A DNA stretch of 64,000 nt from Desulfobulbaceae bacterium (GTDB taxonomy: Bacteria > Desulfobacterota > Desulfobulbia > Desulfobulbales > Desulfocapsaceae). Numbering within the stretch: position 1 is the first letter of the stretch; the number at the start of each line of letters is the position of its first letter. The notes below the pieces were generated by a model. It did not search any database. It saw nothing but the letters and a program-made list of their open reading frames with translations, and was not told where the DNA came from. Of the stretch, positions 1 through 64,000 are shown one piece after another. The position numbers were made by a program, and so were the translations under genes. The stretch is from positions 1 to 64,000 of the forward strand of contig QZLB01000008.1 in assembly GCA_004796425.1 (NCBI GenBank). The letters run 5' to 3'.

Positions 1-1235
1 CCACCATATTTCTTGACAATGTGATTGACTGTAACCGTTTTCCAATTCCGGAAATCGGTGATATGACCATGAAAACTAGAAAGATCGGCATGGGTATCAT
101 GGGTTTGCATGACCTGCTGATCCAACTGGGAATTCCTTATTCCAGTGAGCAGGGAAGAACGGTCGCGTCTGAGGTGATGAATTTTGTGCATGATGCATCA
201 ATGGAAGAATCCGAAAGACTAGCCCAGGAAAAAGGCGCGTTTCCAGCCTATGACGACTCGATCTGTGATTATCCCGCTCGTCGAAATGCGGCACTGACTT
301 CTATCCAGCCGACTGGCACGGTCTCAATGATTGCTGATTGCGCCTCTGGGTGTGAACCCTATTTCTCCATCGTCATGATCAAGCATGTGATGGATGGTGA
401 CCGGCTGATACTGGTGAACAAATATTTCGAGCAAATTGCCAAAGAAGAAGGGTTTTATTCTGAAGCGCTGATGAATAAAGTGGCTGACAGCGGCACGGTT
501 ATCGGCCACCCTGAGATACCTGAAAAGTGGCAGGAAATTTTTCGAACGGCTCAGGATATCGCCCCTGAGGACCATATCAAAATGCAGGGCGTTCTTCAGA
601 ACAGCGGGGTTGACAGTTCCATCTCGAAAACCATCAATCTGCCGAACCAGGCGACTAGAGAAGATGTAGAGACCGCTTATACGCTTGGCTATAATCTCGG
701 CTGCAAAGGGTTGACCGTATATCGAGATGGTTCAAGGGATGCCCAGGTACTGAATACCAAGGAACAATCAGAAAAAACCTCTCAGACTGCGATGGTCGGT
801 GAAAACGGGATCATCAAGCGGAATCTGCCCGATACGCTCAGTGCGAAACGATATCGTGTAAAAGACCAGGACAAGAAGTCAGTCTATATCATTGTCTGTT
901 TTGATGAGAACGAGAAACCGATGGAGGTGTTTGCCAAGTTCCCATTCGATAACCGGGTCGATTTGAAGGATAAATCAACCATGTGGACCACTACCTGCCG
1001 TCTGGTTTCTCTGGCTTTGCGCTTTGATGTACCGATGAATGAAATCATCAAGCAGCTCGATCGGTCTAGTGGTCATATGCTCGATCTGCCCGCTCAGCTG
1101 AGCAAACTGTTCAAATCATTTATGGCCGGCACTCAGCATGGTTTTGCCAGTACCTGTCCGGAATGTTCCGGACAACTTGTTTTTGAAGAAGGCTGCGAAA
1201 CCTGTAAGGCGTGCGGCTACAGCAAGTGCTCATAA
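1..1235 (+). CDS. nrdJ: Adenosylcobalamin-dependent (class II) ribonucleotide reductase, C-terminal part
   Basis: This is the 3' part of a gene that enters from the left edge; the frame is open from base 3, so the GTG at 21 is internal. The product reduces ribonucleotides to deoxyribonucleotides using coenzyme B12. Visible are the barrel segment with PTGTVSMIADCASGCEP, the NLPNQAT and GCKGLTVYRDGSR segments of the class II family, and a C-terminal cysteine-rich tail (CPEC...CETCKACGYSKC) that in this family re-reduces the active site or binds zinc. The active-site N-terminal half is outside the window. No terminator follows, and a SEC-C gene lies 33 bases downstream. The regulator nrdR is also in this window, but 55 kb away. 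Confidence 0.93.
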   Translation, partial: TIFLDNVIDCNRFPIPEIGDMTMKTRKIGMGIMGLHDLLIQLGIPYSSEQGRTVASEVMNFVHDASMEESERLAQEKGAFPAYDDSICDYPARRNAALTSIQPTGTVSMIADCASGCEPYFSIVMIKHVMDGDRLILVNKYFEQIAKEEGFYSEALMNKVADSGTVIGHPEIPEKWQEIFRTAQDIAPEDHIKMQGVLQNSGVDSSISKTINLPNQATREDVETAYTLGYNLGCKGLTVYRDGSRDAQVLNTKEQSEKTSQTAMVGENGIIKRNLPDTLSAKRYRVKDQDKKSVYIIVCFDENEKPMEVFAKFPFDNRVDLKDKSTMWTTTCRLVSLALRFDVPMNEIIKQLDRSSGHMLDLPAQLSKLFKSFMAGTQHGFASTCPECSGQLVFEEGCETCKACGYSKCS

Positions 1236-1268
1236 GGGAAATACTGGAAATAAGGTTTTATAGTTTCT

Positions 1269-1781
1269 ATGGTAAAGATAGGAAGAAATCAGAAATGCCC
1301 GTGTAACAGCGGTAAGAAGTACAAGCATTGTTGTGCACGCCTTGAAGGCGTAACCCAGCGACAAGCAACCCCCGAGGAGCAAATGAAAATTTCATTGCTC
1401 GATTCGGTTCGACAAACCATTGAACATGCCGAGCAAAAGAAGATGGAGATCAAAGAGCTCGGGGTTTTCACGCTTTTCTCAACCGAGCAGGGAAATGGCT
1501 GGTTGTTTGAGGTTACCCAATCAGATTGTGTGCAACTGGCAAAAGATGGTAAACCGCTGAAGGTACCGATCGACGAGAACCCCGAAACCATAGAGGTTGA
1601 GTGGAGTCATACATTTCGGCTGGTTGACAAACAGTTTGAGCTCTGTGCCTACGAGGGAAAAACCAGAGAGATCCTAGAGGATTGCCCTGTCAAAGAGGTC
1701 GCCGCAGCCATCAAGCGTATCAGAAAGAAAGTACCGAAATCCTTGTTGCAACAGATTCACCTCGAGAGTGGTGCATCGTAA
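1269..1781 (+). CDS. SEC-C motif protein
   Basis: The 170-residue protein opens with a SEC-C zinc motif, KCPCNSGKKYKHCC (residues about 9-22), the same metal-binding module found at the end of SecA and in many small proteins. The rest is a charged alpha/beta domain with no motif I recognise (residues 40-165, with a KRIRKKVPK stretch near the end). It sits directly downstream of nrdJ and four bases before the VanZ-like gene, so it is probably co-transcribed. Function unknown; zinc binding is the only supported property. Confidence 0.8.
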   Translation: MVKIGRNQKCPCNSGKKYKHCCARLEGVTQRQATPEEQMKISLLDSVRQTIEHAEQKKMEIKELGVFTLFSTEQGNGWLFEVTQSDCVQLAKDGKPLKVPIDENPETIEVEWSHTFRLVDKQFELCAYEGKTREILEDCPVKEVAAAIKRIRKKVPKSLLQQIHLESGAS

Positions 1782-1784
1782 GTT

Positions 1785-2180
1785 TTGAATCTGAGAGCAC
1801 TGTTGCGCCTGGCCCCCATGTGCATCATGATGGCGGCTATTTTTTATCTTTCACACCAACCGGGATATCTGCTCTTCTTGCCACCATTCAAGTGGTCGGA
1901 CAAATTGGTGCATTTTACAGTGTACGCGCTGCTCGGATCCTCGGTAGTCTACGCCTTCCCTCAAACATTCGCCAGACAAAGAGCGACGCTGGTTCTGATA
2001 ACGGTGATTGTGGTGTGTGGTTTATACGGTATCGGTGATGAATATCACCAATCCTTTATTCCCGGTCGATACCCTTCAGCAACTGATGCTCTGGCCGATG
2101 GGCTTGGCGGACTGTGTGCCGGTCTGATCTGGTATGGATGTGTAAAATCAACCGAAATATCAGGACCGGCACCACCGTAG
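1785..2180 (+). CDS. VanZ-like membrane protein
   Basis: The 131-residue protein has about four hydrophobic segments and the VanZ-family signature: SDKLVHF in the second helix region, then GIGDEYHQSFIPGR and a D-A-L-A-D segment. The likely start is the TTG at 1785, which keeps the basic LRALLRL lead of the first helix; an in-frame ATG at 1818 would cut into that helix. The name comes from a teicoplanin-resistance gene, but most chromosomal relatives have no known role and nothing here suggests antibiotic resistance. It ends 16 bases before the convergent hemB, with only a weak GC-rich dyad between them. Confidence 0.78.
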   Translation: MNLRALLRLAPMCIMMAAIFYLSHQPGYLLFLPPFKWSDKLVHFTVYALLGSSVVYAFPQTFARQRATLVLITVIVVCGLYGIGDEYHQSFIPGRYPSATDALADGLGGLCAGLIWYGCVKSTEISGPAPP

Positions 2181-2196
2181 GAGGTGGGGGAAGGAC

Positions 2197-3174
2197 TTAT
2201 TTGTTCATCAGCAGCTTTGCCATCTCTTTTGCAAAATAGGTAATGATGATATCGGCTCCTGCCCGTTTGATTGAGAGCAGCGTTTCATGCATGACCTTGG
2301 AGCCATCTATCCAGCCTTTTTCCTCAGCTGCCTTGATCATTGCATACTCGCCACTTACGTGGTAGGCAACGATCGGCAGATCAAATTCCTCTCGCAATTT
2401 GGTAATAATGTCGAGGTAAGCAACCGCTGGTTTCACCATCAGAAAGTCAGCACCTTCACTTACATCAAGGGTAGCCTCCCGCAAAGCCTCGCGACTATTC
2501 GCCGGATCCATCTGATAGCTTTTGCGATCTCCGAATTGTGGCGCACAATCGGCAGCATCACGAAATGGACCGTAAAATGCGGAGGCGTACTTCACTGCGT
2601 AGGACATGATCGGTACCATTTCGAAATTATTCTCATCAAGAACTGCACGGATTTCTGCCACCCGTCCGTCCATCATATCGGACGGGGCTACAATATCAGC
2701 ACCACACTGAGCATGTGACAGAGCCGTTTTTGCAAGAATTTCAATAGTTGCGTCGTTATCAACCTGATTGTTAATCAGACATCCGCAATGACCATGATCG
2801 GTATACTCACAAAGGCAGACATCCGTAATTACCAGGAGCGAGGGTGCTCTTTTTTTCAATTCCCTGATGGCACGTTGGATAATCCCATTCTTGGCATGGG
2901 CACCGGAGCCCATCGGATCCTTTTTGTCCGGCAGGCCAAAAAGAATGACACTGTTGATACCAAGCGCCAGTAACTCCTCGGCCTCTCTCTTCAACTGATC
3001 GACACTGAGACGTGAAACTCCCGGCATGGAAGGGATTGGTTGCCGAATATTTTTTCCCTCTGTTATAAAGAGTGGATATATGAGCTGGCTGGCGACGATC
3101 TGATGTTCCTGAACCAATGATCGCATGGCCTGGTTTACTCTCAATCGCCTTGGTCTGTAATCGGGGAAATCCAT
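2197..3174 (-). CDS. hemB: Delta-aminolevulinic acid dehydratase (porphobilinogen synthase)
   Basis: Condenses two 5-aminolevulinate molecules to porphobilinogen in tetrapyrrole synthesis, feeding haem, sirohaem and B12. The 325-residue length is normal. The two Schiff-base lysines are present at about K195 ([13 protein letters not shown]) and K248 (FLMVKPA). The active-site zinc cysteines are visible at about C120, C122 and C130 ([14 protein letters not shown]), so this is the zinc type rather than the aspartate-rich magnesium type. An AAGGAG site lies just before the ATG. It is 27 bases behind ntrX and probably co-transcribed with DUF4390-ntrY-ntrX. Confidence 0.97.
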
Positions 3175-3201
3175 GAAAGACTCCTTATCGGTAAAAATGA
3201 G

Positions 3202-4569
3202 TTAATTGATAATTTGTAAACTTTTAAGCTTTTTGTGAAGATGACTGCGCTCCAAGCCAATCATCTCAGCAGTTTTAGAAATATTGCCATTATTCTCGGA
3301 TAATTTGAACTGCAGATACTCCTGTTCAAACTGTTTTCGGGCTTCCTTGAAATTATCGGTTTGAAAAAAAGCCGGGTTCAGCTCTTTGTTTTGGGCTGTT
3401 GATAATGACTCAGGAAAAAGAAAGGATTGAATATGATCGCGCGTGACGATTTCATCCTGGCACATGATTGCGATTCTTTCCACAAAGTTTCTCAACTCTC
3501 GGACATTGCCAGGCCAGGTGTGTTCCATCATCATCTGCAGGGCTTCCTGAGAAAACGTCTTGTGCTTCAGACCCTTATCTACCGTTAATTCAATCAGGTC
3601 ATGTACCAGAAGTGGAAGGTCTTCAATCCGTTCGCGAAGTTCGGGTACCACAATAGGAACAACGTTTAAGCGCCAGAAAAGATCCGCCCGAAAGGTACCG
3701 TTTTCTATTTCCTCCTCGAGGTTTTTATTCGTTGCTGCTAGGACCCGGACATTCACCGTGATGGTTTTATTGCCGCCAACCCGTTCAAATTTCTGCTCCT
3801 GGAGAATACGCAATATTTTGGCCTGGGTTTTCATACTCATATCACCAATCTCATCAAGAAAGAGTATACCACCGTGAGCCTGGTCAAATTTCCCTCGTTT
3901 ACTTGAATGAGCACCGGTAAAAGAACCTTTCTCATGACCGAAAAGTTCAGATTCTATAAGCTCCTCAGGGATTGCCGCGCAATTCACTTCGATCATTGGC
4001 TTTTCCGCACATGAAGACTGCTGGTGTATCGCTTGTGCGACCAGTTCTTTACCGGTGCCGTGGGATCCCCGGATCAACACCCAAGCATCAGTAGGCGCCA
4101 CCATTTCAATTTGTTTCTTCAGTGAAGAAAGTGGTGGTGAATTTCCTGTCAACTGAGCTTTACGTCCGCTAACCGCTCGCAGTTGTTTGTTTTCATTTTC
4201 CAGCGCCGCGAATTTAAGTGCGTTGTTAACCGAAAGGATAATCTTGTCGTAGGAAAGTGGCTTTTCAATAAAGTCGAATGCGCCACTTTGCGTTGCCTGG
4301 ACAGCAGTTTCAATGGTGCCATGCCCTGATATCATGATTACCGGGATCGTGCTGCGTTCTTTGATTTCTTTCAAGGCAGTCAACCCATCCATCTTGTCAC
4401 CAAGCCAGATATCAAGCAAAATCAAATCGATACGTTCATCATCAAGTAGTTCCAGCGCTTCCTCTGCTGAACCGACCCCGTGGGCAGAAAAGCCCTCATC
4501 GTGCAGAATATCTGAAAGTGAATCTCGTATTGACTGCTCGTCATCAATGATCAGGATGTGCTTTTTCAT
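3202..4569 (-). CDS. ntrX: NtrX-type sigma54-dependent response regulator
   Basis: Three domains are visible: an N-terminal receiver with the phospho-acceptor aspartate in LILLDIWLGD (about D52), an AAA+ sigma54-activation domain with Walker A (GSHGTGKE) and the sigma54-contact loop GSFTGA followed by FLDEIGDM, and a C-terminal Fis-type helix-turn-helix (NISKTAEMIGLERSHLHKKL). It should drive sigma54 promoters when phosphorylated by the adjacent NtrY. I start at MKKHILIIDDE; an in-frame ATG 15 bases upstream (4584), three bases after the ntrY stop, is also possible through coupled translation. The Walker A has GSHGTGKE instead of the usual GESGTGKE, a mild variation. Confidence 0.93.
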   Translation of the reverse strand: MKKHILIIDDEQSIRDSLSDILHDEGFSAHGVGSAEEALELLDDERIDLILLDIWLGDKMDGLTALKEIKERSTIPVIMISGHGTIETAVQATQSGAFDFIEKPLSYDKIILSVNNALKFAALENENKQLRAVSGRKAQLTGNSPPLSSLKKQIEMVAPTDAWVLIRGSHGTGKELVAQAIHQQSSCAEKPMIEVNCAAIPEELIESELFGHEKGSFTGAHSSKRGKFDQAHGGILFLDEIGDMSMKTQAKILRILQEQKFERVGGNKTITVNVRVLAATNKNLEEEIENGTFRADLFWRLNVVPIVVPELRERIEDLPLLVHDLIELTVDKGLKHKTFSQEALQMMMEHTWPGNVRELRNFVERIAIMCQDEIVTRDHIQSFLFPESLSTAQNKELNPAFFQTDNFKEARKQFEQEYLQFKLSENNGNISKTAEMIGLERSHLHKKLKSLQIIN

Positions 4570-4587
4570 GATCAATTGCACCATGAG

Positions 4588-6915
4588 CTAATAGACTTTT
4601 GGTCCATGTTCCGGTACTGCCGGCTGTGATTGCATCGGCAGGTCTATGATAAAAATCGAGCCAGTTGGCTGATTGTCCTCAACTCTGATATAGCCGCCGT
4701 GATCTGAAATAATGGTGGAGACAATTGCCAGTCCCAGTCCGGTCCCTGATTTTTTGGTGGAGAAGTACGGTTCGAACAACTTAGTTTTGTTGTCTTTGCT
4801 TATCCCTGGTCCGTTATCTGATACCTTGAGCAGAATGCGACCGGATTCAGTTTCAGAACTTATGTCTATCGAGATTTTACCTCCATCGGGAAGCACCCCG
4901 ACCGCATTATCAAGAAGGTTAATAATACATCGTTTGATCTGCTCTGCGTCAAATTCGAATTCCGGAACGGTAGTGTCAGTGCAGGAAAAATCAATGTCTT
5001 TATGGGCCTCCTGATAGAGTACCAACGTTTCCCTGGCCAGGGCCAGGAGGTCCCCTGGGGCTTTGTTAATTTTGGGCATACGGGCAAATTGAGAAAATTC
5101 ACTCACCAAACGTTTGAGCTCATCAACCTGAGAGATAATGGTTTCGGTGCATCGGTCGAAAACCGAATCATCCTCTGCCAGAATTTCAGGGTATTTTCTT
5201 CTCAGTCTTTGAGCGGATAGTTGAATGGGGGTGAGTGGGTTCTTGATTTCATGGGCGATACGTCGGGCGACTTCGCGCCAGGCTGCCATGCGCTGCATCT
5301 TCTCAATCTTCGTCAAATTATCAAAAACCAGAACGAAACCGATTGGTTTTCCATCATCGTCTTCGAGACGGGTGAAGTTTATCAGTAAAGAGAGTGTTGT
5401 GCGGTTGATCGTTACTTTAAGATGCTGCTCTATCGTAGTTTTGCCGGTGACATAGAGTTCTTCCATGAAGCGGTCGAGAATCAGTGTGTACTCGAGCGGC
5501 AGTGCCTCGCGATAGGTCAGGCTGATAAATCGTTTACGATCAATTCTCAGTAGCTTCTCAGCAAATCTATTTATTGTGGTGATCCTGCCATGATCGTCAA
5601 GCGAAATAACCCCAGCCGACACATTCTGCAGAATGATTTCGGTATAGCGCCTTCTTCTGTCCGCCTCAAGCGAGCTTTCTTCGAGCATGTGGTGTGTTTC
5701 AGCAAGCTTTTTATTACTACTGTCAATATTTGCCTTCATGCTGTTAAAGGATGTCACCAGCTGACCAATCTCATCATTAGAGACTTCATCATCCATAGAG
5801 AAGTTGAAATCGCCATCGGAAATGAGCCTGGTTGCGCCAACCAGCCTGTCAACGGGTTCGGTGATGGTTCGTGCAATTCGAAGACCAAACCAGATAGCGG
5901 CAAAGATAATCAGCAGGGTTACGAAAAGAAGGATGATGAGCAGCCAGAATTTGAATGGACCTCTGAGATGGATCAACTGCCGGTAATTCTCAATACCTTT
6001 TGAGATACGGGTCATCCGGTCGAGTTTATCTTTATCGATCAACATGGTCGTTACCAGCACATTCTTGTTGTCGACCGGAGTTGTATTGGAAGTCAGTCTA
6101 ATGTATCGAACCAGATCCCCCTGCGGAGTTTCTTGCATAAGGATTTCCTGCGAATTGCCTTCCTTAACGCGGTTCAGCAGATCCAGGGGTAATTCTGGTA
6201 TCAGGACAGCTTGCAACCCCGGTGCCGACTCGGTGAAAACCAGGCCATTATGCTCAAGAATGAGCATCAGGGATGTCTGCGATGAAGATGGTGACAACCG
6301 TAGCATATCTTTCAAAAATGATTGGAGATATTCTGCGGAGTAGTGCCAGTCAGGGTCGGTGATAATCCGCTCTGCAACATCATTTCCCGTTGATTTAACC
6401 TGAGTGCGCGATTCCTGGATGAAATCTTGCGCCAGGTTAAGGGATTCCTGCAGAGAATTTTCGATACTAGCGTTGAACCAGTAGTCAACACTGGAGGAAA
6501 CAAACTGCAAGGAGACAAAGAAGAGTAAAATGGTCGGAATGAGTGATAATGAGAGAAAGGATATTACCAGTTTGGTCCTTAAACGACTTCCCAGGATATT
6601 CAGTTTTCGCTCAATTAGTAGTTCGGCCAGATATCTGAGGACCAGAAAGAGTACAATAAGGAGCAGGATCACATTGATATTAATCAGTACAAAAATAATG
6701 ATATTGGCATTAATGGGTAGGTCGAAGTTCTGGGAGAACAGTTTGCCCTGGAGCCAGGTAAAGAAGGGGATCAGACAGATACAGAAAATCGTGATGCGAC
6801 CGACCAGTCTTTTCTTCTGGGCGCGTTGCTCTTCGGTAATATATGGCTTGAGCGGGTGAAGTTTTTCAGGTCGCAAATACTCTTGACCTGATTGTTCGTC
6901 ACTGTGATTGCTCAT
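4588..6915 (-). CDS. ntrY: NtrY-type membrane sensor histidine kinase
   Basis: The 775-residue kinase has an N-terminal membrane region of two to three helices (about residues 25-135), a periplasmic sensor part, another helix (LLIILLFVTLLIIFAAIWFG), a HAMP linker (ITEPVDRLVGATRLISDGDF), a PAS domain, the H-box RIAHEIKNPLTPIQLS, an N-box (INLLDNAVGVLPDGG) and G-boxes (DNGPGIS, GTGLGLAIV). All catalytic motifs are intact. Its partner is the next gene, ntrX. In other bacteria NtrYX responds to nitrogen status or redox state; which signal applies here cannot be read from the sequence. Confidence 0.94.
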   Translation of the reverse strand: MSNHSDEQSGQEYLRPEKLHPLKPYITEEQRAQKKRLVGRITIFCICLIPFFTWLQGKLFSQNFDLPINANIIIFVLININVILLLIVLFLVLRYLAELLIERKLNILGSRLRTKLVISFLSLSLIPTILLFFVSLQFVSSSVDYWFNASIENSLQESLNLAQDFIQESRTQVKSTGNDVAERIITDPDWHYSAEYLQSFLKDMLRLSPSSSQTSLMLILEHNGLVFTESAPGLQAVLIPELPLDLLNRVKEGNSQEILMQETPQGDLVRYIRLTSNTTPVDNKNVLVTTMLIDKDKLDRMTRISKGIENYRQLIHLRGPFKFWLLIILLFVTLLIIFAAIWFGLRIARTITEPVDRLVGATRLISDGDFNFSMDDEVSNDEIGQLVTSFNSMKANIDSSNKKLAETHHMLEESSLEADRRRRYTEIILQNVSAGVISLDDHGRITTINRFAEKLLRIDRKRFISLTYREALPLEYTLILDRFMEELYVTGKTTIEQHLKVTINRTTLSLLINFTRLEDDDGKPIGFVLVFDNLTKIEKMQRMAAWREVARRIAHEIKNPLTPIQLSAQRLRRKYPEILAEDDSVFDRCTETIISQVDELKRLVSEFSQFARMPKINKAPGDLLALARETLVLYQEAHKDIDFSCTDTTVPEFEFDAEQIKRCIINLLDNAVGVLPDGGKISIDISSETESGRILLKVSDNGPGISKDNKTKLFEPYFSTKKSGTGLGLAIVSTIISDHGGYIRVEDNQPTGSIFIIDLPMQSQPAVPEHGPKVY

Positions 6916-6935
6916 CGGTGGATCGGTCGTTATCG

Positions 6936-7517
6936 CTAATAAGTGAATTCAACACTAAACCAGTCAGTATTGAGGTCCCACCATGAGAGGAACGGTATAT
7001 AGGTATGCAAACTCATGGGCAGGGTCTTCTTGTATAGATCCGCTTTGATGCTGATTTTATACTTTCCGTCTGGGTTGAGACTCTTCAGCTCAATTATTTT
7101 CAATCCATTGATGCTATTCAGGTGCTCAAGGGCATCTGATAGGGTTGGGGTGATCAGTTTTTTTCGGCTCGATTCATCAGTGGTTACGGTGTAGAGTTCT
7201 TTGAGTGTATCGAAGCTCAATCGGTGATTAAACTCCATTTCAACAAGATTATTGTTTGGCCAATTTGGTCCACTTTTTTCCAGTTTTAAAAAAAATAGAA
7301 AGCTAACCGGGATACCACTATGTAGGCCCTCGAGCATCTCTTCGGTCAAACTGTTCCGAAGTTCGCTGAAAAGCAATAGATGTGAGTCCGAGGTTGTAAC
7401 AATTGTGTCCGTAAAATAAGGACTTGAGCCATACTCTGTTTGGGCTTTGATTTGTACCGTGGTGATAATACAGACCACCAGTACTGCCAAGACATAAAAT
7501 CCCGATCGAAAGTTCAT
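6936..7517 (-). CDS. DUF4390 family exported protein
   Basis: The 193-residue protein starts with a signal or anchor segment (FYVLAVLVVCIITTVQIKA) and continues as a beta-rich domain with the pattern of DUF4390: SGIPVSFLFFLKL, FNHRLSFDTLKELYTV, and a C-terminal SLHTYIPFLSWWDLNTDWFSVEF. DUF4390 genes commonly sit directly before ntrY, as here with a 20-base gap, which suggests a periplasmic accessory to the sensor. That role is inferred from position only. No strong ribosome-binding site is seen before the ATG. Confidence 0.8.
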   Translation of the reverse strand: MNFRSGFYVLAVLVVCIITTVQIKAQTEYGSSPYFTDTIVTTSDSHLLLFSELRNSLTEEMLEGLHSGIPVSFLFFLKLEKSGPNWPNNNLVEMEFNHRLSFDTLKELYTVTTDESSRKKLITPTLSDALEHLNSINGLKIIELKSLNPDGKYKISIKADLYKKTLPMSLHTYIPFLSWWDLNTDWFSVEFTY

Positions 7518-7719
7518 TAAATATTATTCCAGCTGCGAAGATGTTCCGGTAATAAAATTAAGAATCATATTCAGCAGGTAATAAGAGTTGAGTGTTATCA
7601 TGCTAACCTTTTTAATCTAACTGAATTTTACATGGATGTCCAACGCTTGTTCCCGAACCGCTGCGCTTAGGGGTATTGGGAACCTGTTCACAAGAGTGAG
7701 ATAATTATGACTATAGAAC

Positions 7720-7748
7720 TTGACAACATTGTTGCGGCCGATTACTAG
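7720..7748 (+). promoter_or_regulatory. Sigma70-type promoter of the NifX-like/DUF134 genes
   Basis: TTGACA at 7720-7725 and TACTAG at 7743-7748 with a 17-base spacer. The predicted transcript start near 7755 gives a leader of about 50 bases before the ATG at 7807. Confidence 0.65.
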
Positions 7749-7759
7749 TGCATATGCAC
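7748..7759. promoter_or_regulatory. Palindrome at the transcript start: candidate operator
   Basis: GTGCATATGCAC is a perfect 12-base palindrome that begins at the last base of the -10 box and covers the predicted start site. That is a typical place for a repressor site. The binding protein is unknown; the DUF134 protein encoded downstream is one candidate. Confidence 0.45.
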
Positions 7760-7806
7760 AAAATATAGTAATTGTACCATTATCATAAATCAACAAGAGG
7801 TAAGTT

Positions 7807-8193
7807 ATGAAAGTTGCGATACCAACTGAAAAACCGGGAGGTCTGACCGCCCCACGTTCTGAACACTTCGGCCATTGCGATGTTTTTACGATCGTCGAGG
7901 TCGAGGGAGAAAATGAAGCACAAGCTGAGGTGATTGCCAATACGCCACATGGTGCTGGAGGGTGTATCGAACCAGTGACAATTCTGAAAAATGCCGGGGT
8001 GGATGCAATCGTTGTTTCGGGAATGGGTGCCCGTCCGATGCAGGGTTTTGCTGACGCAGGTATCAAAGTCTATTTTGCTGATCTTACCCAGGCCGGCACC
8101 GCCAGCGACGTCATTACCAAGCTGTCGGGGAAAGGGCTGCCGGTCATGCATCCATCTCAGGCATGTAAAGGAAGCGGCAATTGTCATCATTGA
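7807..8193 (+). CDS. NifX/NifB-type iron-molybdenum cofactor domain protein
   Basis: The 128-residue protein is a single domain of the dinitrogenase iron-molybdenum cofactor family: MKVAIPTE at the start, RSEHFGHCDVF (the usual F-G-x-C/H region), GGCIEPVTIL, and GMGARPMQGFADAGIKVYF. It ends in CKGSGNCHH, a possible metal-binding tail. Free-standing members of this family in sulfate reducers bind metal-sulfur clusters and do not imply nitrogen fixation; no nif structural genes are in the window. It is followed 97 bases later by the DUF134 gene, a frequent partner. Confidence 0.88.
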   Translation: MKVAIPTEKPGGLTAPRSEHFGHCDVFTIVEVEGENEAQAEVIANTPHGAGGCIEPVTILKNAGVDAIVVSGMGARPMQGFADAGIKVYFADLTQAGTASDVITKLSGKGLPVMHPSQACKGSGNCHH

Positions 8194-8248
8194 TCTGTTT
8201 GCATTTTTAGAGCTCCCCCGGTATATAGGAGTGAACATTTTTCCCCGA

Positions 8249-8258
8249 CCACGCGTGG
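8249..8258. promoter_or_regulatory. Short palindrome upstream of the DUF134 gene
   Basis: CCACGCGTGG is a perfect 10-base palindrome about 30 bases before the DUF134 start, flanked by CCCC and GGGG runs. It could be an operator or part of a short RNA stem; no T-run follows, so a terminator is unlikely. Confidence 0.3.
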
Positions 8259-8290
8259 GGATTATCAATTAGACTTTTGTATAGGAAGCT

Positions 8291-8578
8291 ATGTCGCCTC
8301 GACCAAAGAAATTAAGGCATTGCGAAGGGCAATTCTGCGGTAGGGCCTTTAAACCGACCGGTACACCGTTACCCGAACTCGAACAGCTGAGTTTGTTCAG
8401 GGACGAACTTGAGGCTTTACGGCTTTGTGATTGTGAGGGTCTCACCCAGGAGGAAGCAGGAGCCCGAATGGGTGTGTCACGGGGAACCATTCAAAGAATC
8501 ATTACCGGGGCCAGGAAGAAAACGGCCCAAGCCTTATCAGAAGGTCAGGCCCTGGTATTTGTCGATACCGAGAGCTAG
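8291..8578 (+). CDS. DUF134 family DNA-binding protein
   Basis: The 95-residue protein has an N-terminal cysteine segment (RHCEGQFCGRAFKP) and a sigma-factor-like helix-turn-helix (LTQEEAGARMGVSRGTIQRII, about residues 56-76). This matches the DUF134 family, small presumed transcription factors often next to NifX/NifB-domain genes. The cysteine segment could carry a metal or redox sensor. Regulation of its own neighbourhood is an inference from the linked palindromes. Confidence 0.86.
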   Translation: MSPRPKKLRHCEGQFCGRAFKPTGTPLPELEQLSLFRDELEALRLCDCEGLTQEEAGARMGVSRGTIQRIITGARKKTAQALSEGQALVFVDTES

Positions 8579-8639
8579 TAACACTGCTGTCGCCAGTGCT
8601 TTTACACGATGATATTAGCCTTTGGTAGGCATGAGAGAA

Positions 8640-10226
8640 TCAGATATTTTCCCGGGTCTTATCAAAGGTTATATCGGGCCACTTCTCCATAAAGAACTTC
8701 AGCATCCATTCATTCTGGGCAAGGTAGGTGAGAAAACCCTCTGCATCGGTGGCAAGCGCTGATCTGTTCGCACGTTCAAACTCGGAAAGCTGACGCTTAT
8801 TGTCGCATGATATCCACCGGGCGGCCTGAAAATCGACTGGTTCATAGATTGCATCGACCCCATACTCATTTTTTAGACGAACCATCGTTACTTCAAACTG
8901 TAGTACTCCTACTGCCCCCATAATGTAATCAGAACCGATCAGTGGTCGGAAAACCTGGATTGCTCCTTCTTCGGCAAGCTGGACCAACCCTTTTTGCAAC
9001 TGCTTCATTTTTAAAGGATTTTTTAGTAGTACCCGTCGAAAGTGTTCGGGTGCAAAATTGGGAATACCGGTGAATTTCAATACTTCTTTCGGAGTAAAGG
9101 TATCACCAATTTTAATGGTGCCATGGTTGTGGAGTCCGATAATATCACCCGGCCATGCTTCTTCGACATTTTCACGATCCTGAGCGAGAAAAATGGTGGC
9201 ATTGGCCAGATTGATGTCTTTGCCGATGCGGTGATGCCGTACTTTCATGCCCTTGGTGAATTTGCCGGAGCAGATTCGAAGAAAGGCAATGCGGTCGCGG
9301 TGAGCCGGATTCATGTTTGCCTGTATTTTGAAAACAAATCCTGAGAATGCTTCCTCATTCGGATCGACTTCCCTGGTTTTTGCTTCTCTGATACCGGGTG
9401 GCGGTGCCATTTCTACGAAGGTATCAAGCATTTCCTGGACCCCGAAGTTATTGATGGCGCTGCCAAAAAAAACCGGGGTCTGACCGGCGTTCAGGTAATG
9501 TTCATATTCCAGAGGGTTTGCGGCACCTTCCAGCAGCTGGATGTCGTCTCGTAATTCCTGGGCCTGGTCGCCGAGGTAGTGATCGAGGCTTGGGTCACTG
9601 AGATCATTGATGACAATACGTTCCTGATCTCTGACTTCGGCACCGGGGGAAAAAAGCTGAAGCTCCTTACGGTAGAGGTTATAAACCCCCTTAAAACTCT
9701 TCCCCATACCTATTGGCCATGACAATGGGACACATTCGACCTGGAGTTTTTCTTCAATTTCATCGAGCAGGTCTAGCGGTGTTTGGCCCTCCCGGTCGAG
9801 TTTATTGATAAAAGTGATGAGCGGTGTGTTCCTCATACGACACACTTCCATCAGTTTCTCGGTCTGGGCTTCAACACCTTTTGCACTGTCGATTACCATG
9901 ATAGCCGAGTCCACTGCGGTTAATACACGGTAGGTGTCTTCGGAAAAATCCTGGTGACCGGGGGTGTCCAGAAGGTTTACTTCAAAGTCTTTATAGGTGA
10001 ATTTCATGACCGAGGTTGTTACGGAAATTCCTCGCTCCTGCTCAACTGCCATCCAGTCACTTGTTGCATGCCGCTCTGCTTTTCGTGATTTGACGGCTCC
10101 AGCCATATTAATAGCTCCACCGTAAAGCAAGAGTTTTTCGGTTAAGGTTGTTTTACCGGCGTCCGGATGGCTTATAATCCCGAAGGTACGACGTCGAGAA
10201 ACTTCATTTTTCTGCTTACTGCTCAT
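8640..10226 (-). CDS. prfC: Peptide chain release factor 3
   Basis: A translational GTPase that recycles RF1 and RF2 after peptide release. Motifs: P-loop [18 protein letters not shown] for switch I, DTPGHQDF and NKLDREG. With the ATG at 10226 ([17 protein letters not shown]) the protein is 528 residues, the usual RF3 length. The frame is open 31 codons further upstream, but that stretch has no family similarity and the AAAGGA site fits the 10226 start. Monocistronic, reading toward DUF134. Confidence 0.95.
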
Positions 10227-10291
10227 GATATAAATTTGTCCTTTGCATATTTGATTCGAGTGAGTATAAACATTCACTGAAAAAACACCGA

Positions 10292-10319
10292 AAGATAGGC
10301 GCTTTTGCGAAGAATGCAA
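10292..10319 (-). promoter_or_regulatory. Candidate promoter of prfC
   Basis: On the minus strand, TTGCAT (10319-10314) and TATCTT (10297-10292) are separated by 16 bases, giving a leader of about 60 bases before prfC. Confidence 0.4.
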
Positions 10320-10339
10320 CTACTAATTATCAATCTGTC

Positions 10340-11416
10340 ATGGAAAAAAATAAAAGTATTCTTGTTACGGGCGGATGCGGGTTTATCGGAGCCAACTTTG
10401 TCAGGCTCCTGCTCAAGACACGGCCGCAATATCGTATCATTAACCTGGATCTCTTAACTTATGCGGGAAATCTTCATAATCTTGAGGGTATCAGCGAGTC
10501 AACACAGTATCGCTTTGCGAAAGGCGACATCTGTGACCGCCAATTACTCGATACACTGTTTAAAAATGAACAAATCGATACGGTCGTTCATTTTGCGGCT
10601 GAATCTCACGTAGATCGATCGATAACCGGCCCGGCTGCCTTTATCAATACGAATATAATCGGCACGTTCTCCCTGTTGGAGACCGCACGTGAATGCTGGT
10701 TATCCGAACAAGCGACCTCGGGTGAGTACTGCTTTTTACACGTAAGCACAGATGAGGTATATGGATCACTTGGCGAGACCGGATACTTCAGCGAGGAAAC
10801 ACCGTTTGACCCTCGCTCTCCATATTCCGCTTCCAAGGCTTCCTCAGATCATCTGGTATCAGCCTATTTTCACACCTATGGATTGCCAGCCATCATCACC
10901 AATTGCTCTAACAACTATGGACCATATCAGTTTCCTGAGAAACTGATCCCGCTCATTTTTCATAATAGTTTAGGCGGCAAGGAATTACCCGTTTACGGGG
11001 ACGGAAAAAACGTTCGAGACTGGCTTTATGTAGAAGACCATTGTGAAGCGATTCTAGAGGTGATTGAAAAGGGCACCACTGGTCGAAGCTACAATATTGG
11101 CGGCAATAATGAAAAGCAGAATATCGAGGTAGTCCACACCATTTGTGATTTGCTTGACAGCAAAGTTGGTCAGCTGCCAAACCAGCAACCGCGAAGGTCA
11201 TTGGTTCGGTATGTGACTGACCGACTCGGACATGACAGGCGTTATGCAATCGATGCATCAAGGATCAAAAATGAGCTGGGATGGCAACCCCGGATGAGTT
11301 TTGAGAAGGGGATCGAGCAGACTATTGACTGGTATCTTGAGAACAGTCAGTGGGTGGAAACAGTGATTGATGGGACCTACCAGGATTACTATCGCCAAAT
11401 GTATGAGAACCGCTAG
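10340..11416 (+). CDS. rfbB: dTDP-glucose 4,6-dehydratase
   Basis: Second step of the dTDP-rhamnose pathway: converts dTDP-glucose to dTDP-4-keto-6-deoxyglucose with bound NAD. It is an extended short-chain dehydrogenase, 358 residues, with the NAD motif GGCGFIGANF (residues 11-20), VSTDEVYG (substrate-binding TDE) and the catalytic YSASK pair at about Y162 and K166. rfbC follows after 15 bases. The other two rhamnose genes, rfbA and rfbD, are not in the window. No clear ribosome-binding site precedes the ATG. Confidence 0.96.
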   Translation: MEKNKSILVTGGCGFIGANFVRLLLKTRPQYRIINLDLLTYAGNLHNLEGISESTQYRFAKGDICDRQLLDTLFKNEQIDTVVHFAAESHVDRSITGPAAFINTNIIGTFSLLETARECWLSEQATSGEYCFLHVSTDEVYGSLGETGYFSEETPFDPRSPYSASKASSDHLVSAYFHTYGLPAIITNCSNNYGPYQFPEKLIPLIFHNSLGGKELPVYGDGKNVRDWLYVEDHCEAILEVIEKGTTGRSYNIGGNNEKQNIEVVHTICDLLDSKVGQLPNQQPRRSLVRYVTDRLGHDRRYAIDASRIKNELGWQPRMSFEKGIEQTIDWYLENSQWVETVIDGTYQDYYRQMYENR

Positions 11417-11431
11417 CCTAAAAGACTCATT

Positions 11432-11977
11432 ATGAATGTTATTGAAACAGATATCAAAGATGTATTGATAATCGAACCCCGGGTTTTTGGAGATAGTAGA
11501 GGGTTTTTCATGGAGAGTTTCAATACCAGGGTTTGGCGTGAATCCACCGGTGTGAATCTCGACTTTGTGCAGGATAATCACTCACGCTCATCTAGAGGGG
11601 TCCTCAGAGGATTACACTATCAAATTCAACAGCCTCAGGGGAAGCTGGTTCGAGTAACAGCGGGTGAGGTTTTTGATGTCGCTGTTGATTTGAGAAAATC
11701 ATCGCCAACTTTTGGTAGGTGGGCCGGGGTGGTTTTAAGTGGAGAAAATATGCGTCAGTTCTGGGTGCCACCCGGGTTTGCTCATGGCTTCATGGTGCTC
11801 TCGGAAGAGGCTGATTTTCTCTACAAGGCAACCGATTACTACGCGCCAGAACATGAGCGGGCAATTATCTGGAACGATCCCGAGATTAACATTTCCTGGC
11901 CGGACGGGATCGTGCCTGAGCTTTCTGATAAAGATCAGTCAGCCGTTTGTTTCAAGGATGCCGAGGTCTATGGATAA
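11432..11977 (+). CDS. rfbC: dTDP-4-dehydrorhamnose 3,5-epimerase
   Basis: Third step of dTDP-rhamnose synthesis, acting on the rfbB product. The 181-residue cupin shows family landmarks: EPRVFGDSRGFFMESF, FVQDNHSRSSRGVLRGLHYQ with the catalytic histidine in RGLHYQ, KLVRVTAGEVFDVAVDLR, and WVPPGFAHGF. It is paired with rfbB. It ends 23 bases from the convergent HDOD gene, with no terminator visible between them. Confidence 0.96.
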   Translation: MNVIETDIKDVLIIEPRVFGDSRGFFMESFNTRVWRESTGVNLDFVQDNHSRSSRGVLRGLHYQIQQPQGKLVRVTAGEVFDVAVDLRKSSPTFGRWAGVVLSGENMRQFWVPPGFAHGFMVLSEEADFLYKATDYYAPEHERAIIWNDPEINISWPDGIVPELSDKDQSAVCFKDAEVYG

Positions 11978-12000
11978 AGACTGTTTTGCTACCCTGGCAA

Positions 12001-14133
12001 TTAAGCCTCGGCCGGTTTCTCTACCGGCAGGGAGATGGTGAACCTTGTTCCCGGTTGCTGGCCGGCGGAGTAGCTGATTGTACCTCCAATCTCATGAACA
12101 AGTTTACGCGAAATTGCCGTTGCCAGGCTTGAATGTGCAGGCAGTATCGCGATTTGGTCAACCTCACTCCCCTCACCACCGGCTTCTCCACTGAATTTTT
12201 TGTGATCCCTGTCGTCTTCGATAATTAACCGTATCGTGGAGTCTCCCCCTTCCTCCTGAGTCTTGAACTCGGTTTTGACCTTCAGATTGCCAGATGTGCC
12301 GAGGGCTGCAATACTGTTGCTCAACAGGTTGCCAATGATTTTCCGTACCGCGGCTTCATTGGTGACAATGGACGGGCAATCTGGGTCAATTTCAAGATTC
12401 ATCCTGAGCTGTGAAGAATCTGGCAAGGACTGGTCATAGAAATCGATTATCTCTCCCATTACGACGTTAATATCGATAGGTTGGTTTCCTCCTGCAATAG
12501 CCCCGCCTGAAAGATCATTGAGTTGATCGGTAATGGAGGAGATTCGCTCAACCTCTCCCATTAGTGCCAGGAGTTCTTTGTGGGCTTCGGGATGCGCTTT
12601 GAGCAACGTCTCAAGCACCATCAGATGTTTTTCAAGTCTGGTAACCGGGGTACTTATTTCCAGAGCGACCTGACGGGCCATTTGGGATATGGCGGCGACC
12701 TGATCAGATGAAGCCTTTTTCTGAACACGCTCAAGCTTGATGCGCATACCAATCTGGCCGGCCAGCATGGTGAGGGTATCTTGTTGAGCAAGGATTGAGG
12801 TAGATTCGACTTCTCCAACCCCAGCCACCAGGATACCCTTCTTCTCAGCCTCAAGAGGAACTGGAATTGCAATCAAACCTTCTGAATCCAGCAGTCTCAT
12901 GCATTGGACTTCAGTATCTTCTATAGCAAACTTTTCAACAGGGGTGGCATGCATAATCGTATCGGATAGCAGACAATCCGCAAGCATACCAGACGGACCA
13001 AGAGCAACGGGGATATGCAGTTCATCGTGACCATGATGCTGGTTGCTGGTGGAGACGTGAATATACATGTTCTCAGATTCAATATCGGGGAGGATCAAAA
13101 GACAATAGCGAATATTAAATAGAATATGGAAACTCTCTTCAATAATTCGTACCACGCGATTCAGGTTCTTCGCCTTTAGAAGGTTATCGACCGCTCCGCC
13201 AATGGTAGAAACGGCCTGAACCTTTTTTGCAAGATCTACCCGATTGGCTTGAGATTTCTTCGATACGGCCGCGGCCGTCATGGGTGTGGAGGTAACCTTG
13301 ATCCCCATCTCGGTGGTAATCTGGTCCACTTCTTCTTTGGACCTTGTTATGATCTCTGATAATTCATCGGAGCTGAGGTCGAGCAAACGCTGGCTGCTTG
13401 AATCAGGGTTATCAGGATCAAGCACCAGGGTGTTACTTAACCGATTTGCGCAATAGAGTATCCTGGCAAGATTATCCAAAGCCTGGACACTTTCCTCTTC
13501 ATCATGGTGAGCGTAGACCGCATCAGTAACGGATTGTGCCAGATTCCATTGTGAGACAAGCAGAGAGCTTGCCTCTGCATGGGTCACACCAAGTGTTCCA
13601 CGTTCGAAAACGGGCAACATGTTGCCACTGGATTCCTGTTCGATGAGTGCGGGATATTTGTCTGGAAAAGAAATAAAGAGCAGCAGTTTTCCAAGATCAT
13701 GTAGTAGTCCGGTCAAATAGGCTTCAGCCGGGTCAGCATAGCCAACGACCTCGGCGAACGCTTTTGATAATACGGCACTGAGATAGGAGTGGTACCAGAA
13801 GCTGTCGATATTCAGTACCCCTGAGGTGTGCACATTGCGGAACGTTTCGTTTACAGATACCGAGATTGCCAGGTTCCTGATGGTATCAACCCCAAGATAA
13901 ACAACGGCATGCTCGATATCGGTGAATTTGTTGCGGGCCCCGATAAAAGCCGAGTTGGCCAGTTGGAGGATTCGGGCAGATATGGAGGCATCTCTAGCAA
14001 TGAGACTCCCGATCTCTTTTAAATTTCGATCGGTACCATTACACATGTCTATCAATTCAATGAGCGTCTGGGGAAGACTGGGAAGCTTACTGATATCAAT
14101 GATACTGTTCATGTGTTCTGAAGACTTTGCCAT
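12001..14133 (-). CDS. HDOD signalling protein with GAF and degenerate kinase-like tail
   Basis: The 710-residue protein begins with an HDOD domain (SLPQTLIELIDMC to about residue 230, with the HD-like LTGLLHDLGKLL). A GAF-like segment follows (about 310-470), then a region laid out like a histidine kinase. Where the phospho-accepting histidine should be, the sequence reads ARQVALEISTPVTRL, so the H of the AHE motif is L (about residue 491). The N-box is present (GNLLSNSIAAL), but the usual DxGxG box is replaced by EDDRDHKK. It is therefore probably not an active kinase. The start at 14133 is chosen because AAGGAGG lies nine bases upstream. Confidence 0.85.
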   Translation of the reverse strand: MAKSSEHMNSIIDISKLPSLPQTLIELIDMCNGTDRNLKEIGSLIARDASISARILQLANSAFIGARNKFTDIEHAVVYLGVDTIRNLAISVSVNETFRNVHTSGVLNIDSFWYHSYLSAVLSKAFAEVVGYADPAEAYLTGLLHDLGKLLLFISFPDKYPALIEQESSGNMLPVFERGTLGVTHAEASSLLVSQWNLAQSVTDAVYAHHDEEESVQALDNLARILYCANRLSNTLVLDPDNPDSSSQRLLDLSSDELSEIITRSKEEVDQITTEMGIKVTSTPMTAAAVSKKSQANRVDLAKKVQAVSTIGGAVDNLLKAKNLNRVVRIIEESFHILFNIRYCLLILPDIESENMYIHVSTSNQHHGHDELHIPVALGPSGMLADCLLSDTIMHATPVEKFAIEDTEVQCMRLLDSEGLIAIPVPLEAEKKGILVAGVGEVESTSILAQQDTLTMLAGQIGMRIKLERVQKKASSDQVAAISQMARQVALEISTPVTRLEKHLMVLETLLKAHPEAHKELLALMGEVERISSITDQLNDLSGGAIAGGNQPIDINVVMGEIIDFYDQSLPDSSQLRMNLEIDPDCPSIVTNEAAVRKIIGNLLSNSIAALGTSGNLKVKTEFKTQEEGGDSTIRLIIEDDRDHKKFSGEAGGEGSEVDQIAILPAHSSLATAISRKLVHEIGGTISYSAGQQPGTRFTISLPVEKPAEA

Positions 14134-14385
14134 GCTCCGTAACCTCCTTTTCAAACGTCACACCTACCTGGACGTGCTGTCAGCTGTTGTGGTTCTCTTT
14201 ACAATAAACAATAATAGAAAAATCAGGTTGCCTTTGTGCCTCTGTATTGGTTTATCAAAAAGAAGCATTAATTTCCAGCGTCTGATTGATGAAATCCGCA
14301 CCGGGATCCTTGAGATAGTGATGCTCATTATCCTTATGTTAAAGACAGCAAGCTCCGGTAACGCCATAATAGGGGAGAAACATCT

Positions 14386-15720
14386 TTAACGAGTGACGGG
14401 ATTGCAGACTGCTTTGACATGATGTCTGCACTCCACATCCTGGGTGCCGGCAAAACCCATATCCAAATTTAAATACCAGCGTTCCTGATTACCATGATGG
14501 TCGCAGCTCCAGAGTCGCTTTTGGGGCTGGTTGGCGAAAACTGCAGGCGATATGGTGTCAGGCGGCGACAACAATGTCAGAAGCTCGGAGAGGGTTGGCA
14601 ATCGCCAATGGGAAAAGCCCGCATGATGAGTGGAGTTCAATGTTTTGATAAAGTCACGTGACTCGTCCCAATTGAGAGGAAAGAGGCTTCCACCAAGTTG
14701 CCAGGTAAGATCCGTTGTACAGTCGGAGACCACCATGCCATTTGTTTCGAACGAATGAGGATGATAGGTTGCTGGTCGGTGGAGCGAATTGAGACCAAAA
14801 TAATCGCGTGCTTTGCGACCGCAGAAGTTTACCGGTTCAGATCGAATGATTGGTTTCTCACCAGAGGGAAGAGGGGCGTCACTACTGATGGGTGTCGTTT
14901 CTTGATGATATTCGAGTTTGGACAGTTCTTGTTTCATTTCCTCAGCACTTTGAAATCGACTGTTCGGATCCCAGCTCAACCCCTGCCTGAAAAAACCATC
15001 CCACTTCTCAGAATATTCAGGGTTGATCAAGGAAAGGGGAAAACTCTGCATTCCCGGAAGGGTACCGGTTAACATGCGGTATAAAAGTACTGCGGTGGAG
15101 TAGCAATCTGCTCTACGATCGACCTCATGTGGTGTTTTCTTTTGCTCAGGTGGCGTGTAACAGGGTGAGCCGATCTGCATGTTTGCTGGCCCGGAAAAAG
15201 AAACGTTTTCAACCAGTGCCATGCCAAAATCACATATTTTGACAATATCGCTGTCGGTTATTAGAACATTGTGTGGTTTAATGTCACGATGGATTATATT
15301 CCTGGTATGAAGATACTCCAGAGCTGAGAGAATTTGGCTTCCGTAATAAATTACCTTGTCTGGGGCTATGACCCGGGACGGTTCTTCAACGCGAAATCCT
15401 TCACCAATCATATCGCCGAGATTATTGCAATAATACTCCATGGTAAAGAAACGATTACCATGCTGATCACGATCAAAATCAAGGATTGATACCAGGTTGT
15501 GATGCTGCAACCCGGAAAGTGTTTGGGCCTCGGTGAGAAATATTTCCTCAAGTTGGGTGTCACCAAGCGTTATTTGCAGTACCTCTGAAGGCTTCAGCAG
15601 TTTAAGCGCGACAATTTTGCCGATTGAAGGAAGTAATGCTTTATACACCACCCCCATACCACCTTTGCCAAGGCGACGGATGATTTCATAGCGGCCAATG
15701 GCTCTGAGGGGACGTTTCAT
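14386..15720 (-). CDS. Serine/threonine protein kinase with C-terminal DUF1566 domain
   Basis: Residues about 10-270 form a complete Hanks-type kinase: glycine loop GKGGMGVVYK, ATP-lysine at about K40 (VALKLLK), catalytic loop HRDIKPHN (about 144-151) and DFG at about 164. A linker follows, then residues about 315-444 match the DUF1566/Lcl C-terminal fold (TDLTWQLGG, SHWRLPTLSELLTLLSP, LWSCDHHG). I see no membrane helix, so it is probably cytoplasmic. The ATG overlaps the stop of the phosphoesterase by four bases, so the two are co-translated. DUF1566 is more often found in exported proteins, so its attachment to a soluble kinase is unusual. Confidence 0.9.
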   Translation of the reverse strand: MKRPLRAIGRYEIIRRLGKGGMGVVYKALLPSIGKIVALKLLKPSEVLQITLGDTQLEEIFLTEAQTLSGLQHHNLVSILDFDRDQHGNRFFTMEYYCNNLGDMIGEGFRVEEPSRVIAPDKVIYYGSQILSALEYLHTRNIIHRDIKPHNVLITDSDIVKICDFGMALVENVSFSGPANMQIGSPCYTPPEQKKTPHEVDRRADCYSTAVLLYRMLTGTLPGMQSFPLSLINPEYSEKWDGFFRQGLSWDPNSRFQSAEEMKQELSKLEYHQETTPISSDAPLPSGEKPIIRSEPVNFCGRKARDYFGLNSLHRPATYHPHSFETNGMVVSDCTTDLTWQLGGSLFPLNWDESRDFIKTLNSTHHAGFSHWRLPTLSELLTLLSPPDTISPAVFANQPQKRLWSCDHHGNQERWYLNLDMGFAGTQDVECRHHVKAVCNPVTR

Positions 15721-16448
15721 TGTAGCCGCATCCAGTTTTGCATCGGGAAGTTCAACTTTTTGAGTTTTCTGACTGTCTCGGATACATCATAATTGACCGA
15801 TCTGATTTCAAGGCTGTTATCGCCAATATCAAAAATTGCATATTTCGCGCTGTTGTCGACCGTATCCCTTGGTTGGCCGACTGAGCCGGGAATGACAATA
15901 TATCGACAATTGTCTGCCAGCAATCGCGCACCGGGAGTGAGATCCTCTTTGGTAACTTGATTATTGGAATCTTTTCCGATCAGGTTGAGGGTGTGGGTAT
16001 GTCCAGCGAAGGTCAACCATTCCGGGAAGTCCTGAAAAAGACGCATAATTCTTATCTCGGAGGGGTTGAAAAGATAGGTGGTAATTGAGTCGGGAGGAGT
16101 GCCGTGGACATATCGTATGCCTTCGGATACCATATACGGCTGGAGTGAACCGAGCCAGGTGAGACTTGGGGAGGACAGGAGTGTTCTGGTAATATCCAGT
16201 GATTCCTGGGTCAGGAAATTCAGTTTTGCGTAGTAGTCTTTCCGTATCAACGCCAGTTCGTGGTTGCCCATTACCGATGAAATTTCACGGGCTAAAAGCT
16301 CCTGCACCACCAGTTCCGGTTCAGGACCATAGCCGATATTGTCCCCAAGACTGATGATGGTGTCAAGTTGCTGGCTGGTACTATCGTTCAAGATAGATTG
16401 AAGGGCCTGATAATTTCCATGAATATCTGAAATAACCCCAATACGCAT
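15717..16448 (-). CDS. Calcineurin-like metallophosphoesterase
   Basis: The 243-residue protein has the metal-binding motifs of the calcineurin-like superfamily in order: GVISDIHGN (residues 4-12), SLGDNIGYGP, VMGNHELAL and FAGHTHTLN. It resembles the YfcE-like branch of phosphodiesterases. Because its stop codon overlaps the start of the Ser/Thr kinase, a role as the opposing protein phosphatase is plausible but unproven; a nucleotide substrate is equally possible. Confidence 0.86.
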   Translation of the reverse strand: MRIGVISDIHGNYQALQSILNDSTSQQLDTIISLGDNIGYGPEPELVVQELLAREISSVMGNHELALIRKDYYAKLNFLTQESLDITRTLLSSPSLTWLGSLQPYMVSEGIRYVHGTPPDSITTYLFNPSEIRIMRLFQDFPEWLTFAGHTHTLNLIGKDSNNQVTKEDLTPGARLLADNCRYIVIPGSVGQPRDTVDNSAKYAIFDIGDNSLEIRSVNYDVSETVRKLKKLNFPMQNWMRLQ

Positions 16449-16509
16449 AGAAAGTCAGACCCCTTAGATGAGCTTTATTGTACTGAATCAGTGTTGCTCC
16501 AGAATGCTG

Positions 16510-16935
16510 TTATCCACCGTAGAGGAGTTCTCCTCCTGAATATCCGAGTACTCCGGAAATTCCAAGAATTGCTAAATAGGTTATCAGCAGTTTCTTTTCC
16601 GAGGCACCCTGCGTTTTAATCCAGACACCATAGGCAAGTGCTATGGTCAGTATGACCCCAAAAATCATTTTTACTATGATCAAACCGGTCAAATCGCCAC
16701 CAAACCATTGCTGCCAGTCAAGGAGTCCTGCGATGTAGACCGGGACAACAAACAGCAACCCCAGCAGATTAGCATGAAATGCTGATTGGGCAAAATTTTT
16801 ATCACTCCATTTGAAATGAGCAAGCATAAATGCAACCGAGGCAATAGCCATACCCATCGGAACATGGACAATAACGGGGTGCAGTGGATGAGTAAATCCT
16901 ACTGCTTCTAGCAAACTATAAAAACCTTCAATCAT
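16510..16935 (-). CDS. DUF2231 family membrane protein
   Basis: The 141-residue protein has four predicted membrane helices and the DUF2231 signature HPLHPVIVHVPMGMAIAS near the start, with further conserved spots at AGLLDWQQW and GYSGGELLYG. Some DUF2231 proteins carry haem, but this is not shown here. The start is the ATG at 16935, five bases after GGGAGG; a TTG 15 bases upstream overlaps that site. A cytochrome c lipoprotein gene lies just upstream on the same strand, which fits a small membrane redox pair. Confidence 0.82.
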   Translation of the reverse strand: MIEGFYSLLEAVGFTHPLHPVIVHVPMGMAIASVAFMLAHFKWSDKNFAQSAFHANLLGLLFVVPVYIAGLLDWQQWFGGDLTGLIIVKMIFGVILTIALAYGVWIKTQGASEKKLLITYLAILGISGVLGYSGGELLYGG

Positions 16936-16946
16936 ATAAGCCTCCC

Positions 16947-17006
16947 TCAATTAGTAATCATCGAATACCGGATCGGCCGACTATTTGAAAATCAATTAGT
17001 AATGAT
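16947..17006. repeat. Two direct repeats upstream of the DUF2231 gene
   Basis: TCAATTAGTAATCAT (16947-16961) recurs as TCAATTAGTAATGAT (16992-17006), 14 of 15 bases identical and 45 bases apart. The nearer copy is immediately upstream of the DUF2231 ribosome-binding site. They could be paired protein sites. Confidence 0.4.
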
Positions 17007-17044
17007 TTTAGGGTGATAGTCGCGATCAATTTGCTATATGCTAA

Positions 17045-17059
17045 TGTTAATCATTAACA
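17045..17059. promoter_or_regulatory. Palindrome between the cytochrome c and DUF2231 genes
   Basis: TGTTAATCATTAACA is a perfect 15-base palindrome with one central base, about 110 bases upstream of the DUF2231 start. It is a plausible operator for a dimeric regulator. Confidence 0.4.
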
Positions 17060-17105
17060 ATAAGAGTTAAAGGCTTGAGCTCGTATTTGTTGAAAGTATT
17101 GAGTA

Positions 17106-17420
17106 TTACTTAGATTTCAGCCAGGCATAAATATCCGCAACATCCTGTTTGGGGATCTTTTCTTCCGGATATTTTGGCATGATCGGTGAGTTGGCATCTC
17201 GAATAATAGAGAGAAACGATCTGAAGTTCATTTGAGGTTGATTGATCTCGGGAGCTTTCCCATCATTGCCATTGGGGCCATGGCAGGCAAAACAGTTATG
17301 CATTGTATACCATCGTTTGCCGTCTTCAGGATTACCCTGTGGCGTGCTACAGCCGGCAATGAGGGCACTGATTGAAACAAGAAGAATGATGGTGCGAAAT
17401 TCGTTCCAAGGTACCTGCAT
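17106..17420 (-). CDS. Small cytochrome c lipoprotein
   Basis: The 104-residue protein has a lipoprotein signal peptide (IILLVSISALIAGC, cleavage before the cysteine) and one c-type haem site, CFACH, followed by GPNGNDGKAPEI. A methionine ligand may be in the later PIMPKYPEEKIP segment. It resembles small monohaem class I cytochromes tethered to a membrane on the periplasmic side. The start at 17420 is chosen for the AAGGAG nine bases upstream; a longer frame adds 17 unlikely residues. It lies 170 bases upstream of the DUF2231 gene on the same strand. Confidence 0.87.
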   Translation of the reverse strand: MQVPWNEFRTIILLVSISALIAGCSTPQGNPEDGKRWYTMHNCFACHGPNGNDGKAPEINQPQMNFRSFLSIIRDANSPIMPKYPEEKIPKQDVADIYAWLKSK

Positions 17421-17530
17421 AGTGTTCCTCTCCTTCTGAAATGAATTGAAAAGAAAATACAGTTTCTGCACTCTACCCTATAGAAAAATCAAATCTATTG
17501 CAAGAACTAGCACTCCCTCATTGTGGCTGT

Positions 17531-18748
17531 TCATGCATTAACCAGCACGTTCCACTCATGTTCTATGTTGGCAATTACCGCGGGCCATGAAAATGTTTCG
17601 GAGATGAGTTCCTCGGTAGTTAGGGGCAATGGTGGTTGGTCTGTACAGGCGATAATCGAATCTTTGATATGAGCAATGAAGACGTGATCATCATCTATCA
17701 GACTCTCATCGGTGTCTGTGACCTCTGGGAGTGGGATTGTCGATATAATTGATTCATCGGTGCGACTGATTATTTCGCTCACACCGGGTAAATCCGTTGC
17801 GATGACCCGGCAGCCACACGCCAATGCTTCCAGAAGCACCAGCGGCAATCCTTCATGCAGGGATGGTAGAATAAAAATCGCTGATTCACGCAGTACCGTG
17901 GCAAAAGCAACCTGACTCAAGATACCATGGTAGGTTACATTTTCTAAGGTCTTGACCTGGTTGATCATCTGTTCAAACTCTTGACCATTTCCACCGCCGA
18001 CCAGGTGGAGATGAAACTGTTCGACAGGCAGTGATTTAAAGGCTGACAGCAACCAGGGCAAACCTTTTGCCCTGCTGATTTTACCACCGTAGGTAATATG
18101 AATTTTTTGTCTACTATCGCCCGTACGACCACCAGTATGGAAAATAGTTTCGTCAAAGCCTGCTCCCACGGAGATAACTTTGCTTGCTGGGATTTGGTAA
18201 AATTGAAGAATCTGAGATTTTTGAAACTCACCGAGCGCGAATACCCGGTCGACCTGCTCGCATTGCGTTTTAAGATATCGATAAATCCAGGGACACTGTT
18301 CTATTTGTCTGATATCAGATCCATGACAGTTCACCACCAATGGTATGTCCGGGTAGCGATCCTTGAGATAAGCGGTGAGTAACCAGAGGTGATGGGAGTG
18401 GATCAGGTCGGGGCGGGCTTTTTCAATTGACCTTTCAACACCTCGACCGAGCATATCGACGTATTGCTCCAGAGCGGTTTGATCGAGATCTCTGAATTTG
18501 CGTGATGTATAGGGCATAATGTCGCTCATACCTATGATACACTGTTGGTCGGATAAGTTATTGGTAAACCCGACGTATGTCACATCAGCGGACCCAACTC
18601 CGATCAGGGTTGTTTCCGGCAGCGGCGGCTGTCCCGCAAGCAGATGGTTATGATGGTTTTGCGCAGCAGATCCTTTTAATAAAGCCTGAAGGTAAATACC
18701 GCTGCCGGTCGAATCGGGACGCTGGCTGATGGTATGCAGAATCCTCAT
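17531..18748 (-). CDS. Glycosyltransferase, GT4 family
   Basis: The 405-residue enzyme has two Rossmann-like halves. The N-terminal half has the HTISQRPDSTGSGIYLQALLKG acceptor-side region and a DLIHSHHLW motif; the donor half has GGKISRAKGLPWLLSAF and the E-x7-E signature region SLHEGLPLVLLEALACG. It should transfer a sugar from a nucleotide-sugar in the cytoplasm; the acceptor is unknown. Its ATG overlaps the dacB stop by four bases. The last 60 residues look variable but contain no break. Confidence 0.9.
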   Translation of the reverse strand: MRILHTISQRPDSTGSGIYLQALLKGSAAQNHHNHLLAGQPPLPETTLIGVGSADVTYVGFTNNLSDQQCIIGMSDIMPYTSRKFRDLDQTALEQYVDMLGRGVERSIEKARPDLIHSHHLWLLTAYLKDRYPDIPLVVNCHGSDIRQIEQCPWIYRYLKTQCEQVDRVFALGEFQKSQILQFYQIPASKVISVGAGFDETIFHTGGRTGDSRQKIHITYGGKISRAKGLPWLLSAFKSLPVEQFHLHLVGGGNGQEFEQMINQVKTLENVTYHGILSQVAFATVLRESAIFILPSLHEGLPLVLLEALACGCRVIATDLPGVSEIISRTDESIISTIPLPEVTDTDESLIDDDHVFIAHIKDSIIACTDQPPLPLTTEELISETFSWPAVIANIEHEWNVLVNA

Positions 18749-20022
18749 GGCTGTCTGCTCCGTAAGTTGTGGTTGAGTCGTTCGAGATGCGCTTTATAGC
18801 GTTCTGCAAGCAAACTCAGAATAGTATCACGATTGTTTGTTTCCTGATTCAACAGGATCACAAAAGGGTCATAAGAAACGCCATCAGTAAAATAACCAAC
18901 GTAGCTGTAAACTTCTTTCATCGTGCCACTCTTGATATGAATGTCTCCTCTTTTATTCATGGTGTAAGCAAACGGTTTGAAATGTTCAAGTATCTCTATG
19001 AGAAAACGAGGTGACACGCGGGTCCGTCTGGAAATTCCCGAACCCTCATAAATTTCATTTTTCCCCAGATTGATGGAGAACTGGTTGGTCAGCACTGTTG
19101 CGATGGTTTGGTGTACTTTTGGCCATGAAGCAGGTGGTGAAAACAGTTCGAGTCCGGTCTGCAGCAGTATCTGGTTGGCAATGAAATTGTTTGAATACTT
19201 TAGGCAGGCGGTAACCACTTCCTCAAGATTCAAAGCGTTAAAATGTGAATAGATTGGGGTTGCACCGGACTGTACGTGTCCCTGCCGATACTGGGGCGAA
19301 ACTTTTATTCCAACCTGATCCAGCAGGGCGATAAATAGTTCGGCAACGTAACGTAAGCCATTGTCAACGGGTTTCGTTGACGGGTATGCGAAGACATTGA
19401 CCCGGTTGATCCCCGGATCAAGCTGCAAGCCAATTTCACGCATAATTGGCAGCAGGGGGGTCTGAGGCTCTGCAGATTCTATGACTCCGTTATCTGAAAC
19501 AATTACAGGTATTGAATTGAAATTCACGGCCAATGCCCCGTTTTTTGTATCGTACGGGTTGCGACTGTTTTCGGTACCATCTGGCGGCTCGACTACCTGA
19601 TACGTACTCTGATCCAATACCAGTTCAGAGATCTCGGTAATACCCCTTGCTCTCAAATTACGACCTATTACCAATACCTCTTCAGAGGTGAGAAACGGGT
19701 CACCAAACCCTTTTATGGTCAACACCTTGTTCTGGTAAAAAAAATCCGTTTGGAAACGATATGTTGGCTGCAAGATGGTAAAAGCGATTAAAGCGCTGAC
19801 CGTTTTGATAGTCGATGCCGGGATATAGTGCTGATCGCTGTTACATTGCTCAATGATTTGCCCGTTATGGGTGACTATGTAACCGCCATTTTCAAGCAAC
19901 TCAGTGATGCGTGATACTGGACAGGTTTCAGAGGTAAGAGCAGGGGAAGGGGTGGTGAAAAAAACAAAGGCTCCGAGACTAACGTGTATAGTCAGTCTCA
20001 GGAGCCTTTGGAAATTAATCAT
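18745..20022 (-). CDS. dacB: D-alanyl-D-alanine carboxypeptidase/endopeptidase, PBP4 (S13) family
   Basis: A periplasmic penicillin-binding protein that trims peptidoglycan peptides. After a signal peptide (LTIHVSLGAFVFFTTPSPALT) come the three catalytic motifs: STIK in IPASTIKTV (S-x-x-K), YSNN (S-x-N), and HIKSGTMK in place of the usual K-T-G. The long gap between the first two motifs is typical of S13 enzymes. The start at 20022 lies after the trpB stop; an earlier in-frame start would overlap trpB and add non-signal sequence. The glycosyltransferase is translationally coupled downstream. Confidence 0.9.
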   Translation of the reverse strand: MINFQRLLRLTIHVSLGAFVFFTTPSPALTSETCPVSRITELLENGGYIVTHNGQIIEQCNSDQHYIPASTIKTVSALIAFTILQPTYRFQTDFFYQNKVLTIKGFGDPFLTSEEVLVIGRNLRARGITEISELVLDQSTYQVVEPPDGTENSRNPYDTKNGALAVNFNSIPVIVSDNGVIESAEPQTPLLPIMREIGLQLDPGINRVNVFAYPSTKPVDNGLRYVAELFIALLDQVGIKVSPQYRQGHVQSGATPIYSHFNALNLEEVVTACLKYSNNFIANQILLQTGLELFSPPASWPKVHQTIATVLTNQFSINLGKNEIYEGSGISRRTRVSPRFLIEILEHFKPFAYTMNKRGDIHIKSGTMKEVYSYVGYFTDGVSYDPFVILLNQETNNRDTILSLLAERYKAHLERLNHNLRSRQP

Positions 20023-20047
20023 AATCGACAATCTGCTACGAGTGCCG

Positions 20048-21391
20048 TCAGATTTTTGGCAGGTTCGCCATCGATTTTGCAATTTCCTCCTCGGGGTAAT
20101 CGTAGTCTTTTAACTCCCCGGCATAATATCGATCAAAAGAACCCATGTCGATCAATCCGTGACCGGAAAAGTTGAACAGAATCGTTTTCGGATCATTAAG
20201 ATCTTTGGTGGCTTCAATGATTGCTCCCCGGATTGCATGACAGGTTTCCGGTGCAGGGATGATTCCTTCAGTTTTGGCAAAAAGTACCCCTGCCTCAAAA
20301 CATTCGAGTTGGTGAACTTTTACCGGATCGACAATATTCTCCCTAACCATGGCAGAGACGATTGGTGCCATACCGTGGTAGCGCAGGCCGCCGGCATGTA
20401 TGCCGGGAGGAATAAAGTCATGGCCGAGCGTATACATATAGAGCAGTGGCGTGGTTTGTGCCACATCACCAAAGTCATAGGCCAGTTTGCCTCCGGTTAG
20501 TGATGGACAGGAGGCTGGTTCCATGCCGACAAAACGGATTTTTTTACCCTCAAGATAATCTGGAACATACGGAACAGCAAGCCCCGCGAAGTTAGAGCCA
20601 CCACCGCAACAGCCGACAATAACATCAGGGAACTCACCGGCCAGTTCCATCTGCTTCTTGGCTTCTAGACCAATAATTGACTGATGAAGTATGACATGGT
20701 TGAGTACTGATCCCAACGCGTATTTGGTATCGTCTCGCGTTGCCGCATCTTCCAGTGCTTCGGAAATAGCAATGCCCAGAGAACCGGGGGTATCCGGCAT
20801 TTTTTCCAAGATTGCCCGGCCGGTATTGGTGTCCGTGCTCGGACTCGGAATAACGTCAGCACCAAAGGTCTGCATAATAGACTTGCGGTATGGTTTCTGG
20901 TCGAAAGAGACCCGAACCATATAAACTTTACACTCAAGGCCGAATTTGCTGGTAGCAAGCGAGAGCGCACTCCCCCATTGCCCAGCCCCTGTTTCAGTGG
21001 CCAATCGCTTAACCCCTTCCTTTTTGTTATAAAATGCCTGGGCAACAGCGGAATTTGGCTTATGGGAACCAACGGGAGATACTCCTTCATTTTTGAAGAA
21101 GATTTTTGCTTTGGTGTTGAGCGCCTTTTCTAGGTTGTGAGCTCTGACCAATGGTGAGGGCCGCCATATTTTCAATACCTCAAGGACCTCTTCAGGGATA
21201 TCGATAAACCTCTGGTCCGACATTTCCTGCTCCAATAAGCCCATAGGGAATACCGCTGCAAGTTTGTCGGGGCCCATCGGTTCCTTGGTTTCTGGATCCA
21301 GAGGGGGCTGAAGGCCATTGGGCAGGTCGGGAACGACGTTGTACCATTGGGTTGGCATCTCATCATCACGCAAAACGATCTTCTTGATCAT
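20048..21391 (-). CDS. trpB: TrpB2-type tryptophan synthase beta chain
   Basis: A pyridoxal-phosphate enzyme that makes tryptophan from indole and serine. The 447-residue length, the long N-terminal region and the [14 protein letters not shown] segment (PLP lysine in SHKPN) mark the TrpB2 group. Also present are [21 protein letters not shown] for phosphate binding, and [11 protein letters not shown]. No trpA or other trp gene is nearby. TrpB2 enzymes often act without the alpha subunit, for example in indole salvage. A strong GAGAAAGGAG site precedes the ATG. Confidence 0.93.
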
Positions 21392-21498
21392 GATCTCTCC
21401 TTTCTCAGTTATTCAGGGGTGGTCGTTGCGAATAAACCATTGCATGTTTTATAAATATCATGTTTTTAACACAGGTGGGTGTTCCGGGGCAAGGTCCT

Positions 21499-24033
21499 TC
21501 ATGTTTGAAGGTCCAGTTCCTGCCAATTCATCTTGCGAACCATCGAGCTCAGTAAATCATCAGCCTCTCTGCCGATCATCTGCTGTAGTGCTTCAAGAGG
21601 CTTTACTCCCGGTTGACCGGTTCTGGTCAGTATTTTTATGGTCAGTTCCGTATCGGAATCCTGTCGCTGATCAAGAATTAACTCCCTGATGTTCACCTTC
21701 TGAGTCCTTCCTTTTCTGGTTCTGGTAATGAGCCACTCTTTACTGTCGAAGAAACGTTGCATCTGAGACTGCTCGTCCTGAGTAAGCGGGTCGGACAATT
21801 TAATGAGAAATTCAGAAACCAGGGTTTGCGGAATCCGTTTTTTTGTCAGAACCAAGCTGGTTGCTTTCATACCTTGCGGCAATACATCGTTTAACGTTTT
21901 GAGCGCAGCGTTTGGATCTTCAAGCGGGGTGGTAAGCTCCATGATAAATATTTCGCAGAGACTTTCAGTACCTACGGGCATTGCGGGACCGAAGGATATT
22001 TTGGGTGAAGGGTTGAACCCCTGGGAGAACGCAGTTTCAATTTTGGCTCGCCGCAAACTGCGAAAAATAACTTGGAGGAAATCGAGATGTCCAAGGTAAC
22101 TGATCGGACCAAGTCGCTCATAGCTGACCAGATATCTGAATTTGCTATCGCTTCCTGACTTTGAACTGATTTCTGAGAAAGATCTGGAATCGGTTCGATC
22201 ATAGTAGGATGATCCACTTTCGAACACCAGTGGTTCGATGGTCTCAAAATCGCACAGACCGCATTGTTGGCAACCGTGGTACCGGCAGTCTGGTGTATAC
22301 GTCTGGGTGAGTGATTTCTGATGCTCTAAATCAAGAAAGTCGACATCCACGCCAGTGTCGAGATGGGACCATGGGAAAATCTCTTTTTTTCCACGTTCCT
22401 GCAGGTAGGCAGCCGGTTCAATTCCACAATCTTCAGCGACCTCGCACCACCGTTGGAAGTTAAAATGATCGCTCCAAGAGTCAAGTCGGGCACCTTTTTC
22501 CCATGCCTTGATAATCAGTTCTGATAGTTTTCTGTCGCCACGGGAGAAGACACCCTCAAGATAGCTCTGTTCAGGATCTTGCCATTTGAGCGTGATACCT
22601 TTCTTCGGTAAAATGCGTTTCAGTTGATTTATTTTCTCCCGACTCTGATCTAGTGAAAGCTGACCGGCCCACTGGAAAGGGGTGTGAGGTTTAGGGACAA
22701 AGGTGCCAACGGAAATCGTCACCTTGCTTCTCCCTCGTCCTCTCTTCGCTCCGATTTGTATGATCTTTTTGGCAAGTTCTGCGATCGCCTGGATATCTTC
22801 ATCTGTCTCGGTTGGTAAACCGATCATGAAATATAATTTAATGTGGTTCCATCCAAGCGTGAAAGCATTTTCAGCCGTTTCCAACAGATCATTCTCTGTT
22901 ATTCCCTTGTTTATAACGCTTCGTAACCGATCACTGCCAGCTTCAGGCGCAAGTGTGAAACCGGTTTTCCGAACTTGTCTGATTTCATCCATCATCTCGG
23001 GGGTGAGGGTACCAACGCGCATTGAAGGGAGTGATACCGAAACCTGTTTCTTCGAATAGCGCTTCATCAGTTCCGGTAGCAGATCGGACATGCAACTGTA
23101 ATCACCGGTGGAAAGTGACAGAAGTGCAAGTTCCTCAAACCCGCTTGATTCTATGGATCGTTCGGCGATATCCAGAATCTGCTCCACTGATCGTTCTCGA
23201 ACCGGACGATAGGTGATGCCTGCCTGGCAGAAACGACACCCTCTTGTACAGCCGCGGGCAATCTCGATTCCCAGTCGATCATGGACGATTCTGGTATTTG
23301 GTACCAAAGGGCTAAGCAGGTGATCGTATGTTTCGATGGATGGTAAAACCCGCTTCGTTATTGGCAGCTGCTGCTCTGATGACGAAGAGATCGTCTTGAT
23401 TGAGCCGTTTTCTCCGTAAGTAAATGAAATATGAGAAGGGACGTATACCGATTCAATTGTACTGAGAATTCTCAGCTTCTGAGCTCTTGACAAGTTATCC
23501 TTTTTTGCTTTTGTCAGCCTCTGGACAATCTCGATAACACCTTCTTCACCATCTCCAAGCAGAATGGCATCGAAAAAATCTGCGACTGGTTCGGGATTAA
23601 ATGCGCAGGCACCACCTCCGAGAATTATCGGTTCATTTTCAGACCGTTTTTCGGTAAGAAACTCAATACCCGCACTATTCAAGATGGTGAGGATGTTTGT
23701 ATAACAGAGCTCATGGGGAAGGGTGATACCTACAAAATCAAGTGATGCCAGTGGTGTGGAGGTTTCAAGTGTGGATAATCGTTCTCCTCTGGCCTGCAGC
23801 AGCTTTTCGGTGTCAATATCTGGGCAGAATGCCCGTTCCGCGTAAATGGATGGCTCGTTATTGAGGAGATGGTAGAGGATCTGGATTCCCTGGTGGGACA
23901 TGCCGATCTCATAAAGATCCGGAAAGACGAGACAACCGTGAAGAAGCAGGTCATCCAGCTTTTTCACCGACTCATTGAGCTCTTTTCCAATGTACCTTCC
24001 CGGTTTTGTTACGTAAGGCAGTATGTGTTTCAT
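21499..24033 (-). CDS. TIGR03960-type radical SAM protein fused to a TIGR03936/DUF2344 domain
   Basis: The 844-residue protein has an N-terminal B12-binding-like region (GCLVFPDLYEIGMSHQG), a radical SAM core with cluster motif CTRGCRFCQAG (C-x3-C-x2-C, near residue 262) and a C-terminal TIGR03936/DUF2344 part from about residue 630 (YERLGPISYLGHLDFLQ, FSQGFNPSPKISFG). A cysteine-rich joint, CRYHGCQQCGLCDF, lies between them. The substrate is not established; relatives often neighbour ribonuclease E/G genes, but none is here. Confidence 0.9.
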   Translation of the reverse strand: MKHILPYVTKPGRYIGKELNESVKKLDDLLLHGCLVFPDLYEIGMSHQGIQILYHLLNNEPSIYAERAFCPDIDTEKLLQARGERLSTLETSTPLASLDFVGITLPHELCYTNILTILNSAGIEFLTEKRSENEPIILGGGACAFNPEPVADFFDAILLGDGEEGVIEIVQRLTKAKKDNLSRAQKLRILSTIESVYVPSHISFTYGENGSIKTISSSSEQQLPITKRVLPSIETYDHLLSPLVPNTRIVHDRLGIEIARGCTRGCRFCQAGITYRPVRERSVEQILDIAERSIESSGFEELALLSLSTGDYSCMSDLLPELMKRYSKKQVSVSLPSMRVGTLTPEMMDEIRQVRKTGFTLAPEAGSDRLRSVINKGITENDLLETAENAFTLGWNHIKLYFMIGLPTETDEDIQAIAELAKKIIQIGAKRGRGRSKVTISVGTFVPKPHTPFQWAGQLSLDQSREKINQLKRILPKKGITLKWQDPEQSYLEGVFSRGDRKLSELIIKAWEKGARLDSWSDHFNFQRWCEVAEDCGIEPAAYLQERGKKEIFPWSHLDTGVDVDFLDLEHQKSLTQTYTPDCRYHGCQQCGLCDFETIEPLVFESGSSYYDRTDSRSFSEISSKSGSDSKFRYLVSYERLGPISYLGHLDFLQVIFRSLRRAKIETAFSQGFNPSPKISFGPAMPVGTESLCEIFIMELTTPLEDPNAALKTLNDVLPQGMKATSLVLTKKRIPQTLVSEFLIKLSDPLTQDEQSQMQRFFDSKEWLITRTRKGRTQKVNIRELILDQRQDSDTELTIKILTRTGQPGVKPLEALQQMIGREADDLLSSMVRKMNWQELDLQT

Positions 24034-24143
24034 GCGGGTATGGTTAATTCATGCATTTTGATTCAGATAAATGGTGTTTGTAAAAGTGGCAGTGATTGTA
24101 AAGGATTTTCATATAAAAAGCGCGATTAGAATCATCTAAAAGG

Positions 24144-24173
24144 TTGACTTTTCGAGAATAGATAAGGTATGCA
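24144..24173 (+). promoter_or_regulatory. Candidate promoter of the AMIN-domain gene
   Basis: TTGACT at 24144-24149 and TATGCA at 24168-24173 with an 18-base spacer, in an AT-rich divergent intergenic region. Confidence 0.3.
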
Positions 24174-24231
24174 AAAGGCTATTGAGTTTGTTTGAGTAAA
24201 AATAATAGTTTAGCATCGAAGGAATTACCTG

Positions 24232-25425
24232 ATGAAATGGTCAGCACAGCTTTTTTTTCTCGGTATCGTTCTTTTTTTCTGGTCAGGAGCGCTTAATGCT
24301 GAGTCTGAGAAAAATGAGGGCGCGTTAATAGAGTCAATTTCATACGAAAAGGATGATGATAATCTCGAAACCATTATTTTCAAATTAAATGGAACGCATA
24401 TACCCAAAATATTTAAGATAAAAGGTGAGAAACCGCGCCTGGTATTCGATTTTATCGATACCCGTTATTCAAACTTAATCAACAATATCATAAATACCGA
24501 AGGGAACCTGATCAAGAGTGTACGGGTCGGTATCCACAATGACCCACCCAAAACAAGAGTTGTTGTTGATCTGAAACCGGAACAGGAGTTCAAGTTTGAA
24601 CAGGATTTTCTTGCTTCGGACAATATTCTCTCAATAACATTTCACCGAGATAATCAGGAATTACTGGTTGCAGCTGACTCTGCCAAGAAAGAGGAATCTG
24701 CGAAAGCGGAAGACACGAGTAATGATACGAATCATAAAAAGGTTACCCCAAAAGAGACTCCTCAGTCTCAAGTAGTATCTGAAAAGGCCTCTGGCCAAGC
24801 TAAAAATCAAACCTCACCAGAGCTGCCTGATCAGCAAACTGCCACACCTCGACCAGGTGGCGTTACCGGTACCGTCACAACACCGAAACCTTCACCTGCT
24901 AATAGACCGGAGCCCCCATCACCAGCAACTGCACCTCAGGCTGAAAAAAAAGTGGCGGTGTCTGAGAGCGTAGAAACCGCCCCCAACACGAATCCTATCC
25001 TTGATCAAATCGAGGAAACTCAATCACTCGTGGTCGATCCGATACTAATGGATGTCAGTTTTGAGAGTACTGAAAATGACAGTGAGATGGTATTGTTCAA
25101 ACTCAACGATTTTTATCCACCGATTGTGTTCGGCATTGAAAAGGGCAATCCACGGGTGGTTTGCGATTTTCTTGATACGGCGCTTGGCAAAAATGTGAAA
25201 CCGGTGATTAACACGGGTGGAGGTTATGTAAACCGGATTAGAACAGCAAGACATGCCCAGCCCGAGAAGGTCAGGGTGGTCCTGGATCTGGTACCGAGCC
25301 GAAATTATGATTTACAGCAGGTTTTTTTCAAAGAAGATAATCTTTTTGTGATTATTATCAGTGAGTTTGATGAGGAGCCACTGCCAACACTGGCCGTTCC
25401 CGAAAACCCCATCAAATCTGAATAG
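24232..25425 (+). CDS. Exported protein with two AMIN domains
   Basis: The 397-residue protein has a signal peptide (LFFLGIVLFFWSGALNA) and two copies of an AMIN-type beta domain, at about residues 30-140 and 265-385. Each has the pattern F-K-L-N, P-R-L/V-V-x-D-F-x-D-T and R-V-V-L/V-D-L. They are joined by a low-complexity linker of about 110 residues rich in Pro, Thr, Lys and Glu. AMIN domains target periplasmic proteins to peptidoglycan or the envelope. No amidase or secretin domain follows, so this is a pure binding protein. An AAGGA site precedes the ATG. Confidence 0.85.
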   Translation: MKWSAQLFFLGIVLFFWSGALNAESEKNEGALIESISYEKDDDNLETIIFKLNGTHIPKIFKIKGEKPRLVFDFIDTRYSNLINNIINTEGNLIKSVRVGIHNDPPKTRVVVDLKPEQEFKFEQDFLASDNILSITFHRDNQELLVAADSAKKEESAKAEDTSNDTNHKKVTPKETPQSQVVSEKASGQAKNQTSPELPDQQTATPRPGGVTGTVTTPKPSPANRPEPPSPATAPQAEKKVAVSESVETAPNTNPILDQIEETQSLVVDPILMDVSFESTENDSEMVLFKLNDFYPPIVFGIEKGNPRVVCDFLDTALGKNVKPVINTGGGYVNRIRTARHAQPEKVRVVLDLVPSRNYDLQQVFFKEDNLFVIIISEFDEEPLPTLAVPENPIKSE

Positions 25426-25432
25426 ACAGCAT

Positions 25433-26245
25433 TCAGGGCATGACCAATCGGCGATACCCTACCGGGGCATGAAGCCTGAAATCTCCATCAATAAAGTTGG
25501 CCGATTCTATATCATTGAGCTCAATGGTTGCCTTGGTACCAAAAGATAATCCGTCGATCACAATTTTTTCAGGGATCATGCATCCGTTGTTTTCCTGCCA
25601 GTTTTCGTAACGAAACATGGCCATCGGTTTTTCTTTGATATCCAGAATGGAGCGCTGCAAAAGTTTCCCACTGAGGGGGTCTATCAGCAGATGCTCTGCG
25701 GCGATTTTATCAGACGGGGGAAGAGCGAGGGTAAACCAGTAACCGTTTCCTTCGGTGTCCTCTCTGATGGCTAAGATTACCGGATCTTTTACAGAGGGAC
25801 TACCCAGAAGCCATGACGCCCAGTTTCCCGTTAGAAAATCCATAGGAATACCATTTCGCAAGGCATATGAGCGAACAGATCCTGAGAGGTGAGTTTTGGT
25901 TCGGGTATCGACGGTAGAGAACGTCTCTCCATCAGTTGCGACGGCATAAAAAGGCTGGCCAAAGGGGTTAAGGGCTGAAAAAAATACGGAGGATGGCTGT
26001 CCTATTTTAAAATATCCGGGGAAGGCAAAGTTGCCGAGTGCATATTCCCACCTGATTGAACCGTTTCCGTCATATCCAACACTACAGGTCTGACTGACTG
26101 AATCCAGATAGGTAGTGAATACTTTTTGGGCGGCGGGGGTGAGATCCTCATCAAGGAGCGGGCCGCGGGTATGCGTTGTACAACTCGCAAGAGAGAGGAG
26201 GAGTAGGGAAACCAGTACATTAAGAATCTGTGTGGGGTGTCTCAT
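25433..26245 (-). CDS. Outer-membrane lipoprotein, LolB/DUF4292-like
   Basis: The 270-residue protein has a lipoprotein signal peptide (LVSLLLLSLASC) and a beta-rich body resembling LolB-like or DUF4292 lipoproteins: YALGNFAFPGYFKIG, FNPFG-like SALNPFGQPFYAV, WASWLLGSP and LLIDPLSGKLLQRS. The assignment is by fold pattern only. It overlaps the 3' end of the TPR gene by 26 bases and is the last gene of the long ffh row. LolB would insert lipoproteins into the outer membrane; whether this protein does so is uncertain. Confidence 0.65.
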   Translation of the reverse strand: MRHPTQILNVLVSLLLLSLASCTTHTRGPLLDEDLTPAAQKVFTTYLDSVSQTCSVGYDGNGSIRWEYALGNFAFPGYFKIGQPSSVFFSALNPFGQPFYAVATDGETFSTVDTRTKTHLSGSVRSYALRNGIPMDFLTGNWASWLLGSPSVKDPVILAIREDTEGNGYWFTLALPPSDKIAAEHLLIDPLSGKLLQRSILDIKEKPMAMFRYENWQENNGCMIPEKIVIDGLSFGTKATIELNDIESANFIDGDFRLHAPVGYRRLVMP

Positions 26246-27983
26246 TGGATCGTTCTTTCAGGTCTGAAATTTTCTCTTTCACCCGTTCCTTCTTCTCACC
26301 TTCTTCAAAGAGGTCAAAAGCGGTCTGATAAGCCTTCAGGGCTTGATCTTTATCTCCCATAGCCAGCAGCACATCTCCCAGATGATCATGGATGTGCGGG
26401 TCCTCCGGGACCAGAATCAATGCTTCCTGAAGCTCTTGTCGGGCTCTGTCCAGATTGCCAAGTTTGAAATGAACCCAGCCCAGGCTATCCTGGATATACC
26501 CGTTATTTGGTTTTAATTCCATCGCTTTGACGATGTAGGTCAGAGCCTGCTCAAGATTCCTGTCGGTGTCGGCCCAACTGTAGCCGACAAAGTTCAACGC
26601 TTCGGCGTGTAATGGATTTTTTTTGATCAATTGCTGCATCAAAACAATCGCTTCCTCAAGCTTGCCAACCCGCTCCAGCTGCAACCCAAGCTCAAACGTG
26701 AGCTTTTCATTATCCGGGTATCGCTTGAGACCATCTCGCAGAACGGCCTCCGCTTCCCGATCGTCTTGGTCATCTCTGGCAAATGTTGCACGAAGTACAT
26801 AAAAAATGGGTTTTCTGGTGCGCTCTGATTGGGTGTAAGCCTCGAGCATCGTCCGGGCAGGTTTTGTCTGGTTGGTTTGTTGCAGAATCCTACTTCTTAA
26901 AATGATGGCATCTTCAAACTCTTTTTGGTCAGGTGATATGTTTGCCAGCAGCTTTAATGCATTTTCAGAGTCATCCCTGTCAAGATAAAGCAATGCCAAT
27001 AAATAGCGCGCTTCAGCGTTATCACCGTTTTCAAGGATCGATTTGAGGCAAGTTTCTGCTTCGGAAGAGCGGTTATTCTTCACATACAATCTGCAGAGAA
27101 TGAGATCTATTTTGGAGGGTTCACCGTCGGTGACCTGAATCTGTTTTAGATGCTCAAGCGCATCTTTTTCTTTACCGGCCGCAAGAAGGATCTGGGCAAG
27201 TGAAATCTGAAGTCTGTCATCATCTGCATCATGTTCTTCCAAACCATTTCTCACAATACGTTCGGCTGCGGGGTAATTCTTCTGACGGAGGAAAAACTCT
27301 GCACTCTCCAGAACAAGATCCGTTGACCAATTGAGCTCGAGCGCATTTGTGTAGTGAACAGCGGCAGTTTCAGGTGAATGTTTCCGATCAAATATACGGG
27401 CAAGATAGAGGTGGGCAAAATAGTTTTGCTCATTTATTTCAATCAGCCGCTTAAAAAACGGCAGTGCACGGTCGATCGACCCTCGCTGACTGTACAATAC
27501 GCCCGTTCTTAAGAGTGCTTGCTCATGATCTGGTTCGTGTTCAAGAACTTTTGTCAATTGGGCGATCGCTGAAACGCGGTCTTGTTGCTGAATAAAAATT
27601 CTCGCCAGCAGAAGTCTCAGATAGGTGTTTTGGGGATCTGTCTTAAGTTTCTGTTTCAATAATACCGTAGCCTGGTCCAGGTTCCCCATTTTCAACTGCA
27701 GAAGCGGGAGCTTGTCCTTTATATAATCTGCGGTCGGATCGCAGCGTAATGCCTGCTGATAGTGGTGAAGCGCCTGTTCGAATCGCTGAAAGTACTCAGC
27801 TCGCGTACCTTTTATAAATTCACTGTATGAGCATCCCGTATCAATCTGCTGTTCGCTCAATTGCCTGGTTTGCTCAACGGCAGCAGGTTGCTCAGTAATA
27901 CTCGTGTTTGGCCTGGTGCATGCCTGAAGCAAAACAAGCAGGGGAAGCAGCAGCCCGATGATAATCTGGTTGTATCTGTTCAC
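26220..27983 (-). CDS. TPR-repeat lipoprotein
   Basis: The 587-residue protein has a lipobox signal (LLLPLLVLLQAC) followed by a long array of roughly fifteen tetratricopeptide repeats, with recurring A-x-x-x-Y/L and L-x-x-A patterns (for example FQRFEQALHHYQQALRCDP). TPR arrays are protein-docking scaffolds, here probably on the periplasmic face of a membrane. The likely start is GTG at 27983, one base after the tmk stop; a longer frame from 28034 would overlap tmk and spoil the signal peptide. Confidence 0.82.
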   Translation of the reverse strand: MNRYNQIIIGLLLPLLVLLQACTRPNTSITEQPAAVEQTRQLSEQQIDTGCSYSEFIKGTRAEYFQRFEQALHHYQQALRCDPTADYIKDKLPLLQLKMGNLDQATVLLKQKLKTDPQNTYLRLLLARIFIQQQDRVSAIAQLTKVLEHEPDHEQALLRTGVLYSQRGSIDRALPFFKRLIEINEQNYFAHLYLARIFDRKHSPETAAVHYTNALELNWSTDLVLESAEFFLRQKNYPAAERIVRNGLEEHDADDDRLQISLAQILLAAGKEKDALEHLKQIQVTDGEPSKIDLILCRLYVKNNRSSEAETCLKSILENGDNAEARYLLALLYLDRDDSENALKLLANISPDQKEFEDAIILRSRILQQTNQTKPARTMLEAYTQSERTRKPIFYVLRATFARDDQDDREAEAVLRDGLKRYPDNEKLTFELGLQLERVGKLEEAIVLMQQLIKKNPLHAEALNFVGYSWADTDRNLEQALTYIVKAMELKPNNGYIQDSLGWVHFKLGNLDRARQELQEALILVPEDPHIHDHLGDVLLAMGDKDQALKAYQTAFDLFEEGEKKERVKEKISDLKERSNETPHTDS

Positions 27984-27984
27984 G

Positions 27985-28608
27985 CTAACTCTTAGACCGT
28001 ACGCTCTTGTTAAAAAGATCAAACTCTTGAACAATGGACTGATGCACGTTTTCTATTGAATCCATACCATTGATGCGCCTGATGTAGTCGAGATTAAGGC
28101 TTTTAAAAACTGACTCGACGGTTTGGAGTGCTTCCGCCTGTTCAAAATCATTTAATCGATCACCCCGTGACATGGTGATTCTTCTGATTGCTTCTTTTAC
28201 CTCAATTTCAAGAATGAACGCAAGGTCTGGGATTGGTGCAAAATCATGTTTTTCCAATATCTCACCAGTGCTCAGACCCGCTGCAGTCTGGTAGGCCACC
28301 GTCGAAAGGTAGTAACGGTCGCACAGTACGGCAATGCCCCGCTGGAGTGCCGGTATGATTTCATTTCTCACATGTTCCATTCGATCAAGGATAAACAGTT
28401 CAAGCTCTTCCTGGGCGGTGATTTGTTCTCGATTTGTATAATAGGATCTGATTTTTCGACCATACGGACCATCCGTTGGTTCCCTGGTTTGGAGTACCTC
28501 ATGTCCGTTTTGTACCAGGTAATCTGAGAGCATTTTTATCTGCGTTGATTTTCCGGTGCCGTCAATTCCTTCAAATACAATAAAGAGTCCTGTGTTTTTT
28601 TTTGTCAT
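27985..28608 (-). CDS. tmk: Thymidylate kinase
   Basis: Phosphorylates dTMP to dTDP. The 207-residue protein shows the P-loop FEGIDGTGKSTQ (residues 12-23), TREPTDGPYG and the DRYYLSTVAYQ substrate region. It sits between pdxA and the TPR gene in the minus-strand row. Its last codons run straight into the next gene with a one-base gap. Confidence 0.95.
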   Translation of the reverse strand: MTKKNTGLFIVFEGIDGTGKSTQIKMLSDYLVQNGHEVLQTREPTDGPYGRKIRSYYTNREQITAQEELELFILDRMEHVRNEIIPALQRGIAVLCDRYYLSTVAYQTAAGLSTGEILEKHDFAPIPDLAFILEIEVKEAIRRITMSRGDRLNDFEQAEALQTVESVFKSLNLDYIRRINGMDSIENVHQSIVQEFDLFNKSVRSKS

Positions 28609-28636
28609 AGTCTGAATATTAGGTAAAAAATTCGCA

Positions 28637-29650
28637 TTAATCCGATTTTTTCAAGCGGTTCCGGGCAATATCGTGGGCTAACAGTATGGCTTCATAAAGG
28701 CTTCGATAATTGGCGAGCCCTTTACCGGCAATGTCGTAAGCGGTGCCATGATCGACTGAGGTTCTGACAATGGGGAGCCCGATTGATACATTTACCCCAT
28801 CATGAAAGTGAATCATTTTAAAGGGGATCAAACCCTGATCGTGGTACATGGACACGACACAGTCATATTTTCCGGAAAGTGCGTGATGAAAGATTATATC
28901 TGGTGGTACCGGTCCTTCCAGGGTGATACCTGCCGCAATGGCCTGGTTGATTGCCAGGATGATAATCGCTTCCTCTTCCTGGCCGAAAAGTCCCTGTTCA
29001 CCACTATGCGGATTGAAACCGGCAACGCCGATTTTAGGCGCGTTAATACCAAAGTCCCTGGTCAATGCCGTATGGACCAAAGTTATGGTGTGATATAAAT
29101 CCTGACTATTGAGAAGCGAGGAGACCTTGCTCAGTGGACAATGGATGGTTGCCAAAGCAACGCGGAGACGTTTTCCTGAAAACAACATGGCCACATCTGC
29201 TGACCCGGTGAGGGAGGCGAGTAACTCCGTGTGGCCAGGGAAAAAGTAGCCAGCATCATGCAAGCCACTCTTTGAAATGGGACAGGTTACCATTGCCCCA
29301 AGACTACCCGAGAGGCAGAGCTCTACACATCGTTCAATGTAGGTGACCATCGCCTGCGACCCACTGGTCTCAGGTGTGCCCGGTCTGGTTATCGTCGTTG
29401 AAAGTGAAGATAGGTTCAAGAGCGGCAAGGTTTCGGGGGCAATTGGTGTACCCGGTTTCCAGTCATATATCTCCAGTGATATCCCAAGTGAATCTGCCGT
29501 TGCCTTAAGTATGTTGCGATCACCTAACACGACGGTGGCAGGGAATGACTGGTCCCGGTTTTGAGAAAAGAGCTTGAGAATTATTTCCGGACCGACACCA
29601 GACGGGCATCCCATGGAAATACCAATGGGAGGAATCGGGTGGACCGTCAT
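28637..29650 (-). CDS. pdxA: 4-hydroxythreonine-4-phosphate dehydrogenase
   Basis: Oxidises 4-phosphohydroxythreonine in pyridoxal-5'-phosphate synthesis. The 337 residues carry the family features: ISMGCPSGVGPEI at the start, PISKSGLHDAGYFFPGHTELLA (metal histidine in GHTE), HHALSGKYD, and SMYHDQGLIPFKM with the third metal histidine. Gap of about 20 bases to yraN upstream. Confidence 0.96.
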   Translation of the reverse strand: MTVHPIPPIGISMGCPSGVGPEIILKLFSQNRDQSFPATVVLGDRNILKATADSLGISLEIYDWKPGTPIAPETLPLLNLSSLSTTITRPGTPETSGSQAMVTYIERCVELCLSGSLGAMVTCPISKSGLHDAGYFFPGHTELLASLTGSADVAMLFSGKRLRVALATIHCPLSKVSSLLNSQDLYHTITLVHTALTRDFGINAPKIGVAGFNPHSGEQGLFGQEEEAIIILAINQAIAAGITLEGPVPPDIIFHHALSGKYDCVVSMYHDQGLIPFKMIHFHDGVNVSIGLPIVRTSVDHGTAYDIAGKGLANYRSLYEAILLAHDIARNRLKKSD

Positions 29651-29671
29651 GTCTCATCACCTGTAACTGGG

Positions 29672-30043
29672 TTAAAAACTGGCATCAAATGCGTCCTCTA
29701 TGTGTTCTAGACGGTGTATATTTCCTGTCAGTGTGATCGCGATCACATCAAAGCGAACAGCGTAGTCTTGCAGACCATACTGCGCCAGGTAACCGAGAGC
29801 CACCTGGATAATTTTCCGCTGCTTGGCTTTTGTTACCGATTCCTCTGGACCACCAAATTGGTGACCCGTTCTCGTTTTTACCTCGATAAATATAATGGTC
29901 TCATTCTCTTGAGCAACAAGATCAATCTCCCCCAATGGGCATTTGTAATTACGTTGAATTACAGCGAGCCCTATGTTTTGTAGGTAATCATATGCTAATT
30001 TTTCACCGATCTGTCCGGTTTTATGGTGTCGATTCCTTTTCAT
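29672..30043 (-). CDS. YraN family (UPF0102) nuclease-like protein
   Basis: The 123-residue protein has the UPF0102 pattern: GEKLAYDYLQNIG, NYKCPLGEIDLVAQE, and FIEVKTRTGHQFGGPEESV, where the E-I-D and E-V-K residues form a restriction-endonuclease-like core. Its function is not settled. The start is ATG at 30043, overlapping the end of rnhB by 23 bases; a GTG directly in front is the other choice. rnhB-yraN is a common pairing. Confidence 0.92.
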   Translation of the reverse strand: MKRNRHHKTGQIGEKLAYDYLQNIGLAVIQRNYKCPLGEIDLVAQENETIIFIEVKTRTGHQFGGPEESVTKAKQRKIIQVALGYLAQYGLQDYAVRFDVIAITLTGNIHRLEHIEDAFDASF

Positions 30044-30680
30044 CACTCAATACACCTTTGAAACTCCGTCGATGTTCTGGGCAGGGACCGTGACGTTTTA
30101 ATGCGGCACGGTGCTCCTGAGTCGGGTATCCTTTATTGGCCAGGAAATTATATATAGGGTATTTATCGTGAAGTTTAGCCATGATTGTATCCCTGGTAAC
30201 CTTTGCCAGGATGGAAGCGGCACCGATAGAAGCACTTCGGCTGTCTCCTTTAATCAAAGACTCCTGAGGAATTGACAGGGGTACACTATATTTGCCATCA
30301 ACCAGAATAAAATCAGGTAACCTGAATGCAGCTGCAAGTTTTTCAATACTTTGCTTCATAGCAAGTAGCGAAGCCTGGTGAATGTTGTGACGATCGACTT
30401 CTGATGGCGACAAGATACCAATTCCCGAGGGGGCATCAATAGAATTCAGATAATCCAGAATCTGTCTACGTTGGGCTTCGGTAGTTTTCTTCGAGTCGGT
30501 AAATAATTCAGTAGTGCAGTCAGCTGGGAGGATCACTGCAGCAGCAACAACGGGGCCGGCAAGCGGACCTCGACCCACTTCGTCTGTGCCGCAAATGTAT
30601 GAAAAACCACGTTTTTTTAGTAGTTTTTCATGATAGAAATTATCTGTGAAGTCTGAAACGGTCGTCTCAAATAACTTCAT
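30021..30680 (-). CDS. rnhB: Ribonuclease HII
   Basis: Removes RNA from RNA-DNA hybrids and misincorporated ribonucleotides from DNA. The 219-residue protein has the type 2 RNase H motif GTDEVGRGPLAGPVVAAAV (catalytic D33 and E34), an aspartate in LVDGKYSV, and KGDSRSASIGAASILAKVTRD. Its start codon lies 11 bases after a strong hairpin that separates it from rplS. Possible ribosome-binding bases (GGAA) fall within that hairpin. Confidence 0.95.
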   Translation of the reverse strand: MKLFETTVSDFTDNFYHEKLLKKRGFSYICGTDEVGRGPLAGPVVAAAVILPADCTTELFTDSKKTTEAQRRQILDYLNSIDAPSGIGILSPSEVDRHNIHQASLLAMKQSIEKLAAAFRLPDFILVDGKYSVPLSIPQESLIKGDSRSASIGAASILAKVTRDTIMAKLHDKYPIYNFLANKGYPTQEHRAALKRHGPCPEHRRSFKGVLSDEKESTP

Positions 30681-30691
30681 CAGTAATCATT

Positions 30692-30719
30692 TTCCAGGGC
30701 ACGGAACCGTGCCCTGGAA
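30692..30719 (-). repeat. Perfect 13-base-pair inverted repeat between rplS and rnhB
   Basis: The arm TTCCAGGGCACGG (30692-30704) is matched exactly by its complement at 30707-30719 with a two-base centre. In RNA it forms a very stable stem. There is no T-run on the minus strand after it, so it is not a standard terminator. It may be a processing or stability element, or it may dampen rnhB translation. Confidence 0.75.
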
Positions 30720-30750
30720 TTTATGATGCAATACTCTGGGCAAGAACGGC

Positions 30751-31101
30751 TTAATGGATTCCGCGTTCACGAATACGTGCCGCTTTGCCTTTTCTATCCC
30801 GCAGATAGTAGAGTCTGGAGCGCCGTACCCGACCTCGGGTGACCAATTCGACTTTTTCAATTCGTGGATTGTGAAGGGCGAAGGTTTTTTCAACACCGAC
30901 ACCATTGGAGATCTTTCTGACGGTGTAGGAAGCATCCATATTGCCACGCTTGCGTTTGATCACAACACCTTGAAAGACCTGAACACGCTCCTTGCTCCCC
31001 TCAATAATGCGAATGTGCACTTTTACGGTATCGCCCGGTCTGAATTCAGGGTGATCCTGCCTCATCTGTTCTTTGTCTATTCTGTCTATAACTGTACTCA
31101 T
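30751..31101 (-). CDS. rplS: Large ribosomal subunit protein bL19
   Basis: The 116-residue protein matches L19 through its length: [45 protein letters not shown] and [19 protein letters not shown]. It lies in the conserved rpsP-rimM-trmD-rplS order, here with khpA and an RNA methylase inserted. A hairpin follows the gene. Confidence 0.97.
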
Positions 31102-31160
31102 TGGTCGTCTCTTGTGTTGAATCTTTTCTATGTTTGAAAAAAATTATACCTTTGTCTGGG

Positions 31161-31730
31161 TTAATTGCCAAGCAGCCGATCAAGTATGATCGAAACTGCT
31201 GATCGGACGGAGAGATGATTGTAGTCGCCATTCCCTCTGATCGGCGGCAGTATACCATCGCATTCATCCAGTATTTCCTGTGCTAGTCCGTGCGCTGTCC
31301 CGAATACAATCAGAACGGTACGACTGTTTGTCTCTGCTTGTTTGAGAAGCTCACGATAGCTGATCGTTTTTTCCTGCTGCTGGGCACTGGTGGCGATTAC
31401 CAGTGGTAATGCACCATCTTTTTCGGTAATGCGCTCCACTGCCTGCTGCAGACTCTCGACCGGTTTAATCAGTTGCAGCGCTTGTCCTCGAACAGGATTG
31501 TATTCGGCTCCGTGTCCCTGGTGCCAATGTCCGGTTATCTCACCAATCAATGCGCGTTGATCTTTGAAAGGCGTCGCTACAAAATAATTTCTGACTTCGT
31601 ATGTTCTTGCCGCTCGGGCAATATCATGCAAGTCGAGATTTGTTACCGCCGAGCCGATGATTTCACCATTTTTGTTCACCACAGGATGGTGAATCAGCGC
31701 AATATCAACGATACAGTCAGTTAATGCCAT
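31161..31730 (-). CDS. SPOUT-type RNA methyltransferase of the TrmD neighbourhood
   Basis: The 189-residue protein matches the RNA methylase family often encoded beside trmD in Deltaproteobacteria (Methyltrn_RNA_4 type): DIALIHHPVVNKNGEIIGSAVTNLDLHDIAR at the start, NYFVATPF, GHWHQG, and a C-terminal SPOUT-like knot VLIVFGTAHGLAQEIL followed by YNHLSVRSAVSIIL. The target RNA is unknown. It starts 13 bases after the trmD stop. Confidence 0.8.
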   Translation of the reverse strand: MALTDCIVDIALIHHPVVNKNGEIIGSAVTNLDLHDIARAARTYEVRNYFVATPFKDQRALIGEITGHWHQGHGAEYNPVRGQALQLIKPVESLQQAVERITEKDGALPLVIATSAQQQEKTISYRELLKQAETNSRTVLIVFGTAHGLAQEILDECDGILPPIRGNGDYNHLSVRSAVSIILDRLLGN

Positions 31731-31743
31731 TTTCGTTCACCAG

Positions 31744-32499
31744 CTATCTCCTCTTCAGCTGATTAACCTGCTCAAGCAGTCCTGCACGTTCGAGCAACAG
31801 CGATTCTGTGCTGTTAAAATCCTTGGTCACAATGAGGTCAGGACGCTTTTTTAGAGTCTGGGTGACCGCACTGATGAATCGATATTCCTTAATTTTCTGG
31901 TGATCACCCTCGAGCAGCACATCCGGCACCTCATGGCCGGAAAAGTTACGTGGTCTGGTGTATTGCGGATGTTTCAACAGACCGTTGCTGAACGTATCAT
32001 TGAGGTAAGAACCTGAACAGCCGAGTACCTCGGGGCAAACTCTGGTCACTGCGTCAATGATAATCATCGCACCAAGTTCGCCACCTGAGAGGATATAATC
32101 ACCAACTGAAATCTCATCATCAACACCATATTGGGCGAAGCGTTCATCAACCGCCTCGTATCTTCCGCACACGAGAATCAGATGAGATTCCTTCTGTAAT
32201 TCCATTACCAGCTTCTGATCAAGCGTTCTTCCTTGCGGACTCAGCAGGATGGTCCTGCCTCCGGGGGCACGATCTTTTACCGAATCCAGGGCTCGTGCAA
32301 GTGGTTCCGGCTTCATGACCATCCCTTCTCCACCGCCAAACGGTCGATCATCTGTTGTCGCATGCTTATCGGTCGCGAACTGCCTGATGTCGGTAATTTC
32401 AATACTGATTTTGCCCTCCCGTTGCGCTTTACGAATAATGCCTTCGCGCAGAGGGGATTCGAGCAAATCTGGAAAAATGGTCAGTACCGAGAATTTCAT
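31744..32499 (-). CDS. trmD: tRNA (guanine37-N1)-methyltransferase
   Basis: Methylates G37 of tRNAs to prevent frameshifting, using S-adenosylmethionine. The 251-residue SPOUT enzyme shows FSVLTIFPDLLESPL, DDRPFGGGEGMVMK, LSPQGRTLDQ, CGRYEAVDERF and SVGDYILSGGELGAM, the knot and SAM site. It is followed by a second RNA methylase. Confidence 0.97.
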   Translation of the reverse strand: MKFSVLTIFPDLLESPLREGIIRKAQREGKISIEITDIRQFATDKHATTDDRPFGGGEGMVMKPEPLARALDSVKDRAPGGRTILLSPQGRTLDQKLVMELQKESHLILVCGRYEAVDERFAQYGVDDEISVGDYILSGGELGAMIIIDAVTRVCPEVLGCSGSYLNDTFSNGLLKHPQYTRPRNFSGHEVPDVLLEGDHQKIKEYRFISAVTQTLKKRPDLIVTKDFNSTESLLLERAGLLEQVNQLKRR

Positions 32500-32525
32500 C
32501 AGTGCTCTGCTCCTTCACGCCCACC

Positions 32526-33071
32526 TTATTTCAGGTTTATCTCCAGCAAGCCTGGAGGAGGGTCGATAGTGATTGCCTGCTCTGAAATTTCAATGATGAT
32601 TTCATCCACGAGGGGAACCAGGTATTCATTATCCTCCTGGTGAACAATCATGATCTCCTGGGCGCCATTATTGAAAAATCCGCTTACCGATCCAAGCATT
32701 GTTCCTGAATGTGCAAGGAATACAACCCGTCCTTTCAGGTCTTCGAGATAAAATTGGTCTTCATTGAGTTCCGGCAGGTCGTCTCTACTCACTAAAACAC
32801 CCATCTCAGCGAGTAAATCAGCTTCAGCTTTCGTGTCAATTGTGTCAAGTTTTAGGATTACAAAACGTCCCTGGAAACGATGCGTGATAATTTCCAGCAA
32901 CGCTGTCATCCGGCCGTCCTCAGCTACGAGAGCAAGGCGGCTGTAATTAAAATCTATATCGGGAAGATCATTGAACAGTTTTGTTTTGATCTCTCCCTTG
33001 AGCCCATGGGCTTTCACTACCTTGCCGATCAGTAAATACTCATCAGCAGGGTAAGGATACTGCTTGATCAT
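32526..33071 (-). CDS. rimM: Ribosome maturation factor RimM
   Basis: Assists 30S subunit assembly by binding uS19. The 181-residue protein has the N-terminal beta-barrel (YLLIGKVVKAHGLKGEIKTKLF) and the C-terminal PRC-barrel (FYLEDLKGRVVFL, YLVPLVDEIIIEI). The start at 33071 puts it just after the khpA stop; the frame continues 43 codons upstream through khpA but without family similarity. Confidence 0.94.
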   Translation of the reverse strand: MIKQYPYPADEYLLIGKVVKAHGLKGEIKTKLFNDLPDIDFNYSRLALVAEDGRMTALLEIITHRFQGRFVILKLDTIDTKAEADLLAEMGVLVSRDDLPELNEDQFYLEDLKGRVVFLAHSGTMLGSVSGFFNNGAQEIMIVHQEDNEYLVPLVDEIIIEISEQAITIDPPPGLLEINLK

Positions 33072-33084
33072 CTTCGGCTGTCGT

Positions 33085-33315
33085 CTACTCGAGAATATCC
33101 AGCCGAGATTTTTTGTCTTCCCTGGAAGCAGAGGCGGAGAGCAAAGTTCGCATCGCACGAGCAGTGCGTCCCTGTTTTCCAATAACTTTCCCGAGATCAT
33201 CCTGGCCTACGGTCAGTTCAATGGAAACCGTCTCATCCGTCTCTGATATGGAGACCGTCACTTGATCGGGACTGTCTACCAGAGACTCGGCAATATGAGT
33301 GACCAGTTCTTTCAT
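33085..33315 (-). CDS. khpA: KH-domain RNA-binding protein KhpA
   Basis: The 76-residue protein is a single KH domain with the RNA-contact GxxG loop in VIGKQGRTARAMR. Members of this family bind RNA, often with KhpB, and influence translation or cell-envelope synthesis. It sits in its usual place between rpsP and rimM. Confidence 0.94.
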   Translation of the reverse strand: MKELVTHIAESLVDSPDQVTVSISETDETVSIELTVGQDDLGKVIGKQGRTARAMRTLLSASASREDKKSRLDILE

Positions 33316-33321
33316 CGTGTC

Positions 33322-33567
33322 TTACTCAGCAGGTGCAGACTTTTTGATCAGGCTTTTAACCGTTGTTGTCGGCAACGCTCCTCTGCCCATCCAGTCTTGC
33401 AGCTTGTCCTGGTCGATTTTAATTTCTGCAGGATCCTTAAGTGGGTCGTAAGTGCCAACAATGTCAAGGAATTTTCCGTCTCTCGCTCGCTCGCTGTCTG
33501 CCACGATGATTCGGTAAAACGGTTTCTTTTTTCTACCTAGTCTGGTTAATCGTATACGTACTGCCAT
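33322..33567 (-). CDS. rpsP: Small ribosomal subunit protein bS16
   Basis: The 81-residue protein begins MAVRIRLTRLGRKKKPFYRI, the S16 signature, and continues with ADSERARDGKFLDIVGTYDP. The ATG at 33567 gives the typical start; six more codons upstream are open but not conserved. It is the second gene of the row after ffh. Confidence 0.97.
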   Translation of the reverse strand: MAVRIRLTRLGRKKKPFYRIIVADSERARDGKFLDIVGTYDPLKDPAEIKIDQDKLQDWMGRGALPTTTVKSLIKKSAPAE

Positions 33568-33624
33568 TCCTGGATATTCCTCCAATAGTTAGTATCTGAC
33601 ATCCTCTTTGTAGAGGCTGCGTGA

Positions 33625-34977
33625 TTATCTTCTCATTCCTTTGGGAACTTTTCTTCGTTTTTTACCGGTCATAACACCGGGTTTGCCTTTCATTTTTTTC
33701 ATCATTTTCAGCATCGCTGAATATGATTTCAGAACTCTGTTCACCTCAGCTACCGAAGTGCCTGATCCAGCCGCGATTCGTTGCCGGCGGCTGGCGTCAA
33801 TGATGCGATGATTTCGCCGCTCTTTCAGAGTCATCGAACGGATAATCGCTTCTGTCTTGACCAGCTCTTTCTCATCAGGTTGTGGGGCGTCTTTGAGCTG
33901 CTTGAGTTTATTGATACCAGGTACCATGCCCAGAATCTGCTCAAGAGAGCCCATCTTTTTTATTTGCTGTATCTGGTCGAGAAAATCTTCAAGGGTGAAG
34001 GCGTTGCGCTGAAGTTTTTTGGCGAGTTTGTCAGCCTTTTTCTTGTCGACGACAGCCTCTGCTTTTTCAATCAGAGTCAGTACATCACCCATACCCAGGA
34101 TACGAGAAGCGACCCGATCAGGGTGAAAAACTTCTAGAGCATCAAGACCCTCGCCGATACCGACAAATTTGATGGGCTTGCCGGTAACGCTCTTAATTGA
34201 GAGTGCTGCACCTCCACGAGCGTCACCTTCCATTTTTGTAAGGACGACACCCGAGATCTCCAAATCATTGTTGAACTTTTCCGCAACCGTAACCGCATCC
34301 TGACCGGTCATTGAGTCTGCAACGAAAAGAACCTCGGAGAGATGAATAGAAGATTGAATCTGCTTGAGCTCGCCCATCAGCTCGTCATCTATATGCAAGC
34401 GGCCGGCGGTATCGATGATCAGGGTGTCAAGGTTGCGCTCCTGGGCATCGGCAAGTGCCTTGCGGCAGATTTCCAACGGGTTCAGGTCGGTCGTGGAAGG
34501 AAAAACCTCAACATCGATTTTCTCACCGAGAACCTGGAGCTGTTCTATTGCGGCCGGGCGGTAAACATCTGCGGGAACAAGGAACGGTTTGCGTCCTTTT
34601 GCCTTCAGCATTGCGGCAATTTTCCCGGACGTTGTCGTTTTACCTGATCCCTGCAAACCTGCCATCATGATGACAACGGGCTGCTGGCCATCGAGACGTA
34701 TCTGTTCGGTATTCCCACCAAGCAGATCAACCAGCTCTTCGTGAACAATCTTGATAACCTGCTGGCCGGGGGAAAGTTTTTGCGAGACCTCCCTGCCGAT
34801 AGCCTTCTGCGTTACCTTGTCAACGAATTCTTTGGCTACCTTATAATTGACGTCGGCCTCGAGAAGCGCCATACGCACTTCTCTCATCGCATCCTTGATA
34901 TTCTCTTCTGTCAGGATGCCGTGGCCTCGAAGTTTCTTGAATACTCCTTCGAGTCTATCTGTCAGGTTTTCAAACAT
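33625..34977 (-). CDS. ffh: Signal recognition particle GTPase Ffh
   Basis: Guides nascent membrane proteins to FtsY and the translocon. The 450 residues comprise the N domain, the G domain (P-loop GLQGSGKTTTSGKI, DTAGRLHID, TKMEGDARGG) and a methionine-rich M domain (MGSLEQILGMVPG, then SYSAMLKMMKKMKG) that binds SRP RNA and signal peptides. It is the first gene of the thirteen-gene row. I did not find an SRP RNA gene in the window. Confidence 0.97.
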   Translation of the reverse strand: MFENLTDRLEGVFKKLRGHGILTEENIKDAMREVRMALLEADVNYKVAKEFVDKVTQKAIGREVSQKLSPGQQVIKIVHEELVDLLGGNTEQIRLDGQQPVVIMMAGLQGSGKTTTSGKIAAMLKAKGRKPFLVPADVYRPAAIEQLQVLGEKIDVEVFPSTTDLNPLEICRKALADAQERNLDTLIIDTAGRLHIDDELMGELKQIQSSIHLSEVLFVADSMTGQDAVTVAEKFNNDLEISGVVLTKMEGDARGGAALSIKSVTGKPIKFVGIGEGLDALEVFHPDRVASRILGMGDVLTLIEKAEAVVDKKKADKLAKKLQRNAFTLEDFLDQIQQIKKMGSLEQILGMVPGINKLKQLKDAPQPDEKELVKTEAIIRSMTLKERRNHRIIDASRRQRIAAGSGTSVAEVNRVLKSYSAMLKMMKKMKGKPGVMTGKKRRKVPKGMRR

Positions 34978-35102
34978 AGTGTGTTTGCTTCACTATCTGT
35001 TTATGCCTTTCGTCAGGCGAGTATCGAACATTTCTTAAGTAATTAGCTAAATTCACTGGGAAAATAGCATTTTATAAAAATATCTCGGCTCAAAAGAAGT
35101 GA

Positions 35103-35131
35103 AAAATACTTCGATTTTACCCAGAAGTCAA
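35103..35131 (-). promoter_or_regulatory. Candidate promoter of the ffh row
   Basis: On the minus strand, TTGACT (35131-35126) and TATTTT (35108-35103) are spaced 17 bases apart in AT-rich DNA, giving a leader of about 120 bases before ffh. Confidence 0.5.
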
Positions 35132-35199
35132 GAAAGATAGGTTTCAGGCACGATTATTTAGCGGATAAGATGGCAGGAATGGTGCCCAATGCTGATTCA

Positions 35200-35502
35200 T
35201 CACGGATCATTTGCCGTGGAGTGGGGTCGAAATCCATGGAGCGCCAAATAGACAAGGATGGTTGGCATGAAAAAGAGTATGAGAATAATCCATTTGTAGC
35301 GGGTGGTTTCAGAGGAAAACTGACGGGAAAAAACATCTTTGAAAGTGATGTAGAGCAGTATCGCATTAACGACAACACCAATGCCGCAGAGCGTGAGCAG
35401 TATTGGCAATTGTCGAGAAGCCGGGACGAAAACCAGAATGAGTGCGAGAAAAATAAAATAGCCTATTGAGACAATAGAGAGAATCTTTTCAATAGTGGTC
35501 AT
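35200..35502 (-). CDS. Small membrane protein of unknown function
   Basis: The 100-residue protein starts MTTIEKILSIVSIGYF and has three predicted membrane helices (about residues 8-27, 32-52 and 68-87) with a short polar C-terminus. I do not recognise a family. It lies 102 bases downstream of the hybrid histidine kinase on the same strand. The frame is open 13 codons further upstream, but the chosen ATG gives a clean first helix. Confidence 0.55.
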   Translation of the reverse strand: MTTIEKILSIVSIGYFIFLALILVFVPASRQLPILLTLCGIGVVVNAILLYITFKDVFSRQFSSETTRYKWIILILFFMPTILVYLALHGFRPHSTANDP

Positions 35503-35604
35503 TTCTATAAAACAAAGCCTCCGGGTGATGATAGGGCACAATTAATAAACATGGTATTTACGGTAATCGTCAGGACTGATAGTTAGCACACCCTTTGGCA
35601 GTGG

Positions 35605-37656
35605 TCACGGATTTTTGTGTAACAGAGTGTGCAGTGCATCAGCAAGGCTTTCAACCAGGATGGGTTTAGACAGGAAGATATCAATGCCCAACTCGGCAGA
35701 TTTTTCTGCCGAAAGCTTTTCGCTGAACCCGGTGCATAAAATGATCGGCAATGTTTGGTTTATCGCTCTCACCGCAAGGCTCAGCGCATCGCCTGTAAGC
35801 CCGGGCATGGTCTGGTCGGTGAGGAGCAGATCAAACTTTTCCGGTTGTGTATTGAAGATTTCGAAACCCTCAGTGCCGTTTGCTGCCGTAGTGCAGGTAT
35901 AATTTAATTCTTCAAGCATATTTGAAATCATTTCCCGAAGAACTTCATCATCTTCCACCAACAGGATATGTTCATGTGTCCCTTTGGGGATCACCTTTTC
36001 TGAGCTTTTTTTATGGGTGATGATTTTCTCTGTAGTCGGCAGATAGATGGTGAAAGTAGTACCAACATTTTCGAAGCTCTCCACGAAGATAAATCCATCC
36101 ATCCCGGTGATTATACCATGCACAACGGACAGTCCCAGTCCTGTTCCCTCACCAACCGGTTTAGTTGTGAAAAAGGGTTCGAAGATCCTGGACAGGTCTT
36201 CGTCGGCAATTCCTTTGCCACTATCTTTGATAGTGATCAACAGATAGGAACCGCTTTTCAGTCCTGGCTGACGCTGGGGCTCATTTTCAGGAATGTCGCA
36301 ATGGTCCAATGTCACTTCGAGTACACCACCTGTGTCGGCCATTTCCTGACCGGCATTGGTGCAGAGGTTCATGACTACCTGATGTATTTCTGTCGGATCG
36401 GCCAGGACAAAATACTGTCCTGAACTCTTGATATCTTTGTTGATGGTAATCGTGGCAGGTAAGGCCGAACGCAGGAGTTTCAGTGCCTCCTTGACCACTG
36501 GCCTGATATCGATCGGTATTCGCTGTTTTTCAGAGGTTCGGGCGAATGAGAGCATCTGCTCAATCAGGTGCATTGCCCGGGTCGTTGCCTCTCTGACTTT
36601 TGTTAGTTTGACTGACGGGTCCCGCTGTTTTGAGAGATCAGTGATTGCCAAGTCTGTATAACCCTGAATGATAAAAAGTATATTGTTGAAATCATGAGCA
36701 ATTCCGCCAGCAAGGGTGCCGATTGATTCCAATTTCTGGGCTTGAGCCAGCTGTTTTTCAAGTTCCTGTTTTTCTTTGGTTGCCCGAATCGTCTCACTGA
36801 TATTTCTTACAACTACCCTGATCCCAATTACCTGGTGCTTCTCACTCTTTAGAGGGGATATAGACAGGTTGAGGGTGAGCGGGCTGGGTTCAGGTGAAAT
36901 AAATGTGAAATCTCCAGACTCAGATTGGATATTTTGAAACAGCACAAGATTGAGAAATGATCTTAAAGACCGCTGCGCGGATTCATCCACGAGATCCAGT
37001 ATATTGCGAGTCAGCATTTCAACTGATGATAGAGAGAATAAAGAACAGAAAGAATCATTGCAGAACACAAGATTTAAATCGTTATCCAGTTCGATATATC
37101 CCTCCTGGATGTTTTCCAGAATCTGGCGATATTTCTCCTCGCTGTTCACCAGTTTTTCCTCAGCGACTTTTCTTTCGGTTATGTCCCAGAAAATGCCCAT
37201 GGTGCCAACAATTTTTTGGACTTCAGATCGGGAGCCGAATTCATAAAGTGGCGATTTGATGACTTTTACGAAGCTTTTTTCTCCACCGATTGATTTCCAC
37301 TCCTCTTCTATGGCTTCAATCTTGCGGAATGCCATGATGCGCTCATCATCAGCGAGATATTTTTCGGCAAGCGTAGGGGGGTGAATATCAAAATCTGTTT
37401 TGCCGATGATCTCTTCTTCTGGTTGACCGAGATTGCGACAATAGTAGTTGTTGGCAAAGACGAACCGACCGGATAGATCTTTTGCATAGATACTCAACGG
37501 CAGTGATTGGATAAGGGAGTAGAGCAGACTTCCTCCGTGGACAAGGCTGGTCTGTTCCAGATTCACAAAACCTTTCTGGAACTCCTGCAGTTGATTTTTG
37601 AGTATCTCATTCTCTTGGAGTAATTGCTGATACTCAGTAGTCTGTTTGATTTCCAT
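35605..37656 (-). CDS. Hybrid histidine kinase with two PAS domains and a C-terminal receiver
   Basis: The 683-residue protein has an N-terminal coiled coil (about residues 5-35), PAS 1 (LPLSIYAKDLSGRFVFANNYYC), PAS 2 (EGYIELDNDLNLVFCND), a HisKA domain with LAGGIAHDFNNIL, an ATPase domain (N-box MNLCTNAGQEM, DSGKGI, GEGTGLGLSVV) and a receiver with the acceptor aspartate in LLLTDQTMPG. There is no membrane helix, so it senses inside the cell. It is divergent from the NorQ/NorD-like genes, which raises a regulatory link that the sequence cannot prove. GAAGG lies six bases before the ATG. Confidence 0.92.
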   Translation of the reverse strand: MEIKQTTEYQQLLQENEILKNQLQEFQKGFVNLEQTSLVHGGSLLYSLIQSLPLSIYAKDLSGRFVFANNYYCRNLGQPEEEIIGKTDFDIHPPTLAEKYLADDERIMAFRKIEAIEEEWKSIGGEKSFVKVIKSPLYEFGSRSEVQKIVGTMGIFWDITERKVAEEKLVNSEEKYRQILENIQEGYIELDNDLNLVFCNDSFCSLFSLSSVEMLTRNILDLVDESAQRSLRSFLNLVLFQNIQSESGDFTFISPEPSPLTLNLSISPLKSEKHQVIGIRVVVRNISETIRATKEKQELEKQLAQAQKLESIGTLAGGIAHDFNNILFIIQGYTDLAITDLSKQRDPSVKLTKVREATTRAMHLIEQMLSFARTSEKQRIPIDIRPVVKEALKLLRSALPATITINKDIKSSGQYFVLADPTEIHQVVMNLCTNAGQEMADTGGVLEVTLDHCDIPENEPQRQPGLKSGSYLLITIKDSGKGIADEDLSRIFEPFFTTKPVGEGTGLGLSVVHGIITGMDGFIFVESFENVGTTFTIYLPTTEKIITHKKSSEKVIPKGTHEHILLVEDDEVLREMISNMLEELNYTCTTAANGTEGFEIFNTQPEKFDLLLTDQTMPGLTGDALSLAVRAINQTLPIILCTGFSEKLSAEKSAELGIDIFLSKPILVESLADALHTLLHKNP

Positions 37657-37846
37657 TCGCTGCCTTCACCCCGTCTCTGCAGGTCCATTGCCACTTTGCC
37701 GGTAGGTACGTTGATGGATTATAGCATAGGGATGTAATAAATCCATAGCAGCCAGTTGGGAATTTATCCGTCATTGTCCACGGGTTGCGCCACTATTTAA
37801 TAATCTTATGGTATCGAGAACGATACTTTTACCGGAGAACAGGGCT
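37657..37846. other. Divergent region between the hybrid kinase and norQ-like genes
   Basis: It contains the inverted repeat ATGGATT/AATCCAT (37714-37745) and a short stem GTATCG-AGAA-CGATAC (37811-37826) followed by four T, just before the norQ-like ribosome-binding site. Either could act in regulation; neither is a clear terminator. Confidence 0.35.
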
Positions 37847-38659
37847 ATGCATCCTGATAACTATGATAAGACTTCTCATTTGGTCAAGGAAGAACCATAC
37901 TATCTTGAGATCGGCAATGAAGTTGAAATAGGTATAACTGCCCACCAGAAGAAATTACCTCTGCTGTTAAAGGGCCCCACCGGCTGTGGCAAAACACGGT
38001 ATATGAAATATTTGGCCTGGCGTCTTGGCAGGCCACTTTTTACTGTGTCCTGTCATGATGATTTATCAACTTCTGATCTGGTTGGCAGGTTTTTGATCAA
38101 AGGTGAGGACACGGTGTGGGTGGATGGACCGTTGACCAGTTCGGTGCGCAACGGGGGAATCTGTTACCTCGATGAAATTGTTGAGGCGCGTAAAGATACC
38201 ACCGTGGTTATTCATCCGTTGGCAGATGACAGAAGAGCACTCCCGATTGACAAATTAAGCCAGATAATCGAGGCACCCGATTCATTTATGCTGGCAGTAT
38301 CCTATAACCCGGGGTACCAGAGTATACTAAAAGACCTGAAACCATCTACCAGGCAGCGCTTCGTCTCCATCAGCTTCGATTATCCCGAACCGCAACTAGA
38401 ACAGGAAATTATCGTGTCAGAGTCAGGAGTTGACGAATCGATTGCCGCTCGCCTGGTTACCTTGGCAGAAATGACTCGAGGTTTAAAGGAATCAGGGCTT
38501 CCCGAAGGTGCTTCCACCAGGTTGCTGATCCAGACTGGGCTGCTTATAGAGGCTGGTATTTCAGTCAGAACGGCATGCCGGGTTGGTCTTGTTGAGAGTC
38601 TTTCCGATGACCCGGATCTACTTGGTGCACTCAACGATATGGCAGACGCGGTGTTTTAA
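37847..38659 (+). CDS. NorQ/CbbQ-type MoxR AAA+ ATPase
   Basis: The 270-residue ATPase has Walker A KGPTGCGKTRY (about residues 42-52), Walker B GGICYLDEI, an arginine-finger region (KPSTRQRFVSI) and the C-terminal helical part of the CbbQ/NirQ/NorQ group (LPEGASTRLLIQTGLLI). In characterised systems it works with the downstream VWA protein to remodel or load metal into a target enzyme (nitric oxide reductase or RuBisCO). Neither target is in this window. The ATG at 37847 follows GGAG by nine bases; an earlier in-frame ATG at 37808 lacks one. Confidence 0.9.
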   Translation: MHPDNYDKTSHLVKEEPYYLEIGNEVEIGITAHQKKLPLLLKGPTGCGKTRYMKYLAWRLGRPLFTVSCHDDLSTSDLVGRFLIKGEDTVWVDGPLTSSVRNGGICYLDEIVEARKDTTVVIHPLADDRRALPIDKLSQIIEAPDSFMLAVSYNPGYQSILKDLKPSTRQRFVSISFDYPEPQLEQEIIVSESGVDESIAARLVTLAEMTRGLKESGLPEGASTRLLIQTGLLIEAGISVRTACRVGLVESLSDDPDLLGALNDMADAVF

Positions 38660-38689
38660 ATTGCGCAACGTTTTAGAATTGGTGGAAAA

Positions 38690-40993
38690 GTGAACAGGGA
38701 CGAGTGCAGGGAGTTATTTCTTGATCTGGTGAAACCGGCTCATCCCAATGAGTGGGAGACTGATGAAGTACTCGATGTTATTGAGGATCTCCGGGAAGTG
38801 GAGCAACACTGCCTGTTGGCTCAGGTTCCAGCGATCTGGGCGGTAAGTCATAGTTTATGTTTCAGCTTTTTGCTAAGTGGTCCTGAAAAGCTGCAGCAGG
38901 TTGGCTTATCGCAGGTACCGGCGTGGATCAGGGCTATTTTAAACCGCTATGAGGCAGGGGGGTTGGCGCTGGCTCGTGACTATATTGAAAATGTGGAATT
39001 ACGGTTTCTCGAACCACGCCGCAATGCACAACGTATTTCATTGGCCGAAATCCTCTCCCGATTGAAACTTTTTGTCCACGGCATCGCCGGTCGTGGTGTT
39101 GAGCTTGCTGAGAGTCACCGTGCGTGGACAGACACTTCAACCATCTACGTTCCGGAATCACTGGACTGGTTCGATTCAAAAGAAGAGAATAGCCTCTATT
39201 ATCGGTTTCTTACGGTTCTGCATCTGAGTCTTGTGAAGATAGGAACTTTCAACCAATCGATCACCAGTGGGTTGAGTGGTGAGCAATTGGTCGACGGCTC
39301 TCATAATGATGGTGCGCAAAGTATTAAGGAAATCCAGAATCAAATTTATAACTCAACCCAGAACAAGCTATTGACCGAGGATGTCCTCTTTCTGATCCAG
39401 ATCCGCCAAGCGCTGGGTTATATGAAAGACCACTATCCTGGTTTGCTGAGGAGATCAGTATTTCTCAAAAATTTCTGGTCACAGCGGATGTGCATCGATG
39501 CTCCAGCAAACAAAAGTGAGGCAATGGCACTGCTCACCTATTGCTGCTTTCATGCGCTCATCGATGATCAGGATTGTGGCTCACTGTCGCCCGATTCTTT
39601 TGCCCTGCCCGTGAAGATTAACTGCCAGAGCGATCTGAGTAACGACCACAATACTATTGAATCGATCACCAGGTACCTGATGTCCGATTCCAGTGATTAC
39701 ACCCGCCCTGCAATTCTGGAGCAACTTGGTTACCTGGACCTCACTTCCGGAATGAAGGAGCAGTTCCTTCGAAGGGAGGCGCTGAAAAAGAAATTTTTAC
39801 TCGTGATTCCTTCCTTTTTGTCTGAGAAAGCGCCAGAAAGTCCGGAGAATCGTTTCGATTACGTAAAATCATCGCCAGAAAGTGATCTTGCACTGAAAAA
39901 AGATAAAGATGGCTCGTCTCGGTCTCATAGAAGCAAGTGGCAACTGGAAATAAATTCAAAGGTTGTAAATCTGGGTCCAGAGATTAATGAACTGCTTGAT
40001 GAAATCAGTGCAGAATATGGCGCGATCCCCCAAAGCTATGTGAACCTTCTTGCTGGTCTGGGTGGGGGCGGGCATCATCAGAGAGCGCGAGAAAAGGATG
40101 AAAGTGAGGAAATAAACCAGGGTGATGGAATACAGGTGGATGAGTGGGATTTTCGCAGGAACGGATATCGGAAGAACTGGAGCACCGTTATCATTAAAAC
40201 GATACAGGAAACGAAAACAAGTTTTACCCAGCAGGTCCTTGAAAAACAGAGAGGGGCACTAAGCAGGATCAGTAGAGAATTTGAAATGATGATGATCCAG
40301 GAACAGTTTGTCAGACGACAATCTGAAGGTGCAGATATTGATATTGATGCCCTGGTTGAGGCCCGGGCAGATCTCAAAGGTGGTTCTCTGGTGAATGAAA
40401 ACCTTTATACCAGATTAGCCAGAAACCACAGAGATATTTCCACCTGCTGCCTGGTTGACATGTCAAATTCAACCGAGGGATGGGTGGGACAAATTATCAA
40501 GGAGTCCTTGGTGCTGCTTAGTGAGGCTATGCATAAAGTAGGGGATTCTTTTGCCATCTATGGGTTTTCAGGAATGAGGAGATCGCGCTGTGAACTCATG
40601 CCAATAAAACGATTCAAAGAGCCCTATACAGAGAATATTAGAACTCGTATCGGCTCCATTATGCCGCGGGACTACACTCGTATGGGGCCGCCAATACGAG
40701 TGATGGCACAGAAGCTCAAAGAGATCTCATCGCGCTCTCGTTTATTGCTGGTAATTTCGGATGGCAAACCTGAGGATTATGATGATTATAAGGGGGACTA
40801 TGCCATTGAGGATACCCGTAAAGCACTTTTGGAATTGCGGGGGAGTGGTATTCATTCTTTTGGTATTACCATAGACCGTCAGGCCCATGAGTACTTACCG
40901 CATCTTTTTGGTCGTGGGAACTATGTTTACATTAACAACATAGAACGCCTCCCATCGAGAATTTCTGAGCTTTACCGAACACTGACTAACTGA
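38690..40993 (+). CDS. NorD/CbbO-type VWA-domain protein
   Basis: The 767-residue protein has a long helical N-terminal part and a C-terminal von Willebrand A domain (about residues 575-765) with the metal-ion site CLVDMSNST (D-x-S-x-S) and VISDGKPEDYDDY. The ending EYLPHLFGRGNYVYI resembles NorD. The charged middle (about 380-520) is variable. It is the expected partner of the ATPase 30 bases upstream. The start is a GTG. Together they resemble a metallochaperone pair, with an unidentified client. Confidence 0.88.
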   Translation: MNRDECRELFLDLVKPAHPNEWETDEVLDVIEDLREVEQHCLLAQVPAIWAVSHSLCFSFLLSGPEKLQQVGLSQVPAWIRAILNRYEAGGLALARDYIENVELRFLEPRRNAQRISLAEILSRLKLFVHGIAGRGVELAESHRAWTDTSTIYVPESLDWFDSKEENSLYYRFLTVLHLSLVKIGTFNQSITSGLSGEQLVDGSHNDGAQSIKEIQNQIYNSTQNKLLTEDVLFLIQIRQALGYMKDHYPGLLRRSVFLKNFWSQRMCIDAPANKSEAMALLTYCCFHALIDDQDCGSLSPDSFALPVKINCQSDLSNDHNTIESITRYLMSDSSDYTRPAILEQLGYLDLTSGMKEQFLRREALKKKFLLVIPSFLSEKAPESPENRFDYVKSSPESDLALKKDKDGSSRSHRSKWQLEINSKVVNLGPEINELLDEISAEYGAIPQSYVNLLAGLGGGGHHQRAREKDESEEINQGDGIQVDEWDFRRNGYRKNWSTVIIKTIQETKTSFTQQVLEKQRGALSRISREFEMMMIQEQFVRRQSEGADIDIDALVEARADLKGGSLVNENLYTRLARNHRDISTCCLVDMSNSTEGWVGQIIKESLVLLSEAMHKVGDSFAIYGFSGMRRSRCELMPIKRFKEPYTENIRTRIGSIMPRDYTRMGPPIRVMAQKLKEISSRSRLLLVISDGKPEDYDDYKGDYAIEDTRKALLELRGSGIHSFGITIDRQAHEYLPHLFGRGNYVYINNIERLPSRISELYRTLTN

Positions 40994-41022
40994 GATACTG
41001 TTATCGAAAATGGAGACCAGAT

Positions 41023-41484
41023 ATGGCTGACCCAAATTCCAGTATTATTGTCGAATGTGGATCATGTGGTGCAAAGAACCGAATCCCTGCAAAAAAGCAG
41101 CACCTAAAGCCATCATGTGGTAAATGCGGCGAGAACCTTTCACTTATCTCAAAGGCAATACCGGTCGGGTTGGGGGATCATGATTTCCAGCAATTTATTT
41201 CGAGTGTTTCTCAACCAATTCTGGTTGATTTTTTTGCCCCGACCTGTGGTCCCTGTAAAATGTTGGCACCCGTGCTTAATCGTATTGCACGTGAATATTC
41301 GGCCAGACTGATTGTGGTAACGGTCGATACCAGCAGCCACCCGGGAACAGCGATGCATTATGATATTCGTGGCGTACCGACCCTTTTGTTCATGAAGGAA
41401 GGTGAAGTCAAGGACCAAATTGTCGGTGCCCCGGACGAGGCTGTACTGGTGGGGAAACTGGATCGCTTTATTAGGGCAAATTAA
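41023..41484 (+). CDS. Thioredoxin with N-terminal zinc ribbon (thioredoxin 2 type)
   Basis: The 153-residue protein has a zinc ribbon with C12-x2-C15 and C32-x2-C35, then a thioredoxin fold with active site APTCGPCK (C75, C78) and the cis-proline loop RGVPTLLFMKEG. It is like TrxC of E. coli, a cytosolic disulfide reductase. The usual tryptophan before the active-site cysteine is threonine here. It lies 29 bases after the norD-like gene and may belong to that unit. Its 3' end overlaps the convergent rnd gene by four bases. Confidence 0.92.
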   Translation: MADPNSSIIVECGSCGAKNRIPAKKQHLKPSCGKCGENLSLISKAIPVGLGDHDFQQFISSVSQPILVDFFAPTCGPCKMLAPVLNRIAREYSARLIVVTVDTSSHPGTAMHYDIRGVPTLLFMKEGEVKDQIVGAPDEAVLVGKLDRFIRAN

Positions 41485-42587
41485 AACCTTTGCCGATAAA
41501 ACTCCTCTAGGAACTGCCGGCGCCATCCCTGAGTGAGTTTTGGTGGGAGCGGGCTGCCGGGGTTGTTGATATTTTTAGCCAGAAGTTTTAACTCGGTTAC
41601 AGTGCCCACGAGCTGAGGATCTACATCCTGCAGATCACATTTGAGTTTGATGAATTCGGTCAGTCGATCGTATACTTTTTTTTCTGGAGCTTTTAGTCGA
41701 AGAGATTTATGAATCGACGGCAAATCCTCTTTTTTCAGTTGATAGCCGGTCTCTATTGCTTTGATGAGCCCGGTGCCATAGCGGTCGACCTTTTTGTTGG
41801 AAAGATGTGAGGACTGCCTGAGGTCCGAGACTGATCGTAGTTCATCTCGAACAATTGCTATGAGCGATTTATCATTAATGATATGACCGCGTGGCTTGTC
41901 AAGGTGCCGGGCTTCCTGCTCCCGCCAGGCTGCAAGTTCGCGCAGTACCCCGAGTGAGCGACTCGTCAATGAGGCGGCCCCGGCAATCTTCTTAAACCGG
42001 TCAAAGTCACTGATACCAGTATAAAACTGAGGGTCGTCGAACTGGGACAACTCATCTTTTAGCCAGTCTTTAATTTCCGGTACGATAATTCTGGTGAGCA
42101 GAAGAATTCTGGCCGCGCGCAGGTACCTTACATCGTCAAGGGCGTAGTCTATTTGATTAGGATCAAGTGGTCGATTCAGCCAGTTTGTCCGGGTCTGGTC
42201 CTTTGGTAAATCGATATCGAGCAATGCTCGTATCATATTTGCCAGGGAGATGGTGCAGGGTAATCCCGAAAAACCGGCAGCGATTCTGGTATCGAAAACA
42301 TTCGTTGGGATGCACTTTGTGACTCTGCTCAGTATTGCAAGATCCTGGGGTGCATCGTGGAAAATTTTGATCACCCGTTTAGAGGTCAGCAGTTTGGCGA
42401 GTGGCGTCAAATCATCGATTTTTATCGGGTCGATGAGGTAGCACTCTTCATCTGAAAGGGCAATTTGAATCAACCCAAGTTGCGGATAAAAGGTTCGTTC
42501 CCATTTAAATTCAGTATCAAGTGCGACACTGTCGGCATGAATTGCTCGATCGACGAGCTCTGAGAGTTTTGCCGGGTTATCTATCAT
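41481..42587 (-). CDS. rnd: Ribonuclease D
   Basis: A 3'-5' exoribonuclease for tRNA and other RNA 3' ends. The 368-residue protein has the DEDD exonuclease domain (VALDTEFKWERTFYP, KIFHDAPQDLAIL, YALDDVRYL) and an HRDC domain (LAAWREQEARHLDKPRGHI). A second C-terminal HRDC-like part follows, as in E. coli RNase D. Confidence 0.93.
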   Translation of the reverse strand: MIDNPAKLSELVDRAIHADSVALDTEFKWERTFYPQLGLIQIALSDEECYLIDPIKIDDLTPLAKLLTSKRVIKIFHDAPQDLAILSRVTKCIPTNVFDTRIAAGFSGLPCTISLANMIRALLDIDLPKDQTRTNWLNRPLDPNQIDYALDDVRYLRAARILLLTRIIVPEIKDWLKDELSQFDDPQFYTGISDFDRFKKIAGAASLTSRSLGVLRELAAWREQEARHLDKPRGHIINDKSLIAIVRDELRSVSDLRQSSHLSNKKVDRYGTGLIKAIETGYQLKKEDLPSIHKSLRLKAPEKKVYDRLTEFIKLKCDLQDVDPQLVGTVTELKLLAKNINNPGSPLPPKLTQGWRRQFLEEFYRQRF

Positions 42588-42882
42588 AGAAACCTTTATC
42601 GTCTTGTCTGGTTATGGGGGAACAATAGCCTGCCGATTGCCTGTCTGGTACTCTGACTTTCATGCTCTAATAAAAAATAGATTTTAATTCAATATTTTCT
42701 TTACTTAGGCGATAAATAGTAACGTATATTGTTGAGAAGTCCCATAGAAGTATGACCATCATGGTACTCCATCCATGCGATTCAGATAAGAGGTGATAAA
42801 ATCAGCCGCATCCGCTACTATCAGGCAGCAGTGGAGCTTCCAAGAGGTGACAAAGAGGATATCGAATGATGGTGCTGAGCTG
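42588..42882. other. Intergenic region before yejB
   Basis: This 295-base region is AT-rich in the middle. I see no recognisable gene; the yejB frame is open from a GTG at 42793, but that stretch has no transporter similarity. A repeated AAGAGGTGA element occurs at about 42787 and 42842. No substrate-binding protein gene is present upstream. Confidence 0.4.
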
Positions 42883-43932
42883 ATGCCATATTATATTTTT
42901 AAGCGGATTCTGCTGATGTTACCGACCCTGTTCGGTATTATGCTTATCACGTTCATCGTCACTCAGTTTGTTCCGGGAGGCCCTGTTGATCAATTAGTCT
43001 CGGAATTGCAACATCAAAGTGGTTCTGGTGGTGAAATCAGTACAAGCGCTACCCCATACCGTGGGGGAAGTGGACTGGATCAGCAGAGGCTTAATGAATT
43101 ACGAGCCATCTACGGATTTGATAAACCACCCGGACAGCGTTTTGTCACCATGATGAAAAACTATTTGCTCTTTGATTTCGGGCAATCCTATTACCACCAG
43201 AGAAGTGTTGTTGACCTGGTCGTTTCCAAAATGCCGGTCTCCATGTCACTTGGACTTTGGAGTTTTCTGATTGTGTATGGGGTATGCGTACCTTTGGGGA
43301 TTAAAAAAGCGGTTTCAGATGGGAGCCGGTTTGACATAATCAGCAGCACGGTGATTCTTGTCGGATATGCCATCCCTGGTTTTGTTCTGGCGATTATGCT
43401 TATTGTACTTTTTGGAGGGGGAAGTTTCTTGAATATTTTCCCACTCAGGGGAATCGTTTCAGACAATTGGCGGGAGCTCAGTCTTGTTGGCAAGATCCTC
43501 GATTATTGTTGGCATATGGTCCTGCCGGTCGTGTCCAGTGCAGTGGGTAGTCTGGCAGTGATGACCATGTTGACTAAAAATTCGTTTCTGGAAGAGATTT
43601 CCAAAAATTATGTCGTCACTGCCCGGGCAAAAGGACTTGATGAGCGCAAAGTGCTTTATAAACATATTTTTAGAAACGCCATTATTCCTATAATTACCGG
43701 GTTTCCCGGCTACTTTATCACCGCATTTTTTACCGGTAGTCTGTTGATAGAAACCATCTTTTCGCTCGATGGCATGGGGTTGCTTGCCTATGAGTCGGTA
43801 ATGAATCGTGATTACCCGGTTGTTCTGGGTTCGTTATATTTTTTTACGATTATCGGGTTGGTAAGTCGACTTCTTTCAGACCTTAGTTACGTTATCGTAG
43901 ACCCGCGTATCAGTTTCGATAGTGTTGATTGA
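42883..43932 (+). CDS. yejB: YejB-type ABC transporter permease
   Basis: The 349-residue protein has six or so membrane helices, an N-terminal YYIFKRILLMLPTLFGIMLITF like YejB and DppB, a periplasmic loop with GGPVDQ and GGSGLDQQRL typical of YejB, and the EAA loop VVTARAKGLDERKVLYKHIF that contacts the ATPase. It should import peptide-like compounds such as microcin C. It is the first of two permease genes; the YejA and YejF components are not here. The start at 42883 is by family similarity; the ribosome-binding site is weak. Confidence 0.9.
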   Translation: MPYYIFKRILLMLPTLFGIMLITFIVTQFVPGGPVDQLVSELQHQSGSGGEISTSATPYRGGSGLDQQRLNELRAIYGFDKPPGQRFVTMMKNYLLFDFGQSYYHQRSVVDLVVSKMPVSMSLGLWSFLIVYGVCVPLGIKKAVSDGSRFDIISSTVILVGYAIPGFVLAIMLIVLFGGGSFLNIFPLRGIVSDNWRELSLVGKILDYCWHMVLPVVSSAVGSLAVMTMLTKNSFLEEISKNYVVTARAKGLDERKVLYKHIFRNAIIPIITGFPGYFITAFFTGSLLIETIFSLDGMGLLAYESVMNRDYPVVLGSLYFFTIIGLVSRLLSDLSYVIVDPRISFDSVD

Positions 43933-44973
43933 ATGGTTGCCCAGGAAAATAAAATGATGCAGTCTCCTGGCAGAAAAAGGTGGCGAAAGTTTAAAGCTAA
44001 CAGGCGCGGGTACTTCAGCCTTGTTATCTTCACACTCTTATTCTGCTTCTCCCTTTTTGCCGAGTTAATCTGTAACGATCGTCCGCTGCTGGTTGTTTAT
44101 CAAGATGAGCTCTACTTCCCGGTATTTAAAATCTATCCGGAAACAACATTTGGTGGTGTTTTTGAGACAGAAACCGACTATGGAGACCCTTATTTCATCG
44201 AGTTGCTGAGCAATGAAGGAGATAAAGTTATTTTTGCCCCGGTCAGATTCAGCTTTAACACGATTAATTATGCGATTGACGGTCAACTCCCTTCACCTCC
44301 AACGAAACGGAATATACTGGGTACCGATGATCGTGGACGCGACGTATTTGCCCGTCTGCTCTATGGCTTTCGACTCAGTGTTATCTTTGGTTTACTGCTT
44401 ACCGCTGCAGGGATGGTACTTGGTATAATCGCCGGGGCGATACAGGGTTATTTTGGTGGGAAAACAGATATTCTTTTGCAGCGGTTGATCGAAATCTGGA
44501 GTTCCATGCCCGAACTCTATTTGTTGATCATTTTCGCTTCAATGTTCAAACCGAGTGTGATGCTTCTGTTTGTCCTGTTAACGCTGTTTGGCTGGATGGG
44601 CCTGGCTGACTATGTTCGGGCTGAATTCTTGAAAGGAAGAAATCTTGATTATGTAAAAGCTGCGAAAGCGCTTGGTGTCTCCGATCCGATTATTATGTAT
44701 CGGCACCTTCTGCCAAATTCCATTGTGCCGGTGATCACCTTTCTGCCTTTTCGACTCTCTGCATCCATACTGGCCCTTACCAGTCTCGATTTCCTCGGCC
44801 TGGGTGTGCCCCCCAGTACTCCCAGCCTCGGTGAACTCCTGGCCCAGGGTAAAGCCAATATAGATGCCTGGTGGATATCAATCACCACAATTGCGGTATT
44901 GGTTGGTACGTTGATACTCTTGATTTTCATTGGTGAAGGGTTTCGGGAAGCATTTGACCCCCGCAAAAAGTAA
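43933..44973 (+). CDS. yejE: YejE-type ABC transporter permease
   Basis: The 346-residue permease pairs with YejB; its ATG directly follows the yejB stop (TGA-ATG). It has an N-terminal helix, a periplasmic segment with FSFNTINYAIDGQLPSPP and GTDDRGRDVFARLLYGFRLS typical of YejE, and the EAA motif YVKAAKALGVSDPIIMYRHL. The C-terminus ends EAFDPRKK as in YejE. No ATPase gene follows. Confidence 0.92.
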   Translation: MVAQENKMMQSPGRKRWRKFKANRRGYFSLVIFTLLFCFSLFAELICNDRPLLVVYQDELYFPVFKIYPETTFGGVFETETDYGDPYFIELLSNEGDKVIFAPVRFSFNTINYAIDGQLPSPPTKRNILGTDDRGRDVFARLLYGFRLSVIFGLLLTAAGMVLGIIAGAIQGYFGGKTDILLQRLIEIWSSMPELYLLIIFASMFKPSVMLLFVLLTLFGWMGLADYVRAEFLKGRNLDYVKAAKALGVSDPIIMYRHLLPNSIVPVITFLPFRLSASILALTSLDFLGLGVPPSTPSLGELLAQGKANIDAWWISITTIAVLVGTLILLIFIGEGFREAFDPRKK

Positions 44974-45018
44974 TGCTTTAAAAATATAACTATAAAAGCA
45001 CGTTACAAACAAATGTTA

Positions 45019-45035
45019 CCAAATATAATATTTGG
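45019..45035. promoter_or_regulatory. Palindrome just upstream of the mlaA promoter
   Basis: CCAAATATAATATTTGG is a perfect 17-base palindrome with one central base, ending ten bases before the -35 box. It is a plausible regulator site. Confidence 0.45.
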
Positions 45036-45044
45036 GTGAATCGG

Positions 45045-45072
45045 TTGACTTTAGTTATGGATGTTATATTAT
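45045..45072 (+). promoter_or_regulatory. Candidate sigma70-type promoter of mlaA-mlaC
   Basis: TTGACT at 45045-45050 and TATTAT at 45067-45072 with a 16-base spacer, implying an mlaA leader of about 340 bases. Confidence 0.5.
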
Positions 45073-45278
45073 TCAGCTGTCAATAAATAGAAACTCTGAA
45101 GCCCGATAGGATAAACAGAAAGAATATTCTATTAACTCTCTGGCCAGATTGTGGCCCCAGGCGCATCGATGAGCTCCTCAACTAGTGATATCTTCCATGT
45201 GATCTTATTGGGAGAGAGGCTACCCTTTCGAGTAAGCAGGTATTATAGTTATAGTGTTGCAATAACAGGGTTGATAGC

Positions 45279-45425
45279 ATGGTGGTCTCCGTAATTCGGA
45301 CTGCAGCGATGCCCGATGGTGAGGTAATGTGGCCATTCGTTGATTTTACATCGATCGGCTGCCGGCGAAACCTGTCTCAAAAGCTGATTCGATTCTCAGC
45401 GGATCAGGTGAAAGACTATGAATAA
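45279..45425 (+). CDS. Possible 48-residue leader ORF overlapping mlaA
   Basis: An ATG at 45279 opens a frame that ends TAT-GAA-TAA, with its stop overlapping the first codons of mlaA by eight bases. AGGG lies nine bases before the ATG. The peptide (beginning MVVSVIRTAAMPDGEV) has no signal or recognisable motif. It could be a translation-coupled leader or chance; codon evidence is too short to decide. Confidence 0.22.
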   Translation: MVVSVIRTAAMPDGEVMWPFVDFTSIGCRRNLSQKLIRFSADQVKDYE

Positions 45426-46254
45426 AATCATTCACATATTTATTCTGGCGATATTTCTTCCTGCAATACTCTTCGCAGCGGAGCCGGCGGTGAATGTTTT
45501 GAATACGTTTCCAGATCTTCTTGGGGACGATCTGGAGCCACAGGAAACCGAATTACTCGATGAAGATCCATTCATTGCTGACCCTGATCTGTACCTGAAT
45601 GATCCGATATTCGAGGATGACTTTACCCTTGCCCGGACGCAGGACACCATCAGTGATCCACTCGAACCGATGAACCGGTTTTTCTTCGAAGTGAATGACA
45701 TTCTCTACTTCTGGGTCTTAAAACCGGCGAAAACCGGGTACCGGTTTGTTGTCCCGTATGAGTTTCGTCTTTGTGTCGGGAATTTTTTCAGTAATATATC
45801 AGCACCAATCAGATTCGTTAACAATGTGCTCCAGGGGGAGTTTGAGGACGCTGGTGTAGTGCTTGGCAGATTTATGATTAATTCAACGCTGGGGGTCTTT
45901 GGCCTTGGTGATCCTGCAAGCGTTGATTTTGATATTGAGCCAAGGGAGGCTGATTTTGGACAGACCCTCGGAAAGTGGGGAGTTGGAGAAGGAGTCTATC
46001 TGTGCTTGCCGGTTCTCGGTCCCTCCAGTCTCCGGGATGGCGCCGGATTGCTCGGTGATGTCTACCTGCATCCGGTGACTTATTATGCAGCGGGAGATAT
46101 TGGAATAAGTGCGGGCTATTATGTGGTTGATAATGTGAATGCCGGCTCTCTCGGTACTGATGTCTATGAAGAGATCACCCGAATCGCCCTTGATCCCTAC
46201 GTGGCAGCACGCCAGGCCTATTATGAATATCGAAAGGCCCTGATCGAAGAATAA
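45418..46254 (+). CDS. mlaA: MlaA-family outer-membrane lipid asymmetry protein
   Basis: The 278-residue protein matches MlaA (VacJ): DPLEPMNRFFFEVND, NFFSNISAPIRFVNNVLQG, FMINSTLGVFGLGDPAS, READFGQTLGKWGVGEG and LPVLGPSSLRDGAG. MlaA removes misplaced phospholipids from the outer leaflet of the outer membrane. Its signal peptide (IHIFILAIFLPAILFAAEP) has no lipobox cysteine, unlike the E. coli lipoprotein. An acidic spacer (residues 35-75) precedes the domain. mlaC follows; MlaD, E and F are not in the window. Confidence 0.93.
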   Translation: MNKIIHIFILAIFLPAILFAAEPAVNVLNTFPDLLGDDLEPQETELLDEDPFIADPDLYLNDPIFEDDFTLARTQDTISDPLEPMNRFFFEVNDILYFWVLKPAKTGYRFVVPYEFRLCVGNFFSNISAPIRFVNNVLQGEFEDAGVVLGRFMINSTLGVFGLGDPASVDFDIEPREADFGQTLGKWGVGEGVYLCLPVLGPSSLRDGAGLLGDVYLHPVTYYAAGDIGISAGYYVVDNVNAGSLGTDVYEEITRIALDPYVAARQAYYEYRKALIEE

Positions 46255-46278
46255 GGTGAAATACTTTTGGAGATAACT

Positions 46279-46908
46279 ATGAGCAAGTCTATTGGCAAAT
46301 ATAAACTCTTACCTGTTTTCTTAACGTTATTGTTGCTGATTAGCATGGGGTTTACGACACAGGTTAAGGCGAATGAGAGCGGTGGTCCGTCCGGTTCACT
46401 CAAACCCGTGCTTGATGAGCTGATTTCTATTCTGAGTGATGATGGTTTGAAGGGCGATAATATGAAGGTTGAACGGCGTCAGAAAATCATGTCCTCAATT
46501 GCCAGTGGGTTTGATTTCAGAGAGATGTCCAGACGCGTGCTTGGCAGGACCTGGAATGGTATCAGTGAAGAGCAAAAAGATTATTTCGTTCTCCAGATGA
46601 CCAAACTCCTTGAAAATGTTTATATCGGCAAGCTCGAATCGTATTCTGGGCAAACCGTTGAATTTGTAGGTGAAAGGATTAAGGGAAATCGTGCTCAGGT
46701 CACGACACTGATAGAAAACAACGGTGCTAAACTTCCCGTGCACTATATTATGCAGAAGGCTGGCACCACATGGATGGTGTATGACATTAACATTGAAGGT
46801 GTCAGCCTGATAAGAAACTATATGGAACAATTCAAGTCCATTCTGCGCAATGAGCAGTTTGAAGGACTGATCAAAGTCATTGAAGAGAAAAATAAATCAT
46901 TCCTTTAG
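46279..46908 (+). CDS. mlaC: MlaC-family periplasmic phospholipid-binding protein
   Basis: The 209-residue protein has a signal peptide (LLPVFLTLLLLISMGFTTQVKA) and the MlaC/Ttg2D pattern: RQKIMSSIASGFDFREMSRRVLGRTWNGIS, then KLPVHYIMQKAGTTWMVYDINIEGVSLI. It ferries lipids between MlaA and the inner-membrane Mla transporter. ATG at 46279 is six bases after GGAG; a TTG overlapping that site is the other in-frame start. Confidence 0.93.
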   Translation: MSKSIGKYKLLPVFLTLLLLISMGFTTQVKANESGGPSGSLKPVLDELISILSDDGLKGDNMKVERRQKIMSSIASGFDFREMSRRVLGRTWNGISEEQKDYFVLQMTKLLENVYIGKLESYSGQTVEFVGERIKGNRAQVTTLIENNGAKLPVHYIMQKAGTTWMVYDINIEGVSLIRNYMEQFKSILRNEQFEGLIKVIEEKNKSFL

Positions 46909-47017
46909 TCAGCAAAGTGGATGAGAGCGTGGCTCACCACTTCTGGCAATTATTATCCTGAGTGTTAGGGGGAGGCAGTGGCCGGTCTTCCCCACCGGTA
47001 GAAGCGATTGCACGAAT

Positions 47018-47041
47018 AAGCCTGGTTCTTGGCTTTTTTTT
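47018..47041 (+). terminator. Intrinsic terminator after the mla genes
   Basis: AAGCC (47018-47022), an eight-base loop, GGCTT (47031-47035) and a T-run of eight in total. It separates mlaC from the DUF177-rpmF operon. Confidence 0.65.
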
Positions 47042-47075
47042 CTAGCTAAATTTCGAATTATTGATTAAATGTACT

Positions 47076-47102
47076 TCCTTTGTCTGCTCGTAGGACAAAG
47101 GA
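47076..47102 (+). promoter_or_regulatory. Hairpin pairing with the DUF177 ribosome-binding site
   Basis: TCCTTTGTC (47076-47084) is the exact complement of GACAAAGGA (47094-47102), with a nine-base loop. The right arm contains most of AAAGGAG, the binding site for the ATG at 47114. Folded RNA would hide it. Confidence 0.6.
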
Positions 47103-47113
47103 GTATGTAATAG

Positions 47114-47629
47114 ATGGAAATCGCATTCAGTGACGTCACAGAGGATGGACTCAGCCTGACCATTGATAATGATGGCTGGTTTCCCCATGAAGAGATTGGG
47201 CTGACTGCACCGGTAGAATGCTCAATTGTCGTCAAGAAAATTGACAACGATTCTGTTAAGGTAACTGGTGAAATGAAGTATGTCACCCAGTCCACCTGCG
47301 ACAAATGCTGCCGGGATTTTGAACAACAGATCAATCTGGACTTTAATTACGATTGTACCGTCAGAGAAGATGAGACAGCATCTTCTCAAGACTCTGAGTG
47401 CACAGAAGAAAATTACGAAAAACTTTTTCTAGAAGGGCCGGTCGTCGATATCGACGCTATTCTTCGAGAGCAAGCAATTCTTGGACTACCGGTAAGAAAC
47501 ATTTGTTCCAGTAGCTGTCTAGGATTGTGTCTCGGATGTGGTGCTGACCTCGATGCACAGAAATGTCAGTGTGGTGAACAGGAAAAACCATCACCTTTTT
47601 CAGTGCTCAAACATCTGAAAGGAAGATAG
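47114..47629 (+). CDS. DUF177 (YceD-type) protein
   Basis: The 171-residue protein has the DUF177 layout: a CDKCCRDFEQQINLDF segment and the C-terminal cysteine-rich ICSSSCLGLCLGCGADLD motif with QKCQCGE. The family is linked to 23S rRNA accumulation in plants and bacteria and is nearly always next to rpmF, as here. The cysteines probably bind zinc. Confidence 0.92.
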   Translation: MEIAFSDVTEDGLSLTIDNDGWFPHEEIGLTAPVECSIVVKKIDNDSVKVTGEMKYVTQSTCDKCCRDFEQQINLDFNYDCTVREDETASSQDSECTEENYEKLFLEGPVVDIDAILREQAILGLPVRNICSSSCLGLCLGCGADLDAQKCQCGEQEKPSPFSVLKHLKGR

Positions 47630-47664
47630 AGCGATCGAAAGCCCATAGGTTTACGGAGGATAAA

Positions 47665-47850
47665 ATGGCATTACCCAAAAGAAGACACTCACGTTCCAGG
47701 ACCAGAAAGAGACGGTCCCACGATGCTCTGAAAGCTCCCGGACTGATGGTCTGTCAGGACTGTGGTGAACCAAAAGAACCACATAGACTCTGCGGAAGCT
47801 GCGGTAAATACGCAAAAAGGGCGGTATACGTCCTTGATGAAGAAATATAG
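47665..47850 (+). CDS. rpmF: Large ribosomal subunit protein bL32
   Basis: The 61-residue protein begins MALPKRRHSRSRTRKRRSHD and has a zinc ribbon of C30, C33, C43 and C46. It is the zinc-containing form. It leads into plsX after 11 bases. Confidence 0.97.
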   Translation: MALPKRRHSRSRTRKRRSHDALKAPGLMVCQDCGEPKEPHRLCGSCGKYAKRAVYVLDEEI

Positions 47851-47861
47851 AGGAATTTGTT

Positions 47862-48881
47862 TTGCAAATAGCCCTGGATGCCATGGGGGGAGACCATGGT
47901 CCACAGGAGTTGATTGCCGGAGCAATTCTTGCTGCAGATCAGTTCGATACCGATATTTGCCTTGTTGGTGATGAGCAACTTCTCAAAAAGCATTTAGAGT
48001 CGATTTCCCCCCAACAGAATAGTGTGTCTCGTCTGAAAATCGTTCATGCTGCTACCTCTGTGGGCATGGATGAAAACCCGGTTGATGCGATCAGAAAGAA
48101 GAAAGATTCTTCAATTATGGTCGCTTTTGATCTGGTAAAAAATGGCGAGGCCTCAGCGGTGGTAAGCGCCGGAAACTCTGGTGCGACACTTGCCGCCGGA
48201 GTGCGCAAACTTGGCCGCTTGAAGAATGTAGCACGGCCGGGACTCGCCTCCATCTTTCCCACCATGAAAGGCCCGGTTGTGGTCATGGACGTTGGTGCCA
48301 ATGTCGAGTGCCGCCCGGTGCATCTCTATCAGTTTGCCGTTATGGCATCTGCCTTTTCAAAATTATATGACGTTGATCGACCACGGGTTGGCCTGCTCAC
48401 CATCGGAGAGGAGTCAGGTAAAGGAAACAGCCTGGTAAAGGAGACCTATGAACTTCTTGAGCAAAGCGATCTAAATTTTATCGGCAACGTCGAGGGGAGG
48501 GATGTGTTTCAGGGTGATGTCGATGTCATTGTCTGCGACGGCTTTGTCGGAAATATCTGTCTGAAAATCAGTGAAGGACTGGCTGAAGCACTGATGAAAA
48601 TGCTCAAGGATGAGATTGTAAAATCTAATTTTGCCAAACTTGGGTATCTCCTTGCCAAGCCCGCCTTTGATAAGTTCAGAAAACGCGTTGATTATGCAGA
48701 GTATGGTGGTGCTCCACTCCTGGGGATTAAGGGAACGGGTATCATCTGCCATGGTAAATCCAATGCCCAGGCAATTAAGAATGCTATATCCGTTGCAATA
48801 GAAATGGAAAAACTAGGTATCAACGATTTTATATCCAGAACGCTCAAACGCGGAATAAGTAACAGAGCTGAGGCTATCTGA
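47862..48881 (+). CDS. plsX: Phosphate acyltransferase PlsX
   Basis: Makes acyl-phosphate from acyl-ACP for phospholipid synthesis. The 339-residue protein begins with a TTG start (MQIALDAMGGDHGP) preceded by GAGGAA. Other landmarks: AVVSAGNSGATLAAG, VMDVGANVECRPVHLYQFA, NVEGRDVFQGDVDVIVCDGFVGN and YGGAPLLGIKGTGIICHGKS. Its stop overlaps the fabH start by one base. Confidence 0.96.
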   Translation: MQIALDAMGGDHGPQELIAGAILAADQFDTDICLVGDEQLLKKHLESISPQQNSVSRLKIVHAATSVGMDENPVDAIRKKKDSSIMVAFDLVKNGEASAVVSAGNSGATLAAGVRKLGRLKNVARPGLASIFPTMKGPVVVMDVGANVECRPVHLYQFAVMASAFSKLYDVDRPRVGLLTIGEESGKGNSLVKETYELLEQSDLNFIGNVEGRDVFQGDVDVIVCDGFVGNICLKISEGLAEALMKMLKDEIVKSNFAKLGYLLAKPAFDKFRKRVDYAEYGGAPLLGIKGTGIICHGKSNAQAIKNAISVAIEMEKLGINDFISRTLKRGISNRAEAI

Positions 48882-49858
48882 TGGGAACGGTAATATTAGG
48901 AACAGGCTCGAGTCTGCCAAAAAAGACCATGTCCAACTTTGATCTGGAGCAAATTGTTGACACCAGCGATGAATGGATAAGAACACGAACGGGCATAGAA
49001 AACAGAAGAATCGGTGGGAAGGGAGAAAAGACCTACCAGCTGGCCGCTCAAGCTGCTCGAAACGCATTGCAGATGGCTGGAGTGGAAGCTTCTGAACTCG
49101 ATCTTATTGTGGTGGGGACCATAAGCTCACACATGATCATGCCTTCGTGTGCTTGTTATGTTCAAGCAGAAATAGGTGCAGACAATGCATTTGCATACGA
49201 TGTTAATGCTGCCTGTTCGGGTTTCCTGTATGGCCTGGATATCGCAGATAAGCAGATTCGTGCGGATCGCCAGGCGAAAATTCTGGTCATTGGTGCAGAA
49301 ACCTTGTCCACCAGACTTAATTGGCAAGACCGTAATACCTGTATTCTTTTTGGGGATGGTGCCGGGGCTGCAGTACTCGGATATTCTGAGGAAGAACAAA
49401 GAGAAATCATTGGCACGAACCATCAGTCGGATGGTTCGCTCTGGGATTTGCTTTACATGCACAACGCACCGAGTATGAACCCCGACCTGCGTGTTGAAAA
49501 TGACGGTGACTCGGTAATCGTTATGGAGGGCAGAGAAGTTTTCAAACATGCGGTGAAAGCAATGGAGGACTCGATTACGGGTCTTTTTGAGAAGACGGGT
49601 TTGGGCATCGAAGATGTTGATTTAATGATACCTCATCAGGCAAATATGCGGATCCTTAATAAGGTGATTGAACGTTTGAATTTTCCTATTGAGAAGGTAT
49701 TTCTCAATGTCAAAAACTATGGGAATACTTCTGCTGCTTCAATACCAATTGCACTCGATGAATCAAATCGCGATGAGAAGATGAAAAGAGGAGATGTACT
49801 ACTCTTTTGTGCTTTTGGTGGTGGTTTAACATGGGGTTCCACCCTGCTCAGATGGTAA
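48881..49858 (+). CDS. fabH: Beta-ketoacyl-ACP synthase III
   Basis: Starts fatty acid synthesis by condensing acyl-CoA with malonyl-ACP. The 325-residue protein has the catalytic cysteine at C112 (DVNAACSGF), the histidine in IPHQANMRI and the asparagine in NYGNTSAAS. Primer choice (acetyl or a longer acyl-CoA) cannot be told, but the acyl-CoA dehydrogenase gene next to it makes this worth asking. Confidence 0.97.
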   Translation: MGTVILGTGSSLPKKTMSNFDLEQIVDTSDEWIRTRTGIENRRIGGKGEKTYQLAAQAARNALQMAGVEASELDLIVVGTISSHMIMPSCACYVQAEIGADNAFAYDVNAACSGFLYGLDIADKQIRADRQAKILVIGAETLSTRLNWQDRNTCILFGDGAGAAVLGYSEEEQREIIGTNHQSDGSLWDLLYMHNAPSMNPDLRVENDGDSVIVMEGREVFKHAVKAMEDSITGLFEKTGLGIEDVDLMIPHQANMRILNKVIERLNFPIEKVFLNVKNYGNTSAASIPIALDESNRDEKMKRGDVLLFCAFGGGLTWGSTLLRW

Positions 49859-49872
49859 ACAGGAGAACTGTT

Positions 49873-51024
49873 ATGGAACATTTTTTAAACGAAGAACAAC
49901 AGATGATTGTGGATATTGCTCGCCAGATCACTGATGAACGAATTATTCCACAACGTGCTGAACTTGATGAAAAACATGAATTTCCCCGCGCTATCTTAAA
50001 TGAAATGGCCCAGGCCGATCTTTTTGGTATTCCGATACCGGAGGAATACGGTGGCTTTGGTGGAAGCTGCATGGACATTGTTTTGCCTCTTGAGGAAATT
50101 GGCAGGGGATGCATCGGTGTTGGCACTGCCTTTGCCGCCAGTACCCTTGGTATTTACCCAATTATGATCAGTGGTTCCGAGGAAATGAAGCAAAAGTATC
50201 TGCCCGATGTCGCAACGGGAAGTAAGTTTGCAGCCTTTGGCCTGACCGAGGCAAATGCAGGTTCTGATGCCTCCGGTATTCAGACAACGGCTGTTCTGGA
50301 TGGCGATGAGTGGGTCATCAACGGAACCAAGCAATGGATTACCAATGGCGGTGAGGCCCAGATTTACACGGTTGTGGCGATGACAGATAAAAGCAAGGGA
50401 CCGCGTGGTGCCTCAATGTTCGTGGTTGAAGAGGGAGACCCGGGATTTTCTTGTGGACCCAAGGAAATTAAAATGGGTATCAGGGCTTCTTCTACAACAG
50501 AGCTGATTTTCAAGGATTGCCGGATTCCCAAAAATCGACTCATTGGCAGAAAAGGAACCGGTTTCATCACGGTAATGAAGACCCTGGATTCAAGTCGTCC
50601 CGGCATTGCCGCACTGGGTGTCGGATTAGCCCAGGGAGCACTTGATATGGCAGTAACCTATGCTAAGCAGCGTGAGCAGTTTGGCAAGCCGATTATCGGA
50701 TTCCAGGCTGTACAACACATGCTGGCCGACATGGCAACGCAGATTGAGGCAGCCAGAGCCCTGACCTATGCCGCAGCCAAGCATATCGATGCACATCCCA
50801 AAGACATGTCCAAAGTTTCTTCAATGTGCAAGGTGTATGCAACAGATGTGGCAATGAACGTTACGACAGATGCGGTTCAGGTTATGGGAGGCTACGGTTA
50901 TATGTGTGAATACCCTGCCGAAAAAATGATGAGAGACGCCAAGATTTTGCAGATTTACGAGGGAACCAACCAGGTCCAGCGTAATGTTATTGGTCAGGAA
51001 CTCAATAAGGAATATACCCGCTAG
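49873..51024 (+). CDS. Acyl-CoA dehydrogenase
   Basis: A 383-residue FAD enzyme like butyryl-/short-chain acyl-CoA dehydrogenases: PEEYGGFGGSCMD, FGLTEANAGSDASG (FAD site), KQWITNGGEAQIY, and the catalytic glutamate at about E363 in QIYEGTNQVQRNV. It exchanges electrons with ETF, whose genes follow. AGGAGA lies just before the ATG at 49873; the longer frame overlapping fabH is rejected. Its position inside a fatty acid synthesis operon is unusual for a beta-oxidation type enzyme. Confidence 0.95.
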   Translation: MEHFLNEEQQMIVDIARQITDERIIPQRAELDEKHEFPRAILNEMAQADLFGIPIPEEYGGFGGSCMDIVLPLEEIGRGCIGVGTAFAASTLGIYPIMISGSEEMKQKYLPDVATGSKFAAFGLTEANAGSDASGIQTTAVLDGDEWVINGTKQWITNGGEAQIYTVVAMTDKSKGPRGASMFVVEEGDPGFSCGPKEIKMGIRASSTTELIFKDCRIPKNRLIGRKGTGFITVMKTLDSSRPGIAALGVGLAQGALDMAVTYAKQREQFGKPIIGFQAVQHMLADMATQIEAARALTYAAAKHIDAHPKDMSKVSSMCKVYATDVAMNVTTDAVQVMGGYGYMCEYPAEKMMRDAKILQIYEGTNQVQRNVIGQELNKEYTR

Positions 51025-51066
51025 ATCGGATTGTTTTTAACGTTTAGATTTCGTACGGATGGTTAG

Positions 51067-51849
51067 ATGAAGATAATTGTATGTATTAAACAGGTACCGG
51101 ATGCCAAGGATGTACGCCTTGATCCCGAGACCAATACCCTCGCTCGCGAAGGGGTAGAATCAATTATGAACCCGTATGATCAGCACGCTCTTGAGGCTGC
51201 AGTCAGCCTCAAGGAGTCGTGTGGAGGATCTGTTACGGTGCTGTCTATGGGGCCACCGCAGGCTCAGGAAGTGCTCAGGCAGGCAATTTCTTGCGGGGCA
51301 GATGATGCAGTGTTGGTTTCTGACCGTGCGTTTGCGGGTGCCGACACCTGGGCGACCGCATACACGTTGGGTAAAACTGTTGAGAAAATTGGCAATTTCG
51401 ACCTGATCATATGTGGCAAACAGGCGATTGACGGCGATACTGCCCAAGTTGGCCCAGGCTTGGCAATGCGGCTTGGCATCCCCTATGCAACCTGTATCCA
51501 GAAAATTCGCTCAGCGGATTCTGAGTCCATTGTATTCGAGAGGATGATGGACGAGGGATATGATGTGCTGGAGTCTGGCTACCCGCTTCTGCTCACGGTT
51601 GTAAAAGATATCAATGAACCTCGAGTACCCTCGCTCAAGGGCAAAATGAAAGCAAAGAAGGCTGAAATTGCAGTTATGGATGCTGCTGCTATCGGGGCCG
51701 AGGCTGATTGTATCGGTCTGGCAGGATCTCCTACTCAGGTAGTTAAGGTTTTCCCCCCTGAACCTCGTGGAGAGCGGGCAATGTTATCAGGGTCAGTGGA
51801 TGAGCAGGTGGAACAGCTTGTCGACAAAATAAAGCCATATCTTGTCTGA
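51067..51849 (+). CDS. etfB: Electron transfer flavoprotein beta subunit
   Basis: The 260-residue protein begins MKIIVCIKQVPDAKDVRLD and contains ICGKQAIDGDTAQVGPGLA, a segment that in NADH-binding, bifurcating type ETFs replaces the QAIDDDCNQTGQ form of ordinary ETFs. It ends KIKPYLV. With EtfA it carries electrons to or from the acyl-CoA dehydrogenase. Confidence 0.94.
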   Translation: MKIIVCIKQVPDAKDVRLDPETNTLAREGVESIMNPYDQHALEAAVSLKESCGGSVTVLSMGPPQAQEVLRQAISCGADDAVLVSDRAFAGADTWATAYTLGKTVEKIGNFDLIICGKQAIDGDTAQVGPGLAMRLGIPYATCIQKIRSADSESIVFERMMDEGYDVLESGYPLLLTVVKDINEPRVPSLKGKMKAKKAEIAVMDAAAIGAEADCIGLAGSPTQVVKVFPPEPRGERAMLSGSVDEQVEQLVDKIKPYLV

Positions 51850-51863
51850 ACGGGAGATCGAGA

Positions 51864-53057
51864 ATGTTAAAGATTGATGAAAAATTGTGCATCGGGTGCG
51901 GGATTTGTGAAAACCAGTGTCCGTTCGGTGCAATTGAAGTGGTCGATGGTATCGCAGTTATTGGTGACACCTGCACCCTCTGTGGTGCCTGTGTTGAAGA
52001 ATGTGAAGTAGAGGCCCTGGAACTAGAAGATACGGGGCTAAAAAAACAGGACGATCTTGAAAGCTGGTCCGGCGTCTGGGTCTTTTGTGAATTCACCCAT
52101 GGTGAGCTTGCGCCTGTATCCCTGGAACTTCTTGGTGTTGGCAGGAATCTTGCTGATAGTCGCGGGGTGCAGCTCAGTGCAGTGCTCCTTGGACACCTTA
52201 CAGAGAACACAGCCGATCAACTGATCGCCCACGGTGCTGATCAGGTATTTCGTGCCGATAACCCAGGGCTTGAGTTGTTCAGTGATGAGATCTATGAAAA
52301 AATCCTCTCCGATCTGATTCTTGAAAAGAAACCCGAGATAATACTGGCTGGTGCTACGGCTATTGGCAGATCATTTATCCCTGGCGTCGCAACAACGGTC
52401 GATGCCGGGCTTACTGCAGATTGTACCCGTTTGGAGATTCGTCAGGATGACGGTGCGCTCATGCAGACAAGACCAGCATTTGGTGGCAATATCATGGCTA
52501 CCATTGTCTGTCCGAATACACGACCTCAAATGGCGACTGTCAGACCAAAGGTTATGAAGGCGCTGGATCCGGATGATAGACGAAGCGGCGACATTGTTGA
52601 TATAATGCCAACAGCTCGTCAGCTGGTCAGCCGAATCAAAGTGCTTGAATCAGTAAAAGCCCCGCAATCTAATGTAAATATCCAGGAATCAGATATTCTG
52701 ATCAGCGGAGGACGCGGACTGGAGAGTGAGAAAGGGTTTAACCTGTTACACAAGCTGGCAGAAGCGCTCGACGGAAAAGTTTCAGCTTCACGTGCGGTTG
52801 TTGATGCCGGTTGGATTCCCTATCCACATCAGGTAGGGCAGACCGGAAAAACGGTTGCTCCGAAACTTTACATTGCATGTGGAATATCTGGAGCAATTCA
52901 ACATGTGGCTGGTATGCAGTCGTCAGAGACAATTGTTGCAATAAACCGAGACAAGGATGCGCCAATTTTTAATATCGCTGATTTTGGGATCGTTGGTGAT
53001 TTGAACGAGGTAATTCCTAAACTCATTGCAAAAATAGAGGAGAAGCGCGGGTCATGA
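51864..53057 (+). CDS. etfA: Electron transfer flavoprotein alpha subunit with N-terminal ferredoxin domain
   Basis: The 397-residue protein has an N-terminal domain for two 4Fe-4S clusters (C9, C12, C15, C19 and C37, C40, C43, C47), then the ETF alpha domain and the C-terminal FAD domain (DILISGGRGLESEKG, SRAVVDAGWIPYPHQVGQTG, CGISGAIQHVAGM). The ferredoxin part suggests electron entry from or exit to ferredoxin. The stop overlaps the fabG start by four bases. Confidence 0.95.
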   Translation: MLKIDEKLCIGCGICENQCPFGAIEVVDGIAVIGDTCTLCGACVEECEVEALELEDTGLKKQDDLESWSGVWVFCEFTHGELAPVSLELLGVGRNLADSRGVQLSAVLLGHLTENTADQLIAHGADQVFRADNPGLELFSDEIYEKILSDLILEKKPEIILAGATAIGRSFIPGVATTVDAGLTADCTRLEIRQDDGALMQTRPAFGGNIMATIVCPNTRPQMATVRPKVMKALDPDDRRSGDIVDIMPTARQLVSRIKVLESVKAPQSNVNIQESDILISGGRGLESEKGFNLLHKLAEALDGKVSASRAVVDAGWIPYPHQVGQTGKTVAPKLYIACGISGAIQHVAGMQSSETIVAINRDKDAPIFNIADFGIVGDLNEVIPKLIAKIEEKRGS

Positions 53058-53797
53058 GTCAGCAAGATAAAATCGCCTTGGTAACTGGTGGGAGCCGGGG
53101 AATAGGACGGACGGTTGCGTTAAAGCTCGCTGTGCAGGGAGCACGGGTCTATGTCAACTTTGTCAGCCGGTCTGAAGCAGCTGAGGAAACGGTTGCGATG
53201 ATCGAAAAGCTCGGTGGACAAGGTGAAATCATTAAGTTTGATGTTGCCGATTACTCTGCCACACAAGAGGCGGTGAAAGATCTGGTGTCAAACGATGGAC
53301 CGGTAGATATTCTTGTCAATAATGCCGGTATTACGAGAGATAATCTGATTGCCCGAATGAAGGAAGATGAATGGGATCAGGTTATGGATACGAACCTTAA
53401 AGGCACTTTTAACTGCTGCAAAGCGGTTATCAAGCAAATGATGAAAAAACGCTGGGGCAGAATCATTAATATCAGTTCTGTAGTGGGGTTTTCCGGTAAC
53501 AGTGGGCAGGTCAACTACTCAGCGGCAAAGGCTGGTATGTCTGGCTTGACTAAATCTCTTGCCCGCGAGTTTGCCTCACGAAAGGTGACGGTAAATTGCG
53601 TGGCTCCCGGCTACATAATCACTGAGATGACCGAGGCGATCTCGGATGATGCAAAGCAGAAAATGCTCAGTGAAATTCCGATGGGAACACTTGGGGTTCC
53701 TGAGGATGTTGCTGCTGCCGTTGCTTTTCTGGCCAGTGATGAGGCAAATTATATCACCGGCCAGACGATCCATGTAAACGGTGGGATGTATATGTAA
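53054..53797 (+). CDS. fabG: 3-ketoacyl-ACP reductase
   Basis: A short-chain dehydrogenase of 247 residues that reduces 3-ketoacyl-ACP with NADPH. Motifs: TGGSRGIGR, NNAGITRDN, catalytic serine in NISSVVG and Y155-x3-K159 (NYSAAK). Coupled to etfA by ATGA overlap. Confidence 0.96.
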   Translation: MSQQDKIALVTGGSRGIGRTVALKLAVQGARVYVNFVSRSEAAEETVAMIEKLGGQGEIIKFDVADYSATQEAVKDLVSNDGPVDILVNNAGITRDNLIARMKEDEWDQVMDTNLKGTFNCCKAVIKQMMKKRWGRIINISSVVGFSGNSGQVNYSAAKAGMSGLTKSLAREFASRKVTVNCVAPGYIITEMTEAISDDAKQKMLSEIPMGTLGVPEDVAAAVAFLASDEANYITGQTIHVNGGMYM

Positions 53798-53801
53798 TAC
53801 T

Positions 53802-53825
53802 ATGGAATAGTTAGAACTATTTCAT
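53802..53825 (+). repeat. Dyad after fabG
   Basis: AATAGTT and AACTATT flank two central bases; with a G-U step the RNA stem extends to ATG/CAT. It lies five bases after the fabG stop and 140 bases before acpP. It has no T-run. It may mark a processing or regulatory site that raises acpP relative to its neighbours. Confidence 0.45.
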
Positions 53826-53966
53826 GCGGTTAAATTAAAGGTTGCAAAAAGAAGGAATTTGTTAAAAAGTGGTGAGCTCAATAACGCATATCACTTATAG
53901 CGAGTGGCGGTGCTCAGTAAAGAACTTCAAGACAAGAAAGCTATAGACGATCAAGGAGAAAGTAAA

Positions 53967-54197
53967 ATGGCAATAGATCAGGAAATGGTAGATATCATTG
54001 TGGAACAATTAAGTGTTGAGAAAGAGAAAGTAGTCCCTAATGCTTCTTTTGTAGATGATTTAGGCGCTGATTCTCTGGATCTCGTTGAATTGATCATGGC
54101 GATGGAAGAAGAGTTTGATATTGAAATTCCGGATGAAGACGCAGAGAAAATTACCACTGTTCAGGATGCGGTTGATTATGTAAATAATCTCAAATAG
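53967..54197 (+). CDS. acpP: Acyl carrier protein
   Basis: The 76-residue acidic protein carries the phosphopantetheine serine at S36 in [16 protein letters not shown] lies eight bases before the ATG at 53967; the frame is open 21 codons further upstream but that part is not ACP-like. Confidence 0.97.
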
Positions 54198-54259
54198 ATT
54201 GAGCTTTATCGCAGTGCAGTAGTTTTGTTTATGGCGTATGAGGGTGAGGAGGTCATGTG

Positions 54260-55504
54260 ATGTCTAACCGCAGAGTAGTTGTTACCGGAACTGGCTTAAT
54301 AACGCCACTGGGGACAGGTGTCAAAAAGTCCTGGGAAAATATCTGCGCGGGAGTAAGTGGAATCAACCGAATTACTCGCTTTGATGCAAGTGAATTTGTG
54401 GTTCAGATCGCGGCAGAGGTTAAGGATTTTAACGCCGAGGATTATTTCGATAAAAAGGCGGTGAAGAATCTTGATCTCTTTGTTCAGTATGCAATTGTTG
54501 CTGCCCGTATGGCGCAAGAAGAGAGCGGGCTTGAAATAACCGAGGAAAATACTGGACGAGTTGGGGTCATTACCGGTTGTGGAATGGGTGGTCTGCCAAC
54601 AATTACCGAGCACCATGAAAGAGTACTCGATAAGGGGTACAAGAGACTCACACCGTTTTTTATACCCCGGGTGATTCCCAATATGCCGTCGGGCCATATC
54701 TCGATGGATATTGGTTCAAAAGGGCCGAATCTTACCCTCACCACAGCCTGTGCTGCGGGAACTCATGCTGTGGGGGAGGCCTATCGACATATCAAGTATG
54801 GTATGAGCGATGTGATATTTGCAGGAGGCGCCGAAGCAGTACTTTGTCCACTGGGTATTAATGGTTTTTCTGCGATGAAAGCGCTCTCAACCCGCAATGA
54901 CAGTCCTGCAGAAGCTTCCCGTCCCTTTGATAAGGATCGTGATGGTTTTGTGATGTCTGAAGGAGCGGGGATACTGGTCCTGGAGGATTATGACCATGCC
55001 CGTAGCAGGGGAGCTGAAATCATTGCCGAAGTTATCGGGTATGGTGTGAGTAGCGACTCATACCATATTGCGGCTCCGCCGGAAGATGGTGAAGGGGCGG
55101 CCAGAAGTATGCGGATGGCTCTTGAGGATGCACAGCTCAACCCAGAGGATGTTGATTATATCAATGCGCACGGTACTTCGACACCGCTCAATGACCGGTG
55201 TGAAACGGTTGCGATCAGGAGTGTCTTCGGTTCAGCGGCAGATCAACTTGCGGTAAGTTCAACCAAATCGATGATTGGCCATGTGCTGGGAGCTGCAGGA
55301 GGTATTGAAGCAGTGTTCACGACCTTGGCCCTACGGGACCAGATTGCCCCCCCCACAATCAATCATCACACTCCAAGTCCAGAGTGTGATCTTGACTATG
55401 TGCCTAACATCGCACGGAAAATGGACATTAAGGCTGCCCTGTCAAACTCCTTCGGTTTTGGTGGTACGAATGGTGTTGTTGCCATGAAACGGTTTGATGG
55501 GTAA
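54260..55504 (+). CDS. fabF: Beta-ketoacyl-ACP synthase II
   Basis: Elongates acyl-ACP. The 414-residue condensing enzyme has the catalytic cysteine at C164 (TTACAAGTHA) and histidines in NAHGTSTPLND and SMIGHVLGAAGG. GAGGAGG lies seven bases before the ATG at 54260. Confidence 0.97.
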   Translation: MSNRRVVVTGTGLITPLGTGVKKSWENICAGVSGINRITRFDASEFVVQIAAEVKDFNAEDYFDKKAVKNLDLFVQYAIVAARMAQEESGLEITEENTGRVGVITGCGMGGLPTITEHHERVLDKGYKRLTPFFIPRVIPNMPSGHISMDIGSKGPNLTLTTACAAGTHAVGEAYRHIKYGMSDVIFAGGAEAVLCPLGINGFSAMKALSTRNDSPAEASRPFDKDRDGFVMSEGAGILVLEDYDHARSRGAEIIAEVIGYGVSSDSYHIAAPPEDGEGAARSMRMALEDAQLNPEDVDYINAHGTSTPLNDRCETVAIRSVFGSAADQLAVSSTKSMIGHVLGAAGGIEAVFTTLALRDQIAPPTINHHTPSPECDLDYVPNIARKMDIKAALSNSFGFGGTNGVVAMKRFDG

Positions 55505-55528
55505 CCGGGCAGGGAGCGGATATTGGAT

Positions 55529-55957
55529 ATGAAAATAGCAATCGGCTCTGATCACGGTGGTTATCGCTTGAAAGTATATCTCAAATCCTTACTTGAGGAA
55601 TTGGGATATGAAGTGATTGATGTAGGCTGTCAGTCAGAATCGTCCGTCGATTATCCGGATTTCGCCTCACTTGTCTGTGAATCTGTTTTGACAGACAAGG
55701 CGGGAGCTGGGATTCTCGTGTGTGGCACCGGAATTGGTATGTCAATGGCTGCCAATCGTCAGCCCGGAATCAGGGCAGCACTTTGCCACAATGAATACAC
55801 TGCCCGGATGAGCAGAGAACACAACGATGCCAATGTACTGTGCCTTGGAGAACGGGTTCTTGGTACAGGATTGGCGGAATCAATAGTTAGAACCTGGTTA
55901 CAAACCACCTTCGCCGCCGGCAGACATGTGACCCGCATTGAGAAGTTTGACAAATAA
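55529..55957 (+). CDS. rpiB: Ribose-5-phosphate isomerase B
   Basis: Interconverts ribose 5-phosphate and ribulose 5-phosphate. The 142-residue protein has MKIAIGSDHGGYRLK, DVGCQSESSVDYPDFA, the catalytic cysteine in ILVCGTGIGMSMAANR and the histidine/arginine region CHNEYTARMSREHNDANVLCLG. The last gene of the operon; a strong terminator follows. Confidence 0.95.
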   Translation: MKIAIGSDHGGYRLKVYLKSLLEELGYEVIDVGCQSESSVDYPDFASLVCESVLTDKAGAGILVCGTGIGMSMAANRQPGIRAALCHNEYTARMSREHNDANVLCLGERVLGTGLAESIVRTWLQTTFAAGRHVTRIEKFDK

Positions 55958-55978
55958 TTCTCTTTGACGATCTCTTCG

Positions 55979-56018
55979 CTGGACTGTTTCTAAAAGATGG
56001 AGCAGTCCAGTTTTTTTT
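55979..56018 (+). terminator. Strong intrinsic terminator closing the fab operon
   Basis: CTGGACTG (55979-55986) pairs with CAGTCCAG (56003-56010) over a 16-base loop and is followed directly by eight T. Confidence 0.88.
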
Positions 56019-56126
56019 GTGAACATATTTGGTGTGATTGCTATAGTGAACAGCAATAAATGGATTCACAATTTCTGCAAGAGGTGCTTGACTCACTCTT
56101 GTCTCCGCTCATTATAGGAGGGCTCT

Positions 56127-56591
56127 ATGAAATGCCCCTATTGTGGTCACCTTGATAACAAGGTAATTGATTCCCGATTAAATAAAGAAGCAACGATTAC
56201 CCGCAGAAGACGATCATGTTTATCATGCGATCAGAGATTCACTACATACGAACGCCTTGAAGTAATGATGCCGGTGCTGGTTAAAAAGGACGGACGCAGA
56301 GAACCATGGGATCGGCAGAAGATTGTGGTTGGTCTTGAGAAGGCGTGTGAGAAAAGACCGGTCAGCCGGGATACGATTGATCTGTTTGTTGATGAAATCG
56401 AACATAGCCTCCAGGATCTTGGTTCAAAGGAAGTACCTTCAAGTGTAATTGGCGAGTGGGTAATGGAGAATTTATCCAGACTTGACGAAGTAGCGTACGT
56501 ACGGTTTGCCTCCGTCTATCGTCAATTCAAAGATGTGAACGAGTTCATGGATGAGCTGAAAACACTTCTTGATTCGAGGAACGAGGAGTGA
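56127..56591 (+). CDS. nrdR: Transcriptional repressor NrdR
   Basis: The 154-residue regulator has a zinc ribbon (C3, C6, C31, C34), the RRRR segment and an ATP-cone ([20 protein letters not shown]). It represses ribonucleotide reductase genes according to dATP/ATP. TAGGAGGG precedes the ATG. Upstream TGCTATAGT resembles an extended -10 promoter element. I did not find a convincing NrdR box. Confidence 0.97.
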
Positions 56592-57712
56592 AACTGAGCG
56601 GAGCAAAAGACCAGAGCTATATGCGTCTGGCGATCAAAGAAGCTCGCAAAGGACTGGGACGCACATCCCCAAACCCATCTGTTGGGGCGGTGATTGTGAA
56701 AGATAATGAGGTGGTTGCCCGTGGGTATCATAAAAAGGCTGGCACACCGCATGCCGAAATCAATGCACTGGCAGCAGCAGGTGAGCTTGCCAAAGGCGCA
56801 ACCATGTATGTGACGTTGGAGCCGTGCAATCATTTTGGGAGAACTCCGCCTTGCAGCCAGGCACTTGTCAAAGCTGGCATTGATCGGGTAGTGGTCGGGA
56901 TGTTGGATCCCAATCCGCTGGTTGCCGGTTCAGGTATCGCTCATCTCAAAGAACATGGAATTAGCACGATGACGGGCATCCTGGAAGAGGATTGTCACGA
57001 TTTAAACCGCCCGTTTATTAAATATATTACTCGCTCCATACCGTGGGTGATACTCAAAGCAGGGGTAAGCCTTGATGGGAAATTGTCTTTTGTTCGAGGC
57101 AGCGGAGGGGCTGTAACTGGTCCAGAATCTCATCGGGCCGTTCATCGACTCAGAAACAGGGTAGATGCTATCCTGATTGGGCGTTCAACTCAAGAGATCG
57201 ATAATCCGTCACTGACGACCAGACTTCCAGGTCGAAAGGGCAGAGACCCGGTCAGGGTGGTCCTGGATTCAAATCTCATCATCAGTGAGTCGGCGAAAAT
57301 ACTCCATCTCACCTCAGAAGCTCCAACGATACTTTTTACCCAGAAAAATGTTGATGCAAAAAAGGTCGCACGTCTTGTGGCTCAAGGTGTACAAGTCGAA
57401 ATGGTACCGGTTGATTCAGGGGGTGGTTTGTCACTGAAGTCTGTATTGCGCAATCTTGGGGAAAGAGGGATTACCTCAGTACTTGTAGAAGGTGGAAGCA
57501 GGGTGCATGGTTCATTTTTGCGGTATCATTTGATAGATGAAGTGCAATTATTTTATGCCCCAGTTTTTGCGGGTGATAATGGTGTCTCGTTGCTCAGTGG
57601 TTTATCGGTGGACGGCGGCAGGAAAGATGCGATAACACTTGAGAGAATAAAAGTGAGAAGATATGGCGATGATGTCATGATTTCTGGCCTGATTTCCACG
57701 GATCGTCATTAA
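56588..57712 (+). CDS. ribD: Bifunctional riboflavin deaminase/reductase RibD
   Basis: Carries out two early riboflavin steps. The 374-residue protein has an N-terminal deaminase domain (zinc motif HAEINAL and [16 protein letters not shown]) and a C-terminal NADPH reductase ([25 protein letters not shown]). The GTG start overlaps the nrdR stop (GTGA). nrdR-ribD is a common pairing; other rib genes are not in the window. Confidence 0.95.
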
Positions 57713-57736
57713 TAGTGACTGGAGCCTCCACCCAAA

Positions 57737-58687
57737 CTAGATGATTCCAAGTTTCTGAAGATTTTGTATAAAATCTTTCGCTGCTGACAAGTCTTTAAAG
57801 CCGATGTGTACGGTCACATCATCCTTCTCAAATGATTGACTCCCGGTAATTGCAATTCCTTCCGGCACATTCAATTCTTTCACTTTTTTTTCAAACAAAT
57901 CATTGGCCCTGCTTAGATACGGATGACTTAACTCGAACAATCGATCAAAGAGCTTTTGGGTGAGTTGGGGGAGATTGCGATGCTCAACAAGGAGGAAAAA
58001 TTCAGCAAGTTCTGATTTAAAAAAGTGCTTGATTCCCGAGAGATCAGGACCTAGAATGATCTTGCTCATCTCAAAAAAGGTACGCTGTCGATTGTGATTC
58101 AATGAGAAGTCTTTAATGATTTGATAAATGAACCGCTGTTCCTCCAAGCCAAGTCTTATTAACTCGTAGGCGGTCTTTTCAGAAAGTTCAGCATGATGGA
58201 TCGAGCTGAGCAGCACAGGGTCAAGTTCAAGAAGCGCACTACTCGATTCCAGCTGTTTGTACGAGCCAATATTCAATCCACCAAAAAATCTTTTGCGTTG
58301 TTTCTTCTCCTTTATGAGTTGACCACTCATGATGAACAGGCGTGCTTTCATGACCGGGCTCAGCGGGCTATCGGAAACGATCTGTTCCTCTACGATACGC
58401 TCAAGGAGTTGCATCGGGTCGGAGGAATCGGTCAGGATTCTGCAGGATATTCCCGTAACCCTCTGCTGTGCTGCTGCCGCAACTCTTCTATATCCACTGA
58501 CAACTTCAAATGAACTAGCTGAACCGACCCGCCGCACCAGTGGGGGAGTAATGATACCGTGACGGGCGATAGATGCTGCAAGTGTGTCTTTAATCTCCTG
58601 GATAGGGAGATCACGGTGCAGGCTCCACTTACCATCATTAACGATTTGCTCCAGTGGAATTGTTTTTGTAATGATTTCTTGAATCAT
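57737..58687 (-). CDS. Orphan ParB/Spo0J-like protein
   Basis: The 317-residue protein has an N-terminal ParB/Srx-like domain (IPLEQIV, IARHGIITPPLVRR, FEVVSGYRRVAAAAQ), where the usual GERRxRA is GYRRVAA. The middle and C-terminal parts are helical and not typical of chromosomal ParB. No parA is adjacent. ATG 58687 has no ribosome-binding site because a terminator T-run ends six bases in front; a TTG at 58735 lies inside the terminator stem. It may instead be a transcription regulator such as the Noc/KorB-like group, but that is a guess. Confidence 0.78.
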   Translation of the reverse strand: MIQEIITKTIPLEQIVNDGKWSLHRDLPIQEIKDTLAASIARHGIITPPLVRRVGSASSFEVVSGYRRVAAAAQQRVTGISCRILTDSSDPMQLLERIVEEQIVSDSPLSPVMKARLFIMSGQLIKEKKQRKRFFGGLNIGSYKQLESSSALLELDPVLLSSIHHAELSEKTAYELIRLGLEEQRFIYQIIKDFSLNHNRQRTFFEMSKIILGPDLSGIKHFFKSELAEFFLLVEHRNLPQLTQKLFDRLFELSHPYLSRANDLFEKKVKELNVPEGIAITGSQSFEKDDVTVHIGFKDLSAAKDFIQNLQKLGII

Positions 58688-58693
58688 AAAATC

Positions 58694-58746
58694 AAAAAAA
58701 GCTGTTATTGCAAGCACCTCAGTGAGAGCTTGCAATAACAGCTTTT
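58694..58746 (-). terminator. Strong intrinsic terminator of the HU/IHF gene
   Basis: A 19-base-pair perfect stem (58697-58715 with 58728-58746, including AAAA/TTTT ends), a 12-base loop, and seven T on the minus strand at 58700-58694. The ParB-like ATG starts seven bases after the last T. Confidence 0.9.
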
Positions 58747-58801
58747 ACCATTCGCAGGAGAATATTCTCTCTGTGCTCTTCTATATGCGAGTTGCGGAAT
58801 T

Positions 58802-59086
58802 CTAGCGGTTAATCTTGTCCCTGAGAATTCCTGATGGCTTGAATGTTACAACCCGACGTGCATCAAGGGTAAGTTCTTCACCAGTCTGTGGGTTTCTCCC
58901 CCGTCGAGCATTCTTATCTTTGACATTAAATTTACCAAACCCACTTAGGAGCAAGTCTGAGCCGCTAATCAAAGATTCTTTTGATAATCTGAGAAAAGCC
59001 TCTACGGAGTCTGTTGCCTGAGCCTTGGTCAGTCCTTCATGGTTTTTGTATACCTGTTGCACGAGGTCAGCTTTTGTCAGCGTCAT
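58802..59086 (-). CDS. HU/IHF-family DNA-binding protein
   Basis: The 94-residue protein begins MTLTKADLVQQVYK and has LLLSGFGKFNVKDKNARRGRNPQTGEEL, the DNA-binding arm region. It looks more like IHF alpha than HU beta, but the distinction is not certain. GGAGGAG lies just before the ATG at 59086. Confidence 0.93.
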   Translation of the reverse strand: MTLTKADLVQQVYKNHEGLTKAQATDSVEAFLRLSKESLISGSDLLLSGFGKFNVKDKNARRGRNPQTGEELTLDARRVVTFKPSGILRDKINR

Positions 59087-59118
59087 ATTCTCCTCCAAAG
59101 TTATTATCTTTTTCACCT

Positions 59119-59138
59119 GTACATGATTAATCATATAC
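59119..59138. promoter_or_regulatory. Palindrome over the -10 box of the HU/IHF promoter
   Basis: ATGATTAATCAT (59123-59134) is a perfect 12-base palindrome; with one mismatched pair it extends to 20 bases. It overlaps the -10 box, a position for autoregulation. Confidence 0.45.
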
Positions 59139-59157
59139 GTACGAAAAAGAATGTCAA
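59130..59157 (-). promoter_or_regulatory. Sigma70-type promoter of the HU/IHF gene
   Basis: On the minus strand, TTGACA (59157-59152) and TATGAT (59135-59130) are spaced 16 bases. The leader is about 40 bases. Confidence 0.75.
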
Positions 59158-59201
59158 TGGTATCAGGTGATTATTTTTGTATATCAGTCCCTGCTCAGAG
59201 T

Positions 59202-60407
59202 TTACAAGCCGCCAGCCATCTGGAAAATCGGTAAGTACATGGAAACGACAAGACCACCAATCATTCCACCGAGAAAAACCATCATAAATGGTTCAATCAT
59301 GGCAGTGAGGTTTGATACCGCCTGATCAACTTCTTCATCATAGAAATCAGCAATTTTCTCCAACATGGTATCAAGTGCACCAACGGATTCACCGACATTG
59401 ATCATCTGGATTACCATATTAGGAAAGACGCCGCTTTCTTCAAGTGGTTCTGCAATAGGCCGACCTTCAGCGATCGAATCGGCAACGCGGAAAACAGCTC
59501 GTTCAATAACTTTGTTACCGGCAGTTTTTGCGACAACCTGAAGAGCTTCTAATATTGGCACGCCACTTTGCAGCATGGTGCTTAAGGTTCGAGTAAACTT
59601 AGCCACCGCTACTTTTCGAATGAGTACACCAACGACAGGCATAATAAGAAAGGCCTGGTCTATCCTGAGTCTACCTTTTTCAGTTGAATAGACCTTCTTG
59701 AATATCCAGACAACCGCAATGACCGGTAGGACCATCCATATAAAATGGTCCTTGAACATATTGCTCATGGTTACAACAATCTGGGTGGGAGCAGGTAACG
59801 CTTTGTCCATCTGGGAGAACATCTCCTCGAATACCGGAATAACAAAGACTAGAATGACGATAAGGATCAGGATCGATATCGCCAGACAAATAGCCGGATA
59901 GGTCATCGCTCCTTTTACTTTCTTTTTCAAGGCCATGGCCTTTTCCATGAAAAGTGCCAGACGACTGAGGATGGTATCAAGAATACCACCGGTCTCACCG
60001 GCTTCAATCATGTTGCTGTAGAGATTGTCAAATACCTTGGGATGTTTCCGCATTGAATCAGCAAAGGTAGTACCCGCTTCAACATCGGCCTGGATCTCTG
60101 TCAGCGTTCTTTTGAAGGTGGAATTGTCCTGCTGTTTACTCAGGATCTCAAGACATTGAACAAGCGGGAGCCCTGCATCAATCATTGTTGAAAGCTGCCG
60201 GGTGAAGACGACCACATCTTTACCCGTAACCTTCGGTTGGAAAATTGGTATATTTTCGAGTAAATCTTTGGGCTTCTCTTTAACAACCGGATCAGAAATA
60301 CGCATCCGCTTAACGTGAGCAATCGCCGCAGCCTCATCAGGCGCTTCTACCTCACCTTTTCGTTTTTCACCATACGAATTCTTACCTTTCCAAACATAGA
60401 TCGGCAT
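59202..60407 (-). CDS. pilC: Type IV pilus/type II secretion inner-membrane protein PilC
   Basis: The 401-residue protein has the two GspF/PilC domains (DVVVFTRQLSTMIDAGLPLVQCL and VAKFTRTLSTMLQSGVPILEAL, with the repeated E-x-G-x2-L/FP-x-M pattern IEAGETGGILD and INVGESVGALD) and three membrane helices. It forms the inner-membrane platform of the pilus machine. No other pilus gene is in the window. The ATG at 60407 is six bases after GGAG. Confidence 0.94.
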   Translation of the reverse strand: MPIYVWKGKNSYGEKRKGEVEAPDEAAAIAHVKRMRISDPVVKEKPKDLLENIPIFQPKVTGKDVVVFTRQLSTMIDAGLPLVQCLEILSKQQDNSTFKRTLTEIQADVEAGTTFADSMRKHPKVFDNLYSNMIEAGETGGILDTILSRLALFMEKAMALKKKVKGAMTYPAICLAISILILIVILVFVIPVFEEMFSQMDKALPAPTQIVVTMSNMFKDHFIWMVLPVIAVVWIFKKVYSTEKGRLRIDQAFLIMPVVGVLIRKVAVAKFTRTLSTMLQSGVPILEALQVVAKTAGNKVIERAVFRVADSIAEGRPIAEPLEESGVFPNMVIQMINVGESVGALDTMLEKIADFYDEEVDQAVSNLTAMIEPFMMVFLGGMIGGLVVSMYLPIFQMAGGL

Positions 60408-60786
60408 GACGGTCTCCAAAGTTCATAACACAATTATACACAGCTGCGATCGGTGATAATGCAACGCCGTTTTAGAAATTATCACAAATCTCATTATATT
60501 CCATGGTGTTGGATAATACAAGGGTGGTTTGGTAGGAAATGATAAATATTACCTCTGAGAGCATAAATTGCTGATATATTAATCATTACATTAAAACTCG
60601 ATAAATGCTCCGTTTACCCGGGTGATTACATGTAAACAGCGGGTGAAGAATATGTCGTTGCAGTTTATTTAAAATTATGATATCAATACTCTCTTTTTGC
60701 TGTAACGCACGTTTTTTTGGTGCGTTACTTTGACAAAATTTCCGCCGATCCTTTGAGGGTGCGGCTTTGATTCAGGAGGAGTTACT
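60408..60786. other. Intergenic region between pilC and the PxxKW gene
   Basis: This 379-base AT-rich divergent region has an inverted repeat GTTTAC/GTAAAC around 60610-60636 and the hairpin listed at 60702-60728. A possible promoter (TTGCAG at 60658, TATCAA at 60681) would put the transcript start just before that hairpin. I see no other gene. Confidence 0.45.
60702..60728 (+). promoter_or_regulatory. Perfect 9-base-pair hairpin in the PxxKW leader
   Basis: GTAACGCAC (60702-60710) pairs with GTGCGTTAC (60720-60728) over a nine-base loop of mostly T. Because the T-run is in the loop, it is not a normal terminator. It lies 58 bases before the ATG and may be a leader regulatory structure. Confidence 0.5.
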
Positions 60787-61032
60787 ATGCAGCAAGTAGA
60801 AACTGCAGCCAAATATGGTAATGGGGAATTTAAACCTGTTGTTGAAAAATGCGACGGTTGTGAAAGAGTCGTTGAAGAGGCAGGTGAAAAATATTGCAAA
60901 ACGTACCTGAACCCGTCAGCTAAATGGAAGCTGGGGATCTGCAACTTTGCGACACACGAAAAACCAGAGATTGTTGTTGCCAAGGTAAGGATTAACCCGT
61001 TGAAGGCTGCCAAGCGAGCCTCTAAATCCTGA
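60787..61032 (+). CDS. PxxKW family cysteine-rich protein
   Basis: The 81-residue protein has four cysteines in KCDGCERVV, KYCKTYLNPSAKWKLGICNFA and contains the PSAKW signature that names the family. It is known mainly from Desulfobacterota. Metal binding is likely; function unknown. A strong AGGAGGAG site precedes the ATG. Confidence 0.9.
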   Translation: MQQVETAAKYGNGEFKPVVEKCDGCERVVEEAGEKYCKTYLNPSAKWKLGICNFATHEKPEIVVAKVRINPLKAAKRASKS

Positions 61033-61057
61033 TTCTGTCTTTTAGTCGTTTTCTATC

Positions 61058-61090
61058 CTCCCCCCACTTTCATCGCTAAAGTGGGGGGAG
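61058..61090. terminator. Bidirectional hairpin between the PxxKW gene and ugd
   Basis: CTCCCCCCACTTT (61058-61070) pairs perfectly with AAAGTGGGGGGAG (61078-61090) over a seven-base loop. It sits between two convergent genes. T-runs after it are poor on both strands, so it may work by stem strength or with Rho. Confidence 0.65.
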
Positions 61091-61095
61091 TGTCT

Positions 61096-62406
61096 TTAGG
61101 ATCTTCCAACTCCAACATAGTTGAAACCAAGGTCACGCAGGGCTTGGGGTTTGTAGACATTTCTCAGGTCAATAAAGACTTTCTGGTTCATACAGTCACC
61201 AAGTCGGGTCAAATCCAATGCGCGGTATTGGTTCCACTCGGTCATTAAAATCACTGCATCCGCTCCCTCGCAGGCTTCATAGGCGTTCTCTGCATAAACA
61301 ATCCCATCCGGCATTAACTGCTTTGCCTCCTCTATTCCCTGCGGGTCATGAGCTCTGATACGAGCACCTTTTTCAATCAACGCAGGTACGATGGTCAGTG
61401 AGGGGGAATCTCGCATGTCATCAGTTTCAGGTTTAAAGGTGAGGCCAAGAACGGCAATGGTTTTTCCCGCTTCAGAACCACCAAGCATATCTCTGATTTT
61501 TTTCACCATGTTAGCCTTCTGAGCTGAGTTTGCCTCAATTGCAGCTTCAACAATTCTTAGATTTTGCCCATTCTCCTGGGCAATTCTCAGCAGGGCAAGG
61601 GTATCTTTAGGAAAACAGGAGCCACCATACCCGGGCCCCGGGTGGAGGAACTTGGAGCCAATACGACCGTCCATTCCGATCCCTTTGGCAAGTGAGACAA
61701 CATCGGCACCCAGGGCATCACACAGGAGCGCCATTTCATTAATAAAGCTGATCTTTGTAGCAAGGAAAGCGTTGGCGGCATATTTGGTTAGTTCCGCGGT
61801 CTCGATATCAGTTGTAACGATTGGTGTCTCTTGGAGGTAGAGCGGTTGGTATATTTCATGAAGCACTGCTTCGGCTTTTTCTGACTCTACCCCGATGACG
61901 ACCCGGTCAGGTCTCATGAAATCGCTGATCGCCGCGCCTTCACGCAAGAACTCGGGGTTGGATGCAACATCAAACTCAGCAGCGGGGTTTTCTTCATTGA
62001 TAATCCTGGCTACCTGTCGTGCAGTCCCCACCGGCACGGTACTTTTATCTATGATGACGGTATAATCTTTCAGATAGTGAGCCAATTCTCTGGTTGCATC
62101 ATATATGTAAGTCAAGTCGGCGTAGCCATCACCTCGTCTACTGCTTGGAGTGCCGACAGCAATAAAAACTGCCTCTGCTGAAGCAACTGCCGATTCCATA
62201 TCTTCGGTAAAGGTGAGACGACCTTCTTTTACATTCTTGGCAACGAGTACGTCGAGTCCGGGTTCATAAATCGGTATCGTTCCACCCTTGAGTTTTTCTA
62301 TCTTTTCGCTCACTTTGTCGACGCATGTCACGTGATGGCCAAATTCTGCAAAGCAGGTGCCGGTAACCAGTCCTACATAGCCGGTCCCGATCATTGTAAT
62401 ATTCAT
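61096..62406 (-). CDS. ugd: UDP-glucose 6-dehydrogenase
   Basis: Oxidises UDP-glucose to UDP-glucuronate for polysaccharides. The 436-residue protein has MIGTGYVGLVTGTCFAEFG (NAD site), FIAVGTPSS, the catalytic lysine in FINEMALLC's domain and cysteine in GYGGSCFPKDTLAL, and LGLTFKPETDDMRDSP. It follows the YggS-type gene on the same strand with a 17-base gap. A GGGGAGAA site precedes the ATG. Confidence 0.96.
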   Translation of the reverse strand: MNITMIGTGYVGLVTGTCFAEFGHHVTCVDKVSEKIEKLKGGTIPIYEPGLDVLVAKNVKEGRLTFTEDMESAVASAEAVFIAVGTPSSRRGDGYADLTYIYDATRELAHYLKDYTVIIDKSTVPVGTARQVARIINEENPAAEFDVASNPEFLREGAAISDFMRPDRVVIGVESEKAEAVLHEIYQPLYLQETPIVTTDIETAELTKYAANAFLATKISFINEMALLCDALGADVVSLAKGIGMDGRIGSKFLHPGPGYGGSCFPKDTLALLRIAQENGQNLRIVEAAIEANSAQKANMVKKIRDMLGGSEAGKTIAVLGLTFKPETDDMRDSPSLTIVPALIEKGARIRAHDPQGIEEAKQLMPDGIVYAENAYEACEGADAVILMTEWNQYRALDLTRLGDCMNQKVFIDLRNVYKPQALRDLGFNYVGVGRS

Positions 62407-62423
62407 TTACTGCATTCTCCCCT

Positions 62424-63122
62424 TTATGTTTTTATTAGAGCGGGTCGTTGGCCAAATATGGCAGTACCAACCCTGATTATCGTAGCACCCTCTTCAATCG
62501 CCAGGTGAAAATCGCCAGACATTCCCATGGATAGTTCAAAACCCTCGGCGGGTAGCAACCCTTTTTCCTGTAAGCGCTCGCCAATGTTCCTGAGCGAGCG
62601 AAAATAGGATCTGGTTTCCGCTTCATCATCGGTAAAGGGTGGCATGGTCATCAGTCCTTCAAGTTTTAGACGATCCAGACCGTTCACATATTCGGCCAGT
62701 GATTCGACTTCCTTCGGATCGATTCCCGACTTCGCCTCGTCATTACCAACATTCACCTGAATCAATACCGACAGTTTTTTTCGATCATCCGGTACATACT
62801 TATGTAAAGCTGCGGCAATTTTAGGCCGATCAACAGTTTCTACCATGGCAAAATTTTCAGCTGCCGGTTTTGCCTTGTTGCTTTGCAGATTGCCGATAAA
62901 ATGGAATGCAACCCGGTCTCCCAGTGCTCGTTTTTTTTCTATTGCTTCCTGCAGGTAGTTCTCGCCGAAACGATAATGGCCTGCTTCGGCAGCCTCAACA
63001 ATCGACTCTACCGGGAATCGCTTGGATACAGCCACAAGTTTTATTGTATCAGGGTCCCTATTGCATGTGGCAGCTATTTCAGCAATCTTTTTATGGAGTT
63101 GTACAAGATTTGATTGAATCAT
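62424..63122 (-). CDS. YggS-type pyridoxal-phosphate homeostasis protein
   Basis: The 232-residue protein binds PLP through the lysine in LVAVSKRFP (K34) and has GENYLQEAIEK, FHFIGNLQSNKAK and ELSMGMSGDFHLAIEEGATIIRVG. Family members buffer free PLP and affect amino-acid metabolism without enzymatic activity. It lies between tatD and ugd. Confidence 0.94.
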   Translation of the reverse strand: MIQSNLVQLHKKIAEIAATCNRDPDTIKLVAVSKRFPVESIVEAAEAGHYRFGENYLQEAIEKKRALGDRVAFHFIGNLQSNKAKPAAENFAMVETVDRPKIAAALHKYVPDDRKKLSVLIQVNVGNDEAKSGIDPKEVESLAEYVNGLDRLKLEGLMTMPPFTDDEAETRSYFRSLRNIGERLQEKGLLPAEGFELSMGMSGDFHLAIEEGATIIRVGTAIFGQRPALIKT

Positions 63123-63139
63123 TTTCTGTTTTGGTGGTG

Positions 63140-63961
63140 TTAATCAAACCCCGTGCGGAAAAGAACCATCGTATTTTCAGCTGTTTGCATAGCTACCGTA
63201 TCCACAGGGATATTTCTCAATTTAGCAATAAATTCTGCGATGTAAAGCGTGTAGACAGGTTCATTTCGTTTACCACGATAGGGAACGGGAGCGAGGAAGG
63301 GGCCATCCGTTTCAATGAGCATCGAATCCAGTGGTATCTGAGCGGCTACTTCCTGAAGCTCGGTAGCATTTTTGAAGGTCACAATTCCCGGGATTGATAT
63401 CTTGAAATTCATCGCAATCAATTGCAAAGCAAATTCCAGGTTTCCAGAAAAACAGTGCATCACCCCACCTGCTTCAAGTGGTCCTGCTGCCCTGATAATA
63501 TCCAGGCAGTCAGCATGGGCATCCCGGTCATGTATAACGACCGGTAAGTTCAATGATTTCGCAAGTTCAAGTTGTTGAGTAAAGCATTGTCTCTGAATTG
63601 CAGGAGGAGCATACTGTTTCGCATAATCGAGACCGATTTCTCCATAACCGACAACAAGCGTGGGATTTTTTCTTGCCAACTCGGCGATGGTATCAAGCTG
63701 ATCTGCTGAAACGGATCCCGCATCATGTGGATGAACACCTACAGTGGCCTTGACCATCGGGTATTTTTGAGCAATCTGTACGGCAGCCAACGAACTGGGA
63801 AGATTTGTACCGATGGTAATTATTCCCATGATCTTGTTTGATCTTGCCCTTTCTATGACGCTATCGAGATCATCTTGGTACGGTGCCATTTCAAGATGAC
63901 AGTGTGAGTCTATCAGATAGGTGTGTTCACCTATTGCTGGCAAGGTTTTGCGCTTCTTCAA
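63140..63961 (-). CDS. tatD: TatD family hydrolase
   Basis: The 273-residue metal-dependent hydrolase has LIDSHCHLEM (metal histidines), ATVGVHPHDA, GYGEIGLDYAKQYAP, PVVIHDRDAH, MHCFSGN and IETDGPFLAP. It acts as a DNase or deoxyribonuclease-like enzyme. The TTG at 63961 has GGAGG eight bases upstream and is the likely start, but the frame stays open to the right edge of the window, so a start outside cannot be excluded. Confidence 0.9.
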   Translation of the reverse strand: MKKRKTLPAIGEHTYLIDSHCHLEMAPYQDDLDSVIERARSNKIMGIITIGTNLPSSLAAVQIAQKYPMVKATVGVHPHDAGSVSADQLDTIAELARKNPTLVVGYGEIGLDYAKQYAPPAIQRQCFTQQLELAKSLNLPVVIHDRDAHADCLDIIRAAGPLEAGGVMHCFSGNLEFALQLIAMNFKISIPGIVTFKNATELQEVAAQIPLDSMLIETDGPFLAPVPYRGKRNEPVYTLYIAEFIAKLRNIPVDTVAMQTAENTMVLFRTGFD

Positions 63962-64000
63962 ATATTTATCCTCCAGGCAGCTTTCATAGCAGATTCCCGG

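Follow-up and report, generated by a model that had tools for sequence, protein, structure and literature searches.

The gene for a ParB-like protein that starts directly behind the terminator of an HU gene lacks a Shine-Dalgarno (SD) site and, as judged by sequence comparison, this absence is a conserved property of the gene in at least two families. The arrangement was analysed in a stretch of 64,000 nt from a Desulfobulbaceae bacterium (contig QZLB01000008.1), hereafter called the window; the host group consists of sulfur-cycling bacteria. We consider it likely that this ParB/Noc-like paralogue shares a transcription unit with HU as its second, weakly expressed cistron, which would be reached by leakage through the HU terminator and translated by SD-independent initiation. 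The conserved arrangement looks like a built-in way to obtain much HU and little ParB-like protein.

The HU gene and the ParB-like gene are both encoded on the minus strand. The HU/IHF-family gene (58802-59086, 94 aa) scores 97.1 bits with PF00216, and its best NCBIfam model is IHF alpha (106.1 bits, below the cut-off of 111). It is preceded by an SD site, GGAGGAG (59090-59096), with an anti-SD duplex energy of -9.3 kcal/mol, and by a promoter-like site at 59130-59157 (TTGACA, 16 nt, TATGAT), which is assigned by consensus match only (11 of 12 positions). The stop codon of HU ends at 58802 and is followed by a 3′UTR of 55 nt. The terminator (58694-58746, minus strand) has a core stem AGCTGTTATTGCAAGC (58743-58728) which pairs without mismatch with 58715-58700, giving a perfect stem of 16 bp around a loop of 12 nt, and the T-run occupies 58700-58694. 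The folding energy of the hairpin is -31.2 kcal/mol, and the surrounding region of 161 nt folds more stably than 200 of 200 dinucleotide shuffles (z -4.3). With a stable hairpin and a T-run directly after it, the element is an intrinsic terminator by structure, for which termination and readthrough in the cell are predicted. A simple terminator scan of the window listed nothing at the HU 3′ end because it takes loops of 3-8 nt, while the loop has 12 nt in this case. A 10-codon ORF (MVKAVIASSH, 58719-58751) extends across the 5′ arm of the hairpin; the SD score at its start is weak (-2.9) and the ORF could be due to chance.

The ParB-like gene (57737-58687, minus strand, 316 aa plus stop) is assigned by PF02195, a structure model and structure matches. 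Its ATG (58687-58685), assigned by alignment and the model, follows the T-run after a gap of 6 nt. An earlier note on this DNA had placed the end of the T-run at 58694 and the ATG at 58687, directly behind the HU terminator, and these coordinates are exact. The note had also claimed that the ATG is devoid of a ribosome-binding site, which agrees with an anti-SD duplex energy (positions -20 to -4) of +0.6 kcal/mol. A poor SD at a start codon is not rare within this window. The first ATG is SD-poor (score of at least 0) in 9 of 52 window ORFs, the ParB-like gene included, and if the best start nearby is taken instead, 38 of 52 ORFs attain -4. As SD-poor starts are common in the window, the finding is the conservation of SD absence in the ParB-like gene and not the absence itself.

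Translation might start elsewhere, as the note had considered, either at TTG 58735 or GTG 58717, which both lie inside the hairpin as it had said, or at a non-ATG codon further in. The reading frame is open for 19 codons upstream of the ATG, to 58744, across the hairpin, and TTG 58735 with -2.8 kcal/mol has a better anti-SD energy than the ATG (GTG 58717 has +0.1 kcal/mol). However, ATG 58687 is located at the common N-terminus of 38 aligned homologues, with a W-x-(L/I)-H motif following some 20 residues later, and within 50 codons after 58687 there is no in-frame ATG, GTG or TTG. The first strand of the AlphaFold2 model comprises residues 6-11, so that 5 residues precede it, and structure alignments of the model begin at residue 6 for the best KorB and at residue 4 for the best Noc. 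Both the alignment and the model thus make ATG 58687 the most likely start, and a start at another codon is very improbable.

The arrangement was then compared in relatives. Among 78 genomes drawn from the class, 69 match the profile of the ParB-like family with an E-value of 1e-25 or better. From 82 genomes with a match, 70 main matches were taken, the window among them, whereas the other 12 had lower scores, were fragments or probably represented canonical ParB. A further 25 genomes with a main match contributed 24 loci, one at a contig end (G101) being left out. The first locus set comprised 94 loci, of which 91 were usable (L067, L069 and L070 were left out as fragments). A second set of 20 loci was picked by hand, 16 of them from one other family (f12). 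Another 19 loci, several of which are contigs already counted, stand outside all counts. HU upstream refers to the nearest HU-family ORF on the same strand, whose distance to the ParB-like start ranges from -4 to 478 nt in the first set, and such loci may include small genes between HU and the ParB-like gene. As related loci are not independent, the P values are too small.

A same-strand HU gene precedes the ParB-like gene in 78 of 91 loci from the first set and in 15 of 20 from the second set, all 15 being from f12. In the window's own family, this holds for all 72 usable loci, and the 13 first-set loci without HU belong to other families. The 93 HU-linked loci (78 plus 15, window included) were evaluated for an SD-like site, defined by an energy of -4 or better. 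Such a site occurs at only 7 of 93 ParB-like starts (7 of 78 and 0 of 15 in the two sets), and 86 of the 93 are weaker than -4, as would be expected for SD-independent initiation. The corresponding value for HU starts is 92 of 92 (77 of 77 and 15 of 15), the HU start being assignable in 77 of the 78 first-set loci. In each of these 77 pairs the ParB-like SD is weaker than that of HU. For comparison, 21.5% of random positions taken from the first 54 loci attain -4. None of the ParB-like starts is SD-like in 24 loci that were gathered after the pattern had been noticed. In one locus (L063) the assigned ATG falls within the loop of the terminator, and translation may really begin at a GTG downstream, so that the 7 of 93 may be 6.

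The HU terminator also recurs. In the first set, a hairpin plus T-run at -12 kcal/mol or better was found in 59 of the 76 HU-to-ParB spacers with a length of at least 30 nt, compared with 9 of 76 once-shuffled spacers. The second set adds 14 of 15 spacers, giving 73 of 91 overall. Both the HU hairpin and its recurrence in relatives are beyond chance. In the 18 of 91 spacers without a hairpin plus T-run at -12, the ParB-like start is still mostly SD-less. The distance from T-run to start is 6 to 321 nt in 59 relatives (median 59 nt), and it varies so widely that the 6 nt of the window represent one end of a continuum. Tight spacing was considered as a conserved device and was rejected, as distances of up to 12 nt occur in only 5 of 59 first-set loci and in 0 of 14 second-set loci (range 36-104 nt). 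The earlier note had proposed a comparison of the spacing in relatives, which might have revealed an ordinary leader. It is true that most spacers are longer, yet 86 of 93 loci are without an SD-like site.

Some loci deviate from this pattern. In L042 and L049, which are from one genus, the HU stop overlaps the ParB-like ATG by 4 and 1 nt, there is no terminator, and the ParB-like SD energies are -4.5 and -8.2. In five loci of genus g5 (L031, L039, L044, L048, L093) the spacer behind HU keeps a long hairpin but has no T-run, as seen by eye. In the window, the ParB-like gene has as convergent neighbour a RibD-like ORF (56588-57712, plus strand), named by eye from its translation. In six loci where HU is not upstream (L022, L046, L054, L055, L056, L064), the opposite-strand neighbour resembles, by eye, the end of RibD.

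The ParB-like protein is recognised by PF02195 (28.1 bits, cut-off 26.3), which is also found at an E-value of 0.01 or better in 30 of 38 homologues. It stays below the cut-offs of TIGR00180 for ParB partition proteins (25.4 bits versus 58.45) and of TIGR04285 for Noc (32.1 bits versus 315). When the family profile was compared to structures, Noc and Spo0J were found, the best match being Noc (7ng0, E 1.1e-19). An AlphaFold2 model based on 19 sequences (mean pLDDT 87.1, pTM 0.75) was used in a Foldseek search, where Noc ranked first (7nfu, E 7.3e-8). In VIA-align, KorB (Z 11.8, rmsd 5.9, 198 aligned) and Noc (Z 11.7, rmsd 7.5, 191 aligned) are tied, in alignments which scarcely reach residues 215-316 of the model. 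Residues 92-212 align with the DNA-binding domain of Noc (6y93; Z 8.7, rmsd 2.7, 115 aligned). By eye, the C-terminus resembles the ParB dimerisation domain. The model for the central helix-turn-helix DNA-binding domain, PF17762, is detected in 10 of 38 homologues and not in the protein from the window. At the CTP-motif positions, G65 is present in all 38 homologues and R68 in 36 of them. The second CTP motif appears altered. The position of the Noc E-N pair, as read from the profile alignment, is occupied by D/E in 34 of 38 and by Q in 27 of 38 homologues.

As in Noc of Firmicutes, which PMC8429893 describes as a ParB paralogue present besides a canonical ParB, the ParB-like gene is not the only one of its kind in the genome. 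A second ParB on another contig has 112.3 bits with PF02195 and adjoins a ParA-like ORF (ParA by eye), so that the genome contains a separate canonical parAB. The protein shares with Noc its best structure matches, by profile as well as by Foldseek, but differs from it in the low score with the Noc model, in the apparently altered second CTP motif and in having HU as neighbour. It also differs in its N-terminus, as the 5 residues that precede strand 1 with the ATG start leave no Noc-type amphipathic membrane-targeting segment, which is described for Noc (PMC8429893). It has the ParB N-terminal domain and, as predicted by the model, the DNA-binding domain in common with chromosomal ParB/Spo0J, but it is below the cut-off of that family and is adjacent to HU and the RibD-like ORF and not to parA. 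The ParA-like ORF adjoins the other ParB. These sequence and model comparisons lead us to regard the protein as a putative paralogue of ParB with Noc-like affinity.

How the gene might be expressed was addressed by searching for signals between HU and the ParB-like start. With a hand-written matrix that covers sigma-70 only, a signal at p<=0.05 was obtained in front of HU in 42 of 72 loci (combined P 8e-29). The stretch from HU to the ParB-like start attains this level in 5 of 76 loci, which is no excess (combined P 0.53), so that no sigma-70-like promoter is detectable there. One rough regular expression for sigma-54 sites, a weak test, retrieved none in 76 spacers. As no sigma-70-like signal was detected between the genes, dependence on readthrough, as the earlier note had contemplated, is the likeliest route. 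Together with this negative result, the gene order, the terminator and the SD-less start seen in the sequence favour a single transcript from the HU promoter that leaks into a second cistron. RNA polymerase would start at the HU promoter and most transcripts would stop at the HU terminator, while a leak fraction would continue into the ParB-like gene, the transcription of which would be tied to that of HU. Ribosomes would then initiate at the SD-less ATG just past the hairpin, in weakly folded RNA. Two serial losses, by termination and by SD-less initiation, would hold the ParB-like protein at a small fraction of HU. We infer from this that the level of the ParB-like protein is low and that the ratio between HU and the ParB-like protein is under selection.

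The start region shows part of what is known from SD-independent initiation. According to PMC3121790, a weakly folded start region is a condition for it, and the ParB-like start complies, with a mean folding energy of -3.9 kcal/mol (HU start -4.8, ORF interior -7.2 kcal/mol). The shuffles of the same regions have -4.4 kcal/mol, and as the start is only slightly less folded than these, the weak folding is mostly due to composition. The 93 loci show an excess of A at -3 (38 of 93) and -6 (34 of 93), and of C at -1 (46) and -2 (44). A-3 is named as a determinant of SD-less initiation in PMC6847099, where A-6 is named as well. In the window, these two positions are T (-3) and G (-6), so that the A's of its relatives are missing. 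Thus the missing SD, the weakly folded start and the excess of A-3 and A-6 across relatives resemble SD-independent initiation as covered in PMC3121790, PMC6847099 and PMC5397173. What differs in this case is that the lack of an SD extends across families in a single orthologous gene, which lies directly behind the terminator of a neighbour whose own SD is strong.

Leakage into a second cistron has to be weighed against other explanations, and several of the above observations speak against it: the frequency of SD-poor starts in the window, the T-3 and G-6 of the window start, the compositional nature of the weak folding, the mostly SD-less starts behind the 18 of 91 spacers without a hairpin plus T-run, and the use of a hand-written matrix restricted to sigma-70 together with related loci that shrink the P values. 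The same frequency of SD-poor starts would fit with a gene order that is simply inherited, the ParB-like gene being an SD-poor gene which happens to be behind HU, with untuned expression. Relatives without HU upstream have an SD-like site in 6 of 13 (first set) and 1 of 5 (second set) cases and, as these are only 7 of 18, an SD is not general for the ParB-like gene even elsewhere. Against this, the 86 of 93 HU-linked starts lack an SD despite protein identities down to 21-32%, and SD-like sites are rarer in HU-linked (7 of 78) than in unlinked loci (6 of 13; Fisher P 0.0026, with loci being related). Inherited order alone is thus possible but unlikely.

We regard it as rather improbable that the ParB-like gene is transcribed from its own promoter in or just behind the hairpin with a very short leader or none at all. 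The 6 nt between T-run and ATG would suit such a transcript, leaderless genes need no SD, and inspection by eye shows TTGCAA, 17 nt, TGCAAT within the hairpin (8 of 12 consensus positions, under the scan threshold). However, the matrix that finds the HU promoter finds no excess in 76 loci, and most relatives have tens of nt between terminator and start. A leaderless ParB-like gene was rejected as a candidate for want of the expected -10 element. TANNNT is not in excess near the start (81 seen versus 78.8 expected over 60 nt in 76 loci), with none at -12 and 4 at -7 (1.7 expected). A regulated switch, in which readthrough of the HU terminator is controlled by antitermination, by HU or by the ParB-like protein and thus couples both DNA-binding proteins, would account for the order of HU, hairpin and ParB-like gene in 93 loci, and the two proteins may act on the same DNA. 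This is improbable, as the best competing pairings reach only -6.2 to -8.6 kcal/mol compared with -31.2 for the HU hairpin and the spacing between T-run and start is not conserved. From the interpretation in the earlier note, the missing SD, the start behind the terminator and the likely readthrough have thus been retained, but leaderless translation, a start elsewhere and a terminator switch have not.

Across families, this orthologous gene lacks an SD behind a terminator while its neighbour has a strong one, and it thereby offers a natural test for the amount of protein that terminator leakage plus SD-independent initiation yields. The arrangement also raises the question why cells would keep the level of the ParB-like protein low, and it marks an HU-linked ParB/Noc paralogue. 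In literature searches, with most subscription journals outside their scope, no study of such a paralogue in these bacteria was among the matches listed, and there was no mention of Desulfobulb among the matches listed for ParB with nucleoid or HU terms. Desulfocapsa with Shine-Dalgarno gave no match, and Desulfobulb with ParB gave a co-occurrence with only one mention of each term.

The HU 3′UTR provides an additional lead, as it carries a 10-nt complement of HU's own SD and start. ATATTCTCCT (58765-58756, minus strand) is the exact complement of AGGAGAATAT (59094-59085), and the duplex of the HU 3′UTR with the ribosome-binding site has -18.5 versus a shuffle mean of -9.6 (p 0.01). In two loci from two other genera (L004, L011), TTCTCCTG is kept at the same place in the HU 3′UTR. 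In L033, the complementarity between the HU 3′UTR and the HU ribosome-binding region is very long (-30.6 versus -14.6 kcal/mol for shuffles). Pairing with the own HU site has p<0.05 in 10 of 45 loci of the first set and in 2 of 16 loci of a replication set (combined P 0.077). When HU sites were swapped among loci, P was 0.07, with UTRs cut to 60 nt, by which the strong pairing of L013 and L041 was lost. In all 61 loci, 12 have p<0.05 with the own HU site and 11 with a generic SD; part of the signal is general pyrimidine richness. The pairing is strongest in the clade of the window (g1 0.01, g3 0.01, g9 0.09), and in genus g2 all three loci pair strongly with their own HU site (0.005-0.01). We treat it as a lead which recurs in few genera and is not secure family-wide. 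It resembles the pairing between 3′UTR and 5′UTR of icaR in Staphylococcus aureus, as outlined in PMC3868564, in that a pyrimidine-rich 3′UTR segment is complementary to the SD region of its own mRNA, but differs in comprising only 10 nt, in being predicted from sequence and in not being secured across the family.

A further reading, which is improbable, would combine these elements into a dedicated stoichiometry module of HU and a Noc-like ParB paralogue. Leakage and the SD-less start would fix a low ratio of ParB-like protein to HU and, in some genera including this one, the HU 3′UTR would pair back on HU's own ribosome-binding site, or would give rise to a small RNA that carries this seed. 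HU would thereby be autoregulated, and terminated and read-through transcripts would differ in translation.
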